Source: Candidatus Zixiibacteriota bacterium
GTDB taxonomy: Bacteria; Zixibacteria; MSB-5A5; GN15; FEB-12
Assembly (NCBI GenBank): GCA_034003725.1
Contig: JAVEYB010000010.1
Span: forward strand, 1-44,653
Reading direction: 5' to 3'
Length of the DNA: 44,653 bases
The notes below the pieces were generated by a model. It had not been told where the DNA came from. It saw only the letters and a list, made by a program, of their open reading frames with translations, and did not search any database. The position numbers and the translations under genes were made by a program. Of the stretch, positions 1-44,653 are shown one piece after another; position 1 is the stretch's first letter, and each line of letters starts with the position of its first letter.

Positions 1-1
1 G

Positions 2-64
2 TTTCTCGACGGTCTGCCGCAGGGTGGAGTCCGCCACTGGCGGAGTAGCTCGTCGGGCTCATAA
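2..64 (+). pseudogene. C-terminal tail of an upstream GIY-YIG nuclease copy (cut by window edge)
   Basis: The first bases read in frame as FLDGLPQGG and run to a TAA at 62-64. This is the same tail, base for base, as that of the complete nuclease ending at 418. The array of tRNA-like gene plus nuclease therefore begins upstream of the window with at least one more nuclease copy. Whether that upstream copy is intact cannot be seen. Confidence 0.7.
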
Positions 65-109
65 CTCCGCCGCGGCGGATCGCAGGTTCAAATCCTGCCC
101 CCGCCACCA
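18..109 (+). tRNA. Initiator tRNA-Met(CAU)-like gene, copy A, with palindromic replacements
   Basis: The core resembles bacterial initiator tRNA: TGGAG (25-29), TAGCTCGTCGGG, a CTCATAA anticodon loop, then a perfect T arm (stem 82-86/94-98 with loop TTCAAAT), the acceptor 3' strand CCCCGCC and an encoded CCA (107-109). The 5' acceptor CGCAGGG leaves C1 unpaired, as in initiators, but also has an A-C mismatch. The D-loop is replaced by TCCGCC-ACT-GGCGGA (30-44). The 3' anticodon strand and variable region are replaced by TCCGCC-GC-GGCGGA (66-79), so the normal CCCGA partner of the TCGGG stem is absent. It is either a degenerate tRNA or a tRNA-derived element. Function as a tRNA is doubtful. 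Confidence 0.65.
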
Positions 110-142
110 AATAGCAGTCCATTCCTCTGGGGAGAGGGAATT

Positions 143-418
143 CTGTTTACCGTCTATGTCATTTTGTCTGAGTCGGGGCGACGGTACACCGGCTACAGCG
201 AAGATCTCGACAAGCGTGTTGGCCAACACAACTCCGGGCTCTGCAAAACCACCAAAGTCGATACTGGCTGGCGGGTCGTTTACACAGAGGTGTATGCAAC
301 TCGGTCCGCGGCGATGAAACGCGAGCGCTGGCTCAAAAGCGGTGTTGGACGAGAGTTTCTCGACGGTCTGCCGCAGGGTGGAGTCCGCCACTGGCGGAGT
401 AGCTCGTCGGGCTCATAA
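143..418 (+). CDS. GIY-YIG endonuclease (URI/COG2827-type), overlapping the next tRNA-like gene
   Basis: This is a compact GIY-YIG nuclease of about 91 residues. Visible motifs are TVYVILS (GIY strand), RYTGY (YIG strand), DKRVGQHNSG (the helix with the conserved Arg) and AMKRERW (the metal-binding Glu), so the known catalytic set looks complete. No ATG or GTG lies upstream of the domain. A GGGGAGAGGG Shine-Dalgarno-like run at 129-138 precedes ATT/CTG codons at 140/143; the first TTG is at 164, inside the GIY motif. I therefore place the start near 143. The frame is open from the TAA in tRNA-A's anticodon loop (62-64) to the TAA in tRNA-B's anticodon loop (416-418). Such small nucleases are often found just 3' of tRNA genes. 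A role in mobility of the unit is inference. Confidence 0.8.
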   Translation: MFTVYVILSESGRRYTGYSEDLDKRVGQHNSGLCKTTKVDTGWRVVYTEVYATRSAAMKRERWLKSGVGREFLDGLPQGGVRHWRSSSSGS

Positions 419-463
419 CTCCGCCGCGGCGGATCGCAGGTTCAAATCCTGCCCCCGCCACCA
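372..463 (+). tRNA. Initiator tRNA-Met(CAU)-like gene, copy B
   Basis: Identical over all 92 bases to the copy at 18-109, with the same two palindromes (384-398 and 420-433), the CTCATAA loop, T arm and encoded CCA (461-463). Its 5' half overlaps the end of the upstream nuclease ORF, and the TAA of its anticodon loop is that ORF's stop codon. The same doubts about folding apply: the 3' strand of the anticodon stem is missing. Confidence 0.65.
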
Positions 464-496
464 AATAGCAGTCCATTCCTCCGGGGAGAGGGAATT

Positions 497-658
497 CTGT
501 TTACCGTCTATGTCATTTTGTCTGAGTCGGGGCGACGGTATACCGGCTACAGCGAAGATCTCGACAAGCGTGTTGGCGACTCCGGCGAGACGGGGCGAGC
601 TTTGGCAGTCATGAGCGCCGCGGACTATGGGATCTGTCGGGCGAAAGTTTGTGATTGA
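497..658 (+). pseudogene. Truncated GIY-YIG nuclease, second copy
   Basis: The frame matches the intact copy through the GIY and YIG strands and the first helix (LDKRVG). It then enters unrelated sequence (GDSGETGRAL...) and stops at TGA 656-658. The HNSG motif and the helix with the metal-binding Glu are missing, so the product should be inactive. The break at 577 marks the right end of the array. The retained part is nearly identical to copy A, so the truncation is probably recent. Confidence 0.8.
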
Positions 659-751
659 TTCCTGTCGGCGGGAGTGCTTCACTTTCGTTCAGCAATGCTC
701 CCGTCAGGAGCGAAGATCGATTCTACGATGCGCAGAGAGGACGAACAGGAT

Positions 752-1687
752 ATGAGCGTGACTCCCGAAATCCTGCAGGCAATCGGAAACACGTCAATTG
801 TGCAACTCCGGCGTGTTATACCATCGGGGTGTGCTAAAATTCTCGTGAAGCTGGAGTGGGAGAATCCGACCGGCAGTATGAAAGATCGGGCGGCGCAGGC
901 GATGATCGCGCGGGCCGAAGAGGACGGCCGCTTGAAACCCGGTTACACCGTGGTCGAGTATACAGGCGGCAGCACCGGGATATCACTCGCCCTGATATGT
1001 GTGGCAAGAGGGTATCGACTCCGGATAGTGACTTCGGACGCCTTCAGCAGGGACAAGCTGACACAGATGGCCGCATTCGGCGCGGAGTTGACACTTGTCC
1101 CGAGTGAGGGCGGATTGACCACGAAGAAACTGATCCTGGACATGATCGAGTGTGCGCGACAGATCGCTTCGGAGCCGTGCACATATTGGACAGACCAGTT
1201 GCATAATGTAGACAGTATCGCTGGTTATTATCCGTTGGGCGAGGAGATATGGAATCAGACGGACGGCCGAATCGATGCGTTCGTGCACAGTGTCGGTACG
1301 GGTGCATCGTCGCGGGGAATAGCTGCGGTGCTGAAAAGCCACAGTCCGCTCGTGAACGTGGTGGCCGTCGAGCCGGCCGAGTCGGCTGTGCTGGCGGGGG
1401 GACAGCCCGGCCCGCATAAAATCGAAGGAGTGGGGATCGGCTACACTCCCCCGCTCTGGGAGCCGAGCCTTGTGGATGAAATCGCCGCTGTGAGCACGGC
1501 GGATGCAAAAGCGATGGTGCGACGACTGGCGCGCGAGGAAGGATTGTTCGCGGGAACGTCATCGGGGGCAAATGTCGTCGCGGCCATCCGAATCGGCGAA
1601 CGGCTTGGCCCTGAGGCCACAGTCGTGACGCTGATGTGCGATTCCGGGCTGAAATACCTGAGTACGGATGTATACAGTCTCACGTGA
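752..1687 (+). CDS. PLP-dependent cysteine synthase family protein
   Basis: A fold-type II PLP enzyme of 311 residues, the usual length for O-acetylserine sulfhydrylase (CysK/CysM). It has NPTGSMKDR with the Schiff-base lysine, GGSTGISLA corresponding to the substrate-binding loop, the glycine-rich phosphate loop SVGTGASSRG, and GTSSGAN near the C-terminus. The ATG at 752 follows GAGAGG about 11 bases upstream; the open frame extends to 674, but that stretch lacks the family N-terminus and good spacing. No CBS domain is attached, so this is not cystathionine beta-synthase. The expected reaction is sulfide plus O-acetylserine (or a related activated serine) to cysteine. The substrate-loop variant (GGSTG) leaves some doubt about exact substrate. 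The gene stands alone. Confidence 0.88.
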   Translation: MSVTPEILQAIGNTSIVQLRRVIPSGCAKILVKLEWENPTGSMKDRAAQAMIARAEEDGRLKPGYTVVEYTGGSTGISLALICVARGYRLRIVTSDAFSRDKLTQMAAFGAELTLVPSEGGLTTKKLILDMIECARQIASEPCTYWTDQLHNVDSIAGYYPLGEEIWNQTDGRIDAFVHSVGTGASSRGIAAVLKSHSPLVNVVAVEPAESAVLAGGQPGPHKIEGVGIGYTPPLWEPSLVDEIAAVSTADAKAMVRRLAREEGLFAGTSSGANVVAAIRIGERLGPEATVVTLMCDSGLKYLSTDVYSLT

Positions 1688-1693
1688 GACTGT
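1674..1693. repeat. Perfect 20-bp palindrome over the stop codon
   Basis: The half-site ACAGTCTCAC is followed by its exact reverse complement. The palindrome covers the TGA stop (1685-1687) of the cysteine-synthase-family gene. It can form a hairpin in the mRNA 3' end or act as a protein site; it has no T-run. Confidence 0.8.
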
Positions 1694-1709
1694 CACCAGG
1701 AACACAAAA

Positions 1710-1735
1710 CATGGCAGGCGGAGTCGCCTGCCATG
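1710..1735 (-). terminator. 11-bp stem hairpin, terminator-like on the minus strand
   Basis: CATGGCAGGCG and CGCCTGCCATG are perfectly complementary around a GAGT loop. Read on the minus strand the stem is followed by TTTTGTGTT, a weak U-tract. On the plus strand no T-run follows. It could end transcription from both sides or be a repeated extragenic palindrome. Confidence 0.5.
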
Positions 1736-1864
1736 CTTCGCAGTCACAATTTCAATTGTAATCGCGGATCCGTCCGAGAGACCGGTCACGGCGCGAGTAT
1801 CAGCACAGGAGCGTCGAACGCTCGTGGCGGAGCGGTATCGTACGGTTCGGAAGACGATCATGGT

Positions 1865-2083
1865 TTTCAGGGCGTGCCAGACCTCATCGTCGACCTCTCC
1901 GGTGTACAGGTCAATCGTGCGACCGACATTGTCGCGGAAGCAACGAAGCTGATCGCGGACACCCAATTCCGCCATTTGGTCGTTCACATCGACAGCAGAG
2001 AATCCGTTCGGCTCATTTCCGTTGTCGCCGTAGGCGCTGTTAGCGGCAAGAATTCTGTCATCGTATATATCGTCGCATCCCAA
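1865..2083 (-). pseudogene. Probable coding remnant, unknown family
   Basis: The minus strand reads protein-like for about 70 residues (motifs AANSAYGDNGNEPNGF, VRDQLRCFRDNVGRT, DLYTGEVDDEVWHAL). After KTM it degrades into arginine-rich, low-quality sequence. There is no convincing start codon or ribosome site. I do not recognise the family. The gap between the cysteine-synthase gene and the barrel gene (1688-2341) otherwise holds only hairpins and the sorting-tail fragment. Confidence 0.35.
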
Positions 2084-2200
2084 TCAGCTGTGATCTTCCC
2101 GGGTTTCTGAGAGGAGTCCGCCGAGGTTGGACAAATGGAAGGCGGAAAGCGATCCCGATGCTCTCGCACCCGGATCGCTTGACAAAGTATACGCAGGGTC

Positions 2201-2280
2201 TCAGTTGATCATGATCATCTTGCGCGTGTCGGCATAGTTGTCCGTCTGCAGTCAGTAGAGATAAACGCTGCTGGAGTCAC
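2201..2280 (-). pseudogene. Fragment of a type IX secretion C-terminal sorting tail
   Basis: The minus strand reads DSSSVYLY, a TGA stop, then LQTDNYADTRKMIMIN and a final TGA. The family consensus at the end of T9SS-sorted proteins is a VYFYRL...KKMxxxK pattern ending at the stop, so the internal TGA probably replaced an Arg codon. No upstream domain of the same protein is visible; the plus-strand gene at 2342 begins just beyond it. It is a relic showing that the lineage has or had T9SS-type exported proteins. Confidence 0.5.
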
Positions 2281-2341
2281 GGTCGGCCTGTCATTCTGGC
2301 GACTGGCCGGGAATAAAAACGGAAAGGCAGGGTGGATAGCG

Positions 2342-2881
2342 ATGAGAACGGTGCTTGCAGTCGTGCTGGCGGGCCTCTCGCTCTGCGTCGGGGCGCTCGC
2401 CGCTGAAAAAGCAATGCTTCGCCCCCACGTATGGTTTGGGACGACCGTTACCTCCCCGTCGGCCGACGACCTCGGCTACGTGAGCGCCGACGGAGATAAT
2501 CTTGATTCCTATCTTGACCATAGCAAGATGAATTACGGCGCCGGACTTCAGTGGTTTCTTCCGAGCACCACCAACATTCGGTTCGGCGGCGATATCGGCA
2601 TGCGGAAGTTGTTCTCGGCCGAATTCAACACGGGAAGCGAAGACATTTCCTTCGTCGACGAAGATAACGACACCGAAGACGAGTACGACATCGTTGTGCC
2701 GGAGGTGGCCGAATATGCGCTTCCCACTCCAACTTTTTCCTGCAGGGAGGCGCATGTCTATTTGTCGTATTATGTTGGGGCACACAACCGGGTTGGTCCG
2801 ATCGGATCGACGCAGACGTCTACTGACCGTTGCGATTCTGCAGATTGGTCGGCAGGACGTATCTTTTGTCTTGCGGGCTGA
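2342..2881 (+). CDS. Outer-membrane beta-barrel-like protein, probably frameshifted
   Basis: It begins with a clear signal peptide (VLAVVLAGLSLCVGALA, cleavage near residue 21). A stretch typical of small porin-like barrels follows, with alternating aromatic strands such as YGAGLQWFLP and NIRFGGDIGMRKLF and an acidic EDNDTEDEYD loop. Near 2727 the frame loses this character. The +1 shifted frame instead reads SNFFLQGGA and ends at TGA 2824-2826. A one-base indel, real or from sequencing, is therefore likely. The annotated 179-residue product has an implausible Cys/Ser-rich tail. The start has only a weak GGTGG ribosome site. Function beyond membrane barrel is not visible. Confidence 0.5.
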   Translation: MRTVLAVVLAGLSLCVGALAAEKAMLRPHVWFGTTVTSPSADDLGYVSADGDNLDSYLDHSKMNYGAGLQWFLPSTTNIRFGGDIGMRKLFSAEFNTGSEDISFVDEDNDTEDEYDIVVPEVAEYALPTPTFSCREAHVYLSYYVGAHNRVGPIGSTQTSTDRCDSADWSAGRIFCLAG

Positions 2882-2914
2882 GGATCACGACCCCATATTG
2901 CAGCGGGGAATGTT

Positions 2915-4768
2915 TTGGAGATATCTGCTCGCACATCACTGCTTCGGGCGCTGCTCACACTGGTGATCGGTCTCACATGTGCCGGCGCCGCCGGCAGCAA
3001 GGACTCCGCCAATCTCGCGATACGTGAATTTCGCAAAATCAAGATATCGGATCGCGCAACCGACCCGGCGGAGGCAGCGGTCAAACTCGAAGTCCGCTGC
3101 CTCACCGAGCGCGGCGCCCGCAACCAGCAGCTATTCGTGAAGGATCGTTACGGGGCACGTGTCGATAAGGTAACCGTACGCGTCAATGGGAAGAAAATTC
3201 ATGCGGATTTCGTGTCCGCAGTCTATCCCAAACGTCAGGATGTCTTCTTTTCTGATACGAGGCTGTGGGCCATAACGATTCCCCGGTCGGTTACGACAGG
3301 CGATGTGGTGACGGTGGAATACAAGGTCCGTTACAGCGCCTTCGCCGAACTTGATCTGCTGCAAATCCCGAATTATGGATTCTACGAGCGCTATGAGTTG
3401 GAGATCGATCACCCCTCGAACGTGGATGTCGCGTTTGAGTGGTATTTCCCTGCCGACAGCGTGTCGTTCAGCCTGGAGACGGTCGACCAGAAGCGGATTC
3501 GGCTTACGGCCGACTCGCTGCCCTGGCGGCCGCCGTTGGCGGGAACGGAGTATGACGATCTCCACGCCCTCGGTCTGATGGTTCTCAGGCGGGATGATTC
3601 ACTGTTGACGCCGGCGACGCCCGAGGCGTTCACGTCGTGGTACCTTTCACAATTTGACTATCCCGTGGACCTCGCGGCCGATCTCGAGCCGGACCTGTAT
3701 GCGGCGGTGCAAGGCGCACCGGATGAGCGAGCGGCGGTTGAGCGGATTCACGACTTCGTACGCGGATCCATACGGTATGTCTCCGATGTTGGCCCGCCAC
3801 ACACGATTCTGCCGCATGCACCGGAGGATGTTCTGGCGAATCGTTACGGCGACTGCAAAGACAGGGCATTCCTCGTAACCGCACTCGCCCGTCGGCACGG
3901 CCTCCGAGTATATCCCTGTATCGTCAGTACAAACAAGACGCGCGCATTTGGCGACCTGCATCCTTACCTGTTCAATCACGTAATCTGTGCGATTGACTCC
4001 GACGGCGGTCTGCTTTTCTTTGATCCAACACCGGAGAGCTATGCGTTCGGCACCCTGCCGCCGGATTATGTCGGGTGTTACGCGCTCGTGCTCGACACGG
4101 CTCGCCCTCGGGTCGTGACGGTTTGGCCCAGAGATACATTGCCTGACCTCGAGGTGCATCTGACCGGACGCATCGACTCGCTATCGACCGTTCACGCTGA
4201 AATCGTCGTCAGGGGTGGATATCGTTCTGAGGTGCTCAACGCACAGGCCACGATGACGGATTACGAGTTTCGGTCATTTCTTTCGGCGCGCATCCCGTTG
4301 TTTCTGTATCGGATCGTTCTCGACCATTTCCTGCTGTCAACGACCGACGACCACGCCGTGGTCATGTCGGCCCAGGCTGATCTCTCATCGTTCATCATCC
4401 GCACTTCGTCGAATGCGTATCTCCCGTCGAATCCATTCATTACGGTGGATCGCGCGGTATTGGAGCGTAAGAGTGACGCCTGGCCGCTTGTGACAGGCAT
4501 ACCGCGCCGTTATGTGTTGACCCTTGACCTTGAGGCGCCCGGGTACACGGCCGCCGCCGACTCTCTTCGGCTGGACGTGCCTGATATCGCCAGCCTTGAA
4601 GCGCACCTTGAACCGACCGATGAAGAGGAGTTTCGGCTGGGGTACGAATATCGACTGCGGGCGACGACGGTCGCAGGTTCTGCCAAAACCGCCTATCTCG
4701 AATTTTGCAGATCGTGTCTCGATAGTAAGCGGCATCTTTTCAACCTGGTGGAGGAAACGCACAGATGA
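2915..4768 (+). CDS. DUF3857/transglutaminase-like exported protein (triad present)
   Basis: 617 residues with a TTG start. The first 27 residues form a signal peptide (LLRALLTLVIGLTCAGA). Residues about 55-240 match the DUF3857 beta-rich domain. Residues about 265-375 are a transglutaminase/protease-like core with Cys314 in YGDCKDRAF, His355 in FNHVI and Asp370 in FFDPT, the expected catalytic triad. The C-terminal 230 residues are beta-rich (DUF2569/DUF3858-like in this family). It probably acts in the periplasm or at the cell surface; the substrate is unknown. The TTG is chosen because it opens directly into the signal peptide; no in-frame ATG lies nearby. It overlaps the next gene by ATGA, so the two are co-translated. 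Confidence 0.82.
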   Translation: MEISARTSLLRALLTLVIGLTCAGAAGSKDSANLAIREFRKIKISDRATDPAEAAVKLEVRCLTERGARNQQLFVKDRYGARVDKVTVRVNGKKIHADFVSAVYPKRQDVFFSDTRLWAITIPRSVTTGDVVTVEYKVRYSAFAELDLLQIPNYGFYERYELEIDHPSNVDVAFEWYFPADSVSFSLETVDQKRIRLTADSLPWRPPLAGTEYDDLHALGLMVLRRDDSLLTPATPEAFTSWYLSQFDYPVDLAADLEPDLYAAVQGAPDERAAVERIHDFVRGSIRYVSDVGPPHTILPHAPEDVLANRYGDCKDRAFLVTALARRHGLRVYPCIVSTNKTRAFGDLHPYLFNHVICAIDSDGGLLFFDPTPESYAFGTLPPDYVGCYALVLDTARPRVVTVWPRDTLPDLEVHLTGRIDSLSTVHAEIVVRGGYRSEVLNAQATMTDYEFRSFLSARIPLFLYRIVLDHFLLSTTDDHAVVMSAQADLSSFIIRTSSNAYLPSNPFITVDRAVLERKSDAWPLVTGIPRRYVLTLDLEAPGYTAAADSLRLDVPDIASLEAHLEPTDEEEFRLGYEYRLRATTVAGSAKTAYLEFCRSCLDSKRHLFNLVEETHR

Positions 4769-6798
4769 AACTGCGTCTCTGTGTCACGGCGCTGGCGATA
4801 ATACTCGCGTTGGGCGCCTGTACGAAGTCAAAAAAGCTCTATAGTCTGACCGGTCTCGAGGAGTCGGCGCCGACGGTCGCTCCCGTGGATCTTGCCGCGT
4901 ACGAAGCGAGGTACGGCGAGTACGACGGCGTCTTTTTGTCGTACGATCAGATCGTTGAACATGCCGGAGGGAAAGAGCAAAGCGCAGCATCGCTATTTTT
5001 CCCCGTGCCATCGACCTGGCTCTACCAGGAGATCACGCGAACGCGCTATATCGTGTTCAATCCCAGGGTGGACTGGTTGACGACGTTTTCACTGTGGGCA
5101 CAACCGAAGGATCTGTTCCTTCGCATCACCAATCCAGACGGCAGCCGCCGAGAATACGGGCTCGCCGACCTTCGCCCGGAGGATGACGAATTCGGCAGAA
5201 AGAGTCACCGCTTCATTTTTCCGGACGTGCAACGGGGTTCGATAATCGAAACGGGGTACGCGATCGAATTCGATGTGGGACTCGTTCCGCCGCCATTGAG
5301 GCATGATGTGCTGCTGCAACTCGGGGTACCCGCGGAGCAGGTCAGTTTCACGTATGCATGTCCTGAATGGTGGACCTATCAGGTGAAGAAGAACGGCGAC
5401 AACCGGGTGCCGGAGCTGGACATCACGTTTGACCCGCAGACGAAGAAGGCCCTGTTGAAGGCGGTGCGACGAAACGTCCCGGCGGTAAAATCCGAGCGAT
5501 ATGCGCCGTACTTTCGTGACGTTGCGGATTACCTCGAGTTTCAGGTGACCAAGCTCGAGATGGCCGGAGCCAAGTACGAGGCCGCCGGCAACTGGACCGA
5601 ACTCGGTGACCGAATCTACGATGGCGCGATGAAGGACATGGACGAGGTCACGATGGACATCCGGCAGCAGATTCAGCTTGCGGTCGGACCGGTCGAACTG
5701 CCGCTCGACAAAGTAAACCGCGTCCTTGCGTTCGTACGCGACAGCGTCGACATCGACGGCAAGAATCGTCGGGGGAATCCCGGCAAGATACTCAAAGACC
5801 GCAAAGGGGACGTGTTTGACGTCAACGCGTTGACCTGTGTCATGCTCTCCGAGCTGGGCATTCCCTCCGACTTTCTCCTTGCTCACTCAGCGCTCAGCGG
5901 CTATTGCGATCCGGAGTATGTCTCGATCGAGCAGTTCTACTACCCCGCGACGGGATGCCGTATAGACGGCGACTACTATGTTCTGTTCCCATATATAGAA
6001 GGTCTGCCGCCGGGTTTAGTCCCACCGTGGTTCCTTGATCAAAAAGCACTGGCAATCAAAAAGGGCGGCGTCACGATGATTGACTTGCCGGACAGCAGCC
6101 TGGTGCCCGGCGGAGTCACAGAACAGTACGACCTGACGATCGATGAGACGGGTCTTATCACCGTTGATGAAGAGCGGGTGCTGACCGGAGCCGACGCGTT
6201 TCTTATGCGAGACAGCCTTTCTACCCTCACACCGCCCGAGATGCAGGAGGCGGCTTCGCGGATGTTAACGTACAGTGATGGAAGTGTGCGATTGGAGTCA
6301 TTCGATGTCGACGGTTTGCATGAACCGACTGAACCACTCCGCCTGACGTTCCGATACACTATCGATAACCTCGTGACCGTCACGCCCGACGAGGTTGTCT
6401 TCCAGACGGCCGGCCTATTTGCGCCGATTTCCGGCGCCCGGTTGGTGGATGATCCGGCGCAGCGTGTGAACGATGTTGCGGTACTGTTTGCAGCGGATCA
6501 CAGAAAACTGATCCGTATTCACCACCCCTCGTCGTGGTCGCTTTCCACTGTCCCGGCGGATATCCAGAAATCGAACGAGTTCGGCTCCGTGAGCGGACAA
6601 TTCGCCCGGGAGTCCGGATTTCTCTCTGTGGACCAGCACGTACACTTGAACCGGATACGAAGACCGAAAGAAGCGTACGCCGAGTTCCTCGACATAGCCG
6701 GTCAACATAGTGACCTGCATATTCCGACGCTGGTGTTCGCGTTGAACGAAGGGATAGCTCCCGCCCCCGCGCCGGACTCTGACGACGCAGGGCAATAG
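4765..6798 (+). CDS. DUF3857/transglutaminase-fold lipoprotein lacking the catalytic Cys
   Basis: 677 residues. The N-terminus is a lipoprotein signal (ALAIILALGAC, lipid-modified Cys19). A DUF3857 domain spans roughly 70-250 and a degenerate transglutaminase-like domain roughly 300-420. Where the upstream partner has GDCKD, this protein reads KGDVFDVNAL (348-356), with Val in the Cys position. The downstream His/Asp region (YYVLFPYIEG) is also divergent. It is therefore likely a non-catalytic partner or binding protein. It starts inside the stop codon of the triad-containing paralogue (ATGA), which implies a stoichiometric pair. A GC-rich hairpin follows the gene. Confidence 0.82.
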   Translation: MKLRLCVTALAIILALGACTKSKKLYSLTGLEESAPTVAPVDLAAYEARYGEYDGVFLSYDQIVEHAGGKEQSAASLFFPVPSTWLYQEITRTRYIVFNPRVDWLTTFSLWAQPKDLFLRITNPDGSRREYGLADLRPEDDEFGRKSHRFIFPDVQRGSIIETGYAIEFDVGLVPPPLRHDVLLQLGVPAEQVSFTYACPEWWTYQVKKNGDNRVPELDITFDPQTKKALLKAVRRNVPAVKSERYAPYFRDVADYLEFQVTKLEMAGAKYEAAGNWTELGDRIYDGAMKDMDEVTMDIRQQIQLAVGPVELPLDKVNRVLAFVRDSVDIDGKNRRGNPGKILKDRKGDVFDVNALTCVMLSELGIPSDFLLAHSALSGYCDPEYVSIEQFYYPATGCRIDGDYYVLFPYIEGLPPGLVPPWFLDQKALAIKKGGVTMIDLPDSSLVPGGVTEQYDLTIDETGLITVDEERVLTGADAFLMRDSLSTLTPPEMQEAASRMLTYSDGSVRLESFDVDGLHEPTEPLRLTFRYTIDNLVTVTPDEVVFQTAGLFAPISGARLVDDPAQRVNDVAVLFAADHRKLIRIHHPSSWSLSTVPADIQKSNEFGSVSGQFARESGFLSVDQHVHLNRIRRPKEAYAEFLDIAGQHSDLHIPTLVFALNEGIAPAPAPDSDDAGQ

Positions 6799-6813
6799 CG
6801 CCCACGGGATCGT

Positions 6814-6845
6814 GCGCCGCCGGCGGGGACCACCCGGGGCGGCGC
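6814..6845 (+). terminator. GC-rich hairpin after the DUF3857 pair
   Basis: GCGCCGCC and GGCGGCGC pair over 8 bp around a 16-base GC-rich interior, 16 bases after the stop codon. No T-run follows, so intrinsic termination is uncertain. Confidence 0.4.
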
Positions 6846-6929
6846 CCGGTCGTATTCAACGACGCTCCCTTTTCAGCCCAGAAAAACCGCTTGTGAAACC
6901 CGAGCCCATGCCGCTATCATCTCTGGCCA

Positions 6930-7184
6930 ATGGACACCATGACAATCATCGGCTTCCTTGCCGGGACGCTGACCACGGTATCGTTTCTTCCGCAGCTCGT
7001 CAAAGCCTGGCGGACCCGTTCTACCGGGGATATTTCGCTGGCAATGTATGTGGTCTTCGTATTGGGCGTCTTCCTTTGGCTGGTATACGGCATATTCCTG
7101 GCTTCCCTGCCGGTAATCGCAGCGAATGCCATCACGTTGGTCATCGCCATTGTCATTCTGCTGCTGAAGATCCGGTATCGGTGA
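6930..7184 (+). CDS. SemiSWEET-type sugar transporter
   Basis: 84 residues with three membrane segments (about 5-22, 38-58 and 62-80), the exact architecture of bacterial SemiSWEET (MtN3/PQ-loop). The PQ motif is seen in SFLPQLVKAWRTRST, followed by GDISLAMY. These proteins dimerise to make a six-helix pore for sugars such as sucrose or glucose, moving them down the gradient. Two ATGs are possible (6930 and 6939); neither has a strong ribosome site. It converges with the exported-protein gene at 7193 and is separate from the DUF3857 pair by 131 bp including a hairpin. Confidence 0.9.
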   Translation: MDTMTIIGFLAGTLTTVSFLPQLVKAWRTRSTGDISLAMYVVFVLGVFLWLVYGIFLASLPVIAANAITLVIAIVILLLKIRYR

Positions 7185-7192
7185 AGAGGACC

Positions 7193-7645
7193 TCATCGCA
7201 GCGCATTGAAGGCGACTGATCCCCTGACATAGGCAGGACTGGTGCGGCGAAACTGCTCGTAGTACTCGCGACCATCGGGCACCAACCGAATCTCCGCACA
7301 ATAATCACGCCAGTACTGTCGCCATCGGGAGTGCAACCGGAGCGCCCGGGAAAGCGAATCGTCGATCGGGGCCCGCGCGGCGCTGTCGATGTCGAGGGGA
7401 CGAAAATCACCCAGGCGGGTCAGCAGAGACGGTGCGGGCGGAATTGTCCGGACCAGCGAGCGTTTCATCGCGTCCAGCCAGTCGAAACCGATTCGGATTG
7501 TGTCCAGATGGAATGACGGCACGGGGGAATCGGCGTCGGTCTGCAGCAGCGCAGACCCGGGCGGTCGGGGGCCGGAACTCGAGGCGTGCGCCGCTGAGTG
7601 TGTCACAAGCGCACACACAACCAGACACCACAGCCCGAAACGCAT
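7193..7645 (-). CDS. Hypothetical exported protein
   Basis: 150 residues with a signal peptide (residues 1-22, cleavage after AHA). The mature part is polar and helix-prone (SRWRQYWRDYCAEIRL), with one Cys. I recognise no family. It is the last gene of a likely minus-strand run DUF2914 - M48 protease - this gene, 105 bp after the protease stop. It could be an envelope protein connected with the protease. It ends 8 bp from the convergent SemiSWEET gene. Confidence 0.6.
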   Translation of the reverse strand: MRFGLWCLVVCALVTHSAAHASSSGPRPPGSALLQTDADSPVPSFHLDTIRIGFDWLDAMKRSLVRTIPPAPSLLTRLGDFRPLDIDSAARAPIDDSLSRALRLHSRWRQYWRDYCAEIRLVPDGREYYEQFRRTSPAYVRGSVAFNALR

Positions 7646-7750
7646 ACCGGTACTGACCTCCTAAAGCGCTATTGAGCTTCGATGAACGTCAGACGCTCAC
7701 GCAGTGTGATCGCTGCTGCTGAGGTCCAGCGGTCGGTCAATCGGGCCGAC

Positions 7751-9253
7751 TCAGCGCACTACCCGCTTCACCAGCTGACCGGAGGCAAGCCGGGTGGTCG
7801 GTTCCAATTGATTAATCAGTGCGACCTCGTCCAGTGAGACGACCGACGGATAACGGCGGTGGAACTCATTCAGCGTCATCGCCTGCGGCGCGGCTTCAAT
7901 CTTGAGCCGCATCGGTTGCATCGAAAGCTTGCTCTGGTCCGACAATCGGGCGAAACTCCGAATGGATGACCGAACGGTTGAGCTGTAGTTCGACCAGCCT
8001 TCCAGCGCGGTATATCCGAGAATCTGGAACACGAGGCCGCTGTGTGCGATAAACGTGGCGTTTCCGGCCAGCGTCCCCTGGTCGGTCGCGGCCTGAAAAT
8101 CACCGCCTACGGCCGATAACCCGTTGATCGTGGTCGACTGCACCGCGCCGGCGGAAATACCCTGTTGGGAGAAAAACCCGTTGGCGGCGGCCTGCGGTGA
8201 GCTACCGGAGGCAAGCGTGATCTGAACCAACGCATCCTGCTCGGGACTGGCGGCAATCACACCCTGCTTGTCGTTGTAGGTCTGCCAGCCCTCGGGAAAC
8301 AGGAACTGGAACGCCATGTCGGGATGGTAGAAGGCCGTGCCCTCGAAGAAGCCCTCCCTCGGATTTTGTCCATACATGAGGCCGTCGATTGTCCGAAGGT
8401 ACTGATCCCGGCCGACAGTGGTGGCGCTGTAATTGATCGACATGGTATCCAGCGCGCGCTGGATGCGTCCGACCCGGTTCTCGGGGTCCGGGTGGGTCGA
8501 CATCCACTCGGGAATGCGGCCGCCGCCCGAACCGCCGCTGACTCGCTGCAGCATGGCGAATATGTCGTCCATCTCACGCGGGTCGTTGCCGTCGCGGATC
8601 ATGTAGCGCAAGCCGAGATCATCGGCCTGCTTTTCGTCGTCGCGGCTGAACTTCAAAAAGAGCAACTGCATTCCGGACCCGATCAGGCCGGAGTATTTCT
8701 GGAGTTTTGGTTCGAGCATGACGCCGACCCCGACGCCGATTTGCAGCAATTGCTGTTTGGTCATCTGCGTCACGGAGTGGCGGGCGGTCACGTGGCCGAT
8801 TTCGTGGCCGACCACACCGGCCAACTGCGCTTCACTGGTAAGATGGGCCATGATTCCGCGGGTTATATATATGTAACCGCCGGGTACGGCAAAGGCATTC
8901 ACGACCGGATCGTCGATTACCCGAAACGTCCACGGGAGCCCCGGTCTTTCGGAGACGGCGGCGAGTTCGCGGCCGACTCGGGCGACATACGCCTGCACCG
9001 ATGAATCCTGGTAGGCGCCCATCGAGGCGACTATCTGGGGATCGGCGTCGCGCCCCATCGATACCTCCTGCGACTCGCTATAGAGGCTGAACTGCTCCTT
9101 GCCGGTCGCGGGATTGACATAACAGCCGAATACGACACAGCCCACCGCTGTCAACGCCAGTGCGAGGACGCCGAGTCGGGCTGCCCAGGACGAGAATCGA
9201 AGGCGCATCATCACGCCGCGATCCGAGACGGTACGATTCCACCGCATAACCAT
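7751..9253 (-). CDS. M48-family metalloprotease, lipoprotein
   Basis: 500 residues from the ATG at 9253, which follows AAAGGAG with 5 bases spacing; the open frame extends upstream to 9322 without a ribosome site. The N-terminus has a membrane segment ending TAVGC, a probable lipobox. The zinc motif HEIGH is at residues 150-154, with the third-ligand Glu in SRDDEKQADDLG, and STHPDPENR is typical of the BepA/LoiP-like M48 group. The C-terminal ~200 residues carry a separate beta-rich domain (FPEGWQTYN region) and a conserved end, FHRRYPSVVSLDEVALIN. Members act as periplasmic quality-control proteases for outer-membrane proteins. It lies 88 bp after the DUF2914 gene. Confidence 0.9.
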   Translation of the reverse strand: MVMRWNRTVSDRGVMMRLRFSSWAARLGVLALALTAVGCVVFGCYVNPATGKEQFSLYSESQEVSMGRDADPQIVASMGAYQDSSVQAYVARVGRELAAVSERPGLPWTFRVIDDPVVNAFAVPGGYIYITRGIMAHLTSEAQLAGVVGHEIGHVTARHSVTQMTKQQLLQIGVGVGVMLEPKLQKYSGLIGSGMQLLFLKFSRDDEKQADDLGLRYMIRDGNDPREMDDIFAMLQRVSGGSGGGRIPEWMSTHPDPENRVGRIQRALDTMSINYSATTVGRDQYLRTIDGLMYGQNPREGFFEGTAFYHPDMAFQFLFPEGWQTYNDKQGVIAASPEQDALVQITLASGSSPQAAANGFFSQQGISAGAVQSTTINGLSAVGGDFQAATDQGTLAGNATFIAHSGLVFQILGYTALEGWSNYSSTVRSSIRSFARLSDQSKLSMQPMRLKIEAAPQAMTLNEFHRRYPSVVSLDEVALINQLEPTTRLASGQLVKRVVR

Positions 9254-9341
9254 CCATGCTCCTTTCGCTCTGACCGAGAACCTTGCCTGTGGTAAGATGC
9301 GCAACGGCGGCCCAAACTGCAAGCACGGCCAGCCTGAAAAG

Positions 9342-9812
9342 CTATTGAACGGTCGTGGAGTCGGCGGCCGTTTGGGACGTTACCGTAAACGTCTTTTCGG
9401 CCAGCGGCTCGCCGGCCGGTCCGCGGACTTCCACTCGCCAGTTACCGACCATCTCCGGCGCAAGAGTCTTGTAGCTCCATGTGCGCCACGGACTGGATTT
9501 GACCGGCAGGTTGATCGTCTGAACCAACGACGTATCCATGAACCAGACATGGGTGATCTCGGTGCTGTCGGTCGCCCCCGTTACCAATGTCCACAGATAG
9601 ATGCGTTCCGTGGTGACCGGAAACTCGGCGGCCTCGCCGACAGGTTCCCGTTCCACGACTCCCGACGCGACGACGGCTGTGGCGGTCAGCGAGGAAATCA
9701 TCACGTCGGCTTGCGCCGTATCGTCGGGAGCAGTCGTCTGGTTTGATTGAGCAGGGGCCGTTGCCGGAAGCATGAGACCGGAAAGACAGAGTGCAAACAG
9801 GAGGACTTTCAT
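9342..9812 (-). CDS. DUF2914 domain exported protein
   Basis: 156 residues from ATG 9812, preceded by AAGGAGA. The signal peptide is VLLFALCLSGLMLPATAPA. Residues about 45-150 match DUF2914: ITHVWFMDTSLVQTINLPV and SSPWRTWSYKTL, then GNWRVEVRGPAG. The domain is beta-rich and of unknown role, often next to envelope or regulatory genes. The open frame continues upstream to 9896, but that section has no signal peptide character. Likely first gene of the DUF2914 - M48 - exported protein run, and divergent from the PAS/LuxR regulator. Confidence 0.82.
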   Translation of the reverse strand: MKVLLFALCLSGLMLPATAPAQSNQTTAPDDTAQADVMISSLTATAVVASGVVEREPVGEAAEFPVTTERIYLWTLVTGATDSTEITHVWFMDTSLVQTINLPVKSSPWRTWSYKTLAPEMVGNWRVEVRGPAGEPLAEKTFTVTSQTAADSTTVQ

Positions 9813-9965
9813 GGGATTCTCCTTCCCTTCCCTGAGCGGATTCGTGACGGGAGATGTCGATGCGAGAGGTGAAGCGCGCCTTTTGATATTCAACAACCAT
9901 ATCGCCGTGCAGTTCCGGCATCGAGTTTAATCCGGGTTGGCCATCTCGCATGGACGTTCTCGGTG

Positions 9966-9995
9966 TTGACCTCCGGGAAGTCAGGCGCCTATATT
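9966..9995 (+). promoter_or_regulatory. Sigma70-like promoter of the PAS/LuxR gene
   Basis: TTGACC (9966-9971), an 18-base spacer and TATATT (9990-9995), about 50 bp before the start codon. Confidence 0.5.
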
Positions 9996-10010
9996 GTCTA
10001 TATCGACAAT
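9993..10010. promoter_or_regulatory. Inverted repeat overlapping the -10 element
   Basis: ATTGTC-TATATC-GACAAT is a perfect 6-bp inverted repeat spaced by 6. It overlaps the candidate -10 box and start site, a placement that suggests a repressor or autoregulatory operator. Confidence 0.45.
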
Positions 10011-10042
10011 TCGACCGACAATGCCGTTCGAGGAGTAGTCCA

Positions 10043-12130
10043 ATGGATGATGACATGCCTGCGGGTCGAGTCAGGTCCGATGTACGGAGATACCTTGCTG
10101 TTTTGCTCACCGGCATGGCGGACGCGGCAGACGATGCGCTGGTCATCCTGGACCGCGACTTGCGTGTCGTGTTTTTCAATACCATGGCCATAACGCTGGG
10201 CTTGTCGGTGGGATTGGAGCCGGAGAAAATGCTCGGCAAGCGCACTCGTGACGTCTATCCGTGGCTCGTCGATGAAATGGAGAAGGAGTATCTAGAGGTA
10301 TTCGGCAGCGGCAGGTGTATAGTAAGCAAACGACATGTTCCCGTGCCTGCCGGCTCCATATGGATCGAGTCCAGGATGTCCCCGATCCGCGTCGAAGGCG
10401 AGATCGCCTTCGTACTGCTCGCCTTGCGTAACATCACCCACGAACAGCTCACGGAAGACGCCCTTACGTCGGCCGAGAAGCGCTATCGCCGTCTGGTTGA
10501 AAACATCCCGGCAGGCGTGTTTCGGTCTACCCCCGAGGGGACGCTTCTGTCGGCGAACCCCGCTATGGTCCGAATGCTGGGGTACGAATCTGAAGAGGAG
10601 ATGAAAGCCGTCCAGGCCGGAACGACCTACTGTGATCCGGCAGTGCGCAACGTGCTGATGAAGCGACTCTTTGAAGACGGGGCCGTGATCGGGTTTGAGA
10701 GCAAACATCGCCGCCGCGACGGGCGGGAGATCTGGGTACTGTCAAACATGTACGCGACCTTCGATCAACACGGCCGGATGGAGTACTTTGAGGGAATCGA
10801 TCAGGACGTTACTGAACGCAAACGGATCGAAGATGAGTTACGGGAAAGCGAAGGGCTGACACGAGCGATCATCGAACATGCGCCGATTGGTATTTCCGTG
10901 CGTGACCGCAACGGCCGGCTGCTGTTGTACAACGACACCTGGCTCAAAATCTGGGACATCTGGCCCGAGGACCTGCTGGACTACACGAACCGGTCGCGCA
11001 CGTCGCTCACATTCGACGAGCGTGATTCGTATCTTGGCGCGTGGCAGGATCGCGTACGCGATGTCTACGAACACGGCGGCTATCTGCATATCCCGGAACT
11101 GGACGCGCGTGAGGCGCGCAAGCCTCGGCCGCTGTGGCTGTCACAACACTTTTATGCACTGCACGACGACTCCGGAGAAGTGGAACGAGTGGTTATTCTG
11201 ACGGAAGACATCACTCGGCACCGGCAGGCCGACGATGCTCTGAGGCAGAGCGAAGAAATGACCCGGCTGCTGCTGCACAACGCGCCGGCATCGATCGCCT
11301 TGTTCGATTATGAAGGAGTGTGCTTGTTCGCCAACGAGCGTGCCGCCGCGGAACATGGTTCGGCTCCGTCGGCGATGGTCGGGCGGCACCTGCGGGAATT
11401 CTTCCCGCAAGAAACGGTGCAGGTGCAAATGCAGACGATCCGGAGAGTCATCGATACGCAGACCGGCTTTTCCGGCCAGGTGAGAACAGCGCTGTTAGAT
11501 GGAGAAAGCTGGCTCGACGTGAACATTCATCCGCTTCGCAACAACGACGGCACGGTCAGAGCGGCCATCACGATTACGAGCAACATATCGGATGCGAAAG
11601 AAGCGGAAGCGAAGCTGAAGGAATCGTACGACTTGTTGGAACGACGCGTGGCGGAGCGCACCGGACAGCTCGCCGCTGCCAACGAGGAACTGCGTATCGA
11701 GCAGGAAATGCTCCAGCAGAAGAACATCACGCTGCAGGAAGTGCTGGGTCAGATCGAGGACGGCAAACGGGCCATGGCGGCGCAGATTCAGGCGAATATC
11801 AATCGAATCGCATTGCCGATCGTCGAGTCGCTCGCGCGCAAGTCTGACAGCGGCTCTGAACATCATGTGAAACTGCTTCGCGAGTGCCTGACCGATATTG
11901 CCGCTCCGTTTATCAGTCGTCTGGACCACCACCCGGTGAGCCTCTCCCCGCGCGAACTGCAAATCTGCAATATGATCAGAGGCGGGCTGTCGTCGAAACA
12001 AATCGCCGAATCGCTGAACATCTCCCTGCTGACGGTGAATAAGCAGCGGAATCACATACGCCGGAAACTGGGGATCGCTAATCAGAAGGTGAACCTTGTG
12101 GCGTACTTACGTCGGCTTGAAGGCTCATAG
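10043..12130 (+). CDS. Multi-PAS sensor with C-terminal LuxR-type DNA-binding domain
   Basis: 695 residues from the ATG at 10043, which has GAGGAG 7 bases upstream; the frame is open further upstream but lacks a better start. Four PAS domains follow one another (about 20-130, 140-260, 265-390 and 395-525), with typical connectors such as GIDQDVTERKRIEDELRESE. A coiled coil comes next (about 530-600: ERRVAERTGQLAAANEELR). A helical region and a LuxR/FixJ HTH sit at the end (about 630-690: LSPRELQICNMIRGGLSSKQ then TVNKQRNHIRRKLG). No kinase or receiver domain is present, so it looks like a one-component sensor-regulator that detects small ligands or redox state in the cytoplasm. It may control the divergent DUF2914 operon or itself. 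Confidence 0.88.
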   Translation: MDDDMPAGRVRSDVRRYLAVLLTGMADAADDALVILDRDLRVVFFNTMAITLGLSVGLEPEKMLGKRTRDVYPWLVDEMEKEYLEVFGSGRCIVSKRHVPVPAGSIWIESRMSPIRVEGEIAFVLLALRNITHEQLTEDALTSAEKRYRRLVENIPAGVFRSTPEGTLLSANPAMVRMLGYESEEEMKAVQAGTTYCDPAVRNVLMKRLFEDGAVIGFESKHRRRDGREIWVLSNMYATFDQHGRMEYFEGIDQDVTERKRIEDELRESEGLTRAIIEHAPIGISVRDRNGRLLLYNDTWLKIWDIWPEDLLDYTNRSRTSLTFDERDSYLGAWQDRVRDVYEHGGYLHIPELDAREARKPRPLWLSQHFYALHDDSGEVERVVILTEDITRHRQADDALRQSEEMTRLLLHNAPASIALFDYEGVCLFANERAAAEHGSAPSAMVGRHLREFFPQETVQVQMQTIRRVIDTQTGFSGQVRTALLDGESWLDVNIHPLRNNDGTVRAAITITSNISDAKEAEAKLKESYDLLERRVAERTGQLAAANEELRIEQEMLQQKNITLQEVLGQIEDGKRAMAAQIQANINRIALPIVESLARKSDSGSEHHVKLLRECLTDIAAPFISRLDHHPVSLSPRELQICNMIRGGLSSKQIAESLNISLLTVNKQRNHIRRKLGIANQKVNLVAYLRRLEGS

Positions 12131-12336
12131 AATCGACCTATTAAGATCACTATTAAGTCGTTGTTGAATATTCCGTTACATTAGTTCCGTGATCGTATTT
12201 GTAAGAATACTCGCCAAGGCATAGGGTCGCAGGGCGATGTAATAGGTACCGTGAATACCTATTGCATGGATAGTTATACCCTATTGCACTTGATATTCTG
12301 CGCCCGATATTGGATATTAGTACAGAGTTACGTGAT
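12131..12336. other. AT-rich intergenic stretch with short direct repeats
   Basis: No gene is seen. CTATTAAG occurs twice 12 bases apart (from 12138), and CCTATTGCA occurs twice about 23 bases apart (near 12258 and 12281). These could be protein-binding sites. Composition is clearly more AT-rich than the flanks. Confidence 0.35.
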
Positions 12337-12423
12337 AAAGGTGCCTGTTCCGGCCTTGCCCCCCGTTGACGGCTTGTTGCCCCCTGAGACCGTCGAAGCC
12401 CCTAACCGGACAGGCACTTCTTT
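12337..12423. repeat. Long imperfect palindrome (structured or REP/MITE-like element)
   Basis: Outer arms pair as GTGCCTGT/ACAGGCAC plus CCGG/CCGG with one bulge. An inner arm pairs TTGACGG with CCGTCGA. Three GCCCC runs lie in the loops. The element is flanked by AAAG and TTCTTTATT, so it could terminate transcription from either side of this convergent junction. The GTGCCTGTCC-type ends recall repeats found near REP-associated transposases; that link is from memory and is not shown here. Confidence 0.45.
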
Positions 12424-12472
12424 ATTGGGGCAATAGTCGCAGGCGATTAATGAGCCTCCCGCCGGAATCAGT

Positions 12473-12489
12473 CCGAGCGGCTCGGTTTT
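12473..12489 (+). terminator. Short terminator hairpin at the malQ end
   Basis: CCGAG-CGG-CTCGG is followed by TTTT on the plus strand. It touches the malQ stop codon and would stop transcription coming from the PAS/LuxR gene. Confidence 0.5.
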
Positions 12490-13999
12490 ACTTTCGAGAC
12501 CAGTACCGTCCAAAGCGTCGCGTGCAATCCGCGAACCACTCAACTGCCTCAGGCGTTGCCTGACCGGGATGAAGGCGCCAGGTCCAGTTGCCGCTGGGCG
12601 TTGACGGCACGTTCATGCGCGCCTCGGCCCCAAGACCAAGCACGTCCTGCATCGGGATTATTGCCGTGCGGGATACCGTCATCATGACAAGCCGCGCGAG
12701 GTCGCGGTGGACCGACTCCGGCGTCACACGGTGGCCGACATACGCCTGCAGTCGCTCACGGGTTGCCTCGTCGGCCTCGCGTTCATACCAACCGCGGGCC
12801 GTATTGTTGTCGTGCGTACCGGTGTAGGCGACGGAGTTCGACTCGATGTTGTGAGGGAGGTAGGGATGGTCCGGGTTGTCTTCATCGAACGCGAATACCA
12901 CCAGCTTCATTCCCGGGAATCCGAAACGTTCGCGGACCGCAACCACATCCTCGGTGATAACTCCGAGATCCTCGGCGATAATAGGCAGCCCGGGGAAGCG
13001 GCCGCGCAGGACGTTGAAAAAGTCCTCGGACGGCACTGCCCGCCACACACCGTTGACGGCCGTCTTTTCGCCGAACGGCACTTCCCAGTATGCCACCAGG
13101 CCGCGGAAATGATCGATACGCACCTTATCGAACAGGTGAAGGGTGTGGCCGAGCCGTCCCATCCACCACTCAAATCCACTTGCCTGCAGCGCGGCCCAGT
13201 CATACACCGGGTTTCCCCACAACTGACCTGTTTTGCTGAAGTAGTCCGGGGGAACACCGGCCACGACGCGGGGGCGGTACTGCTCATCCAGTTTGAAAAG
13301 CGACGGGTTGGACCAGACGTCGACACTGTCATAGTTTACGTAAATGGGGACATCGCCCACCAGCAACACGCCTCGTTCATTGGCGTATCGTTTCAGATCA
13401 AACCACTGCTGGAATACGAGAAATTGAAAGAACCTCTCCCTCTCCAGTGCGTCGGCGTGGCGATCGCGCGCGGCTTTCAGGGCTTCTGAGTCCCGAGTTC
13501 GGAGGCCGTTCTCCCACTGGTTCCACACGCGGCCCGTGGACTCACGTTTCAGGGCAACGAAGAGAACATACGGGTTGAGCCAGACGGCGTGTTCGCGGCA
13601 GAAGTCATGGAAGCGGGAGTCATGAGCCGACTGTTGAAACCGCATCCAGGCAAGTTCGAGGATCGCGCGCTTGGCGGCGCCGACGGTCGAGTAATCAATA
13701 TGCGTACCGGCAAGCGATGGATACCCCGCGATGTCTTCCTCGTGCAGATAGCCGCACTCCACCAACCGATCGGGGCTGATGAGCAGGGGCTCCATGGCAA
13801 AAGCAGAGGCGCTGCTGTACGGCGAATTGCCGAAGGCGGGATCGGTCGGGTTAAGCGGCAGCACCTGCCAGTATCGCTGTCCCGACGCGGCCAGCAGGTC
13901 GACAAACGCATAGGCCGCCGGGCCGAGATCGCCGATGCCAAAAGCCGATGGCAGCGATGTAATGTGAAGCAGAATCCCGCTGGTGCGCTGGTCAGTCAT
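12488..13999 (-). CDS. malQ: 4-alpha-glucanotransferase (amylomaltase, GH77)
   Basis: 503 residues, the usual size of the short bacterial amylomaltase. Family landmarks: GILLHITSLPS at the N-terminus, GQRYWQVLPLNPTD, then the catalytic nucleophile Asp296 in VRIDHFRG, acid/base Glu343 in IAEDLGVI and Asp397 in YTGTHDNNT. It transfers alpha-1,4-glucan segments, linking maltodextrins to glycogen turnover in the cytoplasm. It follows glgB and a small winged-helix gene on the same strand, so the three probably form a glycogen metabolism group. The N-terminal Met matches the family start. Confidence 0.96.
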   Translation of the reverse strand: MTDQRTSGILLHITSLPSAFGIGDLGPAAYAFVDLLAASGQRYWQVLPLNPTDPAFGNSPYSSASAFAMEPLLISPDRLVECGYLHEEDIAGYPSLAGTHIDYSTVGAAKRAILELAWMRFQQSAHDSRFHDFCREHAVWLNPYVLFVALKRESTGRVWNQWENGLRTRDSEALKAARDRHADALERERFFQFLVFQQWFDLKRYANERGVLLVGDVPIYVNYDSVDVWSNPSLFKLDEQYRPRVVAGVPPDYFSKTGQLWGNPVYDWAALQASGFEWWMGRLGHTLHLFDKVRIDHFRGLVAYWEVPFGEKTAVNGVWRAVPSEDFFNVLRGRFPGLPIIAEDLGVITEDVVAVRERFGFPGMKLVVFAFDEDNPDHPYLPHNIESNSVAYTGTHDNNTARGWYEREADEATRERLQAYVGHRVTPESVHRDLARLVMMTVSRTAIIPMQDVLGLGAEARMNVPSTPSGNWTWRLHPGQATPEAVEWFADCTRRFGRYWSRK

Positions 14000-14124
14000 A
14001 AAGCTCCGGCAATCCCGTCATATCCGTCCAGAGCGGGCCGTCACCGTGACATACGGGATCATCCCGATGTCGTCGCGACCGGGTCGGTGGGCTCTGGAGA
14101 TGGCGCGATGCGCGTTCAGCCCGA

Positions 14125-14328
14125 TCAGTCCTTGACGGCACTCACAAAGGTCTTATTGCCCTGGGTGTCGTAGGAGACCTTGCCTTCGCGGGCCAGCCAT
14201 CCCAGCGCCTGGTAGGCCAACGAATCCTTTTCGTTGACCAGCTTGGGGATTTGCGACAGGGTCGCCTTATCCTTCTTGGCAAGCACCTGCCAGATCTTTC
14301 CGGCAGTCATCCCGATTGCATCTTTCAT
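14125..14328 (-). CDS. Small winged-helix domain protein (DUF2582/PF10771-like)
   Basis: 67 residues forming one winged helix-turn-helix: KIWQVLAKKDKATLSQIPKL, then YQALGWLAREGKVSYDTQGN. It matches the small stand-alone winged-helix family often annotated DUF2582. Upstream on its strand lies AGGATGC, a fair ribosome site. It sits between glgB and malQ, 142 bp after the former and 125 bp before the latter. It could be a local regulator of glycogen genes, but members of this family have no firm role. Confidence 0.8.
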   Translation of the reverse strand: MKDAIGMTAGKIWQVLAKKDKATLSQIPKLVNEKDSLAYQALGWLAREGKVSYDTQGNKTFVSAVKD

Positions 14329-14470
14329 AGCATCCTGCTCTCAATCTATGCGGTTATGTGCCGTGGCTGCCACTCTTTCGCGGGTGAACTGCCACGATGT
14401 ACTTTCACGTTTTCTGCGGCCGTCGGCCCGTGGTGCGCACTCGGAACCTGTGCGGAGGTCGCGGGCGTCG

Positions 14471-16459
14471 TTATCTCTCCCTGTTCGGTTTCAGCACGAC
14501 AACACCCAGCGGCGGCAACACCAGAGAGAGCGAATACTCCTGCCCGTGCAGCTTGTTCGAGGAGGCATACACACCCCCCATATTCCCCTGCCCTGACCCC
14601 CAGTAGTGTTCGGCGTCGCTGTTGAGTATCTCTTTCCAATAGCCGCCTCGCGGCACCCCCACGTTGTAGCCGTGGCGCGGCACCGGCGTCATGTTACAGA
14701 CTATCAGAAGCGTGTCATCGTCGTAATCGCCCCGGCGCAGATACGAAATCACACTCTGCTGCCAGTCGTTGCAGTCGACCCACTGGAAGCCTTCCAATTC
14801 GTAGTCGCGCCGGTACAGCGCCGGCTCACTCCGGTACAGCCGGTTCAGATCGCGAACGAAGTCCTGAATCCCCCGATGCACCGGGTACTGCAGGACGTGC
14901 CAGTCCAGGGAGTGGTCGTGCGACCATTCCGACCGCTGACCGAATTCGCCTCCCATGAACAGCAGTTTCTTCCCGGGGTGGGTAAACATATATCCGTACA
15001 ACAGGCGCAGGTTGGCAGCCTGCTGCCACTCATCGCCCGGCATCTTGTTCATCAAAGAGCCTTTTCCGTGGACCACTTCGTCATGCGACAACGGCAGAAC
15101 GAAATTCTCGTAGAAGGCGTACCAGATGCTGAAGGTCAACTGGTTGTGATGATAGCTCCGGTGGACCGGGTCGTGGGAGAAGTACTTGAGCGAATCGTGC
15201 ATCCAGCCCATATTCCATTTCTGTCCGAAGCCGAGTCCGCCGAGATGGATCGGCCGCGAGACCATCGGCCACGCGGTCGATTCCTCGGCCACCGTCTGAA
15301 CGTCGGGATACTCCTTGTACACCATCTCGTTGAAGCGCTTGAGAAATTCGATAGCGTCGATATTCTCGCGGCCGCCGTACCGATTGGCGATCCATTCGCC
15401 TTCCGTGCGGGAATAGTCGAGATAGAGCATCGAGGCGACCGCATCAACACGCAGGCCGTCGACGTGGTATTTCTCCAGCCAAAACAGGGCGTTGCCGATC
15501 AGGAAGTTTCTGATTTCGTTCCGTCCAAAATTGAAAATGAAGCTCTTCCAGTCGGGGTGAAATCCCTGTCGGGGGTCGGCATGTTCGAACAGGTGAGTGC
15601 CGTCGAAATAACTCAGCCCGTGCAGGTCGGACGGAAAGTGTGAGGGAACCCAGTCGAGGATGACGCCGATACCTCGCTGATGGAGAAGGTCGACAAGATA
15701 CATGAAATCCTGAGGCGTCCCGAAGCGACTGGTCGGCGCGTAGTAGCCTCCCGTCTGATAGCCCCATGAACCGTAGAACGGATGTTCCATGACCGGCAGA
15801 AACTCGACATGCGTGAATCCCATATCGCAAACATAGTCGGCCAGTTGCGGCGCGATCTCGCGATACGTGAGGAAGCGGTTGCCGTCTTCCGGCTTGCGCC
15901 GCCACGATCCGAGATGCACTTCGTAAATGGAGAATGGGGCCCTGAGGTCATTGTACTTGTGGCGGGAGGCCATCCATTCACCGTCGTTCCAGGTGTAATC
16001 AAGATCCCACACGCGCGACGCCGTTCGGGGAGACACTTCCCAGTACAGCGCGAACGGGTCCCCCTTGTCCGCTCGGTAGCCGTCATGCTTTGAAACGATA
16101 TGATACTTGTAGATCTCGCCCTTGCCGATACCCGGCACAAACCCCTCCCAGATGCCGGAACCGTCCCATCGGACGCCGAGAGGATGCAGTCGGGGATCCC
16201 AGCCGTTGAAATCACCGACGACCGATACATGCTCTGCGTTGGGCGCCCACACGGCGAAGTGCACCCCGGCCAGACCATCGACGGTCGCCAGCCGAGCCCC
16301 CATCTTCTCGTATATCCGATAGTAATTGCCTTCGCGGAACAGATGAACGTCGAAGTCGGTCAACGTGCCCTTACCGTATACCACTCTCGGTTTTTCCGGC
16401 GGTTTCGCATTCGTATGCTTGGTTACTTTTTCAGTCCGATTGAGAGCTTGTTTCGGCAC
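14471..16459 (-). CDS. glgB: 1,4-alpha-glucan branching enzyme (GH13)
   Basis: 662 residues from a GTG at 16459 with GGAGGA 6 bases before it. The frame stays open to 16690, but that upstream stretch looks non-coding and the GTG fits the family length. Order: short N-terminal linker, CBM48 ([20 protein letters not shown]), then the GH13 barrel with the nucleophile Asp in [15 protein letters not shown], the acid Glu in [10 protein letters not shown] and the Asp in [13 protein letters not shown]-terminal all-beta domain ends in VVVLKPNRE. It introduces alpha-1,6 branches in glycogen. A Lys/Pro-rich linker (residues 5-25) precedes the CBM. Convincing. Confidence 0.96.
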
Positions 16460-16717
16460 GTGCTTCCTCCACTTGGCGTGAAATCGTTGTGCCCGCGAAT
16501 TCGGGCGACATTCATCTGTATAACCGTGTGATAACTCCAGGGTTTCCATCGGGCAACACGGCTGCCGTGTGACCGAATCCCTCTTTAAAGTATCATCGGT
16601 CATCGCCGTCCGCAACATTAAGCGGAGCAGTGCGGGATAATGGAGTTCGCCCAAATCGAGGAGTATTTGTCTCCGGTATCGCCCGGTCACCGGTTGCGAA
16701 AGCGGCAGGAAGACGCT

Positions 16718-19700
16718 TCAGCGACCGTATGTCGACCAGCTTCGCACCGCCAGTTGATCGATCGGGACCCGATACAAAGCCTCGGCGAGCCGCTGGGCAA
16801 GTTGGAGGTTGGTGATCAGCGGCACGCCAAAGTCGACGGCCGCACGGCGAATTATGTAGTCGTTGGTGAGCTCTTCCTTTCGGTAGTCTTTGGGGATGTT
16901 AATAACCAGATCGACCCTCCGCTCTCGCACGAAATCAAGAGCGTTGGGGGAACCGCCTTCGAGAGGCCAGCGGAGTATCTCAGGAGTCAGTCCGGCCGCA
17001 CGCATGAAGTCCGCGGTGCCCTGGGTAGCGAAAAAAGTCACACCCATTTCTTCGAGTTGGCGGGCGCCGCGCATGAAGGCCGCCTTGCTTTCGAGGGGCC
17101 CGGTTGACAGCAGGACGCGCCGGATCGGGAACCGGAACCCGACCGCGACGAGGGCTTTAAGAAACGCCTCATCGAAATCCCAGCCGAGGCAGGCGACTTC
17201 GCCGGTAGACGCCATCTCGACGCCCAAAGTCGGATCGGCGCCGTCGAGCCGACTGAAGGAAAAATGCGGCGCCTTCACCCCGACATAATCGAGGTCGAGA
17301 AATGACTGGTCGGCCGGTTCGACGGGTCGTCCCATTATAACCCGGGTCGCGGTATCGATAAAATTCCTCTTAAGCACTTTGGAGACAAAGGGAAACGACC
17401 GCGAGGCCCGCAGGTTGCACTCGATCACCATGACCTGGTTGAGCTTGGCGAGAAACTGAATATTGAACGGACCGTTGATCGACAGCGACCGCGCCACCTG
17501 GGTTGTCACACGGCGAATTCGTCGCATGGTCTCAAGGTAGGTGCGCTGCGGAGGAAGCACGAGGGTGGCGTCGCCGGAGTGAACGCCGGCATTTTCGACG
17601 TGCTCCGACACCGCCCAGCAGACCAGCTCACCGTCGCGGGCGACTGCATCGATGTCGATTTCTTTTGCATCTTCGATGAACTTGCTGACGACGACCGGCT
17701 GATCGCGCGAAACCTCGGCGGCTTTGCTCAAATAGGTTCGCAACTCGTCGTCCGTGCCTGCGACCGCCATCGCCGCCCCTGACAGCACATACGACGGCCG
17801 GATGATAACCGGATATCCAACGTTGCGTGCGAATCCATAAATGTCGTCGAGCGACGTGAGTTCCCGCCAATCGGGTTGCGGAAGGCTCAACTCCTCGAGC
17901 AGGCGGGAAAAGGTGTGGCGGTTTTCGGCGCGGTCGATATCGCGCGGCGACGTGCCCAGCACACGCATTCCTGCCCGGTGGCAACGCATCGCAAGGCTGT
18001 TGGGAATCTGCCCACCGACGGACAGTATCATGCCCATGGGCTGCTCGAGGTCATAGATTTCCGAGACCGTCTCAAATGAGAGCTCGTCGAAGTAGAGTCG
18101 ATCGCACTCGTCGTAATCGGTACTGACCGTCTCCGGGTTGTAATTGACCATGAGCGTTTTGTACCCGAGCTGCCGGAGGGTGCGGGCGGCATTCACGCAG
18201 CACCAGTCAAACTCGACTGAGCTGCCAATCCGGTAAGCGCCGGGGCCGAGAATCATCACGCTCCCCTCCTGACCAAACGTGACGTCGTCGTCCGTACCGT
18301 TGTAGGTCAGATACAGGTAGTTGGTTTGTGCCGGGTACTCGGCAGCCAGCGTATCGATCTGTTTGACCGACGGCCGGATACCGAATGTCCGGCGCAATTC
18401 GCGGATCGATAACTCGTCTTTGTCGACGGCGGCTCCGATTTGTGCATCGGAAAAGCCGTGCTGTTTCGCTCGCAGGAGTAACGCTCGACTCAGACCGCCA
18501 GGACCGGCCGCCCGCAATTCTCGTTCGAGCGCAACAAGTCCGGCGACCTTATCGAGGAACCAGACATTGATGTGCGTTATGGCGTGGATTTCATCGACGC
18601 TCAAGCCTGACTTCATTGCTTCAGCGACTGCAAAAATGCGCCGGTCGGTGGGCTCGGCGAGCGATTTCCGCACGTCGTCAAACGTCATACCCTCGTTCAG
18701 TACCACTCCCCGTGCCCCGGTTTCGAGCATCCGCAGGGCCTTCTGCAGCGCTTCTTCGAACTTGCGGCCGATTGCCATGACCTCACCGACCGATTTCATC
18801 GCCGATCCGATCCGCTGGGAGACACCTGCGAACTTTTTCAGATCCCAGCGCGGGGCTTTTACCACGACATAGTCAAGAGCCGGTTCGAAACACGCGCTGG
18901 TTACCTGAGTAACCGAGTTGTGGATCTCTGTCAGCGGCCGTCCCAGGGCCAGTTTTGCCGCCACAAACGCGAGCGGATAGCCGGTGGCTTTGGATGCCAG
19001 CGCCGAACTTCGCGACAGGCGGGCGTTGATTTCGATCACCCGGTACGCTCGTTCAAGCGGAGACAAAGCGTACTGAATGTTGCATTCGCCTACGATACCG
19101 AGGTGCCGCACGACGCGAATGGCAATTTCCCGGAGCATCTGATATTCGTCGTCGGACAGGGTCTGGCTTGGCGCAACCACGATGCTCTCCCCCGTGTGAA
19201 TGCCCATCGGGTCGAGGTTCTCCATGCTGCAAACGGTAATGCAGTTGTCGAACCGGTCGCGGACAACCTCGTACTCGATCTCCTTCCACCCCTCCAGATA
19301 CTCCTCGATGAGTACCTGTTCGGTGTGTGCGAATGCACGTCGCGCCAGTTCTCGCACCTGATCTTCATTACGACAGATTCCTGAACCCAGACCGCCGAGA
19401 GCGTACGCGACCCGTGCCATCACCGGATACCCGATCGATTCCGCCGCCACGGCCGCCTCGTCAACTGATGTTGTCGAAATGCTCCGAGCCGTCGTGACAT
19501 CGATCTCCTGCAGCCGAGTGACAAATCGTTCTCTGTCTTCCGTATCGATTATCGATTCAACCGGGGCGCCAAGGATTTCGACACCGTATTGCCTGAAAAC
19601 GCCCCGACGATACAATTCGACACCGCAATTGAGCGCCGTCTGACCGCCAAAGCCGAGCAGAACTGCGTCGGGTCGTTCCTGTGCGATGACCTTTTCGACG

Positions 19701-19933
19701 AATTCCGGCGTAACCGGCGTAAAATAGACCTCGTCGGCGAAGTCCTCCGATGTCTGGATCGTTGCGACGTTGGGATTGATGAGGATGGTGCGAACACCTT
19801 CTTCTTTCAGGGCTTTGATCGCCTGGCTGCCCGAGTAATCGAACTCCCCGGCCTCGCCGATCTTGAGGGCCGAACTACCCAGTACAAGAACGGAGTTCGG
19901 CAGTGAGCGACCGTCGCCGTGGGACTCGCTCAT
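16718..19933 (-). CDS. carB: Carbamoyl-phosphate synthase large subunit (Bacteroidetes/CAD type)
   Basis: 1071 residues, the full length of CarB. It contains two ATP-grasp synthetase halves (about 10-400 and 560-935), an oligomerisation region between them, and a C-terminal MGS-like allosteric domain (from about 940: STGPLESKAAFMRGARQLEE). It makes carbamoyl phosphate from bicarbonate, ammonia from CarA and 2 ATP, for pyrimidines and arginine. Sequence type is notable: ARVAYALGGLGSG, ENLDPMGIHTGESIVVAPSQ, KTLMVNYNPETVSTDYDECD and SYVLSGAAM are the forms I know from Bacteroidetes CarB and eukaryotic CAD, not the proteobacterial ones. It overlaps carA by ATGA. Confidence 0.97.
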   Translation of the reverse strand: MSESHGDGRSLPNSVLVLGSSALKIGEAGEFDYSGSQAIKALKEEGVRTILINPNVATIQTSEDFADEVYFTPVTPEFVEKVIAQERPDAVLLGFGGQTALNCGVELYRRGVFRQYGVEILGAPVESIIDTEDRERFVTRLQEIDVTTARSISTTSVDEAAVAAESIGYPVMARVAYALGGLGSGICRNEDQVRELARRAFAHTEQVLIEEYLEGWKEIEYEVVRDRFDNCITVCSMENLDPMGIHTGESIVVAPSQTLSDDEYQMLREIAIRVVRHLGIVGECNIQYALSPLERAYRVIEINARLSRSSALASKATGYPLAFVAAKLALGRPLTEIHNSVTQVTSACFEPALDYVVVKAPRWDLKKFAGVSQRIGSAMKSVGEVMAIGRKFEEALQKALRMLETGARGVVLNEGMTFDDVRKSLAEPTDRRIFAVAEAMKSGLSVDEIHAITHINVWFLDKVAGLVALERELRAAGPGGLSRALLLRAKQHGFSDAQIGAAVDKDELSIRELRRTFGIRPSVKQIDTLAAEYPAQTNYLYLTYNGTDDDVTFGQEGSVMILGPGAYRIGSSVEFDWCCVNAARTLRQLGYKTLMVNYNPETVSTDYDECDRLYFDELSFETVSEIYDLEQPMGMILSVGGQIPNSLAMRCHRAGMRVLGTSPRDIDRAENRHTFSRLLEELSLPQPDWRELTSLDDIYGFARNVGYPVIIRPSYVLSGAAMAVAGTDDELRTYLSKAAEVSRDQPVVVSKFIEDAKEIDIDAVARDGELVCWAVSEHVENAGVHSGDATLVLPPQRTYLETMRRIRRVTTQVARSLSINGPFNIQFLAKLNQVMVIECNLRASRSFPFVSKVLKRNFIDTATRVIMGRPVEPADQSFLDLDYVGVKAPHFSFSRLDGADPTLGVEMASTGEVACLGWDFDEAFLKALVAVGFRFPIRRVLLSTGPLESKAAFMRGARQLEEMGVTFFATQGTADFMRAAGLTPEILRWPLEGGSPNALDFVRERRVDLVINIPKDYRKEELTNDYIIRRAAVDFGVPLITNLQLAQRLAEALYRVPIDQLAVRSWSTYGR

Positions 19934-21048
19934 CGCGAAACCTCGCGCGCGAAGTCATCGAATATCCAGGCGGTATCGACCGGACCCGGCTTTGCCTCGG
20001 GGTGGAACTGGACGGAAGCGAACGGTCTGCTGACATGACGGATTCCTTCCACCGTACCATCGTTGGCGTTGGTAAACCACACGCGCCAGTCGGACGGCAG
20101 GCCTTCGCGGCGCACCGCATACCCGTGGTTCTGCGACGTGATGACGCAGCGGCCGGCGTTGGGGGACCGTGAACCGGAAGATCCGCCGGTGTTTGGGCGC
20201 TGCTCGATGCAGGGTTGGTTGTGCGACCGATGGCCGAACTTCAGTTTGTATGTCTCGGCGCCGACAGCGCGTGCGAGTATCTGGTTTCCGAGACAAATGC
20301 CGAGAATGGGTTTGCCGATTGCCAGCGCCCGCTCTACGTTTCGCGTGGTCTCCGAGTACATCCTGGGGTCGCCGGGCCCGTTGGAGATGACCAGGCCGTC
20401 GAAATCCACGGTAAGGAAGTAGTGGTCGTGCGGTACGCGCACCACATTCAGGCCGCGCGACAGCAGGCTACGGACAATATTCGCCTTGCAGCCGCAGTCG
20501 ACCAGAACAACTGATGGCGCATTTTCGCGGCCGCATTCGATCCGCACGACGTCGTTCACGCTCACCTGCGCTGCGAGATCCGTGGTGTTGGGGTCGACGA
20601 ACTCACAACCGGCCGACGACATCACGATCTTGCCGAGCATGCTGCCACGGTCGCGCAGGTGACGCGTAAGGGCGCGGGTATCAACTCCGCACAGCCCGGG
20701 AACACCTTCCTGCTCAAGCCAGGAGGACAGGCTGCGTACGGCGTCGTGATGGCTGTACCGTGTCGAGTACTCGGACACTACCAGCCCGGCAACCTGGATT
20801 GAGTTCGACTCGAATCCGACCGGCAGCCCGTAGCAATCGGTCTGTGGCCGGGGAACACCGTAATTGCCGATGAGCGGGTACGTGAGGACCAGTATTTGCC
20901 CGCGATATGACGGGTCGGTGAGCGTCTCGGGATAGCCCACCATCCCGGTGTTGAACACGACTTCCCCGGCCGTGTCCTGAGCGGCGCCAAAGGCCTCTCC
21001 GGGTATCATGGTACCATCTTCGAGAATCAGCGTGCTGCGTGATGACAT
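19930..21048 (-). CDS. carA: Carbamoyl-phosphate synthase small subunit (glutaminase)
   Basis: 372 residues. The N-terminal CPSase domain (GEAFGAAQDTAGEVVFNTGM, ILVLTYPLIGNYGVP) is followed by a class I glutamine amidotransferase with nucleophile Cys in GICLGNQ and the His-Glu pair in VQFHPEAKPGP. It releases ammonia from glutamine and channels it to CarB. GHRSHNQPC and WFTNANDGTVEGI are CAD/Bacteroidetes-type signatures. An unusual Gly/Ser/Pro-rich insert (EQRPNTGGSSGSRSP) follows HNQPC. GAGGAG precedes the ATG. It is the first gene of carAB, behind a strong promoter and about 230 nt of leader. Confidence 0.97.
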   Translation of the reverse strand: MSSRSTLILEDGTMIPGEAFGAAQDTAGEVVFNTGMVGYPETLTDPSYRGQILVLTYPLIGNYGVPRPQTDCYGLPVGFESNSIQVAGLVVSEYSTRYSHHDAVRSLSSWLEQEGVPGLCGVDTRALTRHLRDRGSMLGKIVMSSAGCEFVDPNTTDLAAQVSVNDVVRIECGRENAPSVVLVDCGCKANIVRSLLSRGLNVVRVPHDHYFLTVDFDGLVISNGPGDPRMYSETTRNVERALAIGKPILGICLGNQILARAVGAETYKLKFGHRSHNQPCIEQRPNTGGSSGSRSPNAGRCVITSQNHGYAVRREGLPSDWRVWFTNANDGTVEGIRHVSRPFASVQFHPEAKPGPVDTAWIFDDFAREVSR

Positions 21049-21279
21049 GAGATCTCCTCATCGGTGAGAGCGGGTGGCGTCCATGCTCGAGAGAAAAAGG
21101 GGAAATGACTGAATGCGGCACGGTTCGGCAGGCAGTACGACGGCCTACCGACCATCTCCCGAACCACAGGAGAATCGCCATGACCCCGGCACAGGCCGGG
21201 CAGAGCCTGTCGATTGAAGTGGAGGAGGAGTCAGAATGGCCGTGACCGCAGGTAAACGTTGCGTCGCAAACATGGCCAC
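21049..21279 (-). other. carA 5' leader region, no gene seen
   Basis: About 230 nt lie between the carAB promoter and the carA start. A CCCGGC-CTGT-GCCGGG hairpin (about 21186-21201) is visible. I found no convincing PyrR box or leader peptide with a U-tract attenuator. The length leaves room for post-initiation control by pyrimidines. Confidence 0.3.
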
Positions 21280-21307
21280 ATAATATCCATAATCAGGCGG
21301 CTGTCAA
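21280..21307 (-). promoter_or_regulatory. Strong sigma70-like promoter of carAB
   Basis: On the minus strand, TTGACA (21307-21302), a 16-base spacer and TATTAT (21285-21280). It starts just after the end of the NapH-like gene. Confidence 0.65.
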
Positions 21308-21350
21308 CATTTATTCTCGGCCGGTCAATGCGGCCGTGTCGATCGGCGAA

Positions 21351-22505
21351 TCAGGGCCCGGCCTGTTTGTGAAATGCGTCACCGCTATTGCCCGATTCTC
21401 GCAGCCGGGAGATGTCTTCGGTGCGAGTCGGATGCCCGTAACTGTGCAGGAACTGCTGGTGCTGGAGATATTCCTGATGGGTCACGTCGTTTTGCCAGTT
21501 GCCGGTACCTATGCCGATTCCTGTCACGACGAGGAAGATACCGACCACGCCGATTGCCACCGTTCGCTTGTTGATTCGCCTGCGCGAGACCACCGTTTGC
21601 AGGTACAGGGTGTCAGCAACCGGGCAAACGTCGACGCAATTCATACAGGCGGTGCATTCATCGGAGACGACAGTCTTGACTTTGTCGACTTTGATGCTCG
21701 AAGGACAGGCCTTCGCACACTTCGCACAGTCAATACAGGAGATCGGGTTACGGGTGATTTTGAGAGGGCTCAGCAGCGAGGTCAACCCGAGCAGCGCACC
21801 ATATGGGCACAAGTACCTGCACCAGAAATTGCGGATGAGGACCGACGCCAGAAGCAACACGCCGATGACGATGAGCGCGAATCGCGAAATGTCGGCGAAG
21901 AAGTAATACATCTTGATGTCGGACACAAGATTGTACGGGCTGTCCAGAAACAGGCGCAGGGCCGTTTCGTTCATCAGGAAGAAAATCGAGTAGGCGAAAA
22001 ACGCCAGCAGCAGATACTTCAGGCTCCTGAGCGGATAATCGAGCCATCGCGGAATGCGAAGCGTACGTCCGAACAGCCTTCTTCCAAGATCGCCAACCAT
22101 CTCGGAAATCAGTCCCACAGGGCATAGCCACGAACAAAACGACTTGCCGAACACCAGCGACATGAGGACAATCGCCAGCAGAATAAACAGCCCGGCGGGA
22201 TGGTACGGGTGAATCTCCCCGGAGTGAAACCAGTAGTAGAGATTCATCAACGAACTGATCGGCAGGAAACCATCGACACCCGGAGGTCTCGCGACGAAAG
22301 CCGCCTGGCCGTCTGATTCAAGGTACTTGACGAAGAAATGCATTTCGACGCCGATCCAGACGCACAGGGCGGCAAACGACGTCTGACTCGCGAAACGTAT
22401 CTTCTGGATGGACTTCTCGCGATTGCGAATCGCTTTTGGTCGATTGCCTTGTCGAGCGGTCTGCAAAACGGCCGAATCCATGCGGGTCTCCGTCATGTGC
22501 GTCAC
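21351..22505 (-). CDS. NapH/CcoG-like membrane polyferredoxin
   Basis: 384 residues. About five membrane segments surround two CxxxCP motifs (FCSWLCPVG and CRYLCPYG), followed by two [4Fe-4S] ferredoxin clusters (CIDCAKCAKACP and CTACMNCVDVCP). A last membrane segment (VAIGVVGIFLVVTGIGIG) and a short polar tail end the protein. This is the NapH/NosR/RdxA-type quinol-linked electron carrier. Start is GTG 22505 overlapping the previous stop (GTGA); an ATG lies 3 codons downstream. As the last gene of the HAO/NapC cluster it may move electrons between the quinone pool or ferredoxin and the periplasmic cytochromes. Confidence 0.85.
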   Translation of the reverse strand: MTHMTETRMDSAVLQTARQGNRPKAIRNREKSIQKIRFASQTSFAALCVWIGVEMHFFVKYLESDGQAAFVARPPGVDGFLPISSLMNLYYWFHSGEIHPYHPAGLFILLAIVLMSLVFGKSFCSWLCPVGLISEMVGDLGRRLFGRTLRIPRWLDYPLRSLKYLLLAFFAYSIFFLMNETALRLFLDSPYNLVSDIKMYYFFADISRFALIVIGVLLLASVLIRNFWCRYLCPYGALLGLTSLLSPLKITRNPISCIDCAKCAKACPSSIKVDKVKTVVSDECTACMNCVDVCPVADTLYLQTVVSRRRINKRTVAIGVVGIFLVVTGIGIGTGNWQNDVTHQEYLQHQQFLHSYGHPTRTEDISRLRESGNSGDAFHKQAGP

Positions 22506-23269
22506 ATGCCCTCCCCTTGCCCGGACGCAGGATCGTGATGAGTACTGATGTCGCCGCGAACGCCGACCGTGTACACATCGATAGGGACGCTCGGAGCTGC
22601 CGTGTCCCGCGCCATTTTGGCGATCTGTGCCAGCCCGTTGCAGCAGGGTACTTCCATTCTGACAACCGTGATGCGGCGCGGGGCCGCGAGCGCAAAAATG
22701 TCGGTCAGTTTCTGTAAGTAGAACTGCAGATCATCAAGCTTTGGACAACCGACCAACAGCGCTCGTCCGGCCAGAAAGCGGCTGTGAAAATCCGGGATGG
22801 CGAACGGACAGCAGTCCGCGCAGATCAAAATGTCGGCGTCCTTGAGATAGGGTGCATGTGGCGGGACCAGCATCAACTGCACCGGCCACTGACGCAGCGC
22901 CGACGGTCCGGAAGCCGTGGCTGAGGAGGACCGGGTTGACGCTGCGGGAGGTGCAAACGTCCGCACCATCGTCCCGGGGCATCCGCGCGTGGCCCCGAGC
23001 GAGATTGGTTCCGGTTGTGGCCGGCCGCGGCCGGTCAGATGTGCCTCGACGGCGGCCTCGCTGAACTCGGCGGCTTCCCGTCGCTCAATCGTGATCGCCC
23101 CCTGCGGGCAGTTACCGATACAGGCGCCAAGTCCGTCGCAGTAGACTTCGCTGACAAGGCGCGCTTTGCCATCGATGATCTGGATTGCGCCCTCGGCACA
23201 GGCCGTGACGCAGTCGCCGCAGCCATCGCATTTGTCTTCATCGATCCTGACAATATCGCGGACGGGCAT
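22502..23269 (-). CDS. Di-cluster ferredoxin-like iron-sulfur protein
   Basis: 255 residues from ATG 23269 (GAAGGAG upstream; an in-frame TTG at 23272 directly precedes it). The N-terminal 60 residues have two [4Fe-4S] motifs: CDGCGDCVTACAEGAI, and CDGLGACIGNCPQGAI, a form found in hybrid-cluster and hydrogenase-linked ferredoxins. A linker rich in Ser, Pro and Ala follows. A C-terminal domain has further Cys groups (CADCCPF, VGCPKLDD, VPCCNGLA), which might hold another cofactor. No membrane segment. It is a cytoplasmic electron-transfer protein by inference, co-translated with the NapH-like protein (GTGA overlap), and preceded by a Crp/Fnr-type palindrome. Confidence 0.8.
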   Translation of the reverse strand: MPVRDIVRIDEDKCDGCGDCVTACAEGAIQIIDGKARLVSEVYCDGLGACIGNCPQGAITIERREAAEFSEAAVEAHLTGRGRPQPEPISLGATRGCPGTMVRTFAPPAASTRSSSATASGPSALRQWPVQLMLVPPHAPYLKDADILICADCCPFAIPDFHSRFLAGRALLVGCPKLDDLQFYLQKLTDIFALAAPRRITVVRMEVPCCNGLAQIAKMARDTAAPSVPIDVYTVGVRGDISTHHDPASGQGEGM

Positions 23270-23335
23270 CAAGTCTCCTTCACTCGGCAGCTTTCTTTTG
23301 CCTGCCTAAAGTGTCGGAAACTGGTCTACGATATC

Positions 23336-23353
23336 CCTTGACTTAGGTCAAGG
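23336..23353. promoter_or_regulatory. Crp/Fnr-family operator in front of the ferredoxin gene
   Basis: CCTTGAC-TTAG-GTCAAGG is a perfect 7-bp half-site palindrome, matching TTGAC-N4-GTCAA. It lies 67 bp before the ferredoxin start and 4 bp after the regulator stop, so the ferredoxin-NapH pair probably has its own regulated promoter. Confidence 0.7.
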
Positions 23354-23356
23354 CCG

Positions 23357-24034
23357 TCAGAATTTTTCGCCTTCTGCGACAGCCTGCAGACGGTTCCGGT
23401 CGAGTATTGTTATCTGCTTGCCGTTCATAGTGATAATGCCGGCATCGCGAAAGCGTCGGAAGGTTCGGGAGAGGGTTTCGAGGATGGTGCCGAGCTGGGC
23501 TGCCAGCTCGGTCTTGCTGGTGTCGAGGTTGATGGTGTCGGCTTGTGCGGTTTCAGCGCGTCGCAGCAGATAAAACGCCACGCGAGCCGGCACTTCCCGA
23601 AGCGACAGTTCTTCGAGTTTCTTCGTGAATTCACGCAGCCAGTTGGACAGGCTGCCGATGATTTTCAGGGCGATGCCCGGTGACTGGGCGAGCAGGTCAA
23701 CGAATCCTCCCTTCGGGAAGTAGGCGACCTCGGAGTTTTCGGTAGCGATGCAATTAGCCGGGAAGCCCCGCCCTCGAAAAATCGCCGCCTCGGCAAACAT
23801 TTGGCCGGGTCGCACGTGGTGCAGAGTGTACTCCTTGCCGTCGGGCGACGCCTTGTATATCCTCACACCTCCGCTGATCAACACGAAAAAGCCCGTGGCC
23901 GGATCGCCCTCCAGAAAAAGCACGGCGTTTCTCGGGAGAGTCCGATAGCTGACGATCGAAGTCAGCGCGGCGATTTCCTGCTCGTCGAGTTCGACGAAGA
24001 GAGGGCAGGATTTGAGTCGGCCGGCGGCGTCCAT
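23357..24034 (-). CDS. Crp/Fnr-family transcriptional regulator
   Basis: 225 residues. A cyclic-nucleotide-binding-like beta roll covers about 10-120 (NAVLFLEGDPATGFFVLISG, GQMFAEAAIFRG). The dimer helix is about 120-150. A winged HTH near 165-215 has SKTELAAQLG, then the recognition helix TILETLSRTFRRF. The E-x-x-S-R pattern is that of regulators reading TTGAT or TTGAC half-sites, which fits the palindromes at 23336 and 28328. The N-terminal four-Cys cluster of classical FNR is absent (only scattered Cys), so sensing of NO, haem or another signal (DNR/NnrR-like) is more likely than an FNR iron-sulfur cluster. It sits inside the cytochrome cluster. Confidence 0.9.
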   Translation of the reverse strand: MDAAGRLKSCPLFVELDEQEIAALTSIVSYRTLPRNAVLFLEGDPATGFFVLISGGVRIYKASPDGKEYTLHHVRPGQMFAEAAIFRGRGFPANCIATENSEVAYFPKGGFVDLLAQSPGIALKIIGSLSNWLREFTKKLEELSLREVPARVAFYLLRRAETAQADTINLDTSKTELAAQLGTILETLSRTFRRFRDAGIITMNGKQITILDRNRLQAVAEGEKF

Positions 24035-24073
24035 GCCGCATGAATAAGCAATTACGTCATTGATTACAAGCTC

Positions 24074-25585
24074 CTACTCAGCCTGAGTTTCCATAAACCG
24101 AAGAAACTCGTCCTGCAAATACTGATGCAGTTTGTATTCGGTGTCGGCCGTATCGGGCGGGTTGAGATACGCGAACGGTCTCGACTCGTCCTGGGCGAGG
24201 ATGGAATGGCACATGGTGCAATCGCTGCTGATAGAAGAGCCGTCCTCGGCGGTCAGATTTGGATTGTGGCAGCGGAAGCAGCCGTCGTTGTTGCCCTGAT
24301 GCCCGATGTGACTTCGGTAGTCTCCCCAGGTGATGTTCATGCCGTGGTGAACATTGCGGTAGTAGACCGATCGCAACACGTCGATGGCGCTGTCGATCGC
24401 AGCCGACTGTCGGGCCGCCGCCTGGGGATGTTTCCTCGAGTAGAAACCGTACAGGTGATTAGCGATTCCCTCGTATGCCGCCAGCGAGTCGGCATACGTG
24501 TTTGTCAGTGCCGACATGGCCTCGCGGCGAAGAAAGGGAAGATTCCGCTCCAGCTGACCGAGTCGGATACGTTTGTCAAGCGCCCGGTCCGGGCGCTCGT
24601 AGATGTGGGTAGCCCGGTTGTGGCAGTCGATACAATCAACTGTCCGGGGATCGGTCAGCGTATCGGTGTCGGCTGCTGATACCAGCGATCGGTTCGTGAA
24701 CCGCTTGTACGTGCCGTCGGCCTGCCGGGCTTCCACCCACACCATCTGCTCACGCTCGTCGTCGACCGACACATAGCGGACCTCGTTTTCAGCGGCGACG
24801 TGCCAATGAATGCCGCTCTTCGTCCCGCTTCGACCCGCGTCAACCTTGAGATTGAGCGTCGTGTACTTCGGTGTTGACAGGCTGTCGTCGCCGTAACTGA
24901 CGAAGGTCGCCAGACGGCTTCCGTAAAACTTATCGGGCCAGTGGCACTTCTCGCAGGTCTCCCGGGCAGGACGAAGCTGGTGCACGGGGGTGGGAATCGG
25001 GCGCTGCAGCAGATCGAAGGTCACCGATATCATCTGCCAGGTGCCGTTGAGCTTGCTGTCGACCAGGGCGCCGACCCCCTCGCCGACATGACACTCGACG
25101 CACTTGACCCGGGCGTGCGGCGAGTCCTGATAGGTCACCCACTCCGGATTCATCACACTGTGGCAGGCGGTGCCGCAGAACTCGGGCTCGTCCATGAATC
25201 CCAGCATGCGACTGCTGGCCGCTCCGAGAAAGATGACGTTGGCCAGCGTAAACAGGCCAATGGTCATCACGATGCGCGACCCGAACAGCCCCGCCCTCGT
25301 ATCATCAGGCTCAAACTGCTGGGACAGCAACTCCGTGGTCGTGCGACCGGTTTCGCGCTTGCGCTGCCGCCAGCCGATCGGTATCAGGATCAGGCCGACC
25401 ACGAATAAAGCGGGAAACAGCAGGTAGGTCACCAGGCCGACATATGCGTTGGTGAGCAGTCCGGCAAGGCGGGCGAGTTCCAGGATCACGAACGTTATGA
25501 AGGAGGAGGTCGTCAGCACGACCCCCACCAGTCCGATCCGGTTGACTGCGACGCCCCGGACGAATCTCATATACTTCTGGAGCAC
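24074..25585 (-). CDS. NapC/NirT-type membrane-anchored multihaem cytochrome c
   Basis: 503 residues with a GTG start. Three membrane segments (about 15-40, 50-72, 103-122) come before the periplasmic part. Haem sites: one CX3CH (CGTACH, 137-142) and five CXXCH (162, 211, 318, 436, 456). The segment CGTACHSVMNPEWVTYQDSP is the NapC/NirT signature, including the Met and Asp regions for the first haem. Such proteins oxidise menaquinol or ubiquinol and pass electrons to a periplasmic partner. Eight bases separate it from the octahaem cytochrome gene, so that protein is the obvious partner. It is longer than NrfH (about 160) because of an extra N-terminal membrane region and haem domain. Confidence 0.9.
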   Translation of the reverse strand: MLQKYMRFVRGVAVNRIGLVGVVLTTSSFITFVILELARLAGLLTNAYVGLVTYLLFPALFVVGLILIPIGWRQRKRETGRTTTELLSQQFEPDDTRAGLFGSRIVMTIGLFTLANVIFLGAASSRMLGFMDEPEFCGTACHSVMNPEWVTYQDSPHARVKCVECHVGEGVGALVDSKLNGTWQMISVTFDLLQRPIPTPVHQLRPARETCEKCHWPDKFYGSRLATFVSYGDDSLSTPKYTTLNLKVDAGRSGTKSGIHWHVAAENEVRYVSVDDEREQMVWVEARQADGTYKRFTNRSLVSAADTDTLTDPRTVDCIDCHNRATHIYERPDRALDKRIRLGQLERNLPFLRREAMSALTNTYADSLAAYEGIANHLYGFYSRKHPQAAARQSAAIDSAIDVLRSVYYRNVHHGMNITWGDYRSHIGHQGNNDGCFRCHNPNLTAEDGSSISSDCTMCHSILAQDESRPFAYLNPPDTADTEYKLHQYLQDEFLRFMETQAE

Positions 25586-25593
25586 GAATCAGC

Positions 25594-26928
25594 CTACCGT
25601 TTCTCAAAGAAGGTCTCGTACATCTGCTGCATCTGGCCGTCGCGAATTGACTTCTTCAGACCTGCCGTTTCTTTGTTCATCCACGCGTGCATGGGGTCTT
25701 CGGTCAGAAGTTTGTCGATGTAGGCGTTGATCGCCGGATTGTTGAACTCCCGGGCCTGCGGAATCAACTTGAAGTAGAAGTGCATGACGACTTCGTACAT
25801 ACCGTGCCACCAGGTGTAGTCCGGTCCCATCATGGCTGCGCCATGCCGCGCCCGGCGCCCCTCGTGATGCCACAATTCCCAGTACGTCCACTCGATATCA
25901 TTCGAGAAACTGGCTTTGTTCTCCAGGACGTTGTTGGCGTACACCAGCTTCATGATCTCCCCGGCCGGGCGGGCAAACTTCTCGTTGTACAGTTCCACCA
26001 GCGCATCGAACTGGTAGTAGTGTCCGTCGGCGAAGGCCTGTCCGTGACACGAGGTGCACACGTTTTTCATGTTGGCGCGCTTCGTCTGCCAGTTGTCTTT
26101 TTTGACCGAAATCTCCGGCCGCAACGTCCAACTGATGCGCCTGCCGACGTCGTGTGTTGCTTTTTGATCTACCGTCGCCGACATATGGCAGGTGGCGCAG
26201 GTGGGAGCCTCGAAATAATCGACGCCAACTACCCAGGAGTCTGATGCGAGATTCATGTGCTCTATGTTGGTATAATAGGCGTTGCCGTGTTTGGATTCCT
26301 CGTAGACCTCCTTCTGCGGATGGTCGGGACCGAGGTGACACTTCGAACAGGCCTCCGGCTGGCGCGCCTGCGCTTTCGAGAAACTGTGGCGGGTGTGGCA
26401 TGCATTGCACGAGCCCAGAGACCCGTCCGGATTGATCCGTCCGATGCCGGAATTCGGCCAGCTTTTTTGGTCGAGCTTGTTCGGTGAATTGGGATCGATT
26501 CTCACTTTGCCGCCGTGGCAGCTCTCGCAACCCATGATTGCGGCCGGCGATCCGGCAGTGACATGAGCCAGATAGGCGTCGTTGGACTCGAGGATCTGAC
26601 CCGCCGTTGCGTGATACGACGCCTGCACTTCGGCGGCTTCTTTCTCATGACAGGTCGCGCAGTCTTTGGGCGTAACCAGTGTGGCTATCAACGCGTCGTA
26701 GTGCGTGAAGGCATCAGCGTCGCCCTTATCGGCGCCGTGGCAGTCGATACAGGTCACCTTGTGCTCGCCGTGCTTGCTCATAAACCACTGCTTGTACAGG
26801 CCGGGGGACTTTTCCTTGTGGCAGGTCATGCACTTTCCGGCGACATCGGCCGATGTCTGCGCCGATACCGATAGTCCCAGACCAGTACCGATTGACAGGG
26901 CGAGACCGAGTACGATAACCAAACGCAT
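25594..26928 (-). CDS. Octahaem HAO-family cytochrome c
   Basis: 444 residues from ATG 26928 (AAGGAG 7 bases upstream; a GTG two codons earlier is less well placed). A signal peptide of about 24 residues is followed by eight CXXCH motifs at about 33, 60, 90, 134, 174, 194, 244 and 291. This is the hydroxylamine-oxidoreductase spacing, in which the fourth haem is catalytic. The C-terminal region holds GRRARHGAAMMGPDYTWWHG, typical of the HAO fold. Together with a NapC-type partner the arrangement matches the epsilon-HAO/CycX pairs that reduce nitrite or hydroxylamine rather than ammonia oxidisers' HAO. Whether the cross-linking Tyr is conserved cannot be settled by eye. Periplasmic. Confidence 0.9.
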   Translation of the reverse strand: MRLVIVLGLALSIGTGLGLSVSAQTSADVAGKCMTCHKEKSPGLYKQWFMSKHGEHKVTCIDCHGADKGDADAFTHYDALIATLVTPKDCATCHEKEAAEVQASYHATAGQILESNDAYLAHVTAGSPAAIMGCESCHGGKVRIDPNSPNKLDQKSWPNSGIGRINPDGSLGSCNACHTRHSFSKAQARQPEACSKCHLGPDHPQKEVYEESKHGNAYYTNIEHMNLASDSWVVGVDYFEAPTCATCHMSATVDQKATHDVGRRISWTLRPEISVKKDNWQTKRANMKNVCTSCHGQAFADGHYYQFDALVELYNEKFARPAGEIMKLVYANNVLENKASFSNDIEWTYWELWHHEGRRARHGAAMMGPDYTWWHGMYEVVMHFYFKLIPQAREFNNPAINAYIDKLLTEDPMHAWMNKETAGLKKSIRDGQMQQMYETFFEKR

Positions 26929-26965
26929 ATGCACACTCCTTATGATAACGACATTCTGCCTTGTC

Positions 26966-28243
26966 TTAAAAATCAGCGGACACCATCAAATAGCCCCACA
27001 GGCCCGTTTCGGGGTCGGCAATTCCGGCGAACGACTCTCCCGGGAAAAACGCCGACCCGCCGCCGGTGATGGTGACACCCGCCACGCGCGAGGTGGATAC
27101 GGTCAAATCGAGTTCCATCCCAACCTCGTTTGTAATCCTGTCTTGAAAGTCCACATAGTCGACGGCCGTCCGGAAATAGTGCAGGTCTGCTTTGACCGAC
27201 CAGCCGGCGGTCGGGTTCAGACTGCCACGCAGCACGCCGTCGAGCAGCCCCTGAGAGGCCGAGGAAACGAAATAATCCATGTACCCGCGGAAAGCGTGAG
27301 CCGTGTAATACAGATTGTTGTAGGATTCTATCCTGTCATCGGAGGGATCGTCGTCGCCGGAAGCATAGTCAATCCCGGCCGCAAGGCGCGGCGCCGTTGA
27401 GGCGTCAAAGGTATACCCGACCTCGCCGGCGATCATAAAAGCCGCGATATCGTATGTCGGCGGCTCACCTGCCGACACACCTGCCTGACTGCCAAGCTGG
27501 TACACTGCGGTCAGTTCCACGTCGCTCCGACCGACCGTACGCTTTAAGTAGAATCCGGCGGAGAACCGATCCAACAGGTTAGTGGCTGTAGTGGGCGGCG
27601 CGGGCAGCACAGTCGCCGCCGGCTTCGCATCATATTCGTAGAAGCCAAAACCGGTAATACCCAGCTTGGGGAGGGACGCCGTTACTCCGTAAATATCAGA
27701 GTCGGTATTGCCCTCATTGCTGTTGTCTTCGCGTGCCTTGAGCGCCAGGCCTTCGACCCGTGAATGTGCCCGCTCATACCAGACGGTCACGCCCTCCCAT
27801 GAACGGCCGACATTGCTCCAGCCGACGGAACCGAACAGTCGCTGATTGGCGAGATTCACTTCGAATCGACCGGCCTTCAGTCCGGGACCGTCGCGCCAGA
27901 GGTGATTGATCTGCACATACGCCTGGTGCACATCGACGTTTACGCCGTTTGTGAGCGTCCCGGACGTGTTATTCCCGAACGGATCGCGGCCTCCCAGACG
28001 GCGGCTGTCCTGGATCTGGACAAATGCGATTGTGTTGCTGTCGACCACAGCCCTGACTCCGAGCCTGCTGCGAAGATCGGTATACGACTGCGACCGGACC
28101 GTGGCGCCGAAGGCCTTATCGTCGAATTCTGCACGAGCGCGTACCTGACCCGATACCGTCAGGTCGGTGCTGGATTTTGCGGGTGAGGCTGCCAACGAAC
28201 AGACTATCACCAGAACCACTCCGGCGGCGGTTGCTGTCCTCAT
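26966..28243 (-). CDS. Alginate-export-type outer-membrane porin
   Basis: 425 residues from ATG 28243 (GGAGGAG upstream; the frame starts four codons earlier). The signal peptide is AGVVLVIVCSLAASPAKS. The mature chain alternates amphipathic strands typical of an 16-18-strand barrel, begins with VSGQVRARAEFD and includes DLRSRLGVRAVVDSNTIAF, the pattern of the alginate_exp family, and ends in an aromatic strand with terminal Phe. Such porins often travel with respiratory cytochromes and let anions cross the outer membrane; nitrite or nitrate passage is inference. First gene of the cluster, 37 bp before the HAO gene and with a Crp/Fnr-type palindrome 85 bp upstream. Confidence 0.82.
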   Translation of the reverse strand: MRTATAAGVVLVIVCSLAASPAKSSTDLTVSGQVRARAEFDDKAFGATVRSQSYTDLRSRLGVRAVVDSNTIAFVQIQDSRRLGGRDPFGNNTSGTLTNGVNVDVHQAYVQINHLWRDGPGLKAGRFEVNLANQRLFGSVGWSNVGRSWEGVTVWYERAHSRVEGLALKAREDNSNEGNTDSDIYGVTASLPKLGITGFGFYEYDAKPAATVLPAPPTTATNLLDRFSAGFYLKRTVGRSDVELTAVYQLGSQAGVSAGEPPTYDIAAFMIAGEVGYTFDASTAPRLAAGIDYASGDDDPSDDRIESYNNLYYTAHAFRGYMDYFVSSASQGLLDGVLRGSLNPTAGWSVKADLHYFRTAVDYVDFQDRITNEVGMELDLTVSTSRVAGVTITGGGSAFFPGESFAGIADPETGLWGYLMVSADF

Positions 28244-28327
28244 ACACTCCTCCAACTCAAGTTGCCCTTTGCGGCTTTGGAGCCGCAGGTCTCCGGGCAG
28301 AAGATCGGTTCGCAGGGCGGCTGGAAA

Positions 28328-28343
28328 CTTGACTTAAGTCAAG
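28328..28343. promoter_or_regulatory. Crp/Fnr-family operator in front of the porin-HAO operon
   Basis: CTTGACTTAAGTCAAG is a perfect 16-bp palindrome with the core TTGAC-N4-GTCAA. It is 85 bp before the porin ATG, a position suited to activation near -41.5 of a promoter in between. The core differs from the second site by only one base. Confidence 0.72.
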
Positions 28344-28470
28344 CCGTGGTCACTTGGAGTCACACGAGCCCGATCGCGGTCAGAGACTCTTTTTGAAAAC
28401 TCGCCTGATTGGGCGGTGGTGTCAACTGCAGAAAACCGAATAGTTGACAAGCAGAACTATGTTGGCAGGA

Positions 28471-31155
28471 CTAATCTACTTTTCGTGTCGCAGGTGTTTC
28501 AGGACCGAGCTCGAGCGCATTGTGCACGGCGCGCACCAACTCATCGGGACGATATGGTTTGGCAACAATCCCCACAAATCCGTGGCGATCGTAACTGGCG
28601 AGAACGGGGTCGTTTGAGTAACCGCTGCACACGATAGCCCTGACGCCGGGATCCAGTTCCCGCAGCCGTACGATAGTGTCTTTGCCCCCCATCCCGCCCG
28701 GAACGGTAAGATCGAGGACGACGACGTCGAAGGGCTCCTGGCCGTCTCGTGCTTCGATGAATCTGTTGATTGCGGCCTGACCGTCGGATACGCACACGAC
28801 CTGCCATCCGTGCCTGCTCAGGATTCGTCTCGCAAGATCTCGAATGATATCCTCGTCATCCATTACCAGGACCCGTCGAGCGATTTGGTCTGCGGTCCGT
28901 GATGGAGTGGCGCGCACGCCTGGGGAAACCGGCGATTCGGCGGGCAGTTCGATCGTGAAGACCGTGCCGGCTCCGGGGTCCGACGTCACCGATATGGACC
29001 CATCGTGTTTTTTCACTATCGAGTAGGCGGCCGCCAGACCGAGCCCGAGCTGCCCATCGCGCGTGGTGAAGTAGGGATCGAAGATGTGCGGAAGCACCTC
29101 CGAGTCGATTCCCGGCCCGCTGTCGCGAATGGCGATGGTGACGACCGGCGTTCCGGAGGCGTTTGTCTCAGTGCCAACGGAGACCTTGACGGAGCCACCG
29201 TCGGGCATCGCATCGCGGGCGTTGCGCACGAGGTTGTGGATCACCTGGCCTATCTGGACGGGGTCGACGGCGATACGTGGAATCGTCTCGGGCAGCGCGC
29301 CGACCTCGACATGGATACCCGTTCCGCGAGCGGCGTGAGAAATCGCGTTGTTCAGAAGTGATCGCACATCCGTCTGTCGGCGGATAGGTTCGCCTCCCGC
29401 CGAAAACGTGAGCAGTTGTGAGGTAAGAGTTCGAGCACGTTCAATGGCCTGTTCTGCGCACTTCAACAGCTTCGCCCGTTCGTCATGGTCGGGAAAATCC
29501 TGAGCGGCGAGCACCACATTGCCGAGAATGCCGGTGAGCAGGTTGTTGAAATCGTGAGCGATCCCCCCTGCGAGCAATCCAACGGATTCGAGCTTCTGAG
29601 CCCTCAGGGATTCCTGCTCGCGCTGCTTATCCAGGGTGATATCCTGCAGCACTCCCCGCACGCCGCATACCGTGTCATTGCGAATAATCGGGGTAGAATG
29701 GAATCGCGCGGGGAATTTGGTTCCGTCCTTCCGCTGAACCAGATACTCGTTACGCCCGATTCGGCCTCCCGCAAGCAGACGGCGGAGGTTCGTTCCGGCG
29801 CGGGAGCGGTCTTCGGCCGAAAAAATGTCGAGTATGCCCATGCCGACGTTCAAATCCTCGGCGGTCACCCCGAAGTAGTCCATAAGCCGTTTGTTGACGT
29901 AAACTAATTGCCCCGAGGCGTCACACTCGTAAACACCGATTGGCAACAGCTCCGCGATCTCGCGGAACTTGCACTCACTTTCCCGGATTGCCTCTCCTGC
30001 CAGGTAACGGTCCGTTACGTCGAGAAACAAGACGGTCACCCTTCGCGGCCCGGACTGAAATGCATGGACGTCAAACACTCCCCTGACCTGTGACTCCGCG
30101 TACTCCACCCGGTCGGAGTCGAATCGCTCGCCGTGGAGTGCAGCGCGCCGGTATCGATCCGGAATCTCGGTGTCTTTCAGGGGAGGAAAAGCCTCTTCGA
30201 GCGTCCTGCCGACCAGTTCGCGGTGGCAGATGCCGAGTATCGAATCGGCCGCCGGATTGGCATCGATCAGAATCAGACGGTCCTGATCGTCAACTTCGTA
30301 CAGATGCATACCCATCGGCGACGACTGGATCATGGACCGGTATCGTTCTTCGGATTGCCGGTGTGCCAGAACAGTCGCAAGACGCCGGGAAATGTCGCGC
30401 AGGGAACAGATATATTCGGGTGGCCGCGATCCACCCGGCTGGATTCGCCGGCCGGTCAACTCGATAAAGACCGAATGTCCGTCGCGATGCCGAAGGCGGA
30501 ACTCGGATCGGCAGGCCTTGTCGCCGTCGTGCAATCCGTTAAACACTTCCTGGGCAATCGCGAGGTCTTCGGAGTGCACGAAATCCAGAAGCCCCCGGCC
30601 GGCCATCTCCGCTTGTGAATAGCCCATGACCGAGGCACAGACCGGTGAGGCGTAGTGAATCGTGCTCTCCACGCCGCATCGTACGATGACATCGGACGAG
30701 CACTCCGCCAGCATCCGATAGCGGTTCTCGCTCGCCCGTCGTTGTTCCTCAGCCGTCTTCAAGGACGTTATATCGACTCCTGCCACGGCGACGCCTCCCA
30801 CCACGCCGTTCTCCGACACGGCAAACAAAACGGTGCGATACCACGGAGCGTGGGCGGAGGTTCCGATCTGAACATCTAACTGACATATCTCGCCGCGTTC
30901 AAGCGCGGCTTGCGATGCGTCGACTATGGCGTCGCGGTGCGCCGGCGAGACTATGGATTCGAGACGGTGGCCGATCGCAGTCGACAGTGGGGGATCATCG
31001 ATCGGTTGATTGCTCATCACGATATCGCAGTTGGTGTCGGTGAGGAGGAATAGCCCCGGAAAGCTCTTTATGAGCAACCGGCAGCGCTCAGGGTCATCCC
31101 ATGCCGACAGCCGGCTGTCGATTGTCTCCAATGTATGTTTCCCTGGTGTAAACAT
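28471..31155 (-). CDS. PAS-rich hybrid histidine kinase with receiver
   Basis: 894 residues, no membrane segment, so probably cytoplasmic. Four PAS domains occupy about 25-135, 140-260, 265-385 and 390-510. HisKA has the phosphoacceptor His534 (GGIAHDFNNLLTG). The ATPase domain carries NLVRNARDAM (N box), DSGPGID, and GLGLAAAYSIV (G2). A receiver domain (about 765-885) has the DDE acidic pair, the phospho-Asp in VVVLDLTVPGG and Lys in AKPYRP. It is a hybrid kinase without HPt or DNA-binding output; the partner is not visible nearby. It reads in the same direction as the respiratory cluster but ends 228 bp before the porin start. Confidence 0.92.
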   Translation of the reverse strand: MFTPGKHTLETIDSRLSAWDDPERCRLLIKSFPGLFLLTDTNCDIVMSNQPIDDPPLSTAIGHRLESIVSPAHRDAIVDASQAALERGEICQLDVQIGTSAHAPWYRTVLFAVSENGVVGGVAVAGVDITSLKTAEEQRRASENRYRMLAECSSDVIVRCGVESTIHYASPVCASVMGYSQAEMAGRGLLDFVHSEDLAIAQEVFNGLHDGDKACRSEFRLRHRDGHSVFIELTGRRIQPGGSRPPEYICSLRDISRRLATVLAHRQSEERYRSMIQSSPMGMHLYEVDDQDRLILIDANPAADSILGICHRELVGRTLEEAFPPLKDTEIPDRYRRAALHGERFDSDRVEYAESQVRGVFDVHAFQSGPRRVTVLFLDVTDRYLAGEAIRESECKFREIAELLPIGVYECDASGQLVYVNKRLMDYFGVTAEDLNVGMGILDIFSAEDRSRAGTNLRRLLAGGRIGRNEYLVQRKDGTKFPARFHSTPIIRNDTVCGVRGVLQDITLDKQREQESLRAQKLESVGLLAGGIAHDFNNLLTGILGNVVLAAQDFPDHDERAKLLKCAEQAIERARTLTSQLLTFSAGGEPIRRQTDVRSLLNNAISHAARGTGIHVEVGALPETIPRIAVDPVQIGQVIHNLVRNARDAMPDGGSVKVSVGTETNASGTPVVTIAIRDSGPGIDSEVLPHIFDPYFTTRDGQLGLGLAAAYSIVKKHDGSISVTSDPGAGTVFTIELPAESPVSPGVRATPSRTADQIARRVLVMDDEDIIRDLARRILSRHGWQVVCVSDGQAAINRFIEARDGQEPFDVVVLDLTVPGGMGGKDTIVRLRELDPGVRAIVCSGYSNDPVLASYDRHGFVGIVAKPYRPDELVRAVHNALELGPETPATRKVD

Positions 31156-31490
31156 GCCCAGTTACTCTTCCCCTTGGCGGGTGATCCGTTCGTCGGCGGT
31201 GTCTCTCCCGCGGATGCCCGATTTGGTGGCCGGTAGGGTGTACTGGTTCGGATAGATGGCATATGCAAGGCCGGCCCCTGTATGTACATCAGGTATCGGA
31301 ATCGGGCAGAAATGGTTTAGGTCCATGCCAAATGCTGTCTGGGGCCGGCACGCTGTGCAGGGATTGAACAGAGAAGCACGCGCGGAAGCATGCATTTTCT
31401 AGACTTGGGCGGGAACAGGACAATTGAAGGCCCGTTTTACAATCGGAACCAGGATAGCAGAACATTCATCACAATAGAGGAATTTGACTC
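31156..31490. other. Intergenic region between divergent kinase and peroxiredoxin genes
   Basis: 335 bp. No gene or strong promoter was identified with confidence. A TACAAT box (31438-31443) lies 48 bp before the peroxiredoxin GTG but has no good -35. Short open frames here have no domain-like content. Confidence 0.3.
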
Positions 31491-32468
31491 GTGAATTCGA
31501 CTGCCGCGATGGCCGGAAAGACTCCACGCTGGATGCGGTTGGTGTTGCTCGCCGCCGCGCTCTATAACATTGCATGGGCGATCTGGACCGTTTTCTGGCC
31601 GTCGAGCATGTTTTCGATAGCCGGTATGGATCTGCCGAGATATCCCTTTCTCTGGCAAGGCATCGGCATGATAGTAGGCGTCTTCGGCCTGGGATATGTC
31701 ATCGCTGCCACCAATCCATTCCGACACTGGCTGATTGTGCTGCTGGGGCTTTTGGGCAAGCTTTTTGGCCCGGTCGGATTGCTCTTGACCATCGGGAATA
31801 CCGGGCCGACCACCGCGTTTGCCCTGACCCTGATTGTGAGCGATGTCGTCTGGTGGGTGCCGTTTGGATTGATCGTGTATGGTGCTCTGCAAAACGCGCA
31901 ATCCGAGATCGCTGATGGCGCGCCCGAATTCGAGTCAGTAGATGCCGCACTGCAGAAAGCCCGCACGACATGCTGCCTGTCTCTGAACGACCTGTCGCAC
32001 CAGTCACCCGTGCTGCTGGTGTTCCTCAGGCATTTTGGTTGCACTTTCTGTATGGAGGCGCTGTCCGACCTGGCGCGCGACCGCGAGCGCATCCAAGCCG
32101 GCGGAACCCGCATTGTCCTGATTCATATGAGCAGCAACGAGCGCGCCACGGAAGTAGTTCGATCCTACGGGCTGTACGGTATCGATCATGTCAGTGATCG
32201 ATCGCGCCGCCTGTATCGTGCCTTCGGTTTCACCCGCGGCTCTCTCGGGCAGGTGCTCGGCCCATCTGTCTGGTGGCGTGCGCTCCAGGCCATGATTCGC
32301 GGGGGGCATGGGGTCGGCGAACTCGAAGGTGACGGCTTCCAGATGCCGGGGCTGGTTCTGATCAGCGAGGGACAGGTCGTGCGGCGATTCGTGCACCGCA
32401 CCGCCGGTGAACGCCCCGATTATGTGGCATTCTCCACCGCCGCGCTGTCAGAAATCAAGACCGCCTGA
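31491..32468 (+). CDS. Membrane protein fused to a peroxiredoxin-like (SelL/AhpC-TSA-2) domain
   Basis: 325 residues, GTG start with AGAGGA 10 bases upstream. Residues 15-132 form four membrane segments (MRLVLLAAALYNIAWAIW, then LWQGIGMIVGVFGLGYVIA, and two more). Residues about 170-325 are a thioredoxin-fold domain with FLRHFGCTFCMEAL, i.e. Cys184-Thr-Phe-Cys187, and GFTRGSLGQVLGP. This matches the peroxiredoxin-like-2/SelL family, where the pair may be selenocysteines in some members. The fused membrane part is unusual. A thiol-based peroxide reductase or sensor anchored at the membrane is inferred. It is followed by cydAB, which fits oxidative protection. Confidence 0.8.
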   Translation: MNSTAAMAGKTPRWMRLVLLAAALYNIAWAIWTVFWPSSMFSIAGMDLPRYPFLWQGIGMIVGVFGLGYVIAATNPFRHWLIVLLGLLGKLFGPVGLLLTIGNTGPTTAFALTLIVSDVVWWVPFGLIVYGALQNAQSEIADGAPEFESVDAALQKARTTCCLSLNDLSHQSPVLLVFLRHFGCTFCMEALSDLARDRERIQAGGTRIVLIHMSSNERATEVVRSYGLYGIDHVSDRSRRLYRAFGFTRGSLGQVLGPSVWWRALQAMIRGGHGVGELEGDGFQMPGLVLISEGQVVRRFVHRTAGERPDYVAFSTAALSEIKTA

Positions 32469-32818
32469 AATCACCGTTCACAGCGTACAACTGCCGCCGG
32501 TCTCTGGCGACCGGATTCCTTTGGAGAGTCCGAAGTACCCAAGTACTCATGCTCGCATATGTGGCGCCTCTGCGTTTACCCTTCCCTGACGTCTCTTGCG
32601 GTACTACCCGAGCTCGGTGCCGACGTGTCAGCGACGCGTGGGTGCCGAAAGCGCACACGGAAGTCACGGCACGGACAATCTCGATATTCGCTCGAGCGGC
32701 GCTCCCGTCTCAGGGTGCTTTTGTGCTTGACGATACGCTCGATTAGATACACTATGGTCTCACGATCGACTCGACACCCGACCCGTCTCGACTGGGCCGG
32801 GGCACGGAGACTGAGACG
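32469..32818 (+). other. Upstream region of cydAB
   Basis: 350 bp without a recognisable gene. A candidate promoter is listed separately. The remainder shows no clear hairpin or repeat, and short open frames here look random. Confidence 0.3.
32727..32753 (+). promoter_or_regulatory. Candidate promoter of cydAB
   Basis: TTGACG (32727-32732), a 15-base spacer and TACACT (32748-32753), about 65 bp before the cydA start. Spacing is short, so this is tentative. Confidence 0.35.
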
Positions 32819-34162
32819 ATGGACTACGAGCTGCTGTCTCGAATTCAATTTGGCTTTACGATTGGATTCCATTACCTCTTCCCTCCCCTCAGCATAGGCC
32901 TCGGTCTGTTCCTGGTCATATCGGAAGGGTTGTACCTGAAGACCAAGGACCAGTTGTACCATCGCATGACCCGATTCTGGGTTAGGGTATTCGGGCTCAT
33001 TTTCGCGCTGGGTGTCGCTACCGGGATCGTCATGGAGTTTCAGTTTGGTACGAACTGGGCCACGTATTCGCGGTATGTCGGCGACGTGTTCGGCAGCGCG
33101 CTGGCTGCCGAAGGCGTATTTGCCTTTTTCCTCGAATCCGGGTTCCTGGCGATCCTGTTGTTTGGCTGGGACAAAGTCAAGCCGACCACGCATTTCATCT
33201 CGACCATCCTGGTCTGTTTTGGGGCGCATTTTTCGGCCATATGGATTGTCGTCGCCAACTCCTGGCAGCAGACACCGACCGGACATCATATTGTCGGAGT
33301 GGGGGCCGACGCGCGTGCGGAAATCGTGGATTTCTGGCAGGTCGTATTCAATCCCTCGTTTCTCGACCGGATCAGTCACACCTATATGGGCTGCTGGCAG
33401 GCCGCCGCATTTTTCATCCTGAGCGTCAGCGCTTTCTATCTGCTTCGTCGCAAACATCGCGCATTCGCCGTCGGCTCGATGAAAATCGCGATCGTAATTG
33501 CCGTGGTTGCCTCAATCCTCCAATTGGTCACCGGGCATTCGAGCGCCGCGACCGTTGCCGAAACGCAGCCCGCAAAGCTTGCGGCATTCGAAGGTCACTT
33601 CCCGGCCGAGGCTCCCGCGGGCCTGTATTTGTTCGGCTGGGTAGATGAAGAGGCGGAACGCACATACGGTTTCCAGATACCCGGTATGCTCAGCTACCTC
33701 GTCCATGGCGACAGCGAGGCTCCGGTCACCGGACTGGGCGCATTCGACAAAGAAGACCGGCCACCGGTGAATCCGGTCTTTCAAAGCTATCACGCTATGG
33801 TGGCCATCGGGATGCTGTTGATCGCGTTGTCGCTTGTGTCACTCTTTCTATGGGTGCGCAGGACGTTGCCGGACAAACGATGGTTTTTGTGGATCTTGGT
33901 CTTTTCCGTCATCCTTCCCCAGGCAGCCAACCAGTTGGGGTGGTTTTCGGCCGAGGTCGGACGGCAACCGTGGATCGTGTACGGGCTGCTCCGCACGGAA
34001 GATGCCTTGTCGCGGTCGGTCGATGCGGGCGACGTACTGATTTCACTGCTCCTTTTTGGTTTCATCTATCTGCTGCTCTTTCTGCTGTTCATTTACCTGC
34101 TCAACGAGAAGATTCAGCATGGACCCGATGAACCTCCCGTGGTGGAGGGTCACCGCGCATGA
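32819..34162 (+). CDS. cydA: Cytochrome bd ubiquinol oxidase subunit I
   Basis: 447 residues with nine predicted membrane segments, typical of the short-Q-loop CydA. His18 ([15 protein letters not shown]) is a haem b595 ligand. The acidic pair is in [16 protein letters not shown] second haem His lies in SHTYMGCWQ, and the [13 protein letters not shown] motif is near the C-terminus. The enzyme oxidises quinol and reduces O2 to water with high affinity and without proton pumping. It overlaps cydB by 4 bp (ATGA). The peroxiredoxin gene precedes it. bd oxidase supports growth at low O2 and resists NO, consistent with the nearby nitrogen-oxide cluster. Confidence 0.97.
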
Positions 34163-35187
34163 ACTTCACCTTTGATCTTAACACGATCTGGTTCCTCTTG
34201 ATCGGGGTCCTCTTCACCGGCTACGCCATACTCGACGGCTTCGATCTCGGAGTGGGCGCACTGCACCTGTTCACCAAAGCCGACACCGACCGTCGAATCA
34301 TGATCAATTCGATTGGGCCCGTGTGGGACGGCAATGAGGTCTGGCTGGTAACCGGCGGGGGAGCCTTGTTTGCGGCTTTCCCCGACGTGTACGCAACGTC
34401 GTTCTCCGGCTTCTACCTTGCGATGATGCTGTTGCTGGTCGGATTGATATTCCGGGCGGTTGCTATCGATTTCCGTAGCAAGCAACCAATGCGATGGTGG
34501 CGTCAGATGTGGGATGTGAGTTTCTCCATATCCAGTATCGTCTCCTCGCTGTTGATAGGCGTCGCACTCGGGAACATCGCCTGGGGTGTACCGATCGACG
34601 AGCACGGTGAATTTGCCGGGACGTTTCTTGCCCTGCTACACCCGTACGCCTTGATGGTCGGTGTGACCACGGTTGCGCTGTTCATGATGCACGGCGCCAT
34701 CTACGTGGTGATGAAGACCGAAGGGGAATTGCAGGATCGGATTCGCAGCTGGATAAACAACACCATCATATTCTTTATCATCTGCTATGCGGCGACGACG
34801 ATGGCGACCCTCTTGTACGTCCCGCATATGACGGACAATTTCCGCGACCACCCCGTGCTGTTTGTGCTCCCGCTGCTGAATATGCTGGCAATCGCCAATG
34901 TTCCGCGGGAGATTCACCACAAACGGGAGTTTCGCGCGTTTCTCTCGTCCTGTGCTTCGGTGGCAGCTTTGCTGGCCCTGTTTGGAGTCGGGATGTATCC
35001 CGATTTGATATTCTCCAATCCGAATCCGGCGAACAGCCTGACTGTCTATAATTCTGCCTCGTCGGAAAAGACGCTCAAAATCATGCTCACCATCGCGCTG
35101 CTCGGAATGCCCATGGTGGTGGCTTATACGGCAAGCATTTACTGGATTTTCCGGGGGAAAGTGCACCTGCACGAAGGCAGCTACTGA
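34159..35187 (+). CDS. cydB: Cytochrome bd ubiquinol oxidase subunit II
   Basis: 342 residues, the usual CydB length, eight to nine membrane segments. Family marks: GYAILDGFDLGVGALHLF, then PVWDGNEVWLVTGGGALFAA and GNIAWGVP. It is the second core subunit, structurally related to CydA but without most haem ligands. ATGA overlap with cydA means translational coupling. No small CydX-like ORF was recognised immediately downstream; the next frame is a different membrane protein 118 bp later. Confidence 0.97.
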   Translation: MNFTFDLNTIWFLLIGVLFTGYAILDGFDLGVGALHLFTKADTDRRIMINSIGPVWDGNEVWLVTGGGALFAAFPDVYATSFSGFYLAMMLLLVGLIFRAVAIDFRSKQPMRWWRQMWDVSFSISSIVSSLLIGVALGNIAWGVPIDEHGEFAGTFLALLHPYALMVGVTTVALFMMHGAIYVVMKTEGELQDRIRSWINNTIIFFIICYAATTMATLLYVPHMTDNFRDHPVLFVLPLLNMLAIANVPREIHHKREFRAFLSSCASVAALLALFGVGMYPDLIFSNPNPANSLTVYNSASSEKTLKIMLTIALLGMPMVVAYTASIYWIFRGKVHLHEGSY

Positions 35188-35212
35188 GGCCGCGGACGTC
35201 AGTTATTTTTTT

Positions 35213-35242
35213 CTGACACGACATGTCATGACGCTGTACAAT
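35213..35242 (+). promoter_or_regulatory. Candidate promoter for the small membrane protein
   Basis: CTGACA (35213-35218), 18-base spacer, TACAAT (35237-35242), 62 bp before the ATG at 35305. It lies 26 bp after cydB. Confidence 0.45.
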
Positions 35243-35304
35243 CGTATGATTGGACTCGGTGAACTTCGTTTGGTTTGCCGACTTGTTGAGGAGGTCGTGT
35301 ACAG

Positions 35305-35835
35305 ATGTTCAGGGGGGAGCGTGCTGATATCATCGCAGTCGCAATTGGTCTCGCGTGTGTTGTCGGTGCTGTAGCATTTGGGTGCTGTCGATCTGCGGGA
35401 TCTTGTCCATGGTCGTGGTGGTGGCTGGCGGTCCCGGTCGCGGTACCGGTGCTTGGTGTTGCATTCGAGATTCTTGGTCAACTGTGGAAGGTCCGCGGTT
35501 ATCCCTCAGTGAAGGCTCTGGTACGCGCGGCCGCGGATCTATCCACTATCCTTGCCATTATCGCACTCCAACTCATATCGGCGTTGTATCGAAAGCTGCA
35601 GGGGGCGAGGTCTCGTAAAAACGGCCATGAACCGAGTCGGACCGCAGGTTCACCTGTTTGCCCACTCGACGACGAGGTCCACCGCGTGGATCACGTTGTA
35701 GCACCAGTGCCCGGTGAAGTCATCGGGAAGCGGCTGATCGGGCGGAATGGCCTCGCTCGCGGTGAGTGCCCGGGCGCCGTCGAAATCGACGTACGCAAGT
35801 CGCGCGGTGAGTTCTTCGACCGGGCGGGCGAATGA
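35305..35835 (+). CDS. Small hypothetical membrane protein with doubtful C-terminus
   Basis: Starts at ATG 35305 with GAGGAGG upstream. The first ~105 residues contain three hydrophobic segments (IIAVAIGLACVVGAVAFG, WLAVPVAVPVLGVAFEIL, LSTILAIIALQLISAL). The remaining ~70 residues are antisense to the 3' end of the aminotransferase gene (overlap 35650-35835) and look artefactual. A frameshift or late stop loss may have extended the frame. No family recognised. It has its own promoter-like sequence and is not part of the aminotransferase unit. Confidence 0.45.
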   Translation: MFRGERADIIAVAIGLACVVGAVAFGCCRSAGSCPWSWWWLAVPVAVPVLGVAFEILGQLWKVRGYPSVKALVRAAADLSTILAIIALQLISALYRKLQGARSRKNGHEPSRTAGSPVCPLDDEVHRVDHVVAPVPGEVIGKRLIGRNGLARGECPGAVEIDVRKSRGEFFDRAGE

Positions 35836-36942
35836 CTCTCCGGGCAGCAGCGCGACTCCCGTATCTGCGAGGAGTCGCTCGCAGAGGGTCGCGCCGTCGA
35901 CAATACCTCGGGCCTCGAGTTTCGCCGTCAATGGTGAGAAATCAAGGAACAGGTAAAACGCGCCGATTGGTGAATGGACGCGGATGTCGTTCTCGTTTAG
36001 TTTGCGCGCGCATTCCTGTCCGAGCGCTTTCAGAATGCGGCGCGCGTGCCACAAGTAGCGCTCGATCAGCGTGCCGCCGCGAAACGCCCGGATGGCCGCG
36101 CATTGTATAGGGGCGCTGACCGACGTGTAGGTTTCACTTGCGACCGCCGCCATCGATTCCAACAGCCAGTCCAGGTCGGGCGGAAACGTAAACGTCCCCA
36201 GCCGCCATCCGCCGGCGCCACACCACTTTGACAGCCCCGAGCTTATGATTGTGCCTTCGGGGTAGTAGCGTGCGACCGAAACGTGCGTGCCGTCGTGATG
36301 CAACTGCCCGTAAATCTCGTCGGACAACAAAACTAACTGATAGCGTCGGGCCACGTCGGCGATTTCACGAAGCTCATCGGCGCTATACGAGCCCCCGTCG
36401 GGATTGCTGGGATAGTTGAGAATGAGAATGCGCGGACGGTACGTGTCTTTCTCCTTCTGACAGACGCGCTCGAGATGAGCGGCATCGACTCGCCACATCT
36501 CCGCGTAGCGGGTATGGACCAGCGAGGTCTTTCTCCCGAGGATGCGGGCCTGGGGGAGATACGACACCCAGCACGGGCTCGGGACTATCAGTTCCCCGTA
36601 GTAGACCAGCTGCAATAGAAACATCAACTCCTTCGATCCCGGGCCGACGAGGACATTGGCGGCGCTTGCGTCAGCGCCGTCGTGGCGGCGATGGAACTCC
36701 GCAACGGCCTCGCGCAATTCGGGATGGCCGTACGCCGGCAGATAGTCTTTCAGGTGAGCATGCAGCTTGAGCGATTCGACGACCGGCAGCGGCACCGGAA
36801 AGGGCGACTGACCCAGGCCGAGTCTGTAGACGGTGTGCCCCTCGCTCTGCAGCCGCCGGCTGCGGTCGTTAATCGCTATCGTGGCCGACTGCTCGAGACC
36901 ACGCACATCGAGATTGAGACTTACATGTTTGCTGATGTTCAC
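35650..36942 (-). CDS. Class I/II aminotransferase
   Basis: 430 residues, fold type I PLP enzyme. Lys239 in SSGLSKWCGAGGWRLG is the Schiff-base residue. The Asp and Tyr that contact PLP are in LSDEIYG, and NYPSNPDGG is the usual Asn-Pro motif. The N-terminal part (YRLGLGQSPFPVPLPVVESL) fits the aspartate/tyrosine-aminotransferase-like superfamily. The ring-stacking region LPAYGHPELREAVAEFHRRH is typical. The amino-acid substrate cannot be deduced from sequence. It has its own promoter-like boxes (36983-37012) and stands apart from the photolyase group. Confidence 0.88.
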   Translation of the reverse strand: MNISKHVSLNLDVRGLEQSATIAINDRSRRLQSEGHTVYRLGLGQSPFPVPLPVVESLKLHAHLKDYLPAYGHPELREAVAEFHRRHDGADASAANVLVGPGSKELMFLLQLVYYGELIVPSPCWVSYLPQARILGRKTSLVHTRYAEMWRVDAAHLERVCQKEKDTYRPRILILNYPSNPDGGSYSADELREIADVARRYQLVLLSDEIYGQLHHDGTHVSVARYYPEGTIISSGLSKWCGAGGWRLGTFTFPPDLDWLLESMAAVASETYTSVSAPIQCAAIRAFRGGTLIERYLWHARRILKALGQECARKLNENDIRVHSPIGAFYLFLDFSPLTAKLEARGIVDGATLCERLLADTGVALLPGESFARPVEELTARLAYVDFDGARALTASEAIPPDQPLPDDFTGHWCYNVIHAVDLVVEWANR

Positions 36943-36982
36943 GGGTCGCCTCCGAGATCGTGCCTGACCGGCGGTTTACCTG

Positions 36983-37012
36983 AGTGTACGCAGGCTCGGA
37001 GAGAGTTCACAA
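36983..37012 (-). promoter_or_regulatory. Candidate promoter of the aminotransferase
   Basis: On the minus strand TTGTGA (37012-37007), 18-base spacer, TACACT (36988-36983), about 41 bp before the start codon. Confidence 0.45.
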
Positions 37013-37277
37013 GGGAAAATTCCGGACAGTGTCGACGTCCGCCTGAGCACATGACCTTTTATTCAACATGACTCGTATGTGGACGAACCGTACCGACGCC
37101 TGCTGGCTGTATGTCGAGCAGGCGACGGTCTCATCCCTTGACAAGCCGCACCGCCGGCGTGTTTATCGAATCGGACAAGTTGATGACACCACCGTTGAGA
37201 GCGCGGTATACGTGATTGGTGTGCCGCTGACAAAAACCACTCTCAGGCGGCGCCCTCACCGAGTATCGGCTGTGCGG
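37013..37277. other. Intergenic region, no gene seen
   Basis: Part of a 335-bp gap between the SRPBCC gene and the aminotransferase gene. A plus-strand open frame from 37068 crosses it but runs antisense into the SRPBCC gene and has no domain-like content. Confidence 0.3.
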
Positions 37278-37763
37278 TCAGCGATGCCGCTCGCCCGCAA
37301 CGGCGCGGTACGGCTCGAAGTGGTCTGCGATTACGGCAGCGCGATAGTCAAAGATCTTCCGCAATTGACGGCTCACCAGTAAACCGTGTATAAGGCGCCC
37401 GACCACACCAAAGGGAACCAGATACCGTACGGTGTCATGCATCAGGGTTCCTTCGACGGTTTCCTCGAAGGCGTGGGTGTGGTGCCAGAAGGCGTACGGT
37501 CCCTTGAGCTGCACATCGACAAACCGGTGAGGTGGTTCGTAGTCGGTGATCAATGTCGTCCAGAAGCGGCGGAGGCCGAACACCCTGATCGTATAATCGA
37601 TAACGGCGCCCGTCTTCATGGTTACAGGCAGCGGGGTCAATATCCTGAAACCGACCGTATCGGGCGTGATACGCTCCAGGTTCTGCGGGTTCTCGAAGAA
37701 TGCGAATACCTCGCGCAGTGGCCGTCGAATGAGCTGCGTCCGAATCAACGTGTACACACTCAC
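37278..37763 (-). CDS. SRPBCC (START-like) domain protein
   Basis: 161 residues, with the helix-grip fold of the COG4276 SRPBCC group: IRRPLREVFAFFENPQNLER, then VPFGVVGRLIHGLLVSRQL. Such proteins bind hydrophobic ligands; several sit in light-regulated or carotenoid gene sets with photolyase. It overlaps the photolyase gene by 4 bp (ATGA). Light-regulated co-expression is inferred from the upstream CarH-like gene. Confidence 0.85.
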   Translation of the reverse strand: MSVYTLIRTQLIRRPLREVFAFFENPQNLERITPDTVGFRILTPLPVTMKTGAVIDYTIRVFGLRRFWTTLITDYEPPHRFVDVQLKGPYAFWHHTHAFEETVEGTLMHDTVRYLVPFGVVGRLIHGLLVSRQLRKIFDYRAAVIADHFEPYRAVAGERHR

Positions 37764-39175
37764 AGCATCACCCCGTCACGCATGCCCTGCATCGTCTCGA
37801 CATAGGTATCGACATCAAACTTGCGACGGCATCCGCTGTAACTCATGTAGCGGATCTTGCCGAATATTTCGCGCTCAAACCACGGGCGATCGTGGACGCC
37901 GGCGATACTCCAGGCAACGCCGGCGTAGCCGTTGGGATCGATCCCGTCCAGTTCGTACCGGTCGTTGAGGTAGAGGGCCCTTCGATAGGCCTCGGCCGGG
38001 GTTGGGCTCCACTCAAGGATCTTTTTCGCCCAGTACATACGCAAGTACCCATGCATCTTCCCGAGGCATACCATTTCCCACTTGGCGGCATTCCAGAGCG
38101 CGTCGTGGGTCTCTCCCCGCGCGAGTTCTTCTTCCGAGTACAGGTATTCGCGGGGATCAGCCTGGTGCAGAGCCAGTGATTCAAGCGCCCAGGCGGGAGC
38201 GCCGTCGATCGAGTCATACGCGCTGTTGTAAAGGCAGAAATTCTCGGCGAGTTCGCGTCTGACGATAAGCTCCTCGAAAAACGCCTCCTGAGACTTGATC
38301 TGGTCGTCTCTGCGTTGAATCTCCAGAGCCACCCGCTGCGCGGAGACAAAACCGAAATTGAGCCACGGCGACAGATCGGACTGGACGATTTTGGTCGGAT
38401 CGTTGCGCCAGTCGCGATATGCGGCGAGCCGAGATGATGCGAACTGATTCAGGACACGCATGCCGGCAGCAGTGCCGCCGACAGCCCAGTCGACCGGTGG
38501 CACAGACAGGTCCGGTGCGAGTCTCTGTGCGATTGACGACCAGTTGTTGTCCGACAGGTGAAGGGTGTCGCCGAAGGGATGCGGTTGGAGCGAGGGAATA
38601 TCGCTCAGGAAGGTTCCAAGAACTCGGTTTACCTTCGGCCGGAAGGTATAGGCAGCCCACTCCTGTTTCGTACTCGCGAACCGTGCCGGCACGATATTGT
38701 GCGCGTCAACCTCGTACATCGGGATCTCTATATGTTCAGCGACCCGGGAACGGTCGGCGCGACCGTCGCGAAGCGGCGTAAAGTCTGTAACAAGCGCACA
38801 GGCAGACGAGTCCCTGGCGAACCGCACGATTTCCCCGGCAGTGGGTTCCATGGCGACAACGAAAGCGATCCCAAGAGCCCTGCACTCCGCTTCGACTTCT
38901 CTCAACCCTGAGAGAAGGAAATCGAGCCGGCGGGCGGTCCGCACGTGTTCGCGATTGTCGATCGACGTAACAATCACAAGCGGCGTATGCGCGCCCAACG
39001 CGATATCCTGGGCATACAACAACGCCCAGTTGTCCGCGACGCGCCGGTCGCGGTCCATCCAGTACACGACTGGTCCCCGTCCCGGCGTTCCCGACGCCAA
39101 CGTGGTCACCCGTCGCTGGTCAACTCGCCCGCTGTAATGTTGCACTTCAATCGCTCCGGTTGAACGCACAGGCAT
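37760..39175 (-). CDS. phr: Class II deoxyribodipyrimidine photolyase
   Basis: 471 residues. The N-terminal alpha/beta antenna domain starts near YWMDRDRRVADNWALL. The FAD-binding helical domain has WLNFGFVSAQRVALEI and, near the C-terminus, DALWNAAKWEMVCLGKMHG and RMYWAKKILEW, the class II signature that includes the Trp electron-transfer path. YAGVAWSIAGVHDRPW follows. It repairs cyclobutane pyrimidine dimers by light and FADH-. It is 13 bp after the CarH-type regulator and co-translated with the SRPBCC gene. Confidence 0.95.
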   Translation of the reverse strand: MPVRSTGAIEVQHYSGRVDQRRVTTLASGTPGRGPVVYWMDRDRRVADNWALLYAQDIALGAHTPLVIVTSIDNREHVRTARRLDFLLSGLREVEAECRALGIAFVVAMEPTAGEIVRFARDSSACALVTDFTPLRDGRADRSRVAEHIEIPMYEVDAHNIVPARFASTKQEWAAYTFRPKVNRVLGTFLSDIPSLQPHPFGDTLHLSDNNWSSIAQRLAPDLSVPPVDWAVGGTAAGMRVLNQFASSRLAAYRDWRNDPTKIVQSDLSPWLNFGFVSAQRVALEIQRRDDQIKSQEAFFEELIVRRELAENFCLYNSAYDSIDGAPAWALESLALHQADPREYLYSEEELARGETHDALWNAAKWEMVCLGKMHGYLRMYWAKKILEWSPTPAEAYRRALYLNDRYELDGIDPNGYAGVAWSIAGVHDRPWFEREIFGKIRYMSYSGCRRKFDVDTYVETMQGMRDGVML

Positions 39176-39188
39176 TCACCCGGCAATG

Positions 39189-40154
39189 CTATTTCCGATC
39201 CGCTGTGGACACTGCGGTAGATCGGATTCGGTCCAGGTGGTCGCCCAAATCACGCAAACTCTCCAGAGTGATCGCTCCGATTTCGTCCAGCGTCTCCCGA
39301 TAGGCCGGATGAGAGCGGCCACCGACGATGATCGCGGTTTCACGGCCGACCATCGCCCGCAGCCTGAGCAGATCCTGGTCCATGTGGGGATCGTCGGGCG
39401 GATACACGATACTCACTGCGATCGCTTTCGCCCTGGACTGGGTCGCGGCGCCGGCGACATCTTCAGTCGGCGTATCCGGTCCAAGGTAGATGGACCGCCA
39501 TCCCTGGGATACGGCGGTAATCGCCGCCATCAGAGCGCCGGCTTCGTGTGCATGGCGTGATGGTGTCGTCACGACAACGACCGGCGCAGAGTCGGCAACA
39601 CGCGCACTCGACAACATCGTCCCGAGAAAAGTGCGCACGGCCGCCGATGCCATATGCTCGTGCGAGACCTTCATCCCGCCGTCCCGCCACATGTCGCCGA
39701 CACGCTCGAACATCGGGGTAATGACATCCTCAAACAGCGCCATCTGCCCGAGATCCATCGAGGCGCTCAGCAGCGCCGATTCGAGGGCCGATATTTCCAG
39801 CGACATAACCGCCTCAAGGCAGGCCGCCAGATGCGATTCAGCGGAGGCGGCGCCGACTCGCGGAGTTGAACGGTTGCCGTTGCCCGGCGCCGACACAAGC
39901 ACGCCGCGGTTGGAGTCTATGATGCCCCGAAGCTCTTCGTTGTCCAGATTCGCAATCTGCCCAATGCTCATGCCGGCCGAGGTCGCCTGCCGCAGCAGTA
40001 TCAGTCGACGGATATCGTCGTCGGAGTACAGACGTCGATTGGACGGGGTTCGGTTAGGACTGACCGCGCTATAGCGACGCTCCCAAATGCGGATGAGATG
40101 GGTTGAGAGCCCGCTTCGTGCGGCGGCCACTTTTATTGGGTATTTCTGGGTCAC
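39189..40154 (-). CDS. MerR-family regulator with B12-binding domain (CarH/LitR type)
   Basis: 321 residues from GTG 40154 with GGAG 5 bases upstream; the frame extends 13 codons upstream without a ribosome site. The N-terminal MerR wHTH (KVAAARSGLSTHLIRIWERR) is followed by a linker, a helical cobalamin-cap domain (MWRDGGMKVSHEHMASAAVR), and a Rossmann B12-binding domain with His in RHAHEAGALM, SIVYPP and IIVGGRS. This architecture is that of adenosylcobalamin photoreceptors that repress in the dark and release DNA on illumination. The photolyase gene directly downstream fits a light response. Three 11-bp repeats precede the gene. Confidence 0.9.
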   Translation of the reverse strand: MTQKYPIKVAAARSGLSTHLIRIWERRYSAVSPNRTPSNRRLYSDDDIRRLILLRQATSAGMSIGQIANLDNEELRGIIDSNRGVLVSAPGNGNRSTPRVGAASAESHLAACLEAVMSLEISALESALLSASMDLGQMALFEDVITPMFERVGDMWRDGGMKVSHEHMASAAVRTFLGTMLSSARVADSAPVVVVTTPSRHAHEAGALMAAITAVSQGWRSIYLGPDTPTEDVAGAATQSRAKAIAVSIVYPPDDPHMDQDLLRLRAMVGRETAIIVGGRSHPAYRETLDEIGAITLESLRDLGDHLDRIRSTAVSTADRK

Positions 40155-40192
40155 TTTATCTCCAGCTAAAGATATTGTCTCATTGCCGACCA

Positions 40193-40225
40193 CTATAACT
40201 AACTTTTGTCTAAAAATGTTCTAAC
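40193..40225 (-). promoter_or_regulatory. Three 11-bp direct repeats, candidate CarH operator
   Basis: Minus strand, contiguous units GTTAGAACATT, TTTAGACAAAA, GTTAGTTATAG, 39 bp before the GTG start. All share TTAG at the same place. Structural work on Thermus CarH describes binding to 11-bp direct repeats; equating these with that site is inference. Confidence 0.5.
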
Positions 40226-40425
40226 ATTCGAATAAATTTCATAAGTTATTATTATCCAATATATTAACAATAACCACAACCCCTTTGTGGCCCTTCAATA
40301 TTTAGTGGCGAGGTGCCCATCGCAACAAATTATTCGTCATAAATGCTACAAATATGGAACAAAAGATGTACGCCGGGGCGTTGTATGTTTCGAAAGTTGA
40401 ACACCAAATCAGCAAGGAGAATGAA
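40226..40425. other. AT-rich divergent control region
   Basis: Between the CarH-like gene and the DUF378 gene, a strikingly AT-rich stretch in a GC-rich window. A CCACAA/TTGTGG hairpin (about 40273-40290) is visible. It probably holds promoters for both sides. Confidence 0.35.
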
Positions 40426-40638
40426 ATGAAAACACTCGACATCATCGTAGCTGTCCTGCTCGTGGTTGGCGGTCTCAACTGGGGCTTGGTCGGCTTGTTC
40501 GATTTCAACCTGGTCGCGACTCTATTCGGAACGAGTCTGGTAGCCACAATCGTGTATGTCCTCGTCGGTCTGTCGGCGTTGTACCAGGTACTGTCCCTCA
40601 AGGGCATCCAGCGCCGCTGGGGCGTTCAGCGGGGCTAG
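40426..40638 (+). CDS. DUF378 small membrane protein
   Basis: 70 residues, ATG at 40426 with AAGGAGA upstream; the frame continues upstream without support. Two membrane segments ([39 protein letters not shown]) with the GGLNWGLVG motif characteristic of DUF378. Role unknown. It lies 64 bp before the fasciclin gene on the same strand, and they may be expressed together. Confidence 0.9.
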
Positions 40639-40702
40639 GAGACCGCTGAGGAAACGGATCACATTGGCAAATCGTACAGCAATACAATCAAAGGAGAGAG
40701 AC

Positions 40703-41242
40703 GTGAAGAGCAAACTTACCATCATTGCAGCAACCCTGACACTGGGCGTGGTGACCCCTGCCGTCAACGCCGACTGCGGCGCCGAGCACGGCGCCACGGC
40801 TACTCAGGCCAAGGCCGAAATGAAAATGAACGTCGTCGAGACGGCGGTTGCCGCCGGCAACTTCAATACCCTCGTGGCCGCGGTTAAGGCCGCCGGGCTG
40901 GTTGAAACACTGAGCGGTGAAGGTCCCTTCACGGTCTTCGCGCCGACAGACGAGGCGTTCGCCATGCTGCCGGAAGGCACCGTGGAAGGTCTGCTGCAGG
41001 ACAAAGAGACCCTGACTGCAATATTGACTTATCATGTCGTGCCCGGTCTGGTGATGTCCAAGGACGTCGTCAAACTTGACAAAGCAGAGACCGCGAACGG
41101 TCAGAGCGTGTCTATCAAGACGACCGACAGCACCGTCATGATCGACAACGCAAGAGTCGTCAAGGCCGATATAGCGACCTCTAACGGCGTGATTCACGTC
41201 ATCGACGCCGTGATTCTTCCGGTGATTGAGGACGAGAAATAA
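40703..41242 (+). CDS. Exported fasciclin (FAS1) domain protein
   Basis: 179 residues from GTG 40703 (AAGGAGAG just upstream). The signal peptide is [19 protein letters not shown]. One FAS1 domain runs from about 45 to 175: [43 protein letters not shown]1 proteins are extracellular adhesion modules, often at the cell surface or in biofilms. The reading frame is open further upstream but overlaps the DUF378 gene in another frame. A GC-rich hairpin follows. Confidence 0.93.
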
Positions 41243-41258
41243 CATCCGTCACCGCCGT

Positions 41259-41284
41259 CCGCCCGCAGGGGGCTGGGCGGGCGG
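41259..41284 (+). terminator. GC-rich hairpin after the fasciclin gene
   Basis: CCGCCCGC and GCGGGCGG pair over 8 bp with a 10-base loop, 16 bp after the stop. No T-run follows, so factor-dependent termination is more likely. Confidence 0.45.
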
Positions 41285-41418
41285 CGCGACCGGGTGGGCG
41301 TCTGTCGGTGGGCACTCAAGCGCATATGAGTACCGACTCGGAAGGTTCACCGACAGACGATCCACTCAAACACGCGAATCGAAAGAATCATGTACTTCTG
41401 AACTCAAAGGGCACTAAA

Positions 41419-41658
41419 ATGCGCCGTAGGAAGTGGCTCAGAAGAATCCTGGGCGGGCTGCGATCGTAGCAGGTTTCGCCACCGTCGGACTCGCGCAGAG
41501 CGCGAACATTCAGATTATTCACAACGCTGCTGATCCCGCGGCCGATACCGTCGACGTGTGGGTCAACGGCTGCGCTGAAGGGCACTGAGCTGCTGCCGAC
41601 CGCGTCTGACGTCATGCTCAGCATATACAACGTGCTTGGGCAGGATGATGCTGCTCAA
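41419..41658 (+). pseudogene. DUF4397 protein with T9SS tail, decayed
   Basis: An ATG at 41419 opens a basic leader (MRRRKWLRRILGG) that stops at a TAG unless the frame shifts near 41455. The shifted frame reads IVAGFATVGLAQS and then ANIQIIHNAADPAADTVDVW, the start of a DUF4397 domain, and stops at TGA near 41588. One base over, LPTASDVMLSIYNVLGQ follows, a typical T9SS C-terminal sorting domain. The middle and end of both domains are missing. The gene has therefore been frameshifted twice and internally deleted; the tail differs from the fragment at 2201. Confidence 0.72.
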
Positions 41659-41723
41659 GCAGAGCACACACACGAATCCCGATTCGCGTATCTTTCTCGA
41701 CGCTACTCTACACACGCAAAAAG

Positions 41724-41758
41724 GCGGGCCGGTCATGATGACCGGCCCGCTTGTTTTT
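41724..41758. terminator. Bidirectional rho-independent terminator
   Basis: A 12-bp perfect stem (GCGGGCCGGTCA / TGACCGGCCCGC, loop TGA) is followed by TTGTTTTT on the plus strand; on the minus strand the U-tract is CCTTTTT. It ends the DASS transporter operon and the pseudogene region. Confidence 0.9.
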
Positions 41759-41783
41759 CACTGCGATGGAGATCGCGAACCGG

Positions 41784-43322
41784 TCATCCCGTGGTCACGG
41801 GCATACCCATCATCGGCCATATGAAGCTCACGAACGCGGCCAGGACCAGCAGCAGAACGATACTGGCGGGGATGCCGGCGGCCAGGAATTGCCCGCTGGT
41901 AAATTGCCGGCTCTCATAGGCGATGGCGTTTGGCGCGGCGCCGACCAACAGGACAAACGGCATACCCGCAACCACCAGCGACGAATAGAAAACCACCTCG
42001 GGAGATACGCCCAGATACGGGGCGATAACGAGAGCCACCGGGAGAGTGATGGCGATAGCCGCAACGTTCATGATCAGGTTAGTGATACATAACACGAACA
42101 CCGATATTCCCATGACGAATATGAACCAGTGGGCGTGTTCCAGAATCCCCAGCCACAGGACGGCCATCCAGCTCGCCGCGCCGGTCTGCCACAGACAGAA
42201 CCCGATGCTCATTGCGCCCCCGAACAACAGCACGATATTCCAGGGAATCTCTTCGAGATCCTTGATCGTCAGAATATTAAACACGAAAAAGCAAATCGTG
42301 GAGCAGAGGATGATGGCGCTTTTGTCGAGTTGATCCAGACCGGGAACGAACGAACGAAGCGACATGGTGGCGATCGTTGAGAATACGATTACAAGCGTCA
42401 CGATCTCGGTTCGCGACATCGGGCCGAGCCCCGCATTCAACTGCCGGGCGCGCTGCCGAAGGCCCGGGATAGACTTCTGCTCCGGCTTGAATAACACCAT
42501 CATCAGCAGCCACAACAACAGCACCATGACGATACCGACCGGCGCCATGTAGTAGGACAACTCGAAGAAACCTATCTCGGTACCCGTCATATCGCGGAAG
42601 AACCCGATGGCAACAGCGCCTCGGGCCGCGCCAAGCAGCGTGATAATGCTGCCGGCCCCTGCGACAAATGCCATGCCGATAAACAGCCCCTTTCCGAACC
42701 GCGTGGGTCTGCTGTCCTTTTCGTACAGAGCGTAGATTGCCATGAGTAATGGAAAGACGGCGGCGGCGACGGCGGTGTGCGCCATGATCAAGGTTAACGC
42801 CGCGGTCATCAGGAAGCTGCCGAGATAGATCATGGACGTCTTCTCGCCGACAATCAGCAGCATCTTGTAAGCCATTCGTTTGGTGAGCCCCGATCTGGTG
42901 AAGGCCATACCGATCACCACCGAACCAACAATGAACCACACGGACGGATCCATGAAGTCAGTGAATGCGGTTTTGGCGGGGCGAATGAGAAACAGGGCCT
43001 GGACGACGCCGATAGCAATCGATGTCACACCAATAGGCACGACCTCAAACACCCACCAGATGGCCGCGAGAAAGAACAGCCCGAGCGCAGCCTTGCCTTC
43101 GCGGGTGAGCACGAAATGCTCGCCTTTGGGATCAACCGCATCGCTCCATGGAGGTGACAGGTAGATGACGGCAAAAAACAGCAGGCCAAGGACGATGAGC
43201 GAGACCCGCTTCCAATCGACCGCCCTCACGGCGCGGGCGACCCGAACTTCCTCGGGCATCGGCGGAAGTCCAGCGGGGCGGTCGGACACCGGCCGGTCTT
43301 TCTTCTTGAACGGTCTGACCAT
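41784..43322 (-). CDS. DASS/SLC13-family anion symporter
   Basis: 512 residues with about 11-13 membrane segments. Features of divalent anion:sodium symporters: VGSVVIGMAFTRSGLTKRMA, LIMAHTAVAAAVFPLLM, and the second inverted repeat LLFGGAMSIGFCLWQTGA with FVLCITNLIMNVAAIAITLP and VGAAPNAIAYES. The Ser-Asn-Thr tip motifs are variant here (HTAVA, MNVAA). It carries dicarboxylates, sulfate or similar ions with Na+; the substrate is not deduced. The N-terminal 35 residues are polar and cytoplasmic. It follows the CBS gene by 47 bp, and one promoter probably serves both. Confidence 0.9.
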   Translation of the reverse strand: MVRPFKKKDRPVSDRPAGLPPMPEEVRVARAVRAVDWKRVSLIVLGLLFFAVIYLSPPWSDAVDPKGEHFVLTREGKAALGLFFLAAIWWVFEVVPIGVTSIAIGVVQALFLIRPAKTAFTDFMDPSVWFIVGSVVIGMAFTRSGLTKRMAYKMLLIVGEKTSMIYLGSFLMTAALTLIMAHTAVAAAVFPLLMAIYALYEKDSRPTRFGKGLFIGMAFVAGAGSIITLLGAARGAVAIGFFRDMTGTEIGFFELSYYMAPVGIVMVLLLWLLMMVLFKPEQKSIPGLRQRARQLNAGLGPMSRTEIVTLVIVFSTIATMSLRSFVPGLDQLDKSAIILCSTICFFVFNILTIKDLEEIPWNIVLLFGGAMSIGFCLWQTGAASWMAVLWLGILEHAHWFIFVMGISVFVLCITNLIMNVAAIAITLPVALVIAPYLGVSPEVVFYSSLVVAGMPFVLLVGAAPNAIAYESRQFTSGQFLAAGIPASIVLLLVLAAFVSFIWPMMGMPVTTG

Positions 43323-43369
43323 CTCTACTCCCAGCGAGAAGCGAACGAAGACTCAGTCGGGACCTGGTC

Positions 43370-43900
43370 TCACAGCAGTTGACCGGCAACCTCGTGGAAC
43401 ACATCCACGGAGCGCACCACACCCACGACTTTCTGGTCGCGCAGCACCGGCAACAGCGCAACATCGGTATTGAGCATCTTGTAGACGACTTTTGCGAGAG
43501 GATCATTCACATCGACCGTATCGCCGATCGGCTGCATGAATTCCTCCACCTGCAGTTCCGACTGCTTCTGCATCATTTCGGTCGAGGCGCCGTTCGACAG
43601 GTCGAGGAGGTTGGGATCAACGTCGATATCGAACCAGTGACGCTGACCTTCCGGTGTCGATGATCGCCTTTGCGCGAAGCGCGGCTCCAGTCCGCCGAGA
43701 ATATCACGTCGTCGAAGAACCCCCACCAATTCGTATTTCTCATCAAACACCAGCAGGGCGCGGGGCAAAGACTTCCGACCGTCGTATTCGATCGTCGACA
43801 ACTCGATTTCGGCAATCGCCTGGCGCAACGTAAACCAATAGGGAATATGCGGGTACTGATCCAGCGGGATCATGATGTCCCCAGCCCGTTTGGTAGCCAT
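43370..43900 (-). CDS. CBS-domain protein (Bateman module)
   Basis: 176 residues with two CBS domains: the first (about 1-75) has ALLVFDEKYELVGVLRRRDI, the second (about 118-174) has VEEFMQPIGDTVDVNDPL and VALLPVLRDQKVVGVVRSVD. The linker between them (residues 76-117) is unusually long. CBS pairs bind adenine nucleotides and regulate associated transporters or enzymes. Here the transporter gene is directly downstream, so energy- or ligand-sensitive gating is a reasonable inference. Start follows AGGAGTGATGG. Confidence 0.88.
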   Translation of the reverse strand: MATKRAGDIMIPLDQYPHIPYWFTLRQAIAEIELSTIEYDGRKSLPRALLVFDEKYELVGVLRRRDILGGLEPRFAQRRSSTPEGQRHWFDIDVDPNLLDLSNGASTEMMQKQSELQVEEFMQPIGDTVDVNDPLAKVVYKMLNTDVALLPVLRDQKVVGVVRSVDVFHEVAGQLL

Positions 43901-44007
43901 CCATCACTCCTCGTTCGAGTAGAACTCTGCCCGGAACCGGCGACGAACTCCGAAGTGCCTCCGCCGCCGCCGGGCGCGAACCGGTGCCGGGTCGTCCGGA
44001 CGGATAG

Positions 44008-44036
44008 TAGATACCTACTTTGGGCAATCTTGTCAA
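44008..44036 (-). promoter_or_regulatory. Promoter of the CBS-transporter operon
   Basis: Minus strand TTGACA (44036-44031), a 17-base spacer and TATCTA (44013-44008). The leader to the start codon is about 100 nt. Confidence 0.55.
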
Positions 44037-44116
44037 TAAACTCCGATGTCATAGCGGCCCGACAGGCTCATGCTCAGCCGAACATCACGTTTGCATATCA
44101 AACAACCCGGTTCACC

Positions 44117-44135
44117 GCGTTCGCTCCGCGAACGC
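44117..44135. repeat. 8-bp perfect hairpin
   Basis: GCGTTCGC-TCC-GCGAACGC, in the gap between the chemotaxis receptor and the CBS gene. No T-run. The rest of 43901-44159 shows no gene. Confidence 0.6.
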
Positions 44136-44159
44136 CCAACCAATGGAAGCGCACAAGAA

Positions 44160-44193
44160 AGCGCGTGGACCGACGGGGGGCGATCCACGCGCT
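44160..44193 (-). terminator. Rho-independent terminator of the chemotaxis receptor gene
   Basis: On the minus strand a 10-bp stem (AGCGCGTGGA / TCCACGCGCT, 14-base loop) is followed by TTTCTTGTG. It lies 76 bp after the receptor stop. Confidence 0.82.
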
Positions 44194-44268
44194 GTACGGA
44201 TGCAGTCTACCGACGCTCAGTGCGTCTCGATCTGCACGGGGGCTACACGCTCGGTTAAGCCACTCACC

Positions 44269-44653
44269 TCACTCAACCGATTCACTCAGTGTAAATCTGG
44301 CCACCATGGCCTGCAATCCTTCGGCCTGCCTATTCAGCTCTTCGGCCGCCGCCGCCGACTGCTCCGCGCCGGTAGCGGTCTCCTTGGTGATAGACGAAAC
44401 CTGCTCGATGTTCTTCGAAATCTGTTCGGCTGCCGTAGACTGCTCTTCCGATGCCGTGGCGATCTGCTGGATCATGTCCATCACCCGCTGCGACATCGCC
44501 ACGATTTCATTCAGACTCGTGCCTGCCTGATCGGCTAATTCACGTCCCCGGTTCACTTCCTGAATACCGGACTCCATGGACTGCACGGCTTCCTGCGTTT
44601 CGGTCTGTATCCCCTTGATCATTTCGGTGATCTCGCCCGTCGCTTTGCCGGTA
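44269..44653 (-). CDS. Methyl-accepting chemotaxis protein, C-terminal part (cut by window edge)
   Basis: The last ~127 codons are in the window. The segment is an uninterrupted coiled coil with ASEEQSTAAEQISKNIEQVS, ETATGAEQSAAAAEELNRQA and the C-terminal QAMVARFTL typical of MCP signalling domains after the hairpin tip. Glu/Gln pairs (EEQS, GAEQS) are probable methylation sites. The reading frame is open through the window edge, so the sensor part lies outside. There is no CheR-tethering pentapeptide at the end. No other chemotaxis gene is visible nearby. Confidence 0.9.
   Translation of the reverse strand, partial: TGKATGEITEMIKGIQTETQEAVQSMESGIQEVNRGRELADQAGTSLNEIVAMSQRVMDMIQQIATASEEQSTAAEQISKNIEQVSSITKETATGAEQSAAAAEELNRQAEGLQAMVARFTLSESVE

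Follow-up and report, generated by a model that had tools for sequence, protein, structure and literature searches.

Mobile elements that exploit tRNA genes usually encode integrases. Integrative elements of the tyrosine-integrase type insert at a tRNA gene and duplicate part of it, with the result that one copy stays intact. Small proteins of the UPF0213 type contain the GIY-YIG nuclease fold, which is close to that of SLX1, a nuclease of branched DNA. We know of no linkage to tRNA genes in the description of the UPF0213 family.

A connection between a GIY-YIG nuclease and tRNA genes has been established in phages. SegB is a free-standing GIY-YIG homing endonuclease of phages T4 and T6 (PMC13096335; PMC2988022). 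The accessible parts of the first of these reports place it among phage tRNA genes, inside which it cuts, and describe how recombination amplifies tRNA-Tyr-segB segments in phage T6 by a process requiring the nuclease activity of SegB (PMC13096335). The amplified tRNA-Tyr copies are full-length genes that raise tRNA expression, and the amplified segments include C-terminally truncated copies of the nuclease (PMC13096335). In a different system, as outlined in the accessible parts of its account, the REP palindromes are short, tagged with GTAG or CGTC, and lie beside a Y1 transposase, RAYT (PMC3733652).

Among openly licensed papers on bacterial GIY-YIG/tRNA elements, pseudo-tRNA hairpins, YhbQ and tRNA-derived repeats, the SegB work alone is directly relevant. 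We found no description there of chromosomal tRNA-GIY-YIG arrays in bacteria or of pseudo-tRNAs with hairpin replacements, and earlier accounts elsewhere are possible. As far as the openly licensed literature goes, tRNA-associated free-standing nucleases are known, and chromosomal arrays with hairpin-replaced pseudo-tRNAs are new here.

A tandem array with dead copies of tRNA-fMet

The window, by which we mean the whole stretch of DNA analysed, comprises 44,653 nucleotides from a Candidatus Zixiibacteriota bacterium (G000:C10:1-44653) and is the beginning of the 132,516-bp contig C10 in an assembly of 35 contigs. Its features are listed in Table 1. A tandem arrangement of 354-bp units had been proposed in a sequence-only reading, and is confirmed. 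The two copies differ at 128, at 187 and from about 224, and are therefore related but non-identical. The same reading saw at least three nuclease ends; two full or near-full 3' ends are indeed present, but the third copy is truncated. It also attached importance to a unit of exactly 118 codons. This modular length is a coincidence, for relatives have periods of 319, 322, 313, 430 and 387. The shared stop codon within an anticodon loop is real, and we find it again in five relatives (G079, G096, G098, G022 and G059), where the nuclease stop is the TAA or TAG (CATAA or CATAG) of the downstream pseudo-tRNA anticodon.

Table 1. Positions of the array features in the window (psi-tRNA, pseudo-tRNA).
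Feature	Position	Strand	Remarks
Tandem array of 354-bp units, part	1..589	+	1-235 repeats at 355-589; contig begins within array
3' end of preceding nuclease copy	1..64	+	TAA 62-64 inside psi-tRNA anticodon loop
psi-tRNA-fMet copy 1 (CGCAGGGTGGAG...CCA)	18..109	+	45-65 and 80-109 identical to intact tRNA 20-40 and 48-77
D-loop hairpin TCCGCCACTGGCGGA, psi-tRNA 1	30..44	+	in place of CAGTCTG; compared with intact tRNA
Hairpin TCCGCCGCGGCGGA, psi-tRNA 1	66..79	+	in place of CCGAAGG (anticodon-stem 3' strand and variable loop)
Shine-Dalgarno-like GGGGAGAGGG ahead of probable CTG start	129..138	+	sequence reading
Complete GIY-YIG nuclease, about 91 aa	143..418	+	probable near-cognate CTG start 143-145; TAA 416-418 in psi-tRNA 2
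psi-tRNA-fMet copy 2	372..463	+	
D-loop hairpin, psi-tRNA 2	384..398	+	
Anticodon/variable-region hairpin, psi-tRNA 2	420..433	+	
Third nuclease copy, truncated	497..658	+	homologous to about 577; unrelated tail to TGA 656-658

Searched with the DNA of the array unit, the bacterium's own genome yields a further occurrence where contig C18 ends, at 49,076, inside the same GIY-YIG nuclease gene. Here there is an intact tRNA-fMet with the anticodon CAT (C18:48903-48979), scoring 66 bits against the Rfam tRNA model. Upstream of it lies a promoter-like TTGACA/TATTAT pair followed by three 58-bp tandem repeats (C18:48730-48902, L043). The repeats thus occupy the space between promoter and tRNA; they start like a tRNA 5' end, and resemble the 5' half of tRNA-fMet with a D-loop hairpin.

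The two contigs have exactly 127 nt in common, ending at C10:206, and the bases before this differ. C18 runs on for 127 nt past the last base that sets it apart from C10, and in C10 there are 127 nt ahead of base 128, where its own two copies first diverge. Since both ends lie 127 nt from a distinguishing base, the assembly probably broke at a repeat longer than an assembler k-mer of 127. The simplest walk would join C18 to C10, and the order along the chromosome would then be promoter, three 58-bp tRNA-half repeats, intact tRNA-fMet, nuclease, pseudo-tRNA, nuclease, pseudo-tRNA and truncated nuclease.

The two tRNA-like stretches in the window had been read as tRNA genes, and this we reject. 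ARAGORN finds no tRNA in the window, the Rfam tRNA score of both stretches is a borderline 29.2 bits (gathering score 29), and each copy contains two hairpins. Judged by their sequence, they are hairpin-disrupted pseudo-copies of tRNA-fMet, dead as tRNAs. The replacements are the same in both, with TCCGCCACTGGCGGA in the D loop and TCCGCCGCGGCGGA after the anticodon loop, and elsewhere the intact tRNA is matched without a mismatch over its positions 20-40 and 48-77. In the whole genome there are 20 palindromes of the form TCCGCC-GGCGGA, with 7 in the fMet array and 3 in a tRNA-Asn array on contig C17.

The latter (C17:54259-54573, L162:1260-1574, minus strand) is a tandem array of four tRNA-Asn(GTT) 3' halves with a period of 82 bp and no nuclease; each half has a TCCGCC/TCCGTC...GGCGGA hairpin after the anticodon arm, and the contig ends within the array. 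Two further observations were made in the same genome. A tRNA-Met(CAT) at the start of contig C25 (48-123 onwards, L041) is followed by an ORF like the start of a phage-type integrase (MGTIYKRGRVYYINVVNEGKRVRKRVGTSRRV), and is probably an ordinary integrated element. The window itself contains a 27-bp tandem repeat of 2.1 copies at 34046-34101.

The nuclease and its tRNA genes among relatives

The frame between the TAA codons at 62-64 and 416-418 is open, as the sequence-only reading had it, and comprises 117 codons; the GIY-YIG nuclease with a full motif set that it saw there is upheld. The Pfam GIY-YIG profile (PF01541) matches with E 4.6e-13 and 49.7 bits against a curated cut-off of 22.6, and the catalytic set Y6, Y16, G18, R26 and E62 is present. 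In an alignment of 15 homologues of the fMet group Y6, Y16, G18, R61 and E62 are invariant and R26 nearly so. The nuclease does not, however, start at the previous TAA, for the ATG of relatives aligns with the CTG at 143-145. At this position the window gene has no ATG, GTG or TTG, and the homologues in G059 and G001 likewise lack a standard start codon. A weak CTG start would fit low expression.

An AlphaFold model of the nuclease (pLDDT 87.7) is a single compact domain of about 80 amino acids, beyond which there is only a short, low-confidence floppy tail. The model contains no DNA-binding region besides the catalytic domain, such as a SegB-like homing endonuclease would have. The nearest solved structures are the UPF0213 proteins BH0048 and EF2693 (PDB 1zg2 and 1ywl), with E values for 1zg2 of 7e-11 in a profile search and 1.8e-5 in Foldseek, and SLX1 comes next. 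In the 354-bp unit the GIY-YIG gene is the sole ORF found with a domain. We find no integrase gene there and no Y1 transposase; no gene of the latter kind would fit.

A search with the nuclease matched 83 of 146 relatives in the Zixiibacteriota. For linkage we counted most listed nuclease loci with flanks, down to about E 1e-4. A tRNA gene or fragment lies within 400 bp of the nuclease in 72 of 103, or 68 of 99 after dropping two loci counted twice, and it is always on the strand of the nuclease; the chance expectation is about 1.4%. An association with tRNA genes beyond this one genome, which the sequence-only reading had raised, is therefore borne out. The closest relatives of the window nuclease are found at tRNA-fMet; those further removed lie at tRNA genes for Asp, Asn, Gly, Ala, Val and Ser.

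In a tree of 95 nucleases the tRNA isotype requires 14 changes, compared with 40 for host family on identical rows. None of 200 shuffles matched the clustering of the isotype labels taken together. The Met rows fall in one supported branch (97; 15 Met in 18 rows) that spans families f1, f2, f4, f5, f7, f8, f17 and f18. The tree rests on few columns, many of its forks are weak, and a few isotype labels are uncertain owing to the resemblance between tRNA fragments of different isotypes. As read from these sequences, each nuclease clade appears largely to keep to one tRNA isotype across host families. Related clades without tRNA neighbours make up 31 of the 95 rows.

The dN/dS ratios with unsaturated dS are mostly 0.07-0.21, and one close pair (L116/L121) gives 0.71; by this measure the nucleases of the wider family are under purifying selection. 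Four homologues are broken by internal stop codons (L046, from the window's own genus, L056, L074 and L092), as is expected in a homing cycle.

An origin from phages or plasmids was considered and rejected: all 18 phage matches are below 60% identity (best hit 43.8%), and there is a single plasmid match. A search of the window's own genus with the flanking cysM-like gene gave a best match (in G002) that is 49% identical with no tRNA nearby. For the Asn locus in genus g30, a search with the flanks matched a large repeated domain family and yielded no orthologous site.

Locus layouts and hairpin replacement

Two layouts recur. In the first the order is intact tRNA, nuclease, 3' tRNA fragment. 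In the second it is 5' tRNA fragment, nuclease, intact tRNA, with the promoter sometimes duplicated. Tandem arrays are present in relatives, and those of G107 (L082) and G096 (L057) close with a truncated nuclease like that of the window. The architecture also occurs in single-contig genomes (L093, L102, L071, L124 and L091).

In one congeneric pair the site is variable. G063 has a pseudo-tRNA 5' half, nuclease, duplicated promoter and tRNA-fMet, and at the orthologous locus G066 has a promoter, tRNA-fMet and a pseudo-tRNA with three hairpins, with no nuclease. Comparison of the two indicates that the nuclease differs in presence or absence at one tRNA-fMet locus, by gain or loss in this one pair, with the promoter and 5' tRNA half duplicated in the nuclease-bearing allele. 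Taken with the class-wide linkage and the fidelity of clades to isotypes, the variable site and the partial tRNA duplication support the idea of a distinct unit, sited at tRNA genes and containing a portion of one.

The most unusual feature here, which the sequence-only reading had missed, is that hairpins stand in place of tRNA loops and arms. In partial copies it is the D loop, anticodon arm or T loop that is replaced, and in loci of the Asp, Asn, Gly, Ala and Val isotypes another perfect hairpin, often TCC...GGA, takes the place of all or part of the anticodon arm. A perfect stem of at least 5 bp abuts 102 of 151 internal boundaries of partial tRNAs, compared with 7% at random positions; boundaries within a locus are non-independent. 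Counted by locus, 46 of 62 have a hairpin at a partial-tRNA boundary against 15% expected. At Ser-linked loci a hairpin by the strict definition is found in 3 of 14, and several have longer or imperfect loop hairpins.

A search of 84,980 species genomes with the D-loop hairpin motif returned 17 stretches, falling in Zixiibacteriota/GN15, Ignavibacteria/Melioribacter and other Bacteroidetes. There is a GIY-YIG gene within about 400 bp in 11 of these and an intact tRNA-fMet nearby in 16. Two Zixiibacteriota records recovered in this way have nucleases identical to those of G063 and G122, which would place the class of the window in Zixiibacteriota.

Hairpin-bearing tRNA-fMet 5' fragments are also seen just upstream of an intact tRNA-fMet in Flavobacteriales/Crocinitomicaceae (L171, L173, L177, L181, L185) and in Ignavibacteria (L175), and at these six loci we found no nuclease gene nearby. 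In G121 three TCCCGCC...GGCGGGA hairpins occur with a spacing of 77 bp (C1:1758110-1758280), probably another pseudo-tRNA array away from the nuclease locus. Dispersed REP sequences were examined as a full explanation and are ruled out for G042 and G050, both single-contig genomes, which have few copies of the hairpin beyond the nuclease locus (3 and 4 in total, with 2 at that locus in each); G121 has 23 copies.

Proposed selfish elements on tRNA genes

The array and its recurrence at several kinds of tRNA gene point to selfish elements with tRNA genes as their home, probably a family that has yet to be described. The array, the tRNA linkage, the tracking of isotype, the presence or absence at one locus with its duplicated tRNA 5' part, the purifying selection on nucleases of the wider family and the hairpin replacement are read directly from the DNA. 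Our preferred reading, to which we assign a probability of about 0.58, is a minimal SegB-like nuclease element that homes to and amplifies at tRNA genes, for which it is specific. The element would pair a GIY-YIG gene for roughly 80-95 amino acids with a copy, whole or in part, of a single kind of tRNA gene (initiator tRNA-fMet in this case), and the adjacent intact tRNA would keep the host cell alive. The nuclease would break DNA in or near the cognate tRNA gene, and repair from the element-bearing copy would insert the nuclease there together with its flanking tRNA sequence, a process of homing. Between sister copies, repair would lengthen the locus into a series of tRNA-nuclease repeats, in the manner of SegB in phage T6. 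Hairpins in the D loop, anticodon arm or T loop would keep surplus tRNA copies non-functional, and such copies would probably be poor nuclease substrates, with the target destroyed.

The intact neighbour retains its arms; this is the chief difficulty, and for this reason we hold the general reading at the stated level and the hairpin explanation lower. If the anticodon arm is the cut site, self-cleavage must be limited in some other way. A bare catalytic domain, with no DNA-binding domain to give isotype specificity, also counts against a homing element, as do the few strict hairpins at Ser-linked loci, the single genome pair with a variable site and the dN/dS of L116/L121. The nuclease-free arrays of hairpin pseudo-tRNAs on C17 and in Flavobacteriales indicate that hairpins do not depend strictly on a neighbouring nuclease. 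A fuller proposal is offered tentatively, and is doubtful as a whole: Zixiibacteriota, Ignavibacteria and Bacteroidetes would share a chromosomal mobile element of a previously undescribed class, in which a bare GIY-YIG nuclease of about 85 amino acids, each of its lineages dedicated to a single tRNA isotype, multiplies and moves among tRNA genes and labels the surplus copies by hairpin swaps, through an unknown DNA reaction that is possibly the nuclease's own.

An ordinary small GIY-YIG protein of UPF0213 type might instead sit beside tRNA genes for their strong promoter, with recombination between tRNA repeats building arrays and no homing. BH0048 and EF2693 as closest solved relatives, the reading of every tRNA-linked nuclease in the direction of its tRNA, and the related clades without tRNA neighbours are all in accord with this. 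From it one would not expect clades that stay with an isotype across host families, a locus at which the nuclease varies in presence, or tRNA arms replaced by hairpins, and we regard it as rather unlikely. The hairpins could themselves be the primary mobile entity, tiny TCC...GGA palindromes entering loops of single-stranded tRNA genes and placed or excised by the GIY-YIG enzyme. Several different hairpins at D, anticodon and T positions of one pseudo-tRNA (L212, L052, L073), the 10 of 20 palindromes within tRNA-derived arrays and the structural proximity of SLX1 would suit such a process. Yet in G042 and G050 the hairpin does not behave as a freely spreading repeat, and nuclease-free arrays occur; we consider the idea improbable. 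A role in RNA, with transcribed pseudo-tRNAs acting as processing signals or decoys whose swapped arms avoid folding or competing with the real tRNA, seems less probable still; a promoter-like pair lies ahead of the tRNA and its half-repeats, and pseudo-tRNA 1 retains the tRNA 3' part including the T arm, plus CCA, but many copies are only 5' or 3' fragments unable to fold as tRNA. That the repeat is a contig-edge error is very unlikely, for while the array is at a contig start in a draft assembly, its copies have distinguishing bases, the contigs end exactly at 127-nt breaks and single-contig genomes contain equivalents.

The sole enzyme of the element that we favor is a bare nuclease domain, yet its lineages largely hold to one tRNA isotype across bacterial families, and the precise hairpin replacements in surplus tRNA copies have no obvious known cause. 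If the homing reading is confirmed, tRNA amplification of the SegB type would be extended from phages to bacterial chromosomes, and a concrete question would be raised of how a single-domain nuclease recognizes a tRNA gene. It would also account for some annotation noise and assembly breaks at tRNA genes.

The unit resembles the integrase elements in its site at a tRNA gene, part of which is duplicated while one copy is intact; it differs in that its only gene is a GIY-YIG nuclease and the fragments are 5' as well as 3'. In size, single domain and best sequence and fold matches it is like the UPF0213 proteins, and departs from their description in its linkage to tRNA, though a related tRNA-free clade also occurs. 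With REP/RAYT, so far as the accessible parts of that account extend (PMC3733652), it shares short palindromes near a small nuclease gene, but here these are at set positions in tRNA-derived sequence and rare elsewhere in some genomes. GTAG, moreover, comes after and not before the hairpin of the D loop, and the anticodon hairpin lacks it. The closest tested analogue is in our judgement SegB. As there, to judge from the accessible parts of the SegB reports, a GIY-YIG gene lies by tRNA genes, with tandem arrays and a truncated nuclease copy. A place beside the presumed target gene (68 of 99 loci, with the cognate isotype by clade) and presence or absence at one site (the pair G063 and G066) also agree with a free-standing homing endonuclease. 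In contrast to the phage enzyme, the nuclease here is chromosomal and a bare catalytic domain of about 80-95 amino acids, and the pseudo-tRNAs have hairpin replacements, of which the accessible parts of the SegB reports describe none. By this analogy, the arrays look like the chromosomal product of SegB-type cutting and recombination.
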